This document shows positions 1 through 52,059 of a stretch of 52,059 nt of DNA, in pieces; positions within the stretch are counted from its first letter, which is position 1; every line of letters starts with the position of its first letter. The DNA lies in the NCBI GenBank assembly GCA_029242715.1, contig JAQWTL010000008.1, forward strand, positions 1-52,059. Reading direction: 5' to 3'. This stretch comes from Phycisphaerales bacterium. Lineage in GTDB: Bacteria > Planctomycetota > Phycisphaerae > Phycisphaerales > SM1A02. Both the position numbers and the translations under genes were made by a program. The notes below the pieces were generated by a model. That model was not told where the DNA came from, ran no database searches, and saw only the letters and a list, made by a program, of their open reading frames with translations.

Positions 1-890
1 ACGAGGCGATCCGGATTGCTCCCGATCCGTTGCTCATTGAGCTCGTAGATTCGGTACCAGTGCTTCTCATGGCCCATGTGATCCTCGGCAATGGAACTGA
101 GCGTCTCACCTTCCCCGATGGTGTGCGTGCGACCATCGGGCACAGGGAGACCAGTGTCATTCGTGGTGGAAGCCGGACGCGATGCACGTGACCCCTTGGG
201 AATCACAAGCTCCTGGCCAACTCGCAAGGAGGCCGGAGTAATGCCAGGATTGGCGTCAGCAATCAGGTTCCAGCGACTCGCCGCTCCGTAGTACTGCTGC
301 GCCAAGTGCCCCAGCGTGTCACCGGGCTTGACCTTGTGCTTCTGACCTGTCTGGCTTGCAGAGTCTGAATCACGAGATGATCCGGAAGCCTGCTTGCGAT
401 TGTTTTCTGGTGCGGAAGCCGTCTTCTCTGATGGCCTTTGTTCCCGGCGAGGCGGTGGCGGCAAGGCACTTCGGGACGTGGAAGTCGAGCCAGATCCGAT
501 CTGGTCACGCAAGGCATCCCATTTGGCCTGGTCCCAACTCCCCGTCACGGATGTATCGATGTCCTGCCCCATCTTGAGAACAGGCGGCTCTTCCCGAGAC
601 GTGGGAGCTTGTGGCTGACTGGAACTGGCCCATCTCGAGGGAGGTGGAGTTGCCCCACGAGCTGGAGGCTGAGGAGGCGCCTGCTGGCGGACCGGCGAAG
701 GTGCAGACCTCGTTGTCTGCCGAGTCCTTCTGGTTTGGGCCGCCGAGGCCAGGAGAGGATCCTTGGCATGGGATGGTGATGCACCATCCTGATCTCTGTT
801 TGCCTGTGATGGCCCCTCGCCATACCACGCCACAAGCACAATCAATCCTACGACCGACAAGAGCAAAATCGCCTTCGTACCGGCTGTCAT
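1..890 (-). CDS. LysM-domain envelope protein, C-terminus outside window
   Basis: The reading frame opens at ATG 888-890 behind a GGAGG ribosome site and is still open at the window edge, so only about 296 residues are seen. Residues 6-22 form one hydrophobic signal/anchor helix with a very short cytoplasmic end. A long Pro/Ser/Gln-rich linker follows to about residue 180. LysM repeat 1 lies near 185-235 (KVKPGDTLGHLAQQYYG, then IADANPGI) and LysM repeat 2 begins near 257 (HTIGEGETLSSIAEDH) and is cut by the edge. LysM domains bind peptidoglycan-type glycans, so a wall-tethered role is inferred; no catalytic domain is visible in the part present. It is separated from the upstream secDF gene by a terminator. 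Confidence 0.8.
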   Translation of the reverse strand, partial: MTAGTKAILLLSVVGLIVLVAWYGEGPSQANRDQDGASPSHAKDPLLASAAQTRRTRQTTRSAPSPVRQQAPPQPPARGATPPPSRWASSSQPQAPTSREEPPVLKMGQDIDTSVTGSWDQAKWDALRDQIGSGSTSTSRSALPPPPRREQRPSEKTASAPENNRKQASGSSRDSDSASQTGQKHKVKPGDTLGHLAQQYYGAASRWNLIADANPGITPASLRVGQELVIPKGSRASRPASTTNDTGLPVPDGRTHTIGEGETLSSIAEDHMGHEKHWYRIYELNEQRIGSNPDRL

Positions 891-966
891 TTCGATGCCT
901 CCGTGCATCCAGTGATTCAATTGAAACCCTCACTGTTTTCTTCGGCATGACGCGCGCAAGAAGATG

Positions 967-997
967 AAAATGCCCCCGGATGAACCGGGGGCATTTT
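967..997 (-). terminator. Terminator of the secDF operon
   Basis: A perfect 13-bp stem (AAAATGCCCCCGG with its complement) closes a 5-base loop. The AAAA/TTTT ends make it work in either direction. It sits 38 nt past the secDF stop and before the LysM gene, so it most likely ends the rhomboid-tgt-yajC-secDF transcript. Confidence 0.8.
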
Positions 998-1034
998 GAA
1001 ATTGTGTCTTGTCGAGGCTATCGGGTCCTCTGGA

Positions 1035-4000
1035 TCAGGCCCCCGCAGGGAGTGCTCCATCCGGATCGGAGCTGCTGGCACCGGATCCGTCAGGCAAGGC
1101 ATCTTCATCACGGACAGGCTGGGCACCGCCACCTCGACGGAAGACCATTGGCGATGCAATGGCGACCGAGGAATAGGTGCCGACGATGACGCCGATCACG
1201 AGAGCAAAGGCGAATCCACGGATTCCCGTACCACCAATGATGTAGATGATGAGAACTGCGATCAGGGTGGTCAGGGAGGTGAGCACCGTACGGCTGAAAG
1301 CCTGGTTGATCGAGTTGTTCACGATTTCCTGGGTGGGCAATGGCCGCTTTCCGCGGTTCTCACGGATGCGATCCAGGATGACGATCGTATCGTTCAAGGA
1401 GTATCCAATCACCGTCAGCAAGGCGGCCACGATGCCTGTATCGATCAGGAATTCCTCCAGCAGCAGATTGCTCCAGAAGAACTCATAGGCACCGAGATAA
1501 CCGGAAAGTGCCAGGAAGCCGATCACGATGATCACGTCATGGCACAGGGCCACGATGGCAGCCAGTGAGTACCAGAAGGAACCGAAGCGGATCCAGATGT
1601 AGAACAAGATGCCTGCCAGTGAGAGAATCACGGCACCGATGGCATTGGCCGTACGGGTCTGTGCCACACTTGGGGCGAAACTGCTGACCTGCTCGAAACT
1701 GCTCTGTCTTTCCAGTGCCGTCGAGATCAATTGCCATTCCCGCTTCGCCAGGCGCTCATCAACCAACGCGCTGTCTGTGCGGATGTAGTTGATGTCAGGA
1801 TCCATCACCGCCACGGCAACTGCCGTGTACTGCCCGTCATCTGTTGGCGTAAGCCCGTAGACCACGACTTCCCGGCCTGCCGTATCGGACGAGAAATCCG
1901 GATCCTGGCGAAGCCTGTCGATGCGCAATGTGACATCCTCCAGCGTGACCGCCGGCTGAATGTCCTCGACCATGACAAGCACGCCACCCTGGAACTCGGA
2001 GAGATCTCCCTTGAGCCCGTCCTGCCCAACAACTTCTTCAAGAGATTCGGATTCAATGGGTCGAGTGAACTGGGCATACCGCTTAGCACCGACACCTGCG
2101 AAGGTCCGGCCAGGGGAAATGTCCAGCTCGTCACCGAATTCATCGAGAAGTTCAGCTTCAACCAGATCCTGAATGGATTCATTCTCTGCAACACCTGGTG
2201 GATTGGAGACCTTGACCTGGAAGCCGTCAGCAACGGTCTGGCCAGTGCCATCGACACCGGTATCACCAATGGTCAGAACCTTGGCAAAGCGGAATTCCCG
2301 AAGCAGCCTGTTGTGCAGGGTGTCCTCGATGCCCGCTTCATCCGCCATTGAGCGGATGCGGTCCTGGACAGAATCCGATCCCATGTGGGGCAGCATCAAA
2401 CGGCTGCCGCCATCATCACGTGTCTGCATGGTGATGGATACGCCGCCACGGAATTCCGTGTCGAACATCTGCTTGCCACGGGCAAAGAACAGAACAAATG
2501 ACCCGATGATCAGCAGGACGCTGAATACCCAGAAGTAGCCCCGAAGCCCGACCCAATTGATCTTTGGTCGCAGGAGTCTTGCGATCACGGGGATCGTGGT
2601 TGCCAGCATCGGCAGGGTGCGGATCTTCAGGACGCTCGCATACAGATCAAAGATCACTCGTGTCACAAACAATGCCGTGAAGAGTGTGGCAATGATGCCG
2701 ATTGTAAGCGTCAAAGCAAAGCCCTTGACCTCTGTCGTGGGCTGCATGAGCAGCAGAACTGCACAGACAATGAGGTTGGTCAGGTTCGCATCAACGATGG
2801 TGCTGTAGACGCGATTGTAACCCTCACGGATGGCTTCACGAAGATCCCGTGCACCATGGATCTCCAGTTCCTCACGGATACGCTCATAGATCAGCACGTT
2901 GGCATCAACGGCCATACCCATGGTCAAGACAACACCTGCCAGACCTGGCAGCGTGAAGGTGCCCTGCATCATGGCCATCACACCGAAGATGATGATGCCG
3001 TTGCAGAGCAGAGCCATATCCGCGACGAAACCTGCAAAGAAGTACCAGATGAGCATGAAGACCGCGACCACGATGATGGCCCACATGAAGGCATCAAAAC
3101 CACGGTCAAGATTGTCTGCACCAAGCGATGGCCCCAATACGCTGACTGCGATTGGTTCCTGCGAAAGCCTGGCTTCCAAGGCACCGGCGTCAAGAACGCG
3201 TGTCAGATAAGCGATATCGCTTTGACTGAAGCTGCCGGTGATGATGCCGTTGTTGCTGATCTGACTCTGCAGCGTTGGTGCCGAGTAGACCTTTCCATCC
3301 AGCACGATCGCCATGGGCTCCTTCTCATGAGGCCCGGTGAGGCGTGCCATGCGGACACCGCCACCGGCATCCAGGCGGAAGCTGACCGCGGGTCGACCCA
3401 TCTGGTCAACCGTGGATCCGGTCGCATCCAGTGCCCAGTCACCACCGCGGTCATGGGTCATGCTCTTTGGTTCAGAGGTATAGAGCAGCAGATAGATCTG
3501 TCCATCGTGCTCGGCGGCCTCCAGGCTGCGGCCCGCAAAGTACCCCTGTGGATCGGCCTGAAGGGCCTGCATCTGCTCAGGTGAGTCTGCCCACTGCTGC
3601 AAGTCATGGATGCCGAACCATCTCGCATTGGCCGAGTCGGTATTTTCAGGACCAACCTCAGCCAACTGAGCACGCATGTCATCGACACTGATGCCCTGGG
3701 CAAGGCCTGTGCGTACAGCAATATGGAATTGCAGAACACCTGCACCACGCAGAAGACGCTTCAGATCTTCCGGATCGTCCAGGCCGGTACGCTTGGCCTC
3801 ATAGGCCTGCCAGGCAGTGGTGACCTTTGCAAGATCCTCCGTAAGCTCAGGAAACTCCTGGATGATCTGAGACATGGCCGCCTGCCGTTGTGATGGACGG
3901 AAGACACGCTCGCCATTGGCATCAACCATCGGCTTGCCATCAGAACCACGAAGCAACTCTCTGCGTTCGGGAAGTTCCAGCATTCGCACGATGCGTGAAC

Positions 4001-4631
4001 GCTGAAGACTCAATGCCATCACCTGTTCGTACAGGTCCTCATAGGAGATTTCTGCGTCTGCCAGACGACGGGCAATCCCACGCAGAGCAGCCTTGTCTTC
4101 CACGGACCCGACAGCACCGCCTGAGGCACGAGCCTCTTCTGTGGCAAGCTCAACCTCCAGACTCTTGACGGAGTCATAGGCCTCCTGCAGTTCAGCAACG
4201 AGTTGACCACGATCACCCTTGCCACCGAAGCGGTCCACCGCCTTGCCAGCCTCAAGAGAAGTATCCAATTCGGATGACTTGATCTCGGCAGTCTGGACAA
4301 GGGTGGCCAGTTCCATCTCGAATGCCGCAGCCAGAGCCTTGACATCCTCGTTGGGAAGGGGCATCACGACCTCGATACGGTCGGTACCCAGGGGGGTCAT
4401 CGCGATATCCAGAACACCCTGTGGATTCACACGGTCTTTCAGGACATCGATGGTCTGTTCAAGAATCTGCCGGCGATTGGCACCCTCCGGCATCCGGACC
4501 GAGTACACAAGGCTCACACCACCGCTGAGATCACGCCCGAGGCGTATCTTCTCGCTGGGCGGAATAAATGCCCAGACACACGCGCCGATGATGCACAGAA
4601 TAAGAACGATCTTGGCAATCAGGTTCTGCAT
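1035..4631 (-). CDS. secDF: Fused protein-export membrane protein SecD-SecF
   Basis: Proton-driven partner of SecYEG that pulls exported proteins across the inner membrane. About 1198 residues: SecD half to about 680, SecF half from about 690. Seen: N-terminal helix, LGRDLSGG, the TM motif MAVDANVLIYERIREE near 575-590, SecF TEFRGG near 725, and SYSLND..ILDRIREN in the SecF TM region. Between the usual RIEV strand (about 87) and the GVLQFH strand (about 300) lies an extra block of roughly 200 mostly helical, charged residues that ordinary SecD P1 domains lack. Start: ATG at 4631 puts the helix at the N-terminus; an in-frame GTG at 4652 adds seven residues but its AGGA is only one base away. 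The gene lies just downstream of yajC, as in many bacteria. Confidence 0.93.
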   Translation of the reverse strand: MQNLIAKIVLILCIIGACVWAFIPPSEKIRLGRDLSGGVSLVYSVRMPEGANRRQILEQTIDVLKDRVNPQGVLDIAMTPLGTDRIEVVMPLPNEDVKALAAAFEMELATLVQTAEIKSSELDTSLEAGKAVDRFGGKGDRGQLVAELQEAYDSVKSLEVELATEEARASGGAVGSVEDKAALRGIARRLADAEISYEDLYEQVMALSLQRSRIVRMLELPERRELLRGSDGKPMVDANGERVFRPSQRQAAMSQIIQEFPELTEDLAKVTTAWQAYEAKRTGLDDPEDLKRLLRGAGVLQFHIAVRTGLAQGISVDDMRAQLAEVGPENTDSANARWFGIHDLQQWADSPEQMQALQADPQGYFAGRSLEAAEHDGQIYLLLYTSEPKSMTHDRGGDWALDATGSTVDQMGRPAVSFRLDAGGGVRMARLTGPHEKEPMAIVLDGKVYSAPTLQSQISNNGIITGSFSQSDIAYLTRVLDAGALEARLSQEPIAVSVLGPSLGADNLDRGFDAFMWAIIVVAVFMLIWYFFAGFVADMALLCNGIIIFGVMAMMQGTFTLPGLAGVVLTMGMAVDANVLIYERIREELEIHGARDLREAIREGYNRVYSTIVDANLTNLIVCAVLLLMQPTTEVKGFALTLTIGIIATLFTALFVTRVIFDLYASVLKIRTLPMLATTIPVIARLLRPKINWVGLRGYFWVFSVLLIIGSFVLFFARGKQMFDTEFRGGVSITMQTRDDGGSRLMLPHMGSDSVQDRIRSMADEAGIEDTLHNRLLREFRFAKVLTIGDTGVDGTGQTVADGFQVKVSNPPGVAENESIQDLVEAELLDEFGDELDISPGRTFAGVGAKRYAQFTRPIESESLEEVVGQDGLKGDLSEFQGGVLVMVEDIQPAVTLEDVTLRIDRLRQDPDFSSDTAGREVVVYGLTPTDDGQYTAVAVAVMDPDINYIRTDSALVDERLAKREWQLISTALERQSSFEQVSSFAPSVAQTRTANAIGAVILSLAGILFYIWIRFGSFWYSLAAIVALCHDVIIVIGFLALSGYLGAYEFFWSNLLLEEFLIDTGIVAALLTVIGYSLNDTIVILDRIRENRGKRPLPTQEIVNNSINQAFSRTVLTSLTTLIAVLIIYIIGGTGIRGFAFALVIGVIVGTYSSVAIASPMVFRRGGGAQPVRDEDALPDGSGASSSDPDGALPAGA

Positions 4632-4668
4632 GCCATTACATCCGCATGACACATCCTTTCAGGATGCG

Positions 4669-5112
4669 TCAGTTTGTCGCGGCTCCATCTCCCGGTTCCA
4701 GAACCTGCTGGATGGCCGATCGGGAGAACGTCATCCGGGTATTTGAAGATTTATCCACTTCGAGAACTACAAGGTCGCCCTTCACCTCGATTACGGAACC
4801 CATGATTCCACCAATAGTCTGGACCGAAGCCTTCTTGTCCAACTGCGCCAGCAAGTTCTTGCGGCGTTTCTTTTCCTTGCGTTGACTCAGGAATGACATC
4901 CCGATGAACAGGAAAAGAATCAGGAAGATGAAGGGCATCAACCCTGGGCCGAACAAGGAAGGCGCCGACTCCGCACCTTCTGCACCTTCTACAGGTGTAC
5001 CTTGCTCACCAGTAATGGCCGTACTGCTCTGGGCGCCGCCCAGAGGAGGTTGTACTGGAACCGAACCGATCACTATCAGGGGTAGATCCCCTGGAATACT
5101 TGCCTGAGTCAT
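4669..5112 (-). CDS. yajC: Preprotein translocase subunit YajC
   Basis: Small single-span partner of SecDF. About 147 residues: a long, low-complexity N-terminal extension (to about 58), one hydrophobic helix (LMPFIFLILFLFIGMSFLS), a basic stretch (QRKEKKRRK), then the YajC fold (VQTIGGIMGSVIEV..DLVVLEVD). Length exceeds the usual 110 or so because of the extension. I chose ATG 5112, which has GAGAG five bases upstream; an in-frame ATG at 5130 lacks a clear ribosome site. It is placed between tgt and secDF, the classic order. A short inverted repeat (GACGCATCC/GGATGTGTC) overlaps its stop region and precedes secDF. Confidence 0.9.
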   Translation of the reverse strand: MTQASIPGDLPLIVIGSVPVQPPLGGAQSSTAITGEQGTPVEGAEGAESAPSLFGPGLMPFIFLILFLFIGMSFLSQRKEKKRRKNLLAQLDKKASVQTIGGIMGSVIEVKGDLVVLEVDKSSNTRMTFSRSAIQQVLEPGDGAATN

Positions 5113-5171
5113 GAAGTCTCTCGCGTGCATGTCCGGTTGCTGATCTATTCCGTGGACCGTGCGTATGGGGA

Positions 5172-6374
5172 CTATGAAGAAGGATCGAGGCGGGCCCCGT
5201 CAGCCACCGAAAGGGCCGCCGGACCACTGCCCAGCACCGGCCACGCCCGGTACAGCAAAGACCACGTATCTTCCCGGATGGCCCGCCTTATGTCCAGCAT
5301 GAGGCGTTGGTAGTGCCTCAGGTTGTGCTGGCTGAGCAGAATCGGCCCCAACATCTCACCAGAAATGAACAGATGCCTCAGATAGGCCCTGCTGAAGCCC
5401 CCTGAACAAGCCGGACAGTCGCATCCAGGCTCCAGAACCCCGTCATCCTCCTTGAATCGAGCATTTCGGAGTTGGAGCCGCCCTGTGCTGGTAAAGGCCC
5501 CTGCATTTCGCCCATTCCGAGTCGGCAGCACGCAATCGAACATGTCCACTCCGGCTTGAATGGCCCTGACCAGATCCTTTTCATACCCCACCCCCATCAG
5601 GTATCTCGGCTTGTCCTGAGGCAAAAGGGGTGCGGTATGGGCCACGATTCGGTGAATTTCCTCCGGAGGCTCGCCAGTCGCCACGCCACCGATGGCATAG
5701 CCCGGAAGGTCCATGGCCGTAATGGCGGCCGCAGATCGATCCCGGAGATCCTCATGTGGCCCCCCCTGGATGATTCCGAAGAGTGACTGCTCCTCTGGAC
5801 GGGCATGTGCCTGGACGCATCGCTTCAACCAGGCAGTCGTACGATCCACAGCAACCTCAAGCCGATGACGAAAAGCCGTTGCGGCTCCTGGATCCTCTTG
5901 CCCGGGTTCAGCTGCAGGCGGGCAATCATCAAAGGCCATGATGATGTCTGCGCCCAGGTTGTTCTGAACAACCATCGCACGCTCCGGGCCCAGATGTACC
6001 CGGGCGCCGTCGATGATTGACTTGAATGTCACGCCCTCATCGTCGATCGCATTGATGTCCGCCATGGAGAAGGCCTGGTACCCACCGGAGTCGGTGAGGA
6101 TCGGCCCATTCCATCTCATGAAGGCATGTACCCCACCCCGTTCGGCGATCATGCCGTCACCAGGGCGCAGCATGAGGTGGTACGCATTGTTCAGAAGAAT
6201 CTGACTTCCGGTTGCAGCAACCTGCTCTGGCATGAGCCCCTTGACGGTAGCCCGCGTTCCAACCGGCATGAAGGCCGGTGTATCAAATCCACCATTGGGT
6301 GTTTCAATGCGACCGACCCGTGCTTCGGAATGACTGCACTTGGCCTCGATTGAGAAACGAAGAGGAGAACTCAT
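5172..6374 (-). CDS. tgt: tRNA-guanine transglycosylase Tgt
   Basis: Swaps guanine 34 of GUN-anticodon tRNAs for the queuosine precursor preQ1. 400 residues, slightly longer than usual. Seen: TDSGGYQ with the base-contacting/catalytic Asp near 95, GYAIGGVATGE near 225-235, the nucleophile Asp near 280 in MFDCVLPTRNGRN, and the zinc site CDCPAC (318-323) with the distal His near 350. All key residues are present, so it should be active. The start ATG overlaps the rhomboid stop by one base (TAATG), pointing to translational coupling. No queuosine synthesis genes are in the window. Confidence 0.96.
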   Translation of the reverse strand: MSSPLRFSIEAKCSHSEARVGRIETPNGGFDTPAFMPVGTRATVKGLMPEQVAATGSQILLNNAYHLMLRPGDGMIAERGGVHAFMRWNGPILTDSGGYQAFSMADINAIDDEGVTFKSIIDGARVHLGPERAMVVQNNLGADIIMAFDDCPPAAEPGQEDPGAATAFRHRLEVAVDRTTAWLKRCVQAHARPEEQSLFGIIQGGPHEDLRDRSAAAITAMDLPGYAIGGVATGEPPEEIHRIVAHTAPLLPQDKPRYLMGVGYEKDLVRAIQAGVDMFDCVLPTRNGRNAGAFTSTGRLQLRNARFKEDDGVLEPGCDCPACSGGFSRAYLRHLFISGEMLGPILLSQHNLRHYQRLMLDIRRAIREDTWSLLYRAWPVLGSGPAALSVADGARLDPSS

Positions 6375-7552
6375 TACGAAGGACGGTCCCGCCGCGATGC
6401 CTCGGCGAGTATCCGCTTCTCCTTCTTGGTCAGGCTCTGCAATCCATCACGGGAGATCTTGTCGAGAATTCGATCCACTTGTTTGCCATCCCCGCTTGAT
6501 GAACGCCCGGCTTTCTTGCCTTTCATGGCAAAATGCCTGGACGTTGGATCCACACGGCCAAAGAAGTTGAACAGACCATGAAGCTTGTCAGGCTGACGGA
6601 TGAAGTACCAGCCGGCTATGGCACCACCAAGGTGGGCCGCCTCTCCACCAGCGTTATCCAGGCCGAAGAGAATGAATATGACCGAGATCGCAATGAGTCC
6701 GATGGCCAGCGTCGCCAGTCGCATGGGCAATATGAAGAACAACAGAACTTTGACATTCGGCTGCAGCAACGCCCCTCCAATGATGACGCCGAACACACCT
6801 GCAGAGGCGCCTATCAAGGGAACCCCGGCTGAATTGAACAGCAATCCCGGAATCTCTGGCAGGCCAAGTTGACTGATCCACACCCACCCCAAGATGTTCA
6901 GGCACAGATACATCAACGCACCGAACACACCGCAGAGCAGATAGAAGGCGAGGTATCGTTTCCCTCCGAGAAAACGCTCGACAAGTGGGCCGAAGAAGAA
7001 CAGAGCGATCATGTTGAACAGCAGATGGGTCATGTCGGCATGCAGAAACTGGAAGCCGACCAATCGCCAAAGCTGTGCGCTGCCTATGACTTTCTGTGTC
7101 GAGAAGTGAAGCCACTTCTGAAGCGGCGTCATGGTCGTGACAACAGTAATTGAATCCGGATGCCCTTCGGAATTCAGAACAAGCAGGCCAGCTACCTGTT
7201 CCGACTTGATCGTCTTCCCATCTGCCTGCAGAACAGGGATTGTCTCGCGGACGATGTTCTCCCCAAGCGTGGTCTGCTCGGCTCTGTCTGGTGAAGGCCA
7301 GAGCGGGCTGATCTGAGTCTCAACCCAACAGTTCTTCTCAGGTGAATAGGAGTAGTAGGTACCCGTTTCCACATAGGAGCTGTACCGCTGAAGGAACCCG
7401 TCAATGACAAAGATCGCCACGCAGGCAATGATGATCCAGGTCGTGACGCTGAAACCTGTTCGGCCAGCACCAACTCCCCTGCTCATTCCGCCACCGAATC
7501 GGCTTCCCCCACTGGGGATATAGCGTCCGTAGTTTCTGTCTGAGATACCCAT
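6374..7552 (-). CDS. Rhomboid family intramembrane serine protease
   Basis: 392-residue membrane protein with the rhomboid catalytic pair: Ser250 in GASAG and His307 in AAHLGG, plus the HADMTHLLFN motif at 171-180 in TM2. After a Gly/Arg-rich cytoplasmic start and TM1 (about 37-53) there is a roughly 100-residue loop (about 57-150) before TM2. The C-terminus carries a basic soluble tail ending in a short helical module (DRILDKISRDGLQSLTKKEK). Substrates cannot be told from sequence. The ATG lies inside a perfect 6-bp hairpin (TGAGAT/ATCTCA, 7541-7556) that may limit initiation. First gene of the operon with tgt, yajC and secDF. Confidence 0.92.
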   Translation of the reverse strand: MGISDRNYGRYIPSGGSRFGGGMSRGVGAGRTGFSVTTWIIIACVAIFVIDGFLQRYSSYVETGTYYSYSPEKNCWVETQISPLWPSPDRAEQTTLGENIVRETIPVLQADGKTIKSEQVAGLLVLNSEGHPDSITVVTTMTPLQKWLHFSTQKVIGSAQLWRLVGFQFLHADMTHLLFNMIALFFFGPLVERFLGGKRYLAFYLLCGVFGALMYLCLNILGWVWISQLGLPEIPGLLFNSAGVPLIGASAGVFGVIIGGALLQPNVKVLLFFILPMRLATLAIGLIAISVIFILFGLDNAGGEAAHLGGAIAGWYFIRQPDKLHGLFNFFGRVDPTSRHFAMKGKKAGRSSSGDGKQVDRILDKISRDGLQSLTKKEKRILAEASRRDRPS

Positions 7553-7654
7553 CTCAGGCCTGCTCCGATGCTGGCAGGCCGCCAGGCCATATGGTGTATG
7601 GCGTACAAGGCGGCATTCTGAGTAGTCCGATTGCCCGTGTCATGGAATCGGGGG

Positions 7655-8509
7655 ATGATACGCTCTCACATGAACTCGTCACAAAGAACCTCTTCAGAAT
7701 CGACCATGGCCCCCGTATTACCTGATGCAATCATGCGTGTTGAGGGCCTCCAGAAGTCCTTCGGGCCCAACGAGGTCCTTCGAGGCCTGGATCTCGAGTT
7801 CCAACGAGCCGCCACAACAGTGGTCATGGGCCCCAGCGGGTGTGGCAAGAGCGTGATGCTCAAACATCTCATCGGTCTTCTCAAGCCTGATGCTGGTGAA
7901 GTCTGGTTCGACAACGAGAGAATCGACCTGATCCGGGAAGCCAACCTGGGCCCTTTTCGCCGCCGCATCGGCTTCCTGTTTCAACAAGGGGCTCTGTTTG
8001 ATTCGATGTCGGTCGGTGCCAACGTCGACTTTCCACTGCGAGAACATTCGGATCTGACCGAGACCGAAAGAGCCGAACGAGTAGAGAAAATGCTCGAGAT
8101 GGTCGGGATGCCCGGCACCCAGGACCGAAATCCGGCCACCCTGTCCGGAGGCCAACGCAAGCGTATTGCCCTTGCAAGGGCCATTGTGCTTGAACCGGAC
8201 ATCGTTCTCTATGACGAACCGACTACGGGACTCGATCCCATCCGCAGCGACATCATCGGAGAACTCATCTCAAGACTGCAGAAGGCCCTCCAGCTCACCA
8301 GCATCGTTGTAACCCACGATGTCCAGCTCTCCTTTCGCATTGCCGATAGGATGGTGCTCCTGCACGAGGGACGCGTTCACATGCAAGGATCCCCGGACAA
8401 CTTCCGCACGACCGAAGAGCCCGCTGTTCGTCGTTTCCTTGAAGGGCGCGCTACACCTGAGGAACTCGCGGGGCTACGACCCGTTGAGGGCGAGGAAAAG
8501 ATCCAGTGA
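7655..8509 (+). CDS. mlaF: Mla-type ABC transporter ATP-binding protein
   Basis: ATPase of a phospholipid-trafficking ABC system. Seen in order: Walker A GPSGCGKS, Q-loop region FLFQQGALFDSM (typical for the MlaF/Ttg2A group), signature LSGGQRKR, Walker B IVLYDEPTTGLD, switch His in VTHD. Start is uncertain: TTG 7631, ATG 7655, 7670 and 7706 are all in frame and none has a convincing ribosome site; the ATPase fold begins after ATG 7706, so the N-terminus may be shorter. It overlaps mlaD by four bases (GTGA). It is divergent from the rhomboid gene, and the 100-nt gap should hold both promoters. Confidence 0.9.
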   Translation: MIRSHMNSSQRTSSESTMAPVLPDAIMRVEGLQKSFGPNEVLRGLDLEFQRAATTVVMGPSGCGKSVMLKHLIGLLKPDAGEVWFDNERIDLIREANLGPFRRRIGFLFQQGALFDSMSVGANVDFPLREHSDLTETERAERVEKMLEMVGMPGTQDRNPATLSGGQRKRIALARAIVLEPDIVLYDEPTTGLDPIRSDIIGELISRLQKALQLTSIVVTHDVQLSFRIADRMVLLHEGRVHMQGSPDNFRTTEEPAVRRFLEGRATPEELAGLRPVEGEEKIQ

Positions 8510-9453
8510 GAGATTCCCAGCGAGACTTCCTCATCGGGCTCTGTTCAATCGTCGCTACCGCTGCGTTGGTTGCACTGCTTATCCTCTTCGGCGAAATCAA
8601 GACCGGAGGAGGCTGGAGCTTCCAGGTACGTACCCAGAACGCGGTGGGCCTCCGAACTGGAAGTTCGGTGACACTCAATGGTGTTCATGCCGGACAGATT
8701 GCCAACGTCCAGCTCGTCAACGATGACACTCTGCCAGTTGAATTGACCATCGAGGTCGACGACTCGGTCATCATTCCTCGTGAAGTGGAGTTCCTCGTAC
8801 GTGACTCGCTGCTTGGCAACAGTGGCCGAATGGCAATGGTCACATCTGGATGGTCATCGGAAATGCCAGCAATCAAGGCCGGTGATGTCATCCGTGTGGA
8901 CCACATCCCTTCCCAGATGATGACGGCTCTGGGCAATGAAATTGATCGCCGACTGGGCACCTTGCTGACTTCCTTCAACACCATCGGCGAGCAACTGACC
9001 GTTGTCCTTGGATCCGATGCCACTGATCAACGGACCATTGCCAGCACCATCCAGAACTTCAACAAACTGCTGCAGGCAACCATTGCCTGGGTAGACAATC
9101 CGGTGATGCTTGAAAATACTGAAGCATTCCTGAAAAGAATGCCTGCAGTCATCGACCGTGCCATCGGTGCCACCGAGGAACTCACCCGACTGGCCCGCAC
9201 ACTTGATGTCCGATCGGATGAAGTGGGACGTGAACTCGCGGAAACAGCACGACAACTGCGTGACCTCCTGAACTCAAGCAACCAGTTGGTTCAGACCATG
9301 CGTGAAGGCGACGGCACCATCGGCCAGTTGATGCAGAATCCCGACCTGTACAAGAGCCTGGAGGCCGCATCACGTCGCCTCGATCAACTGATCGTGGACT
9401 TCCAGCTCATGATCCAGCAGATCAAGGAAGAAGGCATCGGCCCCCTCCTCTGA
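8506..9453 (+). CDS. mlaD: MCE/MlaD-type lipid-binding protein
   Basis: 315 residues. One N-terminal anchor helix (FLIGLCSIVATAALVALLIL) is followed by an MCE domain at about 38-130 (FQVRTQNAVGLRTGSSVTLNGVHAG..) and then a long helical C-terminal part with heptad-like spacing, as in periplasmic MCE proteins that form rings bridging the envelope. Starts with GTG at 8506, overlapping the mlaF stop, and has GAGGAAAAG upstream. The cognate permease gene is not adjacent; a lone mlaE lies at 25577-26410. Confidence 0.9.
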   Translation: MRDSQRDFLIGLCSIVATAALVALLILFGEIKTGGGWSFQVRTQNAVGLRTGSSVTLNGVHAGQIANVQLVNDDTLPVELTIEVDDSVIIPREVEFLVRDSLLGNSGRMAMVTSGWSSEMPAIKAGDVIRVDHIPSQMMTALGNEIDRRLGTLLTSFNTIGEQLTVVLGSDATDQRTIASTIQNFNKLLQATIAWVDNPVMLENTEAFLKRMPAVIDRAIGATEELTRLARTLDVRSDEVGRELAETARQLRDLLNSSNQLVQTMREGDGTIGQLMQNPDLYKSLEAASRRLDQLIVDFQLMIQQIKEEGIGPLL

Positions 9454-9480
9454 TCCCCGAAGGTCACACGACCAGATCCA

Positions 9481-11439
9481 CTAGTAATTGAGACGGACCC
9501 CGACTTCGATCACCTGATCAGAAGGCAGGCTCAACTGGTCCGTAGCACTACGGGCATTCCGGAGCATCAGGAAGAAGAGGCTCTTTCGCCAATTGGTCAT
9601 GTAATGGCCCCGGACACGTGAAGGCAGATCACGTCGAGTGTAATAGGTGACCTTTTCAGGCTTGACGCTAAGACCTTTCTGCGAAGCCTCCCTCAGAAGC
9701 CGAGGCAAATACGGCTCCTGCATGTAACCGATCGGACAGGTCATGTACCAGAAACCGTTTTCCAGTTCTACGACATTGACACGGTCCGCCTTTGGAACAC
9801 GTGGCCTGCCCACAAGCTGGAAGTTGACGATGATCACTTCCTCAGGCAGCGCAGGTATGTGCCGATAGAGCTTGACGAGTGATTGGGGCGTCGTGTTGGC
9901 AGTCGCCGTGAGGAAGACACCACAACCGGGAACACGAACCACTTCCTGCTCAACGACCTCCTTCATGAAGTCGTCCAGAGGGGTATCGCTCTCCGACTTG
10001 GTCTTGTCCATGAGCCGGATCCCACGAAGCCAGGTCGTCATCAGAACCACTACAACCAATGCAATTGCCAACGGTATCCAGCCTCCACTGGGCACCTTCA
10101 GAAGATTTGCGCCAAGGAAAGCCAGATCAATCACAAAGAAGCCCAAGAGCAGCGGAGCGATGACGAACCATGACCATCCCCATACTTTTCTTGCTACAAG
10201 CGAAAGCATGATCGTCGAGGTCACCATCACACCTGTCACGGCCAGTCCATACGCCGCACTCAGATTGTCTGATGTCTGAAAACCCAAAACCAGCAGCACG
10301 CAGACGATGAACATCGCGAGGTTGATCGAGGGGATGTAGATCTGGCCCTCATGTGATTTGCTCGTGTGCCGGACATTCGTCGGTGGGAGCAGCATGAGCC
10401 GAATGGCCTGTCTGGTAATCGAATAAGCACCGGCAATGATGGCCTGAGAAGCAATCACTGCCGCCAGGATTGAAAGGACGATCATCGGAATCAAGAAGAT
10501 CTCAGGCACCAGCGCGTAGAAGGGATTTGCTGGCGGATGGTGAGATTCCATGATCACGGCAGCCTGGCCGAAATAGTTCAACAAGAGGGCCGGACAGACC
10601 ACTGCAAACCAGGCGATTCGGATTGCCGAACGACCAAAGTGACCCATGTCCAGACTGAGCGCTTCACATCCCGTGACACACAGAACCACAGCGCCCAGCA
10701 GTACGAATGCCAACCACGGATGAGATATGAACAGATCGATTGCCCACATCGGATTGATCGCTTTCAGGACCTCCGGGTTGCCGATGATTCCTCCAAGCCC
10801 CAACGCACCGATGACCAGGAACCAGATCAGCATGACGGGACCGAAAAGGACACCAATCCGACCTGTCCCGAATCGCTGCATTGCAAAGAGAAGAACAAGG
10901 ATGACTACAGCACTGATCGTCGGGACCCAACGGGGCACCTGCCCATCAGTCGCATGGTTGATGCCTTCTGCAGCAGCGAGCACCGAAATAGCAGGCGTGA
11001 TCACCCCATCGCCATAGAGCAATGCCGCTCCGATGATTGCCAGGAGCACCAGCCCACCCCGACCGGCAAATCGAGAAAACCATTTCCCGGGATCCTTGGG
11101 GTCACGGCGTGCCAGCAGAAGGCTGAACATTGCCAGGACACCACCCTCGCCATCATTGTCTGCACGCATCATGAAGATCACGTACTTGAGGCAGATCACG
11201 ATGATGATCGCCCACAGGAACAGCGACAAAGTGCCCATGACGTGCGACATTTCTGTTGACCGCTTGAGTCCCTCGGTGTTCTGGAACAAGGCCTCACCGA
11301 AAGCCGCCTGGAAGGCATAGAGCGGGCTGGTCCCGATATCACCGAAAACAACACCGATTGCTCCAAGCGCAAGCAATGACAGTCCCTTGCCCCGATTGGG
11401 CGGACTAGCGGTTTCCAGCACCTGGGGAGTTTGCGTCAC
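9481..11439 (-). CDS. kup: KUP-family potassium uptake permease
   Basis: 652-residue potassium/proton symporter of the inner membrane. Seen: DIGTSPLYAFQ in TM1, LYGDGVITPAISVLAAAEG, about twelve hydrophobic spans to about residue 480, and the typical C-terminal cytoplasmic domain containing the RVNVVELENGFWYMTC-type strand. Length and motif order fit the family. Starts with GTG at 11439 and no strong ribosome site is visible. It follows a hairpin that separates it from the OmpA-like lipoprotein gene, so it probably has its own promoter in the short gap. Confidence 0.95.
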   Translation of the reverse strand: MTQTPQVLETASPPNRGKGLSLLALGAIGVVFGDIGTSPLYAFQAAFGEALFQNTEGLKRSTEMSHVMGTLSLFLWAIIIVICLKYVIFMMRADNDGEGGVLAMFSLLLARRDPKDPGKWFSRFAGRGGLVLLAIIGAALLYGDGVITPAISVLAAAEGINHATDGQVPRWVPTISAVVILVLLFAMQRFGTGRIGVLFGPVMLIWFLVIGALGLGGIIGNPEVLKAINPMWAIDLFISHPWLAFVLLGAVVLCVTGCEALSLDMGHFGRSAIRIAWFAVVCPALLLNYFGQAAVIMESHHPPANPFYALVPEIFLIPMIVLSILAAVIASQAIIAGAYSITRQAIRLMLLPPTNVRHTSKSHEGQIYIPSINLAMFIVCVLLVLGFQTSDNLSAAYGLAVTGVMVTSTIMLSLVARKVWGWSWFVIAPLLLGFFVIDLAFLGANLLKVPSGGWIPLAIALVVVVLMTTWLRGIRLMDKTKSESDTPLDDFMKEVVEQEVVRVPGCGVFLTATANTTPQSLVKLYRHIPALPEEVIIVNFQLVGRPRVPKADRVNVVELENGFWYMTCPIGYMQEPYLPRLLREASQKGLSVKPEKVTYYTRRDLPSRVRGHYMTNWRKSLFFLMLRNARSATDQLSLPSDQVIEVGVRLNY

Positions 11440-11457
11440 GGTTTGTACAGATTATGA

Positions 11458-11490
11458 CAGAGGGCCGATTCGTGCAGAACCGGCCCTCTG
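11458..11490 (-). terminator. Hairpin terminator after OmpA-like lipoprotein gene
   Basis: Perfect 10-bp stem (CAGAGGGCCG with its complement) and 13-nt loop, 29 nt past the stop of the lipoprotein gene and 18 nt before the kup start. The downstream tract on the minus strand (TCATAAT) is only weakly U-rich, so attenuation is possible. Confidence 0.6.
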
Positions 11491-11519
11491 GGACAAGACT
11501 TCATTGTCGGGTTCAAGAC

Positions 11520-12149
11520 CTACTGGGCATCTGCAACGACGATCTCTACCCGCCGGGATGCTTTCTTCGTACCCAGTGGATCATTTGGACCATAACTGCT
11601 GACTGCAATCCGGTCTGGGTCGACTCCACGACTCGTGAGGTACTCATAGACCGCCCAACCCCGTTCAAAGCCGAGGTGGTAATTACTTTTGAAGCCACTC
11701 TTGCGAATGGGATCGGTATCGGTATGGCCCGCTATGACGATCATCTTTCCGTCATAGTCATCATTCAGAACAGTCGCGATCTGTTGAAGTGATGACTTGG
11801 CCGGCTTACGTAGAGAAGTACGGCCGGAATCAAAGAGGATGTCACCTTCCATGGAAACCGTGACCTCATCACCATCAATTGTGGTGGACACACCCTCAAT
11901 GCCTTCAAACGGGTTTCCGGAAACCGTCGTAACCGTCATCAACTCCTGCTGCTCACGAAGGAGACGGTTCGCCTCACGGAGATCCGAGGTCGTCGCATCC
12001 AGTGCGCGATCCCTTTCATCCAACTGGTCACGCAACTCGCTGTTCTCTTCAGTGAGCATGGCGACCTGTGACTTGGAGGCGTCGTTACAAGCGGTCATCA
12101 ACCCTGTAACGAAGAGCAGTGCAATTGCGGTCAGTGTGCGTCCATGCAT
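11520..12149 (-). CDS. OmpA-family outer-membrane lipoprotein with coiled coil
   Basis: 209 residues: lipoprotein signal peptide with lipobox MTAC (Cys about 21), a coiled-coil segment at about 30-70 (LTEENSELRDQLDERDRAL..), and an OmpA C-terminal peptidoglycan-binding domain at about 85-209 (GDILFDSGRTSL, VIAGHTDTDPI, NYHLGFERGWAVYEYL, SRRVEIVV). Inferred to pin the outer membrane to the wall, like Pal. Its start is 12 nt after the prepilin peptidase stop. A paralogue of similar build is at 24671-25498. Confidence 0.9.
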   Translation of the reverse strand: MHGRTLTAIALLFVTGLMTACNDASKSQVAMLTEENSELRDQLDERDRALDATTSDLREANRLLREQQELMTVTTVSGNPFEGIEGVSTTIDGDEVTVSMEGDILFDSGRTSLRKPAKSSLQQIATVLNDDYDGKMIVIAGHTDTDPIRKSGFKSNYHLGFERGWAVYEYLTSRGVDPDRIAVSSYGPNDPLGTKKASRRVEIVVADAQ

Positions 12150-12161
12150 GTGATCTTCCTT

Positions 12162-13598
12162 TCAACTTGCATGATGGGGGAACTGCGTGGTCGAGTGCCT
12201 ATCCACGATCCACCGATCCCCATCTCTCATGAGCGGATCGCCCAGAAAAAGGCGGCCGCCCGGTTCATTGAATCCTGATATCGAGCTCCTGTCCAGCGAG
12301 GTGGACATCCTGTCTGTATCCACATTGCTGGCCGGAAATCCGTTCGTCTCCTCTGTCATGAGAACCCTGGCAGGCATGGGAACAAGGGGAAGCAGAGCCT
12401 CCCAGCCGGAAATCACCAGCGGCCTTGCCAGGAGTACGAAAACCGCGGCAACCGCCAGGTGTGGCCCATAGGGCAATTCTCTTCGGCGACTCCCCAGGGC
12501 GGTTCCCAGTGAAGCAAGCAGCGTCCAGGCCAGACCAATGAAAGGCGCGAGGAAGAAGACAAGGATCGGGTCAAACCACCCCATGACCGCTCCAATGCAG
12601 CCCAGGAGATGAACATCACCCATACCCATTGCCTCACGACCAAAGCCAAAGGTCCCGAAGATCCTCACTGCCCAGATGAGCCCACCACCCACCAGATATC
12701 CGAGCATCGATCCTCCAAGGCTCTGAAGCCAGATCGGGGGAACCTGCCCATGAAGCAGGAGTGAGCCCAGCAGGCCTCCGACTATCAGACCGAGGATCAC
12801 GGGGATCAGGAAAGCCAGTTCCACCCACATCTCTCGACGAGCATGGGGGTAGTCGCCAAGGACCTCCCCCTCCTGCACGTAATCCTCATAATCCGAAAAG
12901 CTGTATTTCAAGCGACCTGTCCAGAGCAGAAAACAGGCAATCAGCACGCCGAGCATCCCCCCGATCGCCACGGCGCACCATGTCCAGTCGACGCCAGGAA
13001 TCGGCCAGGCAGAAGGATCCATCCACCTGGGCTTTCGAGCGACGAGACCTTGCAGTGGCCAAAGCACGAAAGCCGTCATGGTGATGAACACCGGTATCTG
13101 GATAGGAATGGTGAACGTACGAGCATCAATCACGGTCATTGCATACAAGGCTGCCAGGAGAAACGTGATGCAGATCCATGCAGGCCAGGCCAGAATGAAC
13201 TGCTGCACACTCCACCACTGCCCTGCCACATCGCCCCACCAGGGATTGCGATAGGAAATCCAGAAGTAAACGACATACAACCCGAGGAACAGGACGCCCA
13301 TGCCCAGTTCCACCAGTGCATAGCGGGGACTGATACGAACCCCACACATGCGACATCGACCTCGCAGGAACAGCCACCCCAGAATCGGCAGATTCTCCCG
13401 AAAGAATCGCAATCGCCCACCGCAGACCGGACATCGACTTGGTGGATAGAGCAGGCTCATGCCCGTGGGCATGCGATGCACAACAACGTTGATGAAACTG
13501 CCGACGCAAGCACCCAGGCAGAAAGCGAAGATCACCCAGGGCAAATGCTGCCAGAGCATGGACCCATCAAGGGAAAATGCCAGGGTCGTCATGGACAT
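12162..13598 (-). CDS. pilD: Type IV prepilin peptidase (A24 family)
   Basis: Membrane aspartyl protease that trims prepilins and pseudopilins. Seen: early GxxxGSFxNVVxxRxP (ACVGSFINVVVHRMP), the paired CxxC zinc/methylase segment (CPVCGG..CRMCG), first catalytic Asp in TVIDARTFTIP, second in GMGDVHLLG. 478 residues is much longer than the usual 250-290; the extra length is a longer central loop and a roughly 90-residue polar C-terminal tail. Start ATG 13598 overlaps the xseB stop by one base (TGATG). No pilin or secretion genes are nearby. Confidence 0.92.
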   Translation of the reverse strand: MSMTTLAFSLDGSMLWQHLPWVIFAFCLGACVGSFINVVVHRMPTGMSLLYPPSRCPVCGGRLRFFRENLPILGWLFLRGRCRMCGVRISPRYALVELGMGVLFLGLYVVYFWISYRNPWWGDVAGQWWSVQQFILAWPAWICITFLLAALYAMTVIDARTFTIPIQIPVFITMTAFVLWPLQGLVARKPRWMDPSAWPIPGVDWTWCAVAIGGMLGVLIACFLLWTGRLKYSFSDYEDYVQEGEVLGDYPHARREMWVELAFLIPVILGLIVGGLLGSLLLHGQVPPIWLQSLGGSMLGYLVGGGLIWAVRIFGTFGFGREAMGMGDVHLLGCIGAVMGWFDPILVFFLAPFIGLAWTLLASLGTALGSRRRELPYGPHLAVAAVFVLLARPLVISGWEALLPLVPMPARVLMTEETNGFPASNVDTDRMSTSLDRSSISGFNEPGGRLFLGDPLMRDGDRWIVDRHSTTQFPHHAS

Positions 13599-13864
13599 CA
13601 AGCCGAATCAACACTGCCCGGATCTTCACCGGCCAGAGCCTTGTCATCTAGAGATACGGTCTTCAGTTCCTGCTCTGCTGTTTCAAGACGAACTCGACAG
13701 ATCTTCAGCAGGGCCTGGCCTCTTTTATGGAGCGCCATGGACTCTTCCAATTCAAGCTCGCCGGACTCGATGCGACTGATGACGGATTCAAGCTCCTCGA
13801 CAGCTGCTTCGAATCGCATCGAATCGGCATCATGATCTGGAGAGGGCTGGGCCTTGGGGCTCAT
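13598..13864 (-). CDS. xseB: Exodeoxyribonuclease VII small subunit
   Basis: 88 residues with the family core RFEAAVEELESVISRIESGELELEESMALHKRGQALL, a helical hairpin that binds the XseA large subunit in multiple copies. The normal length is about 80. It overlaps xseA by four bases (ATGA) and the prepilin peptidase gene by one base, so all three are likely co-translated. Confidence 0.95.
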   Translation of the reverse strand: MSPKAQPSPDHDADSMRFEAAVEELESVISRIESGELELEESMALHKRGQALLKICRVRLETAEQELKTVSLDDKALAGEDPGSVDSA

Positions 13865-15264
13865 GGCTCAACTGTATCAGAATCGCTCTCACCACCCTCC
13901 ACGGCTTCCACTCGACTTCGTATGGATCCATGGGCGATTCTCGTGAGCAGATGATCGCCAGGCTGGACGTCATCTGCCGCTCGTACCGTTCTGCCCTGTT
14001 CATCGACCGTGAGGCTGTAGCCTCGCTTCAGGACTGACATGGGATCCACTGCAACCATGGCACGATCAAGGGCCACAATACGCTGTCGATCATGCCGTAG
14101 CGATTCGATCATTGCCCTTTGAAGAGCGGCTTGCAGCTTCGCTGGCCTTGGCCGATCAGCAAGAAAACGATTGGTCGCTTTCAGAAGTCGCCGGGACAGT
14201 GAGTCCAACTGTGCCACTTGAAGTCGAAGCAACCGGTCCGGACGCGACGCCGAAAGTCGGGCTGACAGGGAATCAACTCGCAAAAGATCCTGTTGCAGAC
14301 GAACACGACTGCCTCGCACGAGCCGATCTGCAAGCGGATCCAGTTGATCATGGCCCTTACGCAACATCCGGGATGACGCTTGCCCCAGACGGTGCCCGAA
14401 GGCGTCGAAACGTTCCAGAACATCGTCACGATCAGGCAGCAGTATCGTCACCGCATGTGTCGGCGTTGAGGCTCTTGCATCAGCAACAAGTTCAATGATT
14501 GTCGTGTCTGATTCATGGCCGATCGCAGCCACCAGAGGCGTCCTCGCTTCGAAGACCGCTTTGGCAACTCGTCGATCATTGAACGCCTCCAGGTCCTCGG
14601 CCGATCCACCCCCACGCGTGACAATGATTGCATCTAATCCAAGCGTCTCAGAAGCGGCATCAAGCCTGCGAATCGCGGAGGCAACTTCACCCGCCGCAGC
14701 ATTTCCCTGGACACGGACATCAACAATCAGCAAAGCCGTCGCTGGGAATCTGGAACGTGCCGTAGCCACGACATCCGTCACGGCGGCCCCTTTCGAGGAT
14801 GTGATCACGGCAATACGACGAGGCCATGAAGGCAGCGGCTTCTTCACCTCGTCGGAAAACCAACCCAGCTCCCGCAGTTCCTTGCACAATCTCAGAAAAG
14901 CAGCCCGCAGATCGCCGGCCCCGTCCGGTTCGATTTGACGAGCTTCCAGTCGAGTGCGGCCACCACGAGGCCAATGCCCGACACGCCCTGTGACAAGAAC
15001 CTGGTCCCCCTCCTCCGGCCTGTGACGATTCAACCTGGCCTGGCTGGCCCACATCGCCCCGTCTATGGAGGATTCCTGATCCCTGAGAGAAAAGAACCAG
15101 TGCCCATTTCGAATCGTGAAACCGCTGAGTTCCCCACGGATTCGAACGGTAGAGGGCGTACCCTCTGCCAAAGCCCCGACGATCAGTTGACTGATCTCAG
15201 TCACGGACATCGGCTCTGGCTTGGCTATGCCCTTGTCCGGAAGATCAAATGGCAGGAGACCCAT
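13861..15264 (-). CDS. xseA: Exodeoxyribonuclease VII large subunit
   Basis: 467 residues. The N-terminal OB-fold (VRIRGELSGFTIRNGHWFFSLRD) is followed by the catalytic region with WPRRIAVITSSKGAA, DAIIVTRGGGSAEDLEAFND and VAAIGHESDTTI, and a long helical region that docks XseB. C-terminal LKRGYSLTVDEQG is typical. It degrades single-stranded DNA to short acid-soluble oligonucleotides. Divergent from recG across a 58-nt gap that must hold both promoters. Confidence 0.96.
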   Translation of the reverse strand: MGLLPFDLPDKGIAKPEPMSVTEISQLIVGALAEGTPSTVRIRGELSGFTIRNGHWFFSLRDQESSIDGAMWASQARLNRHRPEEGDQVLVTGRVGHWPRGGRTRLEARQIEPDGAGDLRAAFLRLCKELRELGWFSDEVKKPLPSWPRRIAVITSSKGAAVTDVVATARSRFPATALLIVDVRVQGNAAAGEVASAIRRLDAASETLGLDAIIVTRGGGSAEDLEAFNDRRVAKAVFEARTPLVAAIGHESDTTIIELVADARASTPTHAVTILLPDRDDVLERFDAFGHRLGQASSRMLRKGHDQLDPLADRLVRGSRVRLQQDLLRVDSLSARLSASRPDRLLRLQVAQLDSLSRRLLKATNRFLADRPRPAKLQAALQRAMIESLRHDRQRIVALDRAMVAVDPMSVLKRGYSLTVDEQGRTVRAADDVQPGDHLLTRIAHGSIRSRVEAVEGGESDSDTVEP

Positions 15265-15322
15265 GGCTGGATGATATCGTGCGCGTCAGGAATCAACCCC
15301 CCGCTACGACCAAGGGAGCACC

Positions 15323-17431
15323 TTGAGTACGACACCGCTTGAATTGACGACACTTGTGGATGACCTTCCTGGTATCGGTGCCGGGCAGGGAGATGCCTTT
15401 CGCCAGCTGGGGATCAGATGCCTTGCGGACCTGATTCTTCATCTCCCTTCACGCTACGAACGGTCACAGCAGCATGCCTGCATCGCTGATCTCGATGCCT
15501 TGGTGGGCGACAACACCGAGACACCGGATCTCGCTGCAGTTGTCGGGGAGATCGCCTCCGTGCGACCTGGGTTTGGCCGCAAAGGCAAGGTTGAAGCCAT
15601 TCTTGAGGATGACTCAGGTCAACTTCAAATGGTGTTCTTCAACCAACCCTGGATCAGCAAGCGACTGCAACCCGGGCGAAGAATCCGTGCCAGCGGAAGA
15701 CCGGGCCGATTCTCAGGCCGTCTTCAACTGGTCAACCCCCGCTTTGAACCTGCCAATGAAGAATCACTTGAGGAAACAACTGACCGGCTTCTTCCCGTTT
15801 ATCCAGCAAGTGAGTCATTGCCCTCCAGTCGGATTCGCCAGGCGATCGAGGCCAACATCATCGACGCCGCCAAACTTCTGGAGGACCACCTCCCTGACTC
15901 CTATCGTGACCAACGTGAGTTGCTGACATTGGCAGAGGCCTATCGGATGATCCATCAACCTGATGGCAGCGAGGATGTGCAACGTGCTCGCCATCGCCTG
16001 GCCTTTGATGAACTGCTGCTGCTTCAACTGGGCGTGATGATGAAAAGGCATCACCGCCGTGACACGCTCTCAGCTCCCGCTCTGCCTTTCGATGAAGAAC
16101 GTCATCGACGCATCCTGGCGAGGTTTCCATTTTCTCTCACCATGGCACAGCAACGCGTTGTCTCTGAAATCGGACAGGATCTGACGCTTGAAATTCCGAT
16201 GAACCGGCTCCTTCAGGGAGATGTCGGCAGCGGAAAGACCGTTGTTGCTCTGTATGCCATGCTCATGGCGATTGCGGATGGTCGACAGGCTGCAATGATG
16301 GCCCCCACTGAGATCCTCGCTGAACAACATCACAGCGCGATCCGAGACATGCTCGCGGATTCTCGCGTTCGCATCGAAGTCCTCACCGCATCCTGTTCAA
16401 CCGCCCACCGTCGAAAGATCGAGGCCGGGCTGGCAGATGGCGAGATTGACATCATCATCGGAACACATGCCTTGCTCAGCGAGTCCATTCAATTCCAGGA
16501 TCTGGCGGTTGTGGTGATTGATGAACAACACCGCTTCGGGGTACAGCAGAGAGCGTTGCTGCGTTCACGTCGGGATGATGAACATCAGGTACCGCACCAA
16601 CTGGTGATGACGGCAACACCGATTCCAAGAACGCTCTCCCTGACGATCTTTGGCGATCTGGAAGTCTCGGTGATTGATGAACGGCCACCTGGCCGAAGCC
16701 CGGTGATCACGCGATTCGTGCGAGGAGAAGAATCCCGACGCGTCTACCAGCATCTCCATGATCGAGTCCGTGATGGACAACAGGGATTCGTGGTGGTCCC
16801 TGTCATCGATGCTTCTGATCATGGGCTCACGGATGTACACACGCACCGCGACCGCCTTCTGGCCAGCACGCTTGAAGGTTGCAGCGTGGAGGTAATGCAT
16901 GGACGACTCGATGCAGCAGCACGGGATGATGTGATGAACCGATTCCGCAATCGAGAGATCGATGTCCTGGTTTCGACAACGGTCATCGAGGTGGGAATCG
17001 ATATTCCCAATGCGACCACGATCATCATTGAGCAGGCAGACCGATTCGGGCTCGCGCAGCTTCATCAGTTGAGAGGACGTGTTGGCCGTGGCGACTACCA
17101 GGGGCTCTGTGTATTGATCAGTGATCCAGTCACTGAAGACGGCCTGGCACGACTGGAAGCTGTCGCTGAAACAGAAGACGGATTCCGGATTGCGGAAAAG
17201 GATCTGGAACTTCGAGGCCCTGGCGAACTTTTCGGCGCCCGCCAGTCAGGCCTGGCCCCCTTCCGGGTTGCCAGGCTGCCCGATGATCTGCAATGGCTGC
17301 TACTGGCACGGCAGGATGCCGCCGCTTGGATCGAGGCTGATCCCTGGCTGAGCGAGCCTAGACACGCACTCCTTCGAAAAAGATTGCTCAAGGCCCATGG
17401 TTCCGCACTTGGACTGGGAGATGTCGCCTGA
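15323..17431 (+). CDS. recG: ATP-dependent DNA helicase RecG
   Basis: 702 residues, the usual size. N-terminal wedge/OB domain (VVGEIASVRPGFGRKGKVEAI), Walker A GDVGSGKT, DEQH box in VVIDEQHRFGV, TATPIPRT motif III, and helicase C-terminal motifs HGRLD, STTVIEVGIDIPN and QLRGRVGRG. It regresses stalled replication forks and unwinds Holliday junctions. Initiates at TTG 15323 with AAGGGAG upstream, since no ATG fits the family N-terminus. Its stop overlaps the polX start (TGATG). Confidence 0.96.
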   Translation: MSTTPLELTTLVDDLPGIGAGQGDAFRQLGIRCLADLILHLPSRYERSQQHACIADLDALVGDNTETPDLAAVVGEIASVRPGFGRKGKVEAILEDDSGQLQMVFFNQPWISKRLQPGRRIRASGRPGRFSGRLQLVNPRFEPANEESLEETTDRLLPVYPASESLPSSRIRQAIEANIIDAAKLLEDHLPDSYRDQRELLTLAEAYRMIHQPDGSEDVQRARHRLAFDELLLLQLGVMMKRHHRRDTLSAPALPFDEERHRRILARFPFSLTMAQQRVVSEIGQDLTLEIPMNRLLQGDVGSGKTVVALYAMLMAIADGRQAAMMAPTEILAEQHHSAIRDMLADSRVRIEVLTASCSTAHRRKIEAGLADGEIDIIIGTHALLSESIQFQDLAVVVIDEQHRFGVQQRALLRSRRDDEHQVPHQLVMTATPIPRTLSLTIFGDLEVSVIDERPPGRSPVITRFVRGEESRRVYQHLHDRVRDGQQGFVVVPVIDASDHGLTDVHTHRDRLLASTLEGCSVEVMHGRLDAAARDDVMNRFRNREIDVLVSTTVIEVGIDIPNATTIIIEQADRFGLAQLHQLRGRVGRGDYQGLCVLISDPVTEDGLARLEAVAETEDGFRIAEKDLELRGPGELFGARQSGLAPFRVARLPDDLQWLLLARQDAAAWIEADPWLSEPRHALLRKRLLKAHGSALGLGDVA

Positions 17432-19176
17432 TGAGTACGAATCGCCAACTCGCTGATTGCTTCGAGCGCATTGCTTCCATTCTGGAAGTCACGGGAGCCA
17501 ATGGCTTCAAGGTGAACGCCAACCGTCGAGTGGCCAGAGTCATCAAGGATCTGCCTGATGACATCTCAAGTCATGCCGGGGACAAGAAGGGACTCACCGC
17601 GATCGATGGAATCGGCGCCGGCAGTGCTGACAAGATTCTTGAGTTCCTGGATACGGGTGAAATCAGCGAGTTGGCTGAACTGACCAGCCAGGTTCCAGAT
17701 GGACTTGTTGATCTGCTTGACGTACCAGGCCTTGGACCCAAGACGGTTCGACGTCTGTGGCAGGAGGTCGATGTCACCTCCATTGAGAAACTCAAGCTCG
17801 CCATTGGGGATGGAACACTCGAATCCATGCCTCGGATGGGCGCCAAGACCATTGCCAATATCGCCGATTCCTTGAAGTTCATGGAAACTTCAGGCGATCG
17901 ACTTGGCATTGGCAAGGCACTTCCCATCGCCGAAGCGCTTATTACTCAGCTCGCAGAGATCCCTGGCGTTGAACGCATCGAGTATGCCGGATCACTTCGA
18001 AGAGGCCGTGAGACGATCGGTGATATCGATCTGCTTGCTGTCACGATGGATCCGGATGCACTGGCAGACTCTTTTACCACATTGCCCGAAGTCGCCAAGA
18101 TCCTGGCCCGCGGTGCGACCAAGTGTTCCGTTCGACTGCAACGTGGAGTCCAGGTCGATCTGCGAATGGTGTCCGAGGATGCGTTTGGTGCCGCTCTGAT
18201 GTACTTCACTGGTTCCAAGGAACACAATGTCGCTCTGCGGGAACGTGCCATCAAGGCGGGGCAACGACTCAATGAGTATGGCCTCTATCCAGATGATGGC
18301 GGAGAAGGAACACCCCAGTCCCGTGGCGTCACACCCGTCGCCGCTGCCAGTGAAGCAGACATCTACAAGGCACTGCAACTGCCAGTGCATCCACCTGAGT
18401 TGCGGGAACAACGCGATGACGTGGAACAATCGCCACCCCCACTGGTTGAGATCGGGCTGGTTCACGCAGAACTTCATGCACATACCAGAGCGAGCGACGG
18501 GGTAATGAGTCTTCCGGAACTCGTTGAGCAGGCTCGCTCAAGGGGCTACCACACGATTGCCGTAACGGACCACAGCAAATCAAGCGTCCAGGCGAATGGT
18601 CTCTCTGAAGATCGACTTCGAAAACACATTGATGAAGTGCGGGAACTGGACAGCGAACTCAAGGACATCCGCGTTCTGGCCGGATCAGAAGTCGACATCC
18701 TTGCAGATGGCCGGCTTGACTATGAAGATGATCTGCTCGCGCAGCTTGATATCGTGATCGCCTCCCCGCACGTAGCGCTCCGCCAATCAGCAGACAAGGC
18801 TACAAGCCGACTGCTCCGTGCAATCAGGCACCCCCTGGTACACATCATTGGCCATCCCACTGGACGGATCATCAACAAACGAGAAGGGCTCTCGCCGGAC
18901 ATGGCCGCTTTGGTAGAAGCAGCTGCCGAATGCCGTACCGCCCTGGAGATCAATGCCAATCCACTCAGACTGGATCTGAGGGACACGCATGTTCGCCTGG
19001 CCGTGGGTGCCGGCTGTCTGGTTGCAATCAATACAGATGCGCACAGCCCAGAAGACTTCGATCTGCTTCGATACGGTCTCCTGACCGCCCGCCGCGGACG
19101 ACTGGGGCCAGATCAGTGCATCAACACCTGGCCTGCAGACCGCCTGCACGAGTGGCTCTCTTCAAAGCGGCCATGA
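17431..19176 (+). CDS. polX: DNA polymerase X with PHP phosphoesterase domain
   Basis: 581 residues. Helix-hairpin-helix regions at about 1-130, polymerase X palm at about 180-320 with GSLRRGRETIGDIDLL (metal-binding Asp pair) and VQVDLRMV (third Asp), and a PHP domain at about 340-575 with HAELHAHT, AVTDHS, GSEVDIL, ASPHVAL, IGHPTGR and NTDAHS, all metal ligands visible. This combination is the bacterial PolX gap-filling repair enzyme with 3'-5' exonuclease activity. Translationally coupled to recG. Confidence 0.95.
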   Translation: MSTNRQLADCFERIASILEVTGANGFKVNANRRVARVIKDLPDDISSHAGDKKGLTAIDGIGAGSADKILEFLDTGEISELAELTSQVPDGLVDLLDVPGLGPKTVRRLWQEVDVTSIEKLKLAIGDGTLESMPRMGAKTIANIADSLKFMETSGDRLGIGKALPIAEALITQLAEIPGVERIEYAGSLRRGRETIGDIDLLAVTMDPDALADSFTTLPEVAKILARGATKCSVRLQRGVQVDLRMVSEDAFGAALMYFTGSKEHNVALRERAIKAGQRLNEYGLYPDDGGEGTPQSRGVTPVAAASEADIYKALQLPVHPPELREQRDDVEQSPPPLVEIGLVHAELHAHTRASDGVMSLPELVEQARSRGYHTIAVTDHSKSSVQANGLSEDRLRKHIDEVRELDSELKDIRVLAGSEVDILADGRLDYEDDLLAQLDIVIASPHVALRQSADKATSRLLRAIRHPLVHIIGHPTGRIINKREGLSPDMAALVEAAAECRTALEINANPLRLDLRDTHVRLAVGAGCLVAINTDAHSPEDFDLLRYGLLTARRGRLGPDQCINTWPADRLHEWLSSKRP

Positions 19177-19201
19177 CTTGGCCTGCTACACTGCATGATT
19201 C

Positions 19202-20686
19202 ATGTTCAACGCACTCAGTGATCGCTTCAGCAAGACCTTCAGAAACCTCTCAGGCCGCGGCCGCATCAGCGAAGCCAACGTCCGTGAGGCCATGGAGGAG
19301 ATCCGCCAGGCACTCCTGGAGGCCGATGTCAATCTGGACGTGGTCAACGGCTTCTGTGATCGCATTCAAAAAGAAGCCCTGGGTGAAGAAATCCTGCAGA
19401 GCCTGAAGCCCGGGCAGCAGATGACTCACATCGTCCACCAGCAACTGGTGGAACTGATGGGGCCGGTGGACAGCCACGTGATGCTTGTTGATCCGCCACC
19501 CACCGTGATCATGCTCTGCGGACTCCAGGGAACAGGCAAGACAACAACCTGCGGCAAGCTTGCGGCCTATCTCAAGAGAAATGGACGCAATACGCTTGTT
19601 TGTGCAGCAGATCTCCAGCGGCCTGCCGCTGTAGAACAGCTCCGAGTCGTCGTTGAAGGTGTCCAGACCAGCGGCAAAGGCAACGCACAAGTCGCGTTCC
19701 ATGGAGAACCGGACAAGTGTGCCGAGTACGGAACCGCCACTGGCGTCGCCATCGGGGTCTGTCAGCGAGCCCTCAAACGTGCACGCAGTGAACGGTTCGA
19801 CGTGCTGATCCTGGATACGGCTGGTCGTCTGCACATTGATGACGATTTGATGAAGGAACTGGATGGGGTCCGCTATGCGTTGAATCCCCACCAGATCTAC
19901 CTGGTAGTCGATGCCATGACAGGCCAGGATGCCGTGCAATCCGCCAGCGCGTTCAACGATCGCATGGCTGTGGATGGTGTCATTCTCACGAAACTGGACA
20001 GTGACACTCGGGGTGGTGCCGCACTTTCCGTCAAGGAAGTTACTGGCGCCCCCATCAAGTTCATTGGTGTCGGTGAAGGCCATGATGCCCTGGAGGAATT
20101 CCATCCTGAACGCATGGCCGGCAGGATCCTCGGCATGGGCGATGTCGTTTCCCTGGTCGAGAAAGCCCAGCAGGAAGTTGACGAAGAGGAAGCTGAGGCC
20201 ATGGCAGAAAGACTGTCCAAGGGCCAGTTCACCATGAATGACTTCGTCAAGCAGATCCGATCGCTACGGCGGATGGGACCTCTGAAGCAGATCATGGGCA
20301 TGATTCCCGGTGTCGGATCCGCCATCAAGAATCTGGATGGACATGAAGGTCAACTGGATCGCCTTGAGGCCATCGTGGGTTCCATGACGAACAATGAACG
20401 GGAAGAAGCGACTCTTCTGAAGAGCAAGTCACGCGTTCGTCGCATTGCACGTGGCTCCGGCGCATCTGGCCCTGAAGTCAACAAACTGCTCAAGCAGTTC
20501 GAAATGATCAAGAAGATGTCCACTCAGATGGCAGGCATGGGAATGCTCGGCAAGATGAAAGCCATGAAGGGCATGCAGGGCGAGGATGCCATGGCTGGCA
20601 TGGAACAGCTTGCAGGCATGTCCACACGTGGCAGCACCAAGACCACAAGTGTGAAGAAGAAGTTCAAGAAGCGCAAGCGGCGTTGA
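19202..20686 (+). CDS. ffh: Signal recognition particle protein Ffh
   Basis: 494 residues. N-terminal helical bundle; GTPase with GLQGTGKTTTCGKLA (G1), DTAGRLHIDDDL (G3), TKLDSDTRGGA (G4) and GVGE; then a methionine-rich M domain (FTMNDFVKQIRSLRRMGPLKQIMGMIPG, ARGSG). Slightly long, with a Met-rich then Lys-rich tail. No ribosome site precedes ATG 19202, but TACACT lies nine bases upstream, so a nearly leaderless transcript is possible. No 4.5S-like RNA was found in the window. Confidence 0.96.
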   Translation: MFNALSDRFSKTFRNLSGRGRISEANVREAMEEIRQALLEADVNLDVVNGFCDRIQKEALGEEILQSLKPGQQMTHIVHQQLVELMGPVDSHVMLVDPPPTVIMLCGLQGTGKTTTCGKLAAYLKRNGRNTLVCAADLQRPAAVEQLRVVVEGVQTSGKGNAQVAFHGEPDKCAEYGTATGVAIGVCQRALKRARSERFDVLILDTAGRLHIDDDLMKELDGVRYALNPHQIYLVVDAMTGQDAVQSASAFNDRMAVDGVILTKLDSDTRGGAALSVKEVTGAPIKFIGVGEGHDALEEFHPERMAGRILGMGDVVSLVEKAQQEVDEEEAEAMAERLSKGQFTMNDFVKQIRSLRRMGPLKQIMGMIPGVGSAIKNLDGHEGQLDRLEAIVGSMTNNEREEATLLKSKSRVRRIARGSGASGPEVNKLLKQFEMIKKMSTQMAGMGMLGKMKAMKGMQGEDAMAGMEQLAGMSTRGSTKTTSVKKKFKKRKRR

Positions 20687-20693
20687 GACGGCG

Positions 20694-22070
20694 TTAAGCC
20701 AATGGACGCCCGGCGGGAGGCCGCCCCCCCATTTCTCGAAGCTTGGGCAACACGACATCTGAAAGCAGAATCTTGATGCACGCTGCCACTGGTATCGAGA
20801 TCAGCATGCCGTAGATCCCGAGCACTGAACCACCTGCGAGGATCGCCACGAAGATCGTGACGGGATCAAGATTGGTGGACTTGCCCTGAATCACTGGAGT
20901 CAGCAACCAGCCATCAATGGTGTTGACCACCGCGTACACGATGGTTGGCCAGAGCAGGATCCCCCACCAGGCCATGCGGTCCGGTTCAGGCACTTCAAGC
21001 TGACCAATGAACATCAGAATAATGGCAATCGGTATGACGACGAGACTGAGGTACGGCACGATGCTGATGAACCCGGCGAGCAACCCCAGAAGGATGGCAT
21101 AGGGAACGCCAACCCACATGTATCCAATCACAAACATGACGGCCATGATCACGGATATCAGGATTCTGCCACGCACGAATCCAGCAACGGCTGCGTCCAT
21201 CTTGTGAAGCAGGTCTCTGATGCGATGCCGCTCCCGCTCGGGGAGCATGTTGTCGACAAACTTGGAGACATCGCCATACCAGAGACTGAAAAAGAAGAAG
21301 TAGAACGGGATCAGGAAAAGCAGCATCCCAATCGTGATGAGTTCCAGGATGACTGACCAGGCGATGCTGCCGCCTTGGCGCACGATACCCAGCAACATCC
21401 CCGCATTGGACTTGGCAGCGGTTGCCGCATTATCGAGCATCGACTTTTCAGGGTCGGTCAACGCCACACGATCGTCAGCAGAAGCCGCCGGGGCCTGTGC
21501 ACTTTCATCCGTTGCGGGCTTTGCCGCCTGGTCTCCAGAAGGCGAAGCGGGCGACTCTGCAGTGTCTGTCTGCTTTGTGCCATCATCAACCGGAGTACTG
21601 TCGCCTGCAGGCAGGAATTCAACCAGATCCAGAAGATCCGGCTGGAGATGAATGGGAACATGCTCCTCGGTAATTCGAACCAACTTCGCCCGAACCGTAC
21701 CACTCTCGACTTCATCTGCAAGCTGGATGACCTGCTGAACGGCCGGAGGTACGACAAACGCGATGAAGGCCAGTACGACAATGACGAAAATGGATACGAA
21801 CAGAATGACTGCCCCAAGCCGCTGGAATGGAATCCATGACTTTGCCGCAGACCAGCGGACTGCGGGTTCTGCGAGGTAAGCCAGCAGGAGCGCTACAAGA
21901 AGCGGGACCGTGACATCCCGAAGGGCATATCCCAACCAGAACAGGAAGAAGGCGACAAGGGCAAAGAGAATGTCACGAATGAATCGAATCTGCCAAAGGT
22001 GCAGATTGGCCCAGTTACATGACTCTGTAGATTCAGGATCATTGACAGAGTCGTCGCGGCGGTCATCCAT
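20694..22070 (-). CDS. AI-2E family transporter (PerM/TqsA-like)
   Basis: 458-residue membrane permease of the AI-2E family. Seen: about eight hydrophobic spans, the family-type segment LLGLLAGFISIVPYLSLVVI and the final DGWLLTPVIQGKSTNLDPVTIF..GGSVLGIYGMLISIPVAA. The large soluble loop after the second span is expanded by a Pro/Ala/Ser/Asp-rich stretch at about 155-205. The substrate cannot be told; the family includes autoinducer-2 exporters and ion antiporters. ATG has GGAGG nine bases upstream. Probably co-transcribed after the Minf_1886-type gene 32 nt upstream. Confidence 0.88.
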   Translation of the reverse strand: MDDRRDDSVNDPESTESCNWANLHLWQIRFIRDILFALVAFFLFWLGYALRDVTVPLLVALLLAYLAEPAVRWSAAKSWIPFQRLGAVILFVSIFVIVVLAFIAFVVPPAVQQVIQLADEVESGTVRAKLVRITEEHVPIHLQPDLLDLVEFLPAGDSTPVDDGTKQTDTAESPASPSGDQAAKPATDESAQAPAASADDRVALTDPEKSMLDNAATAAKSNAGMLLGIVRQGGSIAWSVILELITIGMLLFLIPFYFFFFSLWYGDVSKFVDNMLPERERHRIRDLLHKMDAAVAGFVRGRILISVIMAVMFVIGYMWVGVPYAILLGLLAGFISIVPYLSLVVIPIAIILMFIGQLEVPEPDRMAWWGILLWPTIVYAVVNTIDGWLLTPVIQGKSTNLDPVTIFVAILAGGSVLGIYGMLISIPVAACIKILLSDVVLPKLREMGGRPPAGRPLA

Positions 22071-22102
22071 GACCAGTGCCTCCTCTTTTCACAGATCAAG
22101 TA

Positions 22103-22522
22103 TCAGGAAACGTTACATTCCCCGATGTGGGCAGCGAGTTCTTGATGGGAGAAGGCTTCGCGGAAATCAAAGACTCCGCGGAAATCCTCGGGTGCATCGT
22201 CTGGACGGCGACTCATCAGGCCAGCATCAATCATTGCGAAGACGATGCGACCAAAATCTTCTGAAGAACGTATCCCCCAACATTCCAAGACAACGGGCGC
22301 CATCATGCCCCACTGGTCGACTGCATAGTTCTTCAGGCCCAGGCACAGTTCCTGGCCCGTGACATGCCGATCCAAATCTGGAAGGGAATCATCTTCTCCA
22401 AACACCGTGTTGGCGGTGTAGGAAAGACCTTCACGCACAAAGTGATAGGCCTCCAGTGGATAAGGCCCTGCCTGGCGGCGGATGGCCTCCCAATCAACTT
22501 GCCCCTGGGTTTGCTCACTCAT
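22103..22522 (-). CDS. Conserved Minf_1886-type protein (TIGR04138-like)
   Basis: 139-residue soluble protein. The pattern YPLEAYHFVREGLSYT near 21-36, HVTGQELCLGLKNYAVDQWG near 53-72 and a following helix with EDFGRIVFAMIDAGLM match what I recall of a family found in Planctomycetes and Verrucomicrobia, function unknown. No signal peptide or membrane span. It lies downstream of the glycosylase gene and upstream of the AI-2E transporter. Family assignment is from memory of the motif pattern. Confidence 0.75.
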   Translation of the reverse strand: MSEQTQGQVDWEAIRRQAGPYPLEAYHFVREGLSYTANTVFGEDDSLPDLDRHVTGQELCLGLKNYAVDQWGMMAPVVLECWGIRSSEDFGRIVFAMIDAGLMSRRPDDAPEDFRGVFDFREAFSHQELAAHIGECNVS

Positions 22523-22536
22523 GCCTTAATACAACC

Positions 22537-22561
22537 ACCTTAGAGGCGGTCTCTCCAAGGT
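22537..22561 (-). terminator. Possible weak terminator after the glycosylase gene
   Basis: ACCTT-GAG arms pair with CTC-AAGGT (one mismatch each side) around a 7-nt loop, 35 nt past the glycosylase stop. The following minus-strand tail (GGTTGTATTAAG) is only mildly U-rich. It could instead be a leader hairpin of the gene downstream. Confidence 0.3.
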
Positions 22562-22595
22562 TAAGCATATCGGACGAACCCCTCTTCAGGATTGA

Positions 22596-23240
22596 TTACA
22601 TGTTGATTTCCAGTGTTTCAAGTGCCCTTGAGGCTGTTTCCAATGGTGCAGGCCTTGATACATAGTGGTTTTCACGGATCGCCAGACGAAGAGGCGCCTT
22701 CTCCCACTTTCCGGCTTTTCCCAGACCGACCCTTGGACCAGCCACGATTTCACTGAAGGGAACCTTGAATCCTCGTTCGATCCACAGCTGTTTGCTTGTA
22801 CGAAGATCTAGACCATCCAGTTGACGGTCAATCCCCATGGCTTCACAGAGGCGTCCCGGCCCGCGACAAAGATCCCTCCGAGGACGAATGGCTCCCCTGC
22901 GTTGCCACATCGCATCAACGCCATCCATTGGTTCCACTGCTCGAATCAATACGGCCGCTCCGGACGCTCGCCGCCCTGTGGTGATGTTGACGCAATGGTG
23001 CATTCCGTAGATCAAGTACACGTAGGCATGGCCTCCGCCGAGATACATCGACTCGTTTCGTGGTGTCCGGCGGCCTCCCGCCGTATGACACGCCAGGTCA
23101 TGGGGACCGAGGTAGGCCTCCACCTCAACAATGCGACCAACCATTCGGCTGCCCCCCAGACATCGAACAAGCATTTGGCCCAACAGCGAACGAGCTACCC
23201 CAATCGCATCACCGCCAAATCCTAGTCGCCGAGCTGTCAT
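22596..23240 (-). CDS. mpg: DNA-3-methyladenine glycosylase (AAG/MPG type)
   Basis: 214 residues. Family motifs: LLGQMLVR, RIVEVEAYLGPHDLACHTAGGRRTPRN with the catalytic Glu in VEVEAY, YVYLIYGMHHCVNIT, AVLIRAVEP, and CRGPGRLCEAMGI. Removes alkylated purines in base excision repair. Start ATG overlaps the amidohydrolase stop by four bases (ATGA), with GAAGG just upstream. The AAG type is common across bacteria and not diagnostic of transfer. Confidence 0.95.
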   Translation of the reverse strand: MTARRLGFGGDAIGVARSLLGQMLVRCLGGSRMVGRIVEVEAYLGPHDLACHTAGGRRTPRNESMYLGGGHAYVYLIYGMHHCVNITTGRRASGAAVLIRAVEPMDGVDAMWQRRGAIRPRRDLCRGPGRLCEAMGIDRQLDGLDLRTSKQLWIERGFKVPFSEIVAGPRVGLGKAGKWEKAPLRLAIRENHYVSRPAPLETASRALETLEINM

Positions 23241-24580
23241 GCACCTTCAACCAGGGAGCACCAGCCAGGATTCTGGCCTTCCCCGCTGCTGGAATCGCCT
23301 TGATCCCATTGATTCGGCTTCAGTATCCAGCTGGGTGAGGCGTCGCCTTTCAACACATCATGAATGCTGGGCGTTCGTGTTTCAGCCCCGACCCTGATGA
23401 TGCCGGCAATCCTGTTTTCAGGCTTGAACTCGAAGAGCCCTCTGCCACCAAAGCCCAATGAGTTGGCACCGTTTTCGGTAGCCATCTTCATCAACACCTG
23501 TGGTGATGTTCCGTCGCGATCATGGAGCAGTCTCATCTCATCCAGGATGCTGATGCGGTCAGGTGTGTCAAGACACAGCAGCGAGTCGGTGCCAAGGGCG
23601 ACTGGAATGCCGCGCTCCAACATCGCGCGATAGGGATGCTCACCGGACACAGGATGGCCGAAGTAGGCGCTTGCCCTCGGGCAATAGACAGGAGTAACAC
23701 CGGATTCTGCCAGCACATCAAGATGACGCGGATCGATGTAGTTGAGATGCACCATCTGTATCCGGGATGCCGGGAGGCCATCGGCCCCCTTCACCTGCTC
23801 AGTAGTGAAATCGACGGGGTGACTGCCTGGAATCACAACACCGTCATTCCAGGCCTTCAGATGTTCCGACAGTTTTCTGAAAGAACCTGTACCGGAAGCG
23901 AGAAACTCGATTTCTTCCGGGCTCTCGGAAACATGAATGGCCACTGGTACGCCATATCCGACGGCAGCCTGGATCAACTCCGAACCGCATGTGTAAGGAG
24001 CATGTGGCGTCAGACCGCAAACCAGTTTGCCCTCAGTTTCACCAAGGTCCGTCAGAGTTTTCTGCATGCTCTCAATGGCATCTGCCTGGAAATCACCGAG
24101 CCCGAAGAACTCCTGAAAACTGACACCCCCCAGGGGCGTGTCTCTTAGCGTCCGGAACTGTGGTTCATGAGGCATGCCGGAGATATCGCCTACCAGCACG
24201 GTGCCCCCGGCCAGGGACAATTCTGCTCCCCGCATCACCGCATCGACAATGTCCGCCTCCGTGGAAGACCAGCGAATTTCAAGAACAGCTTCCAGCCATT
24301 GCTCGAAATCCCCACCGTAGACCATCGGCCCCGGGCCACTGAGATCCAAGTGAGCATGGGAATTGACCAAGCCTGGCAGCACAATCTCATTGCTGGCATC
24401 CACGAGCCGAGCCCCTGAGACCTCCCCGACAGCCTCTGGAGAGCCCACCTGGATGATCCGATCCCCCTCCAACAATATTGCTGCTGGCGTGATTTCCGTG
24501 TTCTGATCGACAGCAGATGCCGCTCTGATCAGTACACGTGATTCAATCTGTCCACCGGTTATGCCCCGGTTGTGCAACAT
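23237..24580 (-). CDS. Amidohydrolase (cytosine/aminofutalosine deaminase-like)
   Basis: About 447 residues of the metal-dependent amidohydrolase superfamily: VLPGLVNSHAHLD (HxH metal ligands), LTPHAPYTCG, AIHVSESPEE (third His), VHLNYID (fourth His) and ALGTDSLL (catalytic Asp), then the small beta domain re-formed at the C-terminus. The layout resembles the aminodeoxyfutalosine/S-adenosylhomocysteine deaminase branch, but no menaquinone (mqn) gene is in the window, so the substrate is open. Start ATG 24580 chosen for its GGAG seven bases upstream; an in-frame ATG at 24619 has none. Coupled to the glycosylase gene; divergent from the OmpA-like gene across 90 nt. Confidence 0.88.
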   Translation of the reverse strand: MLHNRGITGGQIESRVLIRAASAVDQNTEITPAAILLEGDRIIQVGSPEAVGEVSGARLVDASNEIVLPGLVNSHAHLDLSGPGPMVYGGDFEQWLEAVLEIRWSSTEADIVDAVMRGAELSLAGGTVLVGDISGMPHEPQFRTLRDTPLGGVSFQEFFGLGDFQADAIESMQKTLTDLGETEGKLVCGLTPHAPYTCGSELIQAAVGYGVPVAIHVSESPEEIEFLASGTGSFRKLSEHLKAWNDGVVIPGSHPVDFTTEQVKGADGLPASRIQMVHLNYIDPRHLDVLAESGVTPVYCPRASAYFGHPVSGEHPYRAMLERGIPVALGTDSLLCLDTPDRISILDEMRLLHDRDGTSPQVLMKMATENGANSLGFGGRGLFEFKPENRIAGIIRVGAETRTPSIHDVLKGDASPSWILKPNQWDQGDSSSGEGQNPGWCSLVEGA

Positions 24581-24670
24581 GCGACAACTCCAGATCCGCC
24601 GTACACTAACGCCCTTCATTGGCCGATGGGAACATTGGTCAAATTGAATCCTAAGGAAGGGAGACTCTCG

Positions 24671-25498
24671 ATGACATGCGTTCGTTCACTCGCTCTGTGC
24701 GGCCTGATGGCCCCGGTTCTTACGCTGGGTGCCTGCGTATCTGCCGAAAAGTATGAGAAGTCGCTTCAGGTACGCCGTTCGCTGCAGGAGCAGCTTGTCA
24801 GCGTGACCAATGAACGCGATGCACTGAAATCTCAGATTCTCAGCCAGGATCAGCAGCTTGATCAGGCCCGCGAGAATCTGGACCTCATGCAGACTGATTA
24901 CACCGCCATCCAGGGTGCTGTTGATGAACTTTCTGTCAATAATCGCGACCTGGCTATCCAGCTCAGCGAGATGGAAATCAACGCCCTTCCTGGAACTGTT
25001 TCACGCCGTCTCGCCGCTCTGGCAGCCACATATCCAGATGCGATTGAATATGACGAGACCAATGGCGCGTTGCGTTTCATGAGTGATTTCACATTCAATT
25101 CCGGCCAGGCTGAACTCAAGCGGAGTGCAGGCCCAGGCCTCACAGCCCTGGCAGACATCCTGGAAACCAGTGAAGCCAATGGTTTCGAGATCATGGTTGT
25201 CGGTCACACGGACAATGTGAAGCCCAGCCGCTCTCGTGCAAAGTTCCCAACAAACCTCTACCTGTCAGCAGCCCGTGCCATCGCTGTCCGCGATGCCCTG
25301 GTGCAGTCAGGCGTAACGCCACAGCGACTCACGATTGCAGGCAAGGGTGAATATCAGCCACTTGTCCCGAACGTTAAGGGTGGAACCGCTGAGAATCGCC
25401 GTGTCGAGATCTTCCTCTACGAACTGGCCGAATCTCCCACAGGCGGGGAAACGGAAATCGTCGAGGTCACCGAGGAATATGACGAGCCCATGAAGTAG
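24671..25498 (+). CDS. OmpA-family outer-membrane lipoprotein with coiled coil
   Basis: 275 residues: signal peptide with lipobox LGAC (Cys near 22), a coiled-coil stalk at about 28-110 (SLQEQLVSVTNERDALKSQIL..), and an OmpA domain at about 130-260 (DFTFNSGQAELKRSAGPGL, VVGHTDNVKP, NLYLSAARAIAVRDAL, NRRVEIFLYE). Ends in an acidic tail. Start ATG has a strong AAGGAAGGGAG upstream. Same plan as the protein at 11520-12149 but with a longer stalk; both are inferred envelope tethers. Confidence 0.9.
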   Translation: MTCVRSLALCGLMAPVLTLGACVSAEKYEKSLQVRRSLQEQLVSVTNERDALKSQILSQDQQLDQARENLDLMQTDYTAIQGAVDELSVNNRDLAIQLSEMEINALPGTVSRRLAALAATYPDAIEYDETNGALRFMSDFTFNSGQAELKRSAGPGLTALADILETSEANGFEIMVVGHTDNVKPSRSRAKFPTNLYLSAARAIAVRDALVQSGVTPQRLTIAGKGEYQPLVPNVKGGTAENRRVEIFLYELAESPTGGETEIVEVTEEYDEPMK

Positions 25499-25500
25499 GC

Positions 25501-25524
25501 CAGGCAGGCCTTGAGCCTTGCCTG
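25501..25524 (+). terminator. Weak hairpin after OmpA-like gene
   Basis: CAGGCA/TGCCTG plus GGC/GCC stem with one bulge, directly after the stop codon. There is no U-run after it, so it may slow rather than stop transcription into mlaE. Confidence 0.3.
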
Positions 25525-25576
25525 AACGATCTGCAACGGATTCCCACCCGAGGGGCGGGTAGACTGCTTGGACCCC

Positions 25577-26410
25577 ATGGCTGTCTCTGTACCTGCATCC
25601 CGGCTCGATCTCCCCCGCTTGTTCGGGTTCATCACGGCATATGGTCGTTTTACCCGCTTCTGCCTTTCGAGCATCGCCTGGTTGTTCCGTGGTCCCAGTA
25701 TCTGGCTTCACTGGAGACTACTGGCTCCACAGCTTCTCTCTGTAGGCGTGGCCTCCATCCCGGTGGTGGGCGTCACAGGCGCCTTCATTGGGATGATCCT
25801 TGCATTGGAGACCTTCGTTCAATTCGAAGCCCTCGGGCTGCAGGGAACACTTGGCAGCATCATCAACGTCTCGGTAGTCAAGCAGATCGGCCCCGTCCTG
25901 GCAGCTGTCATGGTGGCGGGCCGCGTAGGTGGCGCATTGACGGCTGAGTTGGGAACCATGCGGGTCACCGAACAGTTGGATGCCCTGAGAGCCATGGCCA
26001 CCGACCCCATCGCCTACCTCGTGGTGCCCCGGGTGATTGCCTGCGCAATCATGACTCCGATCCTGACGATCTATTCCGACATGCTGGGAGTATTCGGCGG
26101 GTACACCTTCACGGTGCTGCTCAATGATGTTCCAGCGGGAGACTACTGGAGTTATTCAGCGGCTTTCGTCACCTGGTATGAACCGATCGTTGGAATCGTC
26201 AAGGCGTTCTTCTTTGGCTTGAGCATCGGCATCATCTGTTGCTACAAGGGTTTTTCATGCAAACCCGGTGCTGCCGGTGTTGGCAAGGCCACGACGCAGG
26301 CATTCGTTGCCAGCTTCCTCTCGATTATCGTCATCAACCTCGTACTCGCAAAATTCCTCAACACAATACAGCCTTTGTTCTTCCCCAATCCAGAAGGACT
26401 GCCATTCTGA
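25577..26410 (+). CDS. mlaE: Mla-type ABC transporter permease
   Basis: About 277 residues, five to six hydrophobic spans. Family motifs: GVTGAFIGMILALETFVQFEALG, then VKQIGPVLAAVMVAGRVGGALTAELGTMRVTEQLDALRAMATDPI, the most conserved MlaE stretch, and GIICCYKGF near the C-terminus. It should be the membrane partner of the MlaF ATPase and MCE protein at 7.6-9.5 kb. Start: ATG 25577, or TTG 25568, which has GGGCGGG upstream. It is followed closely by the transglutaminase-fold gene. Confidence 0.93.
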   Translation: MAVSVPASRLDLPRLFGFITAYGRFTRFCLSSIAWLFRGPSIWLHWRLLAPQLLSVGVASIPVVGVTGAFIGMILALETFVQFEALGLQGTLGSIINVSVVKQIGPVLAAVMVAGRVGGALTAELGTMRVTEQLDALRAMATDPIAYLVVPRVIACAIMTPILTIYSDMLGVFGGYTFTVLLNDVPAGDYWSYSAAFVTWYEPIVGIVKAFFFGLSIGIICCYKGFSCKPGAAGVGKATTQAFVASFLSIIVINLVLAKFLNTIQPLFFPNPEGLPF

Positions 26411-26422
26411 GCAGATGATCCG

Positions 26423-27640
26423 ATGACATTCATGATCACAACCATCCTGTTAACTCTCCTTGGATTCCAGTCGGCTCCAGGACCAGAAGTTCTGCCTCAG
26501 GGTGCACTACTACCGGTCAAGCAGGAAAGCAGGCTGTGGCAGTTTTCCATGGACATCTCGATCAATACCCTTCAGTCGCCCAACAATGAGCGACCTTTCA
26601 GAATGCCGCTGATCACGAAAGGGCCATGGAGCCGTTTGAAACTCAACACGCTTGAGGTCATTACAACCAGTGGCAACAACCCGACATCAATGCTCGAAGG
26701 CAAAGACGCAACAAAGGGAACAGGTCTCCAGGGCGAGGAGATGATCCAGGCACCAATTCCAATAGGACCCCAGCGTTTCTCCACCATCCGGATTTCTGCC
26801 GAGGTTGCCAGTTGGAATTGCAAGGTCGATGAAGACAAGGCCCTCATGACAAAGTGGCCAGCTCAGTGGCCCTCTGAAGTCAGCAAGTCACTTCAACCTC
26901 AACCTCTCATCGAATCAGACGAACAGGTCTTCAAGGATGCCATCACGTCCATATTCGGCCAGGATCTGAGGCTCAATCCGCCGTGGGTAGTTGCCAAGGC
27001 CATTACCCAGTACACCTGTAACAACATCAAAGTATCAGGCTCAAGAACACTGCGTGGCGGCAGGGGAAAATTGCGAGGACTGAACGTCAAGGGAGCCCTT
27101 GCAACTGCCAACTCAGGCACTGGAAGTCGAGCCGATCTGACCTGCGTCTGCGTTGCCATGCTGAGAGCCGCCGGTATTCCCGCACGTCCGGTGATCGGGC
27201 TTTCAGATGATGTTGAATCCGGCAAGGAACTGACGACCTGGGCGGAGTTCTTCCTTCCTGATTCAGGTTGGGTCCCCTTCTCTCCCTGGGAAATGCAGAA
27301 GTCCGGTGTCAAGAGCTGGAAATTCGAACGTCCCTGGCGCTATTTCGGAAACTGGAACGATCTCAACAACAACGTGCCGCTTGCGTGGTCATTTGCACCG
27401 GGAGATGGTGCAACCGCACATGACACATGGGCTCTCTGGGGCTGGACGCGTGCTGTCCCCGGCGTGGATTTTCCGATTCCCAATCCAGGCAAGGGAAACA
27501 CCCAGACCAACCAGGCTCAGTACAACCCTTCCTCATGCATGACAAAGCTTCGTTCCGGCGGAAGACTCAACGCTGCAAAATTACAACAGTGGCTCAATGA
27601 CGAAAGCCGCCCAATGAATCGCAGGAACACCGGCAAGTGA
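26423..27640 (+). CDS. Transglutaminase-fold protein, catalytic triad lost
   Basis: 405 residues with an N-terminal hydrophobic segment (signal peptide or anchor), a beta-rich region to about 165, and a transglutaminase-like core at about 190-290. Aligned by eye to the core consensus (G-G-C...LRa.GIPaR..G, then H.W.E....GWVP.D), the Cys position is Arg236 (GTGSR), the His position is Thr271 (TTWAE), and the Asp position is Ser287 (WVPFS). The flanking signature LRAAGIPARPVIG and GWVPF are intact, so the fold is kept while all three catalytic residues are gone. It is inferred to be a non-enzymatic, binding protein. Overlaps the zinc-ribbon gene by four bases (GTGA). Confidence 0.82.
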   Translation: MTFMITTILLTLLGFQSAPGPEVLPQGALLPVKQESRLWQFSMDISINTLQSPNNERPFRMPLITKGPWSRLKLNTLEVITTSGNNPTSMLEGKDATKGTGLQGEEMIQAPIPIGPQRFSTIRISAEVASWNCKVDEDKALMTKWPAQWPSEVSKSLQPQPLIESDEQVFKDAITSIFGQDLRLNPPWVVAKAITQYTCNNIKVSGSRTLRGGRGKLRGLNVKGALATANSGTGSRADLTCVCVAMLRAAGIPARPVIGLSDDVESGKELTTWAEFFLPDSGWVPFSPWEMQKSGVKSWKFERPWRYFGNWNDLNNNVPLAWSFAPGDGATAHDTWALWGWTRAVPGVDFPIPNPGKGNTQTNQAQYNPSSCMTKLRSGGRLNAAKLQQWLNDESRPMNRRNTGK

Positions 27641-27885
27641 GTGAATGGCTGGATGAGGGCCCCAGTGAGTCAGACCTGGAACGCTTCAATCACCAGGAAG
27701 AAGGGTACTGCCCTGAGTGCGGAGCTGTGGTCTACGACGATGCCGAATTCTGCCCGGATTGCGGACAGCAAATTGGCGGCCGCATCAGCAACAAACCGCC
27801 TGCTGAAAAAGAAATCCAGAACAGACTGACCATCATCATCGTGGTGATTGTTCTACTGGGCTTCCTGAGCTGGCTCATCTTCTGA
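27637..27885 (+). CDS. Zinc-ribbon protein with C-terminal membrane anchor
   Basis: 82 residues: acidic start, a zinc ribbon at about 24-47 (CPECG..CPDCGQQIGG, four Cys), a polar linker, and a hydrophobic C-terminal helix (LTIIIVVIVLLGFLSWLIF). The ribbon should face the cytoplasm with the tail in the membrane. Starts with GTG inside the previous stop. Function unknown; coupling suggests it works with the triad-less transglutaminase protein. Confidence 0.78.
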   Translation: MSEWLDEGPSESDLERFNHQEEGYCPECGAVVYDDAEFCPDCGQQIGGRISNKPPAEKEIQNRLTIIIVVIVLLGFLSWLIF

Positions 27886-27911
27886 TCCGCTTGGAAACCT
27901 TGAATCACAAG

Positions 27912-28580
27912 TCACTCATTGGCCGGCATGAGGCAAGCCTCATCATTATTCCGCGGTGAGTTCACTCGACTGGTCACCTCGTAAGCCTCCATCTCGTCGT
28001 CTGGATACGGCACCATGAGACAGGCGACCTGGCCCGGATCCTGCAGGTCATGTGCAAGCCAGCGATCGTGCTGGTCTGCTGGAATGATTACAGGCATGCG
28101 ATCATGAATCGGTGACAACAGGCTGTTGGGTGATGTCGTCAGAATCGTGAAGGTTTCGACCGCCTGTTCATTTTCATCTGACCAGGTTTCCCAGAGTCCA
28201 CCCATGCCGAATGGACGACGATCACGCAGATGTATGCAGAATGGCCTCTTGTGATCTCCATCACGCTGCCATTCATAAAACCCATCTGCAACGATCAGAC
28301 AACGACGACACCTCAGGGCTTCCCGGAAAGATGGTTTTTCAGCCGCTGTTTCTGAACGGGCATTGATCATCCGGCTTCCAATGGCCAGATCCTTTGACCA
28401 GGGAGGAACCAGCCCCCACCGCAAGTTGTTCAGTTTTCGGCCATCCGACATGGCCCGGACAACCGGCAGTTCCTGGGTAGGCGCAGCATTCCATGTCGGC
28501 CTGGCATCTGGGGGATCAACCAGACCAAAGGTATCCATGATGAGTCCTGGCTCGGAGGCCATGAAAAAACGACCACACAT
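27912..28580 (-). CDS. SRAP-domain protein (YedK/HMCES family)
   Basis: 222 residues. Starts MCGRF, where Cys2 becomes the catalytic N-terminal cysteine that forms a thiazolidine crosslink with abasic sites in single-stranded DNA. Other signature parts: WNAAPTQ, LRWGLVPPW, INARSET, GFYEW (active-site Glu) and IHDRMPVI (active-site His). All are present, so it is probably active in abasic-site protection. The start must be at 28580 because Cys2 is essential. No ribosome site is visible; see the promoter entry. Confidence 0.95.
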   Translation of the reverse strand: MCGRFFMASEPGLIMDTFGLVDPPDARPTWNAAPTQELPVVRAMSDGRKLNNLRWGLVPPWSKDLAIGSRMINARSETAAEKPSFREALRCRRCLIVADGFYEWQRDGDHKRPFCIHLRDRRPFGMGGLWETWSDENEQAVETFTILTTSPNSLLSPIHDRMPVIIPADQHDRWLAHDLQDPGQVACLMVPYPDDEMEAYEVTSRVNSPRNNDEACLMPANE

Positions 28581-28586
28581 GCATTG

Positions 28587-28614
28587 ATCATATCGACCGT
28601 GTCTGGCAACTCAA
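28587..28614 (-). promoter_or_regulatory. Possible promoter of the SRAP gene, near-leaderless
   Basis: Minus-strand TTGAGT (28609-28614), 16-nt spacer, TATGAT (28587-28592). Transcription would begin at about the ATG at 28580, giving a leaderless message and explaining the missing ribosome site. Match to the sigma-70 consensus is moderate only. Confidence 0.3.
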
Positions 28615-28619
28615 TGACA

Positions 28620-28837
28620 AAGGGAGCGTGCCATTCCTCCAGGCAAACTCCCTTGATCGTCTACTTCACCTTCCCTCCAAGGTGAGGACGTTCATTTGTC
28701 ATATGTGCAACGGAAGGACGATGCCTGCCCTGAACACGGGGAGCATATTGTCGGGTTCTCAAACCCGAGGGCCCCATCCTTCCGTTGCAATCTGGCGATC
28801 TACTCGCCAGCCCCCTCCTCACGTTGGCGTGGCCAAC
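28620..28837. ncRNA. Candidate structured RNA: five hairpins, central three-way junction
   Basis: Non-coding gap with consecutive strong helices. (a) 28620-28654: 7-bp AAGGGAG stem, internal loop, 4-bp TGCC stem. (b) 28658-28690: CGTC then TTCACCTT stem, loop CCCTCC. (c) 28706-28789: a perfect 13-bp stem TGCAACGGAAGGA enclosing two sub-hairpins, 28721-28746 (ATGC..CCC) and 28751-28768 (TCGGGTT stem, tetraloop), that is, a three-way junction. (d) 28792-28810: 7-bp CTGGCGA stem. (e) 28823-28837: 6-bp GTTGGC stem. The strand is undetermined: on minus it would be the 3' UTR of the small coiled-coil gene or leader of the SRAP gene. I could not match it to tRNA, SRP RNA, RNase P, 6S or a known riboswitch. 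Confidence 0.55.
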
Positions 28838-28841
28838 TGCC

Positions 28842-29156
28842 TCATTCCTCTTCCTCATCCCTGTAATAGTTGTCTTCACAGTCCTCTGTCCGGTCCTGTT
28901 GTGTTGCCTGCTCAAGCAGACGACGCAGGTAACCGTTCTCTCTCCGGGTCGCCTCCAGGTCGAACATGAGGTATTTCACGCTCAGCCTCAGAAAATCAAG
29001 GGAGTCCTGGAGTTCAGTTACAGCCCGGGTGATCTCAGCTTCTTGACCATTGGGGTCTGCTGCTGGGACCGCCAAGCCAGCCTTCTGGCAGTCGGGCAAC
29101 GCATGGATTCTCTTGAGCAGTTGTGCAAACCGCTCCTGGAAAACTTGTTCGTTCAT
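28842..29156 (-). CDS. Small coiled-coil protein of unknown function
   Basis: About 104 residues, soluble. N-terminal half has the helix QVFQERFAQLLKRIHALP; the second half (about 40-85) is a coiled coil (ITRAVTELQDSLDFLRLSVKYL.. LEATRRENGYLRRLLEQA); the C-terminus is acidic. I do not recognise the family. Start ATG 29156 has AGAAGAGAG just upstream; an upstream in-frame ATG (29177) overlaps that same purine run. Its stop is 4 nt from the hairpin cluster. Confidence 0.72.
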   Translation of the reverse strand: MNEQVFQERFAQLLKRIHALPDCQKAGLAVPAADPNGQEAEITRAVTELQDSLDFLRLSVKYLMFDLEATRRENGYLRRLLEQATQQDRTEDCEDNYYRDEEEE

Positions 29157-29204
29157 GACGCTCTCTTCTCTTCTCATGTGTTCAGTTCAGGGTTCCTCTC
29201 GCCA

Positions 29205-29499
29205 CTACATGGGAAGCAATTGCCATCCCGTTTCGGAGATAACGCTGTGCCAAACTGCCTGAAGCCTGCTTACGTGAGCGCCAAGGCCGTTTTCAGTGCC
29301 AAACCCCTTTCATGACCCCGTGCGGGTCAGTCGGGATGTTGCCCTGAATCAACAGCCTGTCGCCTGAGGTCAACGGTTCACTTGCCAATTGCAACCCCAG
29401 GCAAGTGGCATCTATGTTCATTCCGAAGTCACACACGTAGGAACGAGGAGCATAGGTGTAGTTGAGCCAGAATCCTTCTCCCTCACTCCGCTCCAGCAC
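29205..29499 (-). pseudogene. PilZ-like domain gene broken by one-base frameshift
   Basis: Frame from GTG 29499 reads NIDATCLGLQLASEPLTSGDRLLIQG, which resembles the PilZ core (D-S-x-x-G, then L..GD.L.L), though the DxSxxG motif is altered. It stops at 29293. Shifting by one base at a GGGG run (about 29304-29309) gives TENGLGAHVSRLQAVWHSVISETGWQLLPM and a stop at 29205, matching the usual PilZ end (V-x-W, then G-x-x-L). It is either a decaying c-di-GMP-binding gene or a homopolymer error in the assembly. A stop codon lies just upstream of the GTG, and the remaining gap to 29560 shows no other gene. Confidence 0.35.
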
Positions 29500-29560
29500 C
29501 CTCTAGGCTGATGTGCTCACTCCTCACCAAATCACACTACGAAACGAAAGGCATTATCTC

Positions 29561-30568
29561 ATGCGCCCTCGCTCCATCATTACGCTCTCAGTCCTGACTC
29601 TTTCTGCTCTCTACACACCCTGCCAAGGTGGACTGGAATCCGTACTTCCATATCGTTCTAACTCAGCCACCATTTCTCTACTCGATGAGTATTCTGAGCA
29701 TTTACCCAGTGAAAGCAGGCGATACGATCCAGATGGTGACTTGAATCAGAATGTCGAAGCCAGGCAACCCCTCCCCTACGGCGGCTATTGCCAGGCACAA
29801 TCTCAACAAGACACCACCGTCACCGATGGATCCTACGGACAATCGATTCTCAAGGGTCGCGGTTCCGCCTCAGCTGATGAAGATGCCCTGTTATCGCATC
29901 CATACGCAGCAAACTCTCAAAGTTTCTCATATGTCATGTTCACATCGGACCATCCATTCGAATGGATTCTCGATGCTGATGTTTCGCTCAGTTACGAAGG
30001 TAACCCTGATGGCAAAAGTGAAATTCAACTCTCACTCAGTGAGGTGTTGTACCGTCGTCCCACCCAGAAACGTTGGAGATACGTACATTCCTGTTTGAAT
30101 TCTGAGGAACATAGAACTCAATTGAACAGGGTTTCAGGGCGTCTGCCTGCAGGCAAGTACATCTTTGCAGTTACTGCCAGAGCGAGTATCAACGATCAAA
30201 AAGCCGACAACCCAGTGATCGAAGACAGCGCTGCATTTGCTGAGTATTTCGTGGACTTACGCATCAAGCAGTACCCCACGGCTGACGTTTCCCGATACCT
30301 AACGACAGGCAATTGGGATCGCGTCACCGACACATTGCTCGACCTGGGCAAACAGGATCAAATCTGGCAATCCGATCTGGATGGCAACGGCAAGGTTGAT
30401 GTGGATGACGTGATCTCGGCTTTGGAAAGGGCCATTGAAAAACAAGGACCAATGCCCGATGTCAAGCAAGACGCTGCTCACCAAGACAACTGGAAAGCAG
30501 ACCATGACAAAGTCGCATCGAAGATGGCTGATGCTTTTATGAAAAAGATCGATCAGCCAGGCAAGTAG
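29561..30568 (+). CDS. Secreted protein with C-terminal dockerin-like calcium loop
   Basis: 335 residues. Signal peptide (MRPRSIITLSVLTLSALYTPCQG), then a region of no recognised family, with beta-strand character between about 115 and 250, and near 285-300 a calcium-binding EF-hand/dockerin-type repeat (SDLDGNGKVDVDDVISALERAI). The tail is charged and helical. ATG 29561 chosen because AAAGG lies nine bases upstream and the signal peptide begins there; the frame extends upstream to 29513. Function unknown. Calcium-loop modules of this type are common on planctomycete secreted proteins. Confidence 0.75.
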   Translation: MRPRSIITLSVLTLSALYTPCQGGLESVLPYRSNSATISLLDEYSEHLPSESRRYDPDGDLNQNVEARQPLPYGGYCQAQSQQDTTVTDGSYGQSILKGRGSASADEDALLSHPYAANSQSFSYVMFTSDHPFEWILDADVSLSYEGNPDGKSEIQLSLSEVLYRRPTQKRWRYVHSCLNSEEHRTQLNRVSGRLPAGKYIFAVTARASINDQKADNPVIEDSAAFAEYFVDLRIKQYPTADVSRYLTTGNWDRVTDTLLDLGKQDQIWQSDLDGNGKVDVDDVISALERAIEKQGPMPDVKQDAAHQDNWKADHDKVASKMADAFMKKIDQPGK

Positions 30569-30594
30569 AACTTGGTAGGAATTGAGGGTTCCTT

Positions 30595-30628
30595 GGCGGC
30601 GGCCGCTGATAGAAAAGCGGTCGTCGCC
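30595..30628 (+). terminator. Strong hairpin between convergent genes
   Basis: 12-bp GC-rich stem (GGCGGCGGCCGC with GCGGTCGTCGCC, two G-U pairs) and a 10-nt A-rich loop, followed by GATTTACT. It is 26 nt past the secreted-protein stop and 7 nt from the end of the convergent DUF3553 gene. Confidence 0.65.
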
Positions 30629-30635
30629 GATTTAC

Positions 30636-31274
30636 TCATCGACCCCGTCGAGTTGCCGCCACCGCTGCAGGGGGCGCCTTGGCAAGCAATGCGTCCATCT
30701 GAAGCCCCGATTCACGGGCTTCCCGAAGCAGCTTGTTGAGATGGGCGTCACGTTCACAGGCCCAGCGTTCGAAATGCTGCTCGAGTTCAAGACGGTTGAA
30801 TCTCGAGAGTGGATCATCCAGGCCTGTCTGGGCTACGGACCAGTCCATCAGGCCCCGGCCCCCCTGGTCGAACCGGAAGAGATCCAGTGTCGATTGGAGC
30901 CTCGACTCCAAGGTGCGGAAGGGATCCGAACACTGTTCGGGAATGGCCAGCATGACTTCCTTGAGCTTTCGATCAGCAAGACCAGCGAGCATCTCGTCCT
31001 CTGCAATTCGATCAATTCCAGAAATACGATCGACTCGAGGTTCTTCAGCCGACTGTTCGGCTTCAACACGCTCAAGCTTGGCGACTGAGCCATTCAGGGT
31101 CTTCATGCCGGCATTCGGAAAACGAACTGTGAGGCTCTGGGTCATCTCGCCCTTGATGGGCACGTTCTCAACCCGGGTGATGGCACCAACACCCCACTCG
31201 GGACGTTGCGTCATGCGCACACGATCACCGAATTCAAATGTCACGCAACGATCAACGCCGTTGTTTAAACTCAA
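30636..31274 (-). CDS. DUF3553-domain protein
   Basis: 212 residues. The N-terminal 60 or so (FEFGDRVRMTQRPEWGVGAITRVE.. LTVRFPNAGMKTL) matches DUF3553, a small beta barrel seen on helicases and nuclease-like proteins. The rest is helical with many charged residues and is unrecognised. Start: TTG 31274 has CGGAG eight bases upstream; a GTG at 31244 is nearer to the domain but lacks a ribosome site. No catalytic motif is visible. Separated from gdhA upstream by 248 nt that hold an inverted repeat. Confidence 0.75.
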   Translation of the reverse strand: MSLNNGVDRCVTFEFGDRVRMTQRPEWGVGAITRVENVPIKGEMTQSLTVRFPNAGMKTLNGSVAKLERVEAEQSAEEPRVDRISGIDRIAEDEMLAGLADRKLKEVMLAIPEQCSDPFRTLESRLQSTLDLFRFDQGGRGLMDWSVAQTGLDDPLSRFNRLELEQHFERWACERDAHLNKLLREARESGLQMDALLAKAPPAAVAATRRGR

Positions 31275-31384
31275 GATTCAGGCTCCGAAGCAGTCCCCGG
31301 GACCTGTGTCGCCATTTGGGCAACACATACGGCCTTTCGGGACGATCCGATCCCCGGGCTTCGCCACGAGGATTTCTGTAGTGC

Positions 31385-31443
31385 GATGTACGGTCGGGTT
31401 AGGAAGCGTCTCATGTCTCCCCGAAGTCCTCAAACCGTACATC
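31385..31443. repeat. Long inverted repeat between gdhA and DUF3553 gene
   Basis: Perfect 10-bp arms GATGTACGGT (31385-31394) and ACCGTACATC (31434-31443) with a 39-nt loop that holds a second 4-bp CGGG/CCCG pairing. It lies in the 3' region of gdhA and upstream of the DUF3553 gene. It may be an RNA structure or operator. I see no gene in the rest of 31275-31522. Confidence 0.5.
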
Positions 31444-31522
31444 CTGACTATACCAATGCATAGCCCTGTATCGCAACCAAATCAGACAAAAGCGGGCTTC
31501 ATCCCCCTGTAGGGCGTCGTAA

Positions 31523-33010
<1,488 letters not shown>

Positions 33011-33045
33011 CTAATGTCCTGTCTGCTGACAACCCCCGGTAAACC

Positions 33046-34188
33046 ATGCCCGATCCCGTCCCACAAGATCTGCTCGCTCTCCGCCAACGCATCGACCAAC
33101 TCGATCGCCGCTTTGTGGAGTTGCTCGCCGAACGCAACGAATTGGTGGCTCAAGTCGCCGATGTGAAGAGGCAGAGTGGTTTTCCAATCCGTGACCCGGA
33201 CAGAGAAGGCCGGATGCTTGCGGAACGTCGGACATTGGGCACTGCTGATGGCATCCGCCCTGAAGTCGTGGAATCACTGTTCCGAGTCATTCTCTGGGCC
33301 AGCCGTGACCGACAAGCATCCTTGCGTGCAGCGGTTCCAGTTCAAGTCGAGCCACGGACGATCGCCATCGTCGGTGGCCTGGGCGGAATGGGAACCTGCC
33401 TGAGCAAGATGTTTCAGGAACAGGGACACGAAGTTCTGATATCCGATCTGGATACGACTCTTCGCCCGAATGAAGCCGCTGCCAGAGCAGATGTAACCGT
33501 GATCTCGGTCAACATCCGAGCAACACGCGAAGTGATCGAACTGGTTGGCCCAAACTGCCGGGAAGATGCCCTGCTGTGCGATGTCACGTCCATCAAGGAT
33601 GATCCGGTTCGGGCCATGGTGGATTTCTCCAGTTGCACGACCATTGGAACCCACCCTCTCTTCGGTCCGGCAATCAATTCGCTTCAAGGCCAACGTGTCG
33701 TGGTCACGCCGGGACGAATCAATGATGACGCCTGGTTGAAGTGGCTCGAATCCAGTTTCAAGGCCGCGGGTCTTGAGGTGATTCGGACCGCACCAGAACA
33801 GCACGATCGAATCATGTCCGTCGTGCAGGTACTCACCCACTATTCCACCGAGGTCATCGGGCGAACCATGCAGACACTGGGTGTCTCCATCGAGGAGTCA
33901 CTCCAATTCACCTCCCCGATCTATCACATGGAACTCCTGATGGCAGCCAGGCATTTCGCCCAGTCACCAGACCTGTACTCGGCCATCGAGATGACCAACC
34001 CCAATGCTGATTCGGTCACGGAGGCCTTCACCAAGGCTGCAGATGAGCTTCGTGATCTCATCACAACTGGGGATCAGGAGGGCTTCCGCAGGACATTCGG
34101 CGAAGTCAGGTCCTTCTTCGGGGACTTCTCGGAAAAAGCTCTGGTCGAGTCCAGTTATCTGATCGATCGGCTTGTTGAACGAACCTGA
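33046..34188 (+). CDS. tyrA: Fused chorismate mutase / prephenate dehydrogenase
   Basis: 380 residues. AroQ-type chorismate mutase at about 5-90 (LRQRIDQLDRRFVELLAERNELVAQVADVK), then prephenate dehydrogenase at about 100-375 with Rossmann IAIVGGLGGMG, the catalytic His in GTHPLFGP, and EQHDRIMSVVQVLTHY. Domain order and the C-terminal half (SPIYHMELLMAARHFAQSPDLY) closely follow the enterobacterial T-protein. Makes 4-hydroxyphenylpyruvate for tyrosine. No strong ribosome site precedes ATG. One nucleotide separates it from the convergent mtfA-like gene. Confidence 0.94.
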   Translation: MPDPVPQDLLALRQRIDQLDRRFVELLAERNELVAQVADVKRQSGFPIRDPDREGRMLAERRTLGTADGIRPEVVESLFRVILWASRDRQASLRAAVPVQVEPRTIAIVGGLGGMGTCLSKMFQEQGHEVLISDLDTTLRPNEAAARADVTVISVNIRATREVIELVGPNCREDALLCDVTSIKDDPVRAMVDFSSCTTIGTHPLFGPAINSLQGQRVVVTPGRINDDAWLKWLESSFKAAGLEVIRTAPEQHDRIMSVVQVLTHYSTEVIGRTMQTLGVSIEESLQFTSPIYHMELLMAARHFAQSPDLYSAIEMTNPNADSVTEAFTKAADELRDLITTGDQEGFRRTFGEVRSFFGDFSEKALVESSYLIDRLVERT

Positions 34189-34189
34189 T

Positions 34190-34984
34190 TCAGTGCCGTC
34201 CGGGCTTTTTCTTGACACCCTTGAAACGCTTGGCGGGATCCTGGCCGTAGAACCGCGAGAATTCAGCATAGAGTTCAGGCCGATGTTGCTTGAAGGGCAC
34301 CGGCGCGTCAAAGAAGGTTTCGGTGCAGACTGCGAAGAACTCCGCGACATTGACGACGCCATAGTCGCGAATGACATCACGATGCCCGGATTCATAAGCC
34401 TTGCGAATGGACTGGAAGTTGCTGGTCATGACGTCATTCCAGGCCTTGTAATGATCCCGCTCCCTCAGTGGAGGCGTGCCATTGGTCTGCCCAGTCAACA
34501 TGTCGATCGTATGAGCCATCTCATGGAACACGACATTGTTGGCTCGACCAGGCTGATGCGCTGATTCCAGTGCATCCTTCCATGAGAACACTACAGGGCC
34601 GTTGTACCAGGCTTCACCGAGATTCACGGTGCCTGAATTGACCATCCCATCCCTGCCTACGTTTTCCTGTGTCTGGTGATACGCCGCTGGATAGATCAAG
34701 AAGGTATGGACATTCCGGAAGATGTCCATTTCCCAACTCAAGAGAAGAACTGCTGCTTGGGCCGCAATGACAACCTTCACCCGGTCATCCATCTCAAGGC
34801 CACCACAACCCTCCCAATGCTTCTCATCGATGATGATCCGGATGAGATCCCGTAAATGGGACCGCTCAGAGTCTTCCAGGAGCTTGTCATAGGCAACATC
34901 AGCCTGAATGATCGACTCCCATTCCTCAGGGAATGGTTGCTGGAGCAGGGCCTGGCGATGGTGCTTCTTGAAGAAGATGGACAT
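34190..34984 (-). CDS. mtfA: MtfA-type zinc metallopeptidase (M90)
   Basis: 264 residues. Zinc motif HEMAH in NNVVFHEMAHTIDMLTG and the downstream AEFFAVCTETFF with the third-ligand Glu; LIYPAAYHQ and GEAWYNGPVVFSW are family signatures. In Enterobacteria MtfA binds the repressor Mlc and has aminopeptidase activity; here only the peptidase fold is certain. A lysine-rich tail ends the protein. Divergent from the Bat operon. Confidence 0.92.
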   Translation of the reverse strand: MSIFFKKHHRQALLQQPFPEEWESIIQADVAYDKLLEDSERSHLRDLIRIIIDEKHWEGCGGLEMDDRVKVVIAAQAAVLLLSWEMDIFRNVHTFLIYPAAYHQTQENVGRDGMVNSGTVNLGEAWYNGPVVFSWKDALESAHQPGRANNVVFHEMAHTIDMLTGQTNGTPPLRERDHYKAWNDVMTSNFQSIRKAYESGHRDVIRDYGVVNVAEFFAVCTETFFDAPVPFKQHRPELYAEFSRFYGQDPAKRFKGVKKKPGRH

Positions 34985-35167
34985 GGTGTCAACCCAACCG
35001 CCCTTGGGGGCGTTTAAACAGGGGTAGCAGTGTAGTGGCCCCGGGCCATGAAGTGGTCACAGGAGCGTTATCATCTATCCCCGAACCCGTCGCTAATGCG
35101 GCTCGTATGGCACTCGTGGCCCCCGGGGGAGTTCTCTGGAGGGCCCGACCACTTGGAGTAGAAGCCC

Positions 35168-36238
35168 ATGACGAGCGCACAGACGGGGACTCAACCTATA
35201 AACGAGTTCCCTCGAATGACCCCAACACCACCAGAATCCCCTTCCATGAACCAGTCTGACATCACACGGATTTCAGGTGAAGTGCAGGCTGCCAGCGAGC
35301 CTTTTCGCAGGCTTCAACGCGAGATCCACGAGGTCATTGTCGGACAGGACCAACTCCTGCACCGCATGATCATCGGAATACTGGCCAATGGCCATCTTCT
35401 GATTGAAGGTGTTCCAGGCCTCGCGAAGACCCTGGCTGTCTCCAGTCTTGCCAATGGCATTGACACCTCCTTCCAGCGACTCCAGTTCACACCCGACCTG
35501 CTTCCTGCAGACGTGATCGGCACGCTCATCTACCGACCCGACAGTGGCGAATTCGTTGTCAATAAGGGACCGGTCTTTGCCAACATCGTGCTGGCCGATG
35601 AGATCAACCGTGCTCCTGCAAAGGTCCAGAGTGCTCTGCTTGAGGCCATGCAGGAACATCAGGTAACCATCGGCAAGGAAACACATCCCCTGCCGCAGCC
35701 TTTCCTGGTGCTTGCGACCCAGAATCCATTGGAGCAGGAAGGCACCTATCCGCTTCCCGAGGCGCAGGTCGACCGCTTCCTCATGAAGGTGATCGTCGAC
35801 TATCCAACACGTGAAGAGGAACATCAGATTCTCAAGAGGATGTCGAGCACGGCTCCGCCAAAGAAGATTTCCTCCGTGATGTCCCCCCAGGACATCCTGA
35901 CCGCACGCCAACTTGTTGACGCCATCTACGTGGATGACAAGATCGAGCGGTACATCGTCGACCTGGTGTATGCGACTCGAGAACCGGGCACCATCGACAG
36001 GGATCTCCAGAGCCTCGTCGAATACGGTGGCTCCCCACGAGCCTCACTGGCTCTGGCACTCTGTGCCAAGGCCAATGCATTCCTGGACGGACGCGGCTAT
36101 GTCGTCCCTCAGGATGTGAAGGATCTCGCGCTCGATGTCCTGCGGCACCGTGTCGCAACGACCTACGAAGCCGAGGCCGAGGAAAAGACATCTGAGGACA
36201 TCGTGAAAACGATTCTGGACAACGTCCGCGTCCCGTGA
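35168..36238 (+). CDS. moxR: MoxR-family AAA+ ATPase
   Basis: 356 residues. Walker A GVPGLAKT, Walker B IVLADEINRAPAK, sensor 1 ATQNPLEQEGTYPLPEAQVDRF (with Arg finger region), then the helical lid. About 40 extra N-terminal residues precede the core; ATG 35168 has GGAG nine bases upstream. MoxR proteins act as chaperones for the VWA proteins encoded beside them. First gene of an eight-gene operon. Confidence 0.95.
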   Translation: MTSAQTGTQPINEFPRMTPTPPESPSMNQSDITRISGEVQAASEPFRRLQREIHEVIVGQDQLLHRMIIGILANGHLLIEGVPGLAKTLAVSSLANGIDTSFQRLQFTPDLLPADVIGTLIYRPDSGEFVVNKGPVFANIVLADEINRAPAKVQSALLEAMQEHQVTIGKETHPLPQPFLVLATQNPLEQEGTYPLPEAQVDRFLMKVIVDYPTREEEHQILKRMSSTAPPKKISSVMSPQDILTARQLVDAIYVDDKIERYIVDLVYATREPGTIDRDLQSLVEYGGSPRASLALALCAKANAFLDGRGYVVPQDVKDLALDVLRHRVATTYEAEAEEKTSEDIVKTILDNVRVP

Positions 36239-36284
36239 CCAGCCATACCACCTGTCCCCGTGCTTCAATGACGGAGACCGAATT

Positions 36285-37166
36285 ATGATTCCTACGGAAC
36301 TTCTTCGCCGTATCCGGCGGATTGAAATTACGACATCACGAGTTGTCGACGAACTACTCGCCGGCCAGTACCACTCCGCCTTCAAGGGAATGGGAATGGA
36401 GTTCGAGGAAGTTCGTGAATACCAGGTCGGCGATGATGTGCGCCGCATCGACTGGAACGTCAGTGCGCGTGCTGGCAAGCCTCATGTAAAGACATTCCGC
36501 GAGGAACGCGAGCTCACCGTGATGCTTCTTGTGGACATGAGTGCCTCACAGAGCTTCGGGACAGGCGAGCAGATGAAGCGAGACCTTGTTGCGGAAGTCT
36601 GCGCCACCCTTGCCTTCTCGGCCATCAAGAACAATGACAACGTAGGCCTGATCTGCTTCACGGATAAAGTGGAGAAATTCGTGCCACCACGCAAAGGCTC
36701 TCGCCATGTCCTGAGGGTGATCCGGGAGTTACTGGCCTTCGAACCGGAAGGCACTGGAACCAACCTGGATGCTGCAATGGAATATCTCACAAGGATCCAG
36801 AAACGCAAGTGCGTCGCATTCCTTGTTTCCGATTTCGAGGACGAAGGTTGGGAACGCGCCGCACAGGTCGCCAGCAGACGACACGATCTCATCGCGGTAG
36901 ACATTCACGATCCCAGAGAAAGCGAACTGCCTGATGTAGGTCTTGTCGAACTCGAAGATAACGAGACCGGCCAACTCGTACTGGTGGATACATCCTCTGC
37001 AAAGGTACGACGGGCGATCAGTGAAGCATCCAGTGAACGCCTTGAAGCTCGGCGGCAATGGATGCTCCGGAATCGTATTGATCAACTCGCACTGGACACC
37101 GATCAACCATTTGTCGAAACACTCAGTCAGTTCTTCCGTGCAAGGGAGGCTCGTCGAGACCGATGA
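36285..37166 (+). CDS. DUF58 VWA-like protein
   Basis: 293 residues, soluble. DUF58 signature YQVGDDVRRIDWNVSARAG and a von Willebrand A-like fold: LLVDMSASQSFG (MIDAS DxSxS), GTGTNL and FLVSDFED. Ribosome site GGAGA eight bases before ATG. Standard second gene of MoxR operons; inferred MoxR client. Overlaps the next gene by four bases (ATGA). Confidence 0.93.
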   Translation: MIPTELLRRIRRIEITTSRVVDELLAGQYHSAFKGMGMEFEEVREYQVGDDVRRIDWNVSARAGKPHVKTFREERELTVMLLVDMSASQSFGTGEQMKRDLVAEVCATLAFSAIKNNDNVGLICFTDKVEKFVPPRKGSRHVLRVIRELLAFEPEGTGTNLDAAMEYLTRIQKRKCVAFLVSDFEDEGWERAAQVASRRHDLIAVDIHDPRESELPDVGLVELEDNETGQLVLVDTSSAKVRRAISEASSERLEARRQWMLRNRIDQLALDTDQPFVETLSQFFRAREARRDR

Positions 37167-38170
37167 AGACCATGCTTGCACTTATCCTGACGTCGTCCCT
37201 GATCATGCTTCAGGCATGCAGTGATGCGCCTACGCAGACAGATGATGGCGGCATCCAGACCAGGGCCACGCGTGGCCCTGTAGAAGTCACTGTCACCGCA
37301 ACTCCTCGCGAACTGGAAGTCGGACAGCCATTGACCCTTGTTGTCGAGACCATCGCCCGTGAAGGCGTCACGATCTCGATGCCGATGGTTTCAGCAAACG
37401 CCAATGGTTCCATTGGAGCCTTCCATGTGCTTTCAGACGAAGCCCGGCCGAATATTCCGTTGCCGGAAGGTGAAGACGGAAGATCATGGACTCAGGTCCT
37501 CGTCCTGGACACGTTCCAGGCAGGCCCCACCGAGCTCCCGGAACTGGCCATCGCCTTTCAGGACACCCGATCCGATCTACCTGTGGAAGGCAATGTACAA
37601 ATCGATGCCCTTCCCATCGAGATCATCAGCCTGATTGGCGACATGCAGGCCGACACGGCATTGCGTGACATCAGTGGCCCTGTAGAGATGATCGATCCAT
37701 GGCCCGCATGGGTCTGGGCAGCAATCGTATTTGGCGGCCTTGTCGTAGTGGGCGTCATTACCCTGCTTGTACGCGGGCGTGGACTGCAGGAACTGGCAAC
37801 GCTTTCTCCAGAAGAACAGGCCAGGCGGGATCTCGCCTCTCTTGAATCCTCCGGACTGCTTGAGCAGAAGCAGGTGCAGCCTTTCTACTTCCGCCTCACG
37901 GACATACTTCGCCATTACATCGAAGGCCGTTTCGGACTGCAGGCACCACGCGCAACCACTGCAGAGTTCCTTCTTGAAATGGGGCACAGCACCATTCTGA
38001 ATACAACTCAACAGAACACGCTTGGCCAGTTCCTTCGCGCCGCTGACATGGTCAAGTTTGCCAGACACGAACCATCAGCAGAGACAGGCCTTGAGGCACT
38101 ATCCCAGGCCAGGCTCTTTGTTGAAGAGACCGCCTCCCCCGAACAAGAGGGAGTGCCTGCAAATGATTGA
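37163..38170 (+). CDS. Bat-operon lipoprotein/membrane protein, DUF4381-like
   Basis: 335 residues. Lipobox LQAC at about 16-19, a periplasmic beta-sandwich to about 170 (VEVTVTATPRELEVGQPLTLVVE, as in BatD), one TM helix at about 180-203, then a cytoplasmic helical part (FYFRLTDILRHYIEGRFGLQAPRATTAEFL) like the DUF4381 C-terminus. It looks like a small BatD relative. Its last bases overlap the BatA-like start. Confidence 0.82.
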   Translation: MKTMLALILTSSLIMLQACSDAPTQTDDGGIQTRATRGPVEVTVTATPRELEVGQPLTLVVETIAREGVTISMPMVSANANGSIGAFHVLSDEARPNIPLPEGEDGRSWTQVLVLDTFQAGPTELPELAIAFQDTRSDLPVEGNVQIDALPIEIISLIGDMQADTALRDISGPVEMIDPWPAWVWAAIVFGGLVVVGVITLLVRGRGLQELATLSPEEQARRDLASLESSGLLEQKQVQPFYFRLTDILRHYIEGRFGLQAPRATTAEFLLEMGHSTILNTTQQNTLGQFLRAADMVKFARHEPSAETGLEALSQARLFVEETASPEQEGVPAND

Positions 38171-39260
38171 CACTATTCCCGGCACCATCTGGTTCCTGTT
38201 CGCGCTCCTGATCCTGCCACTGCTCTGGTGGCACTGGATATCAGGACGTCGTCAAGCTTCCATTGCCTACTCTTCAACAGCCGCGGTGGCAGCTGCACCC
38301 AGGACATGGGTACAACGAACACGCTGGATCATCCCGACACTGAGAACGATTGCCATTACAGGCCTCATTGTCTGCCTTGTAGGACCAATGCGAGCAGATG
38401 CGATTACCCAGGTCCATTCCGATGGCATTGCCATTGAACTGGTCGTGGACAGATCACACAGCATGTCCGCTCAGGACTTCCGAAGAAGAAACCTGCCAAT
38501 CAACCGACTGGATGCGGTGAAGGGTGTGGTCGCAGATTTCGTTCTAGGTGATGACCAGGAACGATCTGGCCGGAACAGTGATCTGATCGGCCTGATCACC
38601 TTCGGCACCTTTGCAGACAGCAACAGTCCAATGACCTTTGACCATCAGCATCTCGTGGATATTCTCGAGAAGATCCAGACCGCCCAATTGGGACCCGAAA
38701 GTGGTACCGCAATTGGCGATGCCGTAGGGCTTGCCGTCTCCAAGTTGACTTCCCTGAAGGATCGAGAAGACCTCAGACTTGATGATCAAATCAAGAGCCG
38801 GGTCATCATCCTGCTGACGGATGGTGAACAAACAGCCGGTGAACTGGACCCGCTTGTATCAGCACGCCTCGCCGAGAAATACGGCATCAAGATCTACACC
38901 ATCGGAGCCGGAAACGAATCCAGCCCTGAGGTACCTATGCCGAATCCCCGCACCGGTCAGATGGAACGCCGACGAGTGAATTATTCGCTCGATGAGGATG
39001 TCTTGAAGGAAATGGCGGGAATCACTGGCGGACGCTACTTCCGCGCAACAGATCTGGAATCACTGGCGGACATCTACGCAGCGATTGATGAACTCGAACG
39101 ATCCGAGATCCATCAGCAGCAGTACATGCAGTACGAGGACATGGCCGTACAGTCGGTGCGAATAGCCGGATTCACCCTCCCTCCGCTGCTCCTGATCCCG
39201 ATGATCGCGTTGCTTCTCGAGATTCTGCTTGGCTCAACCCTCTACCGGAGGCTTCCTTGA
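38163..39260 (+). CDS. batA: BatA-like membrane VWA protein
   Basis: About 365 residues: two N-terminal TM helices (about 7-20 and 55-75), a VWA domain at about 90-310 with MIDAS DRSHS, GTAIGDAVGLA and LLTDGEQTAG, and a C-terminal TM helix. ATG 38163 chosen (GAGGGAG upstream, eight-base overlap with the preceding gene); the frame runs back to 38022 without signals. Inferred to form a membrane complex with the BatB-like protein. Confidence 0.93.
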   Translation: MIDTIPGTIWFLFALLILPLLWWHWISGRRQASIAYSSTAAVAAAPRTWVQRTRWIIPTLRTIAITGLIVCLVGPMRADAITQVHSDGIAIELVVDRSHSMSAQDFRRRNLPINRLDAVKGVVADFVLGDDQERSGRNSDLIGLITFGTFADSNSPMTFDHQHLVDILEKIQTAQLGPESGTAIGDAVGLAVSKLTSLKDREDLRLDDQIKSRVIILLTDGEQTAGELDPLVSARLAEKYGIKIYTIGAGNESSPEVPMPNPRTGQMERRRVNYSLDEDVLKEMAGITGGRYFRATDLESLADIYAAIDELERSEIHQQQYMQYEDMAVQSVRIAGFTLPPLLLIPMIALLLEILLGSTLYRRLP

Positions 39261-39284
39261 TCCCAGAACGGATCTGACACACCC

Positions 39285-40339
39285 ATGGAACTTCAGTTCA
39301 ACAACCTGGACAATCTCTTCTGGCTCTGGGCCGTACTCGGGGCCGGGATTGTGCTGCTGGTGGCTGCGAGATTGCGACATCGCGCTCTGCAACGATTTGC
39401 TGGAAACCGTTTCGCAAAGAGGCTGACAGCCTCCTCCAGTGACAGCCGCAGACGACTACGTCCATTTCTGCTGATCGCAATACTTCTTCTTGTTGTTGGA
39501 TCGATGATCGACCCCAGATGGGGCGTTCGCTACCAGGAACTCCAACGAAGAGGCATCGATGTCTTCTTTGTTCTGGACACCTCGCGATCCATGCTTGCAG
39601 AAGATGTCAAACCCGACCGTCTTGATCGTGCCAAACAGTACATAGAAGACGTGCTTGAATCACTTGGCGGAGACCGGGTCGGGCTGGTTACTGTTGCTGG
39701 AGATCCAACCGTAACGGTGCCTCTGACACTTGACTACAGCGCAATGCGACTGGCACTTGATGAGACAGACATCTCGACAGGTCGCCGTGGCGGCTCACTG
39801 ATCGGTGATGGAATCCGCGAAGCCATGGATGCCTTTGCCGATGATCTTGAAGACCATAAGGCCATCATCGTCCTCAGTGATGGGGATGACATGGACAGCT
39901 ACCCCATCGAGGCTGCCGCCGCAGCATCAAATCGTGGCGTCCGTGTCTACACGGTTGGCATCGGCAATGCTGCTGACGGCACCCGAATCCCCGTACAGAA
40001 AGATGGGCAGCAGACATGGCTGACTCATCAAGGTGAACAGGTCTGGTCCAAGCTCAAACCACAACTCCTGCAGGACATTGCAGAAGCCGGCAACGGTCTC
40101 TACATCCCGGCAGGGACAAGCAATGCTGATCTCGCTGAAATTTACAATGAGTCGATTGCTCCCGGGGTCGGCCGGGACCTGGGAACCGCCCAGGTTGAAC
40201 GGCACATCCCCCGCTATCGCTGGTTCGTACTTCCAGCATTACTCCTGCTTCTCATCGAGTCGTTCATGGGCCAACGTCGAAGTCGACGAGTCACCAAGCG
40301 GCGACTGGCACAAGATAACTTGGCGATTGGAGCAGCAGC

Positions 40340-40343
<4 letters not shown>
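39285..40343 (+). CDS. batB: BatB-like membrane VWA protein
   Basis: 352 residues: N-terminal TM pair, VWA domain with MIDAS DTSRSMLAEDVKP, GGSLIGDGI and LSDGDDMDS, and a C-terminal TM helix with a basic tail. Classic BatB layout, sister of the preceding protein. Overlaps the next gene by four bases (ATGA). Confidence 0.93.
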
Positions 40344-41773
<1,430 letters not shown>

Positions 41774-41780
41774 TCAAGTA

Positions 41781-43649
41781 ATGCAGTCTCAGAAAATACT
41801 CAACATGATGCTGATGATCATCGCTGTGCTTCTTGCGATCCCAGCAATGACATTTGCCGAAGGTACCGCTCAACAACACACGCCAGTTACCGATGGATAT
41901 GTCAACGCCTCTATCCCGGTTTATATCACCATCAAGAATGCTGACGACTGGGAACCTCCAGTCATGCCTGAGATCGAAGGCCTTGAAATCAATCGAAACC
42001 AGGGAACCCAGACATCCTCATCCATGCATATCGTCAATGGTGCGATCACGGAAAACAAGGAAGTCACCTACACCTTTTCAATCACTGCACGCGAACCCGG
42101 AAACTACGAGATCCCCGCCTATCCGATAACGGTAGATGGTCGAGTTCTGATGACATTCCCGGTAGAACTCACGTTCAAGAAAGCAGAGAACAAAGGACTC
42201 CTGAGTGTTGAAATTTCAGGAAACCCCGAGAAGATCTACCAGGGCGAGGCGACCCGCCTCACGATGCGAATCCTGATCAAGCAATTCACGGATCCCAGGT
42301 ACAACGTCTCACCCGATTCCCGCGAGATGTGGCAACTGATTGACCCCGAAAGCGACTGGGGCCCCTTTACGGAAACCATGCAGGAACTCTATTCCAGTCG
42401 ACGAGCACTTCGAGGCAGGCCGCAGACTCTGGGCGGGGAAGATGATGAACGTGACGATTACTACCTGTACGTGGTCCAGGCAGACACCAGACCGATGTCT
42501 ACAGGGCCCTTGGACATATCGGATATCAAAATACGGATGTCCTATCCAATCTCGTTGAGACGAGATCGCGGCTTTTTTTCCAGTGGACTCCAGGTGGATC
42601 AGGTCAGACCCGTCGTAGCTTCTGCAACTGGCCGTGAAATTCTTGTTGAACCTCTTCCGGATGTGGGCCGTCCAGCGGAATTCAACGGCGCAGTCGGACA
42701 GTTCTCAATCGAAACGACTGCTTCGCCCACCACTGTCTCCGTTGGCGATCCAGTGACGCTTACGATCAAACTGACTGATATTGGCACCACACCCGTGGAC
42801 ATGGATGTCGTACCTGCACCTGAATTGCACGAGGCCAAGGCACTGGATACTGATTTTCGAGTTCCTCGAGAAGCCCTTCCGGGTGTTGTCTCAGGACGCA
42901 GCAAGACATTTACTCAGACAATACGCGCACGGGACGACTCGATCACATCGATCCCCCCCGTCCCTTACGCCTACTTTGATCCAGAATCCGAACGATATGA
43001 GGTGACTTACAGCCGACCCATCCTGCTTGAAGTCAATCCCGCCGACACCATCACCTCTTCAGACATTTCTGGCGTTGTGAACACATCACAAGGTCCCACA
43101 AGTGACAGCCTGCACAATGTTGCCGGTGGACTCCTGGCCAACTACACCGGACCTGATCGACTCCTTGCAGATCAAGGACCTCCCGCCATCATTTGGCTGC
43201 TGCTTCTTCTTCTTGCCCCACCACTGCTTGCCCTTGGAATTACAGCAACAAGACAAGGCCTGCGAGGACACACGGCCAATCCGGACAGAATCCGCTCACG
43301 TCGAGCTTGTCGGAATGCGATTTCAAGACTTGATGCCGCAAACGCTGCTTCAGATGCGCACCAAGGCGCTCTCGTTGCTGAGGCAATCTGTACATATGTT
43401 GCCGATCGAACCGGGCAGCCCCCAGCCGGCTTCATGCGAGGAGATGCCGTCTCGACACTTCAGTCTTGTGGCGTTGATGAGACACTGACTACCCAGACAG
43501 AGAAGCTGATCGCCACTTGTGAACATCTGCAATATGCTGGTGGCGGCGGTTCTGAGATCAGCTCGGTCATCGAATCGGCAAAGAGCCTGATATCAAAATT
43601 GGATTCGCTTTCAAGCCTGAAGACAAACAATCAAGGGGCAGAATCATGA
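41781..43649 (+). CDS. batD: BatD-like protein
   Basis: About 622 residues. Signal peptide (ILNMMLMIIAVLLAIPAMTFAEG), BatD-type periplasmic beta-sandwich repeats to about 450 (NASIPVYITIKNADDWEPPVMPEIEGLEI..; FSIETTASPTTVSVGDPVTLTIKLTDIG), one TM helix at about 470-490 and a cytoplasmic C-terminal part. ATG 41781 chosen to begin the signal peptide; the frame runs back into the previous gene. Overlaps batE by four bases (ATGA). Confidence 0.9.
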   Translation: MQSQKILNMMLMIIAVLLAIPAMTFAEGTAQQHTPVTDGYVNASIPVYITIKNADDWEPPVMPEIEGLEINRNQGTQTSSSMHIVNGAITENKEVTYTFSITAREPGNYEIPAYPITVDGRVLMTFPVELTFKKAENKGLLSVEISGNPEKIYQGEATRLTMRILIKQFTDPRYNVSPDSREMWQLIDPESDWGPFTETMQELYSSRRALRGRPQTLGGEDDERDDYYLYVVQADTRPMSTGPLDISDIKIRMSYPISLRRDRGFFSSGLQVDQVRPVVASATGREILVEPLPDVGRPAEFNGAVGQFSIETTASPTTVSVGDPVTLTIKLTDIGTTPVDMDVVPAPELHEAKALDTDFRVPREALPGVVSGRSKTFTQTIRARDDSITSIPPVPYAYFDPESERYEVTYSRPILLEVNPADTITSSDISGVVNTSQGPTSDSLHNVAGGLLANYTGPDRLLADQGPPAIIWLLLLLLAPPLLALGITATRQGLRGHTANPDRIRSRRACRNAISRLDAANAASDAHQGALVAEAICTYVADRTGQPPAGFMRGDAVSTLQSCGVDETLTTQTEKLIATCEHLQYAGGGGSEISSVIESAKSLISKLDSLSSLKTNNQGAES

Positions 43650-44497
43650 AATACCTCGGACTGATCGTTGTCTTGACAGGCCTATGGTTTCTGCCTCAAC
43701 AGGCAATGGCGGCGACTACTTCCCTGAGTCGAGCTCAGCAGGAGAAGATCCTGGAAGAAGCGCAGATGCAATATGACGAGGGAGCTGCCCTGGTCAGAAA
43801 CGATCCGGAGTCAGCCGATACGAAATTCCGCGAGTCTGCTGAACGGTTTCAGATTCTTGTCGATGACGGCATTGTCAATGGCGAACTCTACTACGACCTG
43901 GGCAATGCCTATTTCCAGGCTGGCGACCTGGGACAAGCCATTGCAAACTATCTCAGAGCAACACAACTGATCCCTAACGATCCTCGCTTGGACGCCAATC
44001 TGGCCCATGCCCGCACACTCGTAAGACCACAAGTAGTCAAGGAAGGATCTGATGCCCTCGTTCATCGCCTCACTACTTGGCATCATGGCTGGCCGATCCA
44101 ATCGCGATTGATCATCTTCGGAATTGCCTGGATTGCTCTGTGGATTGCTGTACTTGTTCGAAGCAACGTGCGATATGCCGGTTTCCGGTGGGTTGCCGGA
44201 GCAACGGCCATTGTCGCCATTGCCTTTGGCCTGTCTTCGACACTGACACTCACTGACAATGCCTCCCTTGAACGCGGTGTCCTTATCAAGGACGAAGTCG
44301 TCGTTCGCAAAGGCAATGCAGACAGCTACTCGCCCCAGTTCGAAGAGCCAGTCAACCAAGGTCTTGAGTTTCGTGTACTGGAGCAACGACCACAGTGGCT
44401 TCACATCGAACTGCTCAATGGAGAATCTGGCTGGATTCCAAGTTCGGATGCCGAGATCATCTCGAGGGAAATCACGGGCAATTTGGCCGTCAGTTGA
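43646..44497 (+). CDS. batE: BatE-like TPR protein with SH3-type domain
   Basis: 283 residues: signal peptide, TPR helices at about 30-125 (LYYDLGNAYFQAGDLGQAIANYLRATQLIPNDPRLDANLAHA), two TM helices at about 150-200, and a bacterial SH3-like domain at the C-terminus (VVVRKGNADSYSPQF.. RVLEQRPQWLHIELLNGESGWIPSSD). Matches BatE architecture. Last gene of the operon; one base separates its stop from the convergent gene's stop and no terminator is visible. Confidence 0.9.
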   Translation: MKYLGLIVVLTGLWFLPQQAMAATTSLSRAQQEKILEEAQMQYDEGAALVRNDPESADTKFRESAERFQILVDDGIVNGELYYDLGNAYFQAGDLGQAIANYLRATQLIPNDPRLDANLAHARTLVRPQVVKEGSDALVHRLTTWHHGWPIQSRLIIFGIAWIALWIAVLVRSNVRYAGFRWVAGATAIVAIAFGLSSTLTLTDNASLERGVLIKDEVVVRKGNADSYSPQFEEPVNQGLEFRVLEQRPQWLHIELLNGESGWIPSSDAEIISREITGNLAVS

Positions 44498-44498
44498 T

Positions 44499-46343
44499 TC
44501 AGCCGGGCAGTCCACAATCCCAGTCAGCAATGACCATCAGCAGGTCATCGATGGAATACAGCGAACCAAATGCATCGAGGACAATGAGCAGGTCTTCTAC
44601 ATCCGTCTGGCCCGAGTCATTCAGGTCCCCCTCACAATCTCCAACTGTCTCCTCGAGGGTCACGGATAGCGACAGATTCAGCACCTGACTGGTCGCCCCT
44701 GGCAGATCTTGATCACTCACAAGAACCTGCATGGCGTCGGCTACGGTCCCGGGTTCAAGCCCCGTGGTATCCAGATTGAATTGCAGGATGGCGTTTGAAT
44801 CAGTGATGTCTGAAATCAAGCCACCGGCCAGAACAAATGGCATATCCAGACCGGAAATGCTGTCGAGATCGAGGGCGGCCTGTGACGTATCCCAACCATA
44901 ATTCCAGATGGGGACCTCAAGCAAGTGTATGCCTGTGTCAACCTGCAGTACATGTGAGGAAACCGTCCAGTTGATGTCATTGGTCTCAGAGAACGAAGCA
45001 TCTGAATGTCGCAGAACGGTTCCCGAGATCGGAATACTGACTGGCTCTCCTTGGACGAAATCACCGTCAGACCGCACGAGCAACTCTCCGGAAACCTCGC
45101 CACCAGCTTCCGGTGAAATCTCGAAAGGATGCCATGTGTTTGCACCTGATGACAGTGTGCCCGAACCGGACACTCCCTGGATGGCTTCGGTGCCATCCAG
45201 ATACCAAGCCAGATCAGAGCCACCACTTTCATACACCGGTTCGCATGTATTGGCGATGTTGACAGACAGATTCACTGTGCCACCCGTAATGATTGTTCCG
45301 AAGTTCGAATTGAACATCGAGGCTTCCATCACGGCGGGAATCATGTACTCCGCTGCCACCGGCAGGTGGTCAGACGCGTCGTGGAGATCATCTGCCAGGC
45401 TGTTGGATCTCGTAACATCCCCGGGGTAGTAGGTATTGTTCCCGTCATTGATCGCAACGTTGTAGTGCTGTGAATCGTTGCCGACAGCTCGGATAGTTGA
45501 TGAAATCATGGCAAGACCTTCACCATCAGCCATGTTCGACGTCGTGACATGAAAATCAAAGCGATCATCAAGCCCGCCACTGGCAAGACCACCAGAACTG
45601 ATTGTGCGAGGCGACTGGGTGTGCTTGGATGCGCCGGATGCCCCCGTCCAGTTGCTCGTCCCGAGAGGATCAATGATGTCGATACTCGGATGCCCGAGCA
45701 TGGTCGAATAGGCCTCTTCATTGGAACTGTAGAAATTGAAGTCTCCACAGACGATGACATGGGAATCTGCCGGTATCTCCGTGATATTGTTCAGAATGTT
45801 CTCCATCCCGAACACACGCTCTTCCTGACTGTCTGATGTCGTGCCCGCCTTCAGGTGACCACTGTAGACATAGAATTCAACGACCGGATCGTTGTACCCA
45901 ACCAGGCGGAACTTCCAACGACGAGCTCTTCGGCCAGCGCCTGTATAGGTTCCGTCATGACCAGAGGTCACTTCGACAACCGTGTCCGCTCTGTAGAAAG
46001 CTGCCTGAGCACCACCGAAGTTGTCCTCGCCGGAATTGGTGTAGGTGGCAGCCGAGTATTCGCTTCCCAGCATGGTTTGCAGGCTGGCATGGGTACTGTT
46101 CGTGACTTCCTGGAAGACGAGAATCGAGACCGGAAAAGCCTCACCAGCGTGGTCATCATTGGACAATTCCGCCAGGACATCTGCGAGCGCTGACTCGGTC
46201 CCCCGCAGTTGAGCGATGTTGTAAGTCACTACCCTCAACTGAGCGTGGGCAGGCATGGCTGTGAACCCCAGGAGAATGAGGAACAGGGCCACCAGGTACC
46301 TCGCGGCACTGGATACAGGAATCCCCCTTGGATCTTGCTTCAC
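44499..46343 (-). CDS. Secreted endonuclease/exonuclease/phosphatase-family protein
   Basis: 614 residues. Signal peptide (ending near AHA), EEP fold at about 36-330 with metal/catalytic parts VTYNIAQ, VFQEVT, CGDFNF and a terminal DASDHLPVAA; then a beta-rich middle and, near 570-600, a dockerin-like calcium loop (DLNDSGQTDVEDLLIVLDAFG) with a degenerate partner (SIDDLLMVIADWDC). GTG start has GAGGAG eight bases upstream. Probably an extracellular nuclease or phosphodiesterase; substrate unknown. The Cys-containing tail is characteristic of Phycisphaerae exported proteins. Confidence 0.87.
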   Translation of the reverse strand: MKQDPRGIPVSSAARYLVALFLILLGFTAMPAHAQLRVVTYNIAQLRGTESALADVLAELSNDDHAGEAFPVSILVFQEVTNSTHASLQTMLGSEYSAATYTNSGEDNFGGAQAAFYRADTVVEVTSGHDGTYTGAGRRARRWKFRLVGYNDPVVEFYVYSGHLKAGTTSDSQEERVFGMENILNNITEIPADSHVIVCGDFNFYSSNEEAYSTMLGHPSIDIIDPLGTSNWTGASGASKHTQSPRTISSGGLASGGLDDRFDFHVTTSNMADGEGLAMISSTIRAVGNDSQHYNVAINDGNNTYYPGDVTRSNSLADDLHDASDHLPVAAEYMIPAVMEASMFNSNFGTIITGGTVNLSVNIANTCEPVYESGGSDLAWYLDGTEAIQGVSGSGTLSSGANTWHPFEISPEAGGEVSGELLVRSDGDFVQGEPVSIPISGTVLRHSDASFSETNDINWTVSSHVLQVDTGIHLLEVPIWNYGWDTSQAALDLDSISGLDMPFVLAGGLISDITDSNAILQFNLDTTGLEPGTVADAMQVLVSDQDLPGATSQVLNLSLSVTLEETVGDCEGDLNDSGQTDVEDLLIVLDAFGSLYSIDDLLMVIADWDCGLPG

Positions 46344-46480
46344 GCCTCTAACTCCTCAATTCGGCTAGTCAGTGCAGGCCTGGAGTCCTCCATGAACAGA
46401 CGCCTGCCATGGGTTCAAGTCTACTTCCAGCATGGCCGCTTCCGAACCTCTAATAGGCGATATTGGGACACAAGAGACTG

Positions 46481-46504
46481 AAAGAGACCCCCAGGAGGAC
46501 TCTC
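46481..46504 (-). terminator. Probable terminator of the MdtN-like gene
   Basis: GAGA/TCTC plus TCC/GGG-type pairs with a 5-nt loop, followed on the minus strand by TTT. 26 nt past the fusion-protein stop. The stem has one mismatch, so moderate strength. The rest of 46344-46529 shows no gene. Confidence 0.45.
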
Positions 46505-46529
46505 AGGCAGTTGATCTGAGGGTTACCGG

Positions 46530-47609
46530 TCAATTCGAGGCGACTGGCTCTTCGAGAATCCCATCGCGAGGCTGACCAACACGCTGATCAGGCCGGATCC
46601 TGACCGTAGCCGTACCACCACTGTGCAAGCTGCAGTTGGGAGCATCTTCAAGGATGATCCGCACAGGGAACCGTTGGGCAAGTCGAACCCAATCCAATGA
46701 GGGTGGAACATCCGGCAGTGCGTCGACTGATGCCCCCACTGGCTGATAGATCGCCTTGCCAACTCCCTGCACGACTCCTCGAAGCGGCTGCCCCGGACAG
46801 GCGAGCAACCAGACTTCTGCCACCATGCCTGGCTTGATGCGACTCAAGAGAGTCTCGCGATAGTTCGCCAGGACATACCAACGAGAGTCATCCACGATCG
46901 TGAAGAGCTGTGCCCCTTGGTTGGCATACTCCCCCCGAGCAATATTCAGATTGGATATGTAGCCAGTCACTGGCGCGCGGACATAGCAGTAGCCAATATT
47001 GAGTTCTGCATCCGCCAGAGAAGCCTCCACTTCACGACGACGGACATTGATGCCCCCTTCATCACCAACAAGCCGCTTGGATCGTGCCAACTCGGCTTCA
47101 GCAGCCATCACTCGGCCCAGCGCCGCCTCGGCAACACTCCCTGCCTTCTGGACTTCATCGGGTGTTACGAATCTCTGATCAAGAAGAGGGGTCAGCCTTG
47201 CCAGATGAGCCGTTGCATATTCCGCCTCTGCCCTGGCCTCCTCAAGCACTGCTTGAGCAGAAAGCACCGACTGGCGATAAGCCTCGATCTCAAGATCCGT
47301 CAACAGGAGCTTTGCATTCAAACGTTCGACGACGGATTCATAAGGGCGTGGGTCCACTATGAAGAGGAGGTCGCCTGCGGTTACTCGCTGGTTATCCCGG
47401 ATGTTCAATTCAACGATGTTGCCACTGACATGTGCAGCAACACCGACGGTATTGGCACGAATGAAAGCGTCAGAGGTCCTCGGGTAGGTCACCAGCTCCA
47501 TGACCGTGAGAACACAACCAGCAACAGCGCCAACCCATGCAACAACTGAGACTATGACGGCCGCAAGCCGCCTGCCCACTGCCTTGGTTGAATCTGTATC
47601 AATGGGCAT
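46530..47609 (-). CDS. mdtN: HlyD-type membrane fusion protein (MdtN-like)
   Basis: 359 residues. N-terminal anchor helix (about 18-40), TSDAFIRANTVGVAAHVSGNIVELNIRDNQRVTAGDLLFIVDP (lipoyl half and barrel), an alpha-helical hairpin at about 100-195 and YVRAPVTGYISNL. It is the periplasmic adaptor between an inner-membrane pump and a TolC-type channel. Size and neighbours (YtcA, FUSC, TolC) match the MdtNOP arrangement. Overlaps the YtcA gene by 11 bases. Confidence 0.9.
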   Translation of the reverse strand: MPIDTDSTKAVGRRLAAVIVSVVAWVGAVAGCVLTVMELVTYPRTSDAFIRANTVGVAAHVSGNIVELNIRDNQRVTAGDLLFIVDPRPYESVVERLNAKLLLTDLEIEAYRQSVLSAQAVLEEARAEAEYATAHLARLTPLLDQRFVTPDEVQKAGSVAEAALGRVMAAEAELARSKRLVGDEGGINVRRREVEASLADAELNIGYCYVRAPVTGYISNLNIARGEYANQGAQLFTIVDDSRWYVLANYRETLLSRIKPGMVAEVWLLACPGQPLRGVVQGVGKAIYQPVGASVDALPDVPPSLDWVRLAQRFPVRIILEDAPNCSLHSGGTATVRIRPDQRVGQPRDGILEEPVASN

Positions 47610-47895
47610 AGAGCACCAACCAGGTCAGGCATGTGTACATGATCAGAAGGCAGACATAGGTCAGAGGCCTGACAAGCACATATTGGTCAACACCTGTTCG
47701 CCTGAAGATGGCCCAGGTGATGAGCATCGCGATGAGCCCAGAAACCCCTGAGACCAACCATGCCGGAAAGAAGGCCCCCTCGATATTGACCAGGGGGTCA
47801 CAGCCCCCCATCAGGAGCACAGAAACAACCAGGAATAACCCGGCAAGTGCCCTGGGGAAGGATGACCATATCTGCATGTACGAAGTGTAATCCAT
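47599..47895 (-). CDS. ytcA: YtcA-family lipoprotein
   Basis: 98 residues: lipobox MGGC near 29-32, then CDPLVNIEGAFFPAWLVSGVSGL (the family signature) and two TM helices. Known only as a small partner encoded next to MdtNOP-type pumps. Start ATG 47895 or 47877. Divergent from the TolC-like gene across 44 nt that must hold both promoters. Confidence 0.85.
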   Translation of the reverse strand: MDYTSYMQIWSSFPRALAGLFLVVSVLLMGGCDPLVNIEGAFFPAWLVSGVSGLIAMLITWAIFRRTGVDQYVLVRPLTYVCLLIMYTCLTWLVLYAH

Positions 47896-47939
47896 GAGGA
47901 CTACATGCGAGTTGAAGGCTGAGCCGATAGACTTCCATC

Positions 47940-49418
47940 ATGATGCGAGCCCTGGTATGCCTTCTGCCCCTCCCGATCCTGCTGTCAAGTTGTGGACGCC
48001 CCCATCCACTGGCAGAGTGGTCGCCAGATGCCTTCGCCCCAGCAACCCCGGACCGAACATGGTCAACGACCTGGTGGCCCAGTGGCACTGGGGATACTCC
48101 GGCGGTTCCCGCCGCTCCACAGCCAGTCATTGAACTGGACTACGTGGACGGCCCGCTGACACTTGCTTCGACCCTTGATATTGCCCTCACGGCAAATCCG
48201 GATACCCGAGTGGCCTGGGCCAACGCCCGTGCCGCTGCCGCGGAATACGGAGTCTCCAGAGGTGCCTGGTATCCAAATATCGCGGCATGGGCCAATGCCT
48301 CCTATGAACGCGAACTCGAACCATTTGGTGGACCGAACAATATCATCAGAGACGATTCCTTCGTGGCAGGACCTGGCGCCACCATGACGTGGACTCTGCT
48401 GGATTTCGGAAGACGTGAAGCAGGCGATGAAATGACCGCACGAGCACTGCTCGCCGCCAACTTCCGTTTCAATCGAGAAATTCAGGACGTGGCCTATGAG
48501 GTCCAATCAGGCTACTTCCAACTAGAAGCCGCGGAAGGTCTTCTTGACGCAGCCGAGCTCGATTATGCCCTGGCATCAACAGTTCTTCGATCTCTGGAAG
48601 AGCGAGTTCTCCTTGGCCTGGCAACCATGCCCGAGATGCTCTCAGCGAAACAAGCCGAGGCATTAGCCGGGTATGAAGTACAGGTCGCTCGCACAGCCAT
48701 CCATGATGCGAGAACTGATCTCATGGTCGCCATGGGCATACCACCGGGAACTGATATTGAATTTGCATTGGACTCTGACAGATCCCTTCCACAGGAACTG
48801 GCTCTTGGCGTCAAGCGGCTGACCACAATGGCCATGACAGTTCGACCAGATCTTGCTGCAGTCGCGTCAGATGTCCAGGCAGCAGAAGCAGCCGTGAAAG
48901 CTGCTGAAGCAACGCTCAACCCTCAAGTCGACTTCGTAGGCTCGGTGGGATACCAGTACACGGACTACAAGTTGAATCCATTCATCAACTTCAGCCCCCC
49001 TGACAGCGGCAGTGAATGGAATGCAGTCTGGTCGGTAGGCGTCACAGGCTCCTGGCTGCTCTTTGATGGCGAGATCCGCCATAACGAGATTCGCAAGGCA
49101 AGAGCCAATCTCACTGCGGCAAGGGAGATCATGCGTAAAGCGCAGCTTGATGCCGCTGGCGAAGTCTGGGATTCGTACTTTGACTACGAAGCAGCCACTC
49201 GACGGCTTCACTGGTCCCTTGCTGTCGAAAAAACTGCCCTTGAAACCATGGAAGCCATTCAGTTGGCATTTGATACTGGCCTGCAGACTCTGCCTGATCT
49301 GCTTGCTGCACAGCAGTCGGTTGCGGCCGCTCGATCCAACAGAATTCGCAGCCGTGCCGATGTCCTCATCGCAGCAGCAAGTATCGTGCATGCCACTGGC
49401 GATTTGAAAATCAACTGA
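47940..49418 (+). CDS. mdtP: TolC-type outer membrane efflux lipoprotein (MdtP-like)
   Basis: 492 residues. Lipobox LSSC near 15-18, then the two-repeat outer-membrane factor fold (ALTANPDTRVAWANARAAAAEYGVSRGAWYP.. and RPDLAAVASDVQAAEAAVKAAEATLNPQVDFVGSVGYQY). Long helices form the periplasmic tunnel. Convergent with the FUSC gene, with an eight-base overlap of the two 3' ends. Confidence 0.93.
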   Translation: MMRALVCLLPLPILLSSCGRPHPLAEWSPDAFAPATPDRTWSTTWWPSGTGDTPAVPAAPQPVIELDYVDGPLTLASTLDIALTANPDTRVAWANARAAAAEYGVSRGAWYPNIAAWANASYERELEPFGGPNNIIRDDSFVAGPGATMTWTLLDFGRREAGDEMTARALLAANFRFNREIQDVAYEVQSGYFQLEAAEGLLDAAELDYALASTVLRSLEERVLLGLATMPEMLSAKQAEALAGYEVQVARTAIHDARTDLMVAMGIPPGTDIEFALDSDRSLPQELALGVKRLTTMAMTVRPDLAAVASDVQAAEAAVKAAEATLNPQVDFVGSVGYQYTDYKLNPFINFSPPDSGSEWNAVWSVGVTGSWLLFDGEIRHNEIRKARANLTAAREIMRKAQLDAAGEVWDSYFDYEAATRRLHWSLAVEKTALETMEAIQLAFDTGLQTLPDLLAAQQSVAAARSNRIRSRADVLIAAASIVHATGDLKIN

Positions 49419-51618
49419 CTGAAGATGCCAGCCTGGAAATCCCCTTGGATTCACTGAAGAGGGATGCCAACTGCCTCGCATCCTCTACCAGGCTGTCCAG
49501 TTCTGGAATCATGTCGTTGTAATAACCAAGAAACTCTTTGATCAACATGAGATTCGTTGCCTGGGTCGGTAACTGATTGGAATTGGTCGCGTCATAGGCT
49601 GCATCGACAAGGGGCTGCAGTGGCTCAGGTTCGCCATCCCCCCCCTCAGCAAGATCCGCGATCAAGTTCAATCTTCTCTCCATTCCATTGCGAAGATTCG
49701 AAACAACTGGATGCGTGACAATGTCTTCTCGCAATGATCGAAGCTGCCTGGCTTCAACGATCAGTATCACCTTGGGGAGCAAGGATTGCAGCCTGACTCC
49801 CATGTTGAGACCCGGCGCTGCATTTGTGCGGGTCAATCCTCGCTCATATCTCGCTTCCTCTCTGTACTTGTAGGCATGAGATATGTTTGTGAGCACCTGG
49901 TAATTCCAGCCCCCAGGCGGCCTCACTGCCTGCTCTTCCTCTGGATTCCGGAGGCCCACTTCCAGATACTTCGCCATGGATCGGCATGCTGTCCCCATCG
50001 CTGAACACACCTGGGTTCCAGCCCAGACAGGCCAGAGGAAACGCAAAACAGTCAGGGCAATACATAAACCAAAGAGGATGCCAGCAACACGTCCGAGTCC
50101 CGTTTCAATATCTGAAGTAGGTCCCGTAACACCAAGCACCAACGCTACCGCCAGGCCGATCTGCAATCCAACATATGACGTTTCCCAGGAACCAGACATC
50201 AGCCAGGCAGCAACCCCGATTCCGACACTGAGGTAAAGCAACATCCATGTCAAATCATTGGTATTCGCCGATATGATCGCCAATCCAGCAATCCCATATA
50301 TGCAACCGATCACTGCGCCAATGATCCGCTGGGTGGACTTTGACCATGAGGCTCCCATCGTTGGCTGGATGACGATGATGGCTGTAATAGCAGTCGTCAA
50401 CATGGCATCCGTCCATCTCAGAGTGGCGACTAGCAACAGTGCCAGCATCGTTGACAGTGTTGCTTTCACCGCCAACTTGAGCATGTTTAAATCCAGGTTC
50501 TCGATCCTGTGTTTCGCTGAACGGATCAGGCTAATCTGAGCCCTGAGTGATTGATTCTTGACGTGCTCCTGATAACCCATGATCTCTCGCAACTCTCCGA
50601 CCTGACGAACCATCATGATCACGGTGGTCACAGCATTGACCCGAACAACTTTCTGATCATGACTACGACCACTTTCCAACTGGTCGGCAATGGCATTCAT
50701 CGATTCCCGGTTCACATCCGGCAAACCACCATCAAGAAGCTCGATACCGGCCTTCTTCCAGGCCTTCCTGATGATTTCCACACAGTCGATCATCTTCAAT
50801 TTGAAGTCATCGGGGATCCTGGCAAGTTCCTCCGGAGTCAACTGGTCCAGAAGCATTTCCGACTGAACAGCCAGGCGATTTGAGAGATTGATACGAGCCA
50901 TCCATTCGCCACGGTTGTCGTGAACATGGGTGCTTTCGCTTATGGCGGCATTCAGCAGGTCGACCTTCTCAGTAAAACTGGTTCTCGATTCGGGCTCAAT
51001 ATGAGCTGCATCTCCACCAGCACCGTTGAGAATCTCGATGACAAGTTCAAATCGCTTGAAAGCCCGGTCAAGACTGCCCTTCATTGCTTTCTTAAGCTCG
51101 GATTCAGCCGTGACAGGAAGGACGCAGCGACTTATGAACGTGACAGACAGAATCCCGATGATTGTTTCCATGAAACGATCCAGGCCTCTGCCAGCCACCA
51201 ATTCCGGGTTTTCCCATGCCGGCGAAATGACCACTGTCATCGTCACGACAACCATGAAGAAGGCATATTGATTCGTCGCATCCGTCTGTGACAGATAGAT
51301 GCAGACTATGAAGACCGGAATGAATGAAAAAAGCAGGGCCCCTGGAGTCTGCGGAAAAACGGCCACAATGGAGATTGCAAGGAAGAAACCGACCAATGTT
51401 CCTACGGCACGATGAAATGATTTTTGCCACGTAACCCCGACGTTCTTTGCTGAAAGGATGAGGACCGTCAGAATGGGCCAGAAGGTCGTATCCTCCAACA
51501 GCATCAGGGTGACAAGTTCCGCAAGCGCGGATGCCGCCACGATCCTGGCGACCGCATGCCATCGACCCGGCTTGGCGGTAAAGATGTCATCAACCACACT
51601 TAATGCGGGCACGACCAT
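49411..51618 (-). CDS. mdtO: FUSC-family permease (MdtO/AaeB-like)
   Basis: 735 residues. Two hydrophobic blocks at about 25-180 and 395-545 flank a soluble helical region, the FUSC pattern; TTFWPILTVLILSAKNVGVTWQKSFHRAVGTLVGFFLA and the second-half copy IVIQPTMGASWSKSTQRIIGAVIGCIYGI are the repeat signatures. Exports aromatic or drug-like compounds with the adaptor and channel above; the substrate is unknown here. Preceded by an operator-like palindrome. ATG 51618 lacks a strong ribosome site. Confidence 0.9.
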   Translation of the reverse strand: MVVPALSVVDDIFTAKPGRWHAVARIVAASALAELVTLMLLEDTTFWPILTVLILSAKNVGVTWQKSFHRAVGTLVGFFLAISIVAVFPQTPGALLFSFIPVFIVCIYLSQTDATNQYAFFMVVVTMTVVISPAWENPELVAGRGLDRFMETIIGILSVTFISRCVLPVTAESELKKAMKGSLDRAFKRFELVIEILNGAGGDAAHIEPESRTSFTEKVDLLNAAISESTHVHDNRGEWMARINLSNRLAVQSEMLLDQLTPEELARIPDDFKLKMIDCVEIIRKAWKKAGIELLDGGLPDVNRESMNAIADQLESGRSHDQKVVRVNAVTTVIMMVRQVGELREIMGYQEHVKNQSLRAQISLIRSAKHRIENLDLNMLKLAVKATLSTMLALLLVATLRWTDAMLTTAITAIIVIQPTMGASWSKSTQRIIGAVIGCIYGIAGLAIISANTNDLTWMLLYLSVGIGVAAWLMSGSWETSYVGLQIGLAVALVLGVTGPTSDIETGLGRVAGILFGLCIALTVLRFLWPVWAGTQVCSAMGTACRSMAKYLEVGLRNPEEEQAVRPPGGWNYQVLTNISHAYKYREEARYERGLTRTNAAPGLNMGVRLQSLLPKVILIVEARQLRSLREDIVTHPVVSNLRNGMERRLNLIADLAEGGDGEPEPLQPLVDAAYDATNSNQLPTQATNLMLIKEFLGYYNDMIPELDSLVEDARQLASLFSESKGISRLASSVS

Positions 51619-51638
51619 GGTCGAGTTGGTTGATGATG

Positions 51639-51663
51639 CCGTGATAACACGATGCTATCACGG
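51639..51663 (-). promoter_or_regulatory. Operator-like inverted repeat before FUSC gene
   Basis: Perfect 8-bp arms CCGTGATA and TATCACGG spaced by 9 nt, 21 nt upstream of the FUSC start and downstream of the rRNA terminator. The shape suits a dimeric repressor controlling the pump; an RNA hairpin is the other option. No regulator gene is next to it. Confidence 0.4.
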
Positions 51664-51710
51664 GGCAACTGTCTCGTTGAACCTCGCTGGGTCTAACACG
51701 GCCAGCGCAT

Positions 51711-51741
51711 GAAAAAGACCCGATTCATAAGAATCGGGTCT
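51711..51741 (-). terminator. Rho-independent terminator just after 16S rRNA
   Basis: Perfect 11-bp stem (AGACCCGATTC with its complement), 4-nt loop, then TTTTT on the minus strand. It lies about 190 nt past the 16S end and no tRNA or 23S lies between. Confidence 0.9.
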
Positions 51742-51861
51742 CGGGAAGAACTCCCTGAAAAGTAAACAGTTGGATAAAGCCATTCGCTCTGCCTCGCGGC
51801 AGAACTTTCCGGACGAACCGGACGAGGTTGCGCTGACTGTCCCGGTGCAGATCGCTCTGCT

Positions 51862-51910
51862 GGTGACAGTTGTTGGTCGATCAACAAATTGTCGATCGGT
51901 GACTGTCACC
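51862..51910 (-). other. Probable 16S 3' processing stem
   Basis: Arms GGTGACAGT (51862-51870) and ACTGTCACC (51902-51910) form a perfect 9-bp stem with a nested TGTTG/CAACA hairpin, 23 nt past the mature 16S end. Likely part of the precursor structure cut by RNase III or another nuclease. Confidence 0.45.
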
Positions 51911-51927
51911 TCGGGTCCAAGGAAATC

Positions 51928-52059
<132 letters not shown>

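Follow-up and report, generated by a model that had tools for sequence, protein, structure and literature searches.

A candidate structured RNA downstream of a coiled-coil gene, apparently specific to one genus of Phycisphaerales

The window is the whole stretch of DNA analysed here, 52,059 nucleotides of a Phycisphaerales genome (contig JAQWTL010000008.1, forward strand). The element under study (28614-28837, about 225 bases) lies between two minus-strand genes, one for a coiled-coil protein (CC) and one for an SRAP protein. Genomes are designated by G numbers, G000 being that of the window. On the minus strand, starting from the CC side, the features are as follows.

28842-29177, minus strand: CC gene, taken from the list of open reading frames, 111 aa, stop codon at 28842-28844; the element is on its 3' side
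28823-28837, minus strand: helix A, 6 bp with a CAC loop, stronger as the conserved sequence GCCACGCCA than as pairing
28811-28822, minus strand: G-rich linker GUGAGGAGGGGG, which the consensus leaves unpaired and which is shorter in G002
28792-28810, minus strand: helix B, a 7-bp hairpin
28706-28789, minus strand: helix C domain, a long stem (28706-28721 with 28774-28789) closing a branched part
28751-28768, minus strand: helix C1, first arm of the junction
28728-28739, minus strand: helix C2, second arm of the junction, weak, with two consensus pairs only
28614-28702, minus strand: outer helix P1 (28696-28702 with 28614-28620), which encloses H2 and H1
28658-28690, minus strand: hairpin H2, with a GGAGGG loop
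28622-28652, minus strand: hairpin H1, at which the CC-strand transcript probably ends by intrinsic termination, with its tail at 28612-28621
28587-28614, minus strand: SRAP promoter-like site TTGAGT-16-TATGAT (consensus scan, 1 found against 0.3 expected)
27912-28580, minus strand: SRAP gene (PF02586, Pfam E 2.6e-74), downstream neighbour, outside the element

No Pfam or NCBIfam family was matched by the CC protein. Homologs were present in 118 of 181 genomes of the family, and CC can be described as a conserved protein without a family name. The consensus scan of 28400-29250 returned a single promoter-like site, that of SRAP. Its -10 hexamer ends six bases upstream of the SRAP ATG, and a TATNNT motif was read by eye six or seven bases before this ATG in G000, G002, G003 and G004. 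Because of the position of this site near the ATG and of the similar -10 in three other species, the SRAP transcript probably starts at its own promoter and is leaderless.

Region 28600-28860 was folded at -107 kcal/mol on the plus strand (z -6.6) and at -110 kcal/mol on the minus strand (z -4.4). Composition-corrected energies were calculated on an even 100-nt grid of 4518 windows representing 452 kb (3999 windows from the 400-kb contig C30 and 519 from the window), in which 28601-28800 was the third most structured. With this rank, and with none of 200 shuffled sequences as low in energy on either strand, the pairing beyond chance announced by the original prediction was recovered. Nine extra windows at 10-nt steps were put on the element (one repeats a grid window), giving 4527 in total; the lowest of all, at 28611, is one of these nine deliberately placed windows. 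At 50-nt steps within the 52-kb window alone (1038 windows, both strands pooled), 28601-28800 ranked second on the plus strand and eleventh on the minus strand, and the only lower residual was that of one window adjoining the 16S end. The genome contains a single copy of the element.

The 16S 3' end (minus strand) is situated at the contig edge (51550-52059) and is followed by a strongly folded spacer. Since neither tRNA nor 23S gave a match at gathering threshold within the window, the rRNA genes may be unlinked in this genome.

Homologs were searched at the DNA level in 61 genomes. G002, which belongs to the same genus, gave a full-length match (74%), and G003 gave a short one; the remaining matches (E above 0.02) look like chance. 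Thirty CC loci, fetched from the 118 CC-bearing family genomes, were read. In four of the six genomes of the genus (G000, G002, G003 and G004), the element was found at the same place, with the CC-SRAP order kept and a similar succession of hairpins in the spacer; the G003 and G004 spacers have strongly diverged in sequence. Each of the five full elements folds below all 300 of its shuffles on both strands. G001 has CC and a hairpin-rich spacer, and G134, filed under another genus, has a shortened spacer; the fetched flank contained no SRAP in either case. By eye, a zinc-ribbon gene converges directly on H1 in these two loci (L025 and L026). Because the two flanks are without SRAP and have the zinc-ribbon gene converging instead, SRAP appears to have been gained or lost at the CC junction. 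G005 reads as N at the place of the element and its locus (L028) was left out of flank scoring. Spacers identical to those of G001, G002, G003 and G004 were found in named Phycisphaerae or Phycisphaerales metagenome genomes, and homologs of the element in records PAAJ01000019, PBAY01000045 and JAKVBX010000032. Isolate names such as ALOHA_ZT_39 suggest a marine origin of these genomes.

Two covariance models were used, R1 built from G000 and G002 and R2 built from four species. Among 29 sources searched with R1, the highest-ranking after its two founding sequences were G003 (53.7 bits, E 3.3e-10) and G004 (37.1 bits, E 1.6e-6), each matched at the syntenic place; a second weak match was obtained in G004 (L024:1583-1659, E 0.011). 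When R1 was run on 181 family genomes and R2 on the same family genomes and on 400 genomes of the order, convincing matches were limited to G000, G002, G003 and G004; the family and order sets overlap, and the matches listed for the draw of order genomes did not include G002. These genome searches were performed with stricter filters and, for R2, scoring was restricted to 18 candidates in each family genome and 8 in each order genome, so that weak relatives could be missed. At the homologous place of G001, R2 gave only 9.2 bits (E 0.25).

Outside the genus, R1 gave eight matches in seven genomes (E 0.0045 to 0.96) and R2 matched L139-L144 and L116 (E 0.003 to 0.1). The R2 matches were rejected: they lie in open frames of at least 630 nt, in loci with no CC or SRAP match. 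The R1 match in L112 is inside one open frame, which we take to be a Mur ligase, and those in L111 and L113 were judged by their DNA similarity to L112. Ten weaker matches outside the genus were thus inspected, all in long open frames; L114, L115, L117 and L118 are outside this count. With only weak hits outside the genus among the candidates scored in each genome, the element appears to be genus-specific. CC would not need the element, since the model finds none outside the genus.

Covariation was counted in several alignments. When G000 and G002 were aligned on sequence alone, 8 of 64 pairs had changed on both sides (shuffled mean 3.9, with 2 of 500 shuffles reaching 8; slid controls 0-1), and 97.7% of the cells of these 64 pairs were paired. 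RNAalifold, run with no structure supplied, returned a nearly identical fold in which 9/69 pairs were compensated. A four-species MAFFT alignment gave 12/37 predicted pairs compensated, together with a number of broken cells attributed to G003 being out of register. In the model-fitted four-species alignment, which is biased towards the structure by the way it was built, 94.4% of cells pair and 14/33 pairs had changed on both sides (shuffled mean 5.4, reached in 0/500; slid controls 1-3). These counts, from two and four species, place compensatory change beyond the shuffled and slid controls and argue for a conserved structured RNA. The original prediction had proposed covariation and conservation in relatives as its own check, and both were found.

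The contribution of each helix was read on the minus strand, CC side first. Helix A is invariant between G000 and G002 (6/6 pairs) and, in four species, has no two-sided change and one broken cell, while GCCACGCCA itself is invariant in the four species. Because compensatory change is lacking in it, helix A counts as conserved sequence, its pairing being unproven. In the G-rich linker, only GGGG is invariant across the four species; G001 has GGAGGGG after the CC stop, and part of the linker pairs in a 300-nt fold of G000 alone. Helix B had changed on both sides in 5/7 pairs, with 100% of cells paired (four species). The perfect 13-bp stem foreseen at 28706-28718/28777-28789 is present and is prolonged in G000 by three further pairs to form helix C, in which 6/14 modelled pairs had two-sided change (four species). 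In helix C1, 3/7 pairs had changed on both sides between G000 and G002; the four-species alignment has gaps here in G004, and one sequence does not form two of the inner pairs. The proposed three-way junction is therefore upheld for the stem and one arm, which covary, but the other arm (28728-28739) keeps two consensus pairs only. Between G000 and G002, P1 is invariant (7/7 pairs), as are the four outer pairs of H2, and 2/6 inner pairs of H2 had two-sided change. P1 was not among the stems found in G003 and G004, and G001 has a different enclosing stem in its place. The cluster of hairpins was confirmed, with eight or nine helices counted here and not the five first described. A protein-coding origin was rejected because the G000 and G002 sequences are offset by gaps of 1 and 2 bases and because the helices show compensatory change. 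The element is also a case of an RNA structure retained across a single genus despite extensive change in its sequence.

Folding was also measured in the first 240 nt after the CC stop, and 29 of the 30 loci were scored. On the better strand, the z values of the genus flanks were -8.3 (G000), -4.6 (G003), -4.5 (G001), -3.5 (G002) and -3.0 (G004). In G004, these 240 nt cut off H1 and gave only -1.8 and -3.0 on the two strands. Outside the genus, G134 being left out, 7/23 flanks had a z of -3.0 or below on one strand. A strongly folded region after CC is therefore not exclusive to the genus; what is distinctive is the shared, compensated set of helices. In L045 (G112, another genus), the CC-SRAP spacer is about 500 bases long and has a z of -7.2, with different hairpins and no model match; it is possibly a parallel case.

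The seven outside flanks, with L045 the strongest and made of other hairpins, favour the reading of the element as a stack of ordinary 3'-end hairpins, a terminator plus stabilizing stems, with no specific regulatory job, released RNA or contact site. Hairpins with T-runs were also seen by eye elsewhere in the genome, in about 4 of 13 strong background windows inspected. The parts would be those of the module proposed below. Such a stack would not account for a helix order kept through compensatory change or for an unpaired segment conserved in sequence, and we regard this explanation as rather doubtful.

The strand was assessed from the H1 tail, from wobble-type mismatches and from folding energy. 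The H1 stem was found in 6/6 sequences. In the 10 nt following it on the CC strand, T was counted 6 times in G000, 5 in G002, 4 in G003, 8 in G004, 7 in G001 and 4 in G134; on the other strand, the counts were 5, 4, 1, 5, 2 and 5, respectively. The tail on the CC strand is T-rich in G004 (GTTTTTTTTG) and G001 (TGTCTTTTTC) and weaker in G000 (TTTGTCATTG), G002, G003 and G134. The consensus terminator scan did not call H1 in G000; its one call was H2 on the plus strand, at chance level (1 found, 0.8 expected). With a stem finder that treats both strands alike, 15 wobble-type mismatches fitted the CC strand against 3 for the other strand (p 0.04 for a shuffled null fraction of 0.61, the species not being independent). 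In each of the six sequences, it was the CC strand that had the lower fold energy. Because of the H1 tails, the wobble counts and the promoter-like site proper to SRAP, the RNA is tentatively placed, with weak support, on the minus strand between CC and SRAP. H1 is a probable intrinsic terminator of the CC-strand transcript.

A transcript of the plus strand, in which pyrimidine loops (CCUCC) might bind to Shine-Dalgarno sequences, was weighed against this placement. The z value is deeper on the plus strand in four of the five full elements (G000, G003, G001 and, barely, G004), and the CCUCC of the plus strand (GGAGG when read on the minus strand) occurs two to three times per full element for 0.7-1.0 expected. 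The wobble counts, however, lean to the minus strand, it is on that strand that H1 is followed by its clearest T-rich tails (G004 and G001), and the scan of 28400-29250 gave no promoter-like site on the plus strand. A plus-strand RNA is considered quite unlikely.

The element might also be a separate minus-strand gene for a small RNA, transcribed from a promoter of its own close to the CC stop and terminated at H1. The compact and strongly structured module, the probable terminator and the conserved 5' sequence would suit such a gene, but no promoter-like site was found at the CC end by the consensus scan, and a TATTAC seen by eye in the G000 and G002 CC tails is not retained in G003 and G004; this origin is judged unlikely. 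A reading as the 5' leader of SRAP is opposed by the promoter-like site between the element and SRAP, by the probable terminator before it and by the persistence of H1 after CC in G001 and G134, where the fetched flank has no SRAP.

The long inverted repeats could also indicate a DNA-level element, such as a mobile remnant, a cruciform or a protein site. Its single copy, its synteny in four species, the lack of a match in the phage collection and the wobble-type pairs all go against this explanation, which is very improbable. A MITE or other mobile element was rejected on the same single copy and fixed place, and the small non-autonomous element that had been suggested was accordingly abandoned, the four species being diverged.

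Titration of CsrA by GGA loops on the minus strand was considered, as the genome has two CsrA genes and GGA is found in loops of several relatives. A.GGA was counted 4 times in G000 for 1.6 expected and GGA 12 times in G003 for 7.8 expected, but there is no GGA excess in G000 (8 vs 7.6) or G002 (7 vs 7.1), and the 45 GGA of the five full elements, against about 36 expected, are a slight excess at most. A sponge of the CsrB/RsmZ type, which would have a strong GGA excess, was rejected on this total, and CsrA titration is hardly credible.

Known RNA families were searched with Rfam 15. No family was matched by the element at gathering cut-off, the 16S end being the only match of the window; in a permissive search, the best score was that of c4-a1b1 (15.5 bits for a cut-off of 46.7). 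This outcome of the Rfam search, which had been proposed as a check, is in line with an undescribed RNA. 6S RNA (RF00013) was rejected, with no match in G000; among the six genomes of the genus, one sub-cut-off match was obtained, on contig C22 of G001, away from CC, which is on C2. tmRNA (RF00023) was also rejected, its four matches in G000 all being on other contigs (the best on C27). No published description of the element was found in the literature on Phycisphaerae noncoding RNA, in reviews, in surveys or in Rfam.

The explanation that we put forward, with moderate confidence, is a conserved structured 3' UTR module of the CC transcript on the minus strand, which would protect the mRNA or be released as a stable RNA. 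On this strand, the CC stop is followed by the GCCACGCCA segment, the G-rich linker, hairpin B, stem C with its branched top, H2 and H1. Transcription of CC would read through the module and end at H1, and SRAP would then initiate from its own promoter. The folded tail would probably block 3'-5' exonucleases. Alternatively, the module may be cut from the CC mRNA, perhaps by RNase III, for which the long and perfect stem of C would be suitable, and persist as a stable RNA. The best candidate for a contact site would be the G-rich linker between helices A and B. Two possibilities of the original prediction, an undescribed structured RNA and a regulatory 3' UTR, are jointly supported at the sequence level by the conservation, the covariation and the lack of an Rfam family.

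Hfq was found in none of the six genomes of the genus. A bolder version would make the module a regulatory RNA of a new class, independent of Hfq and released from the CC mRNA, in which the G-rich strand, kept open by its position between helices A and B, acts and the branched C domain is a protein-binding or ligand-sensing body; we rate it as improbable. If true, it would be such a new class in a phylum with very few known sRNAs. The table of a 2022 survey gives 8 sRNAs for the whole PVC group and 345 for Proteobacteria (PMC9029176). For the planctomycetes, the element offers a concrete candidate: it has homologs and a probable terminator, its fold is supported by covariation, and a strand can be proposed for it.

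Among known systems, intrinsic terminators are matched by H1, with its GC-rich stem and a U-rich tail in G004 and G001. A terminator would account for H1 alone and leave the rest of the eight or nine helices unexplained. Candidate structured RNAs from comparative genomics are supported by covariation, intergenic and of unknown function, and so is this element; it differs from them in being found in one genus only (four full copies) with no Rfam match, and it is presumably too narrow in range for most such surveys. The element is also more branched than textbook examples of 3' UTR-derived sRNAs. Like the 3' UTR-derived sRNAs and regulatory 3' UTRs presented in PMC9438474 and PMC7821165, it comes after a gene, on what is taken to be the same strand, and is strongly structured. 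It may also end with the terminator of CC itself, which is clear on the CC strand in G004 and G001 but weak in G000, where the scan did not call it. It differs from them in being known here from its sequence alone and in belonging to a genus in which Hfq was not found. We class the element as a new candidate structured RNA, limited to one genus, of a known kind, that of regulatory 3' UTRs and 3'-end-derived sRNAs.
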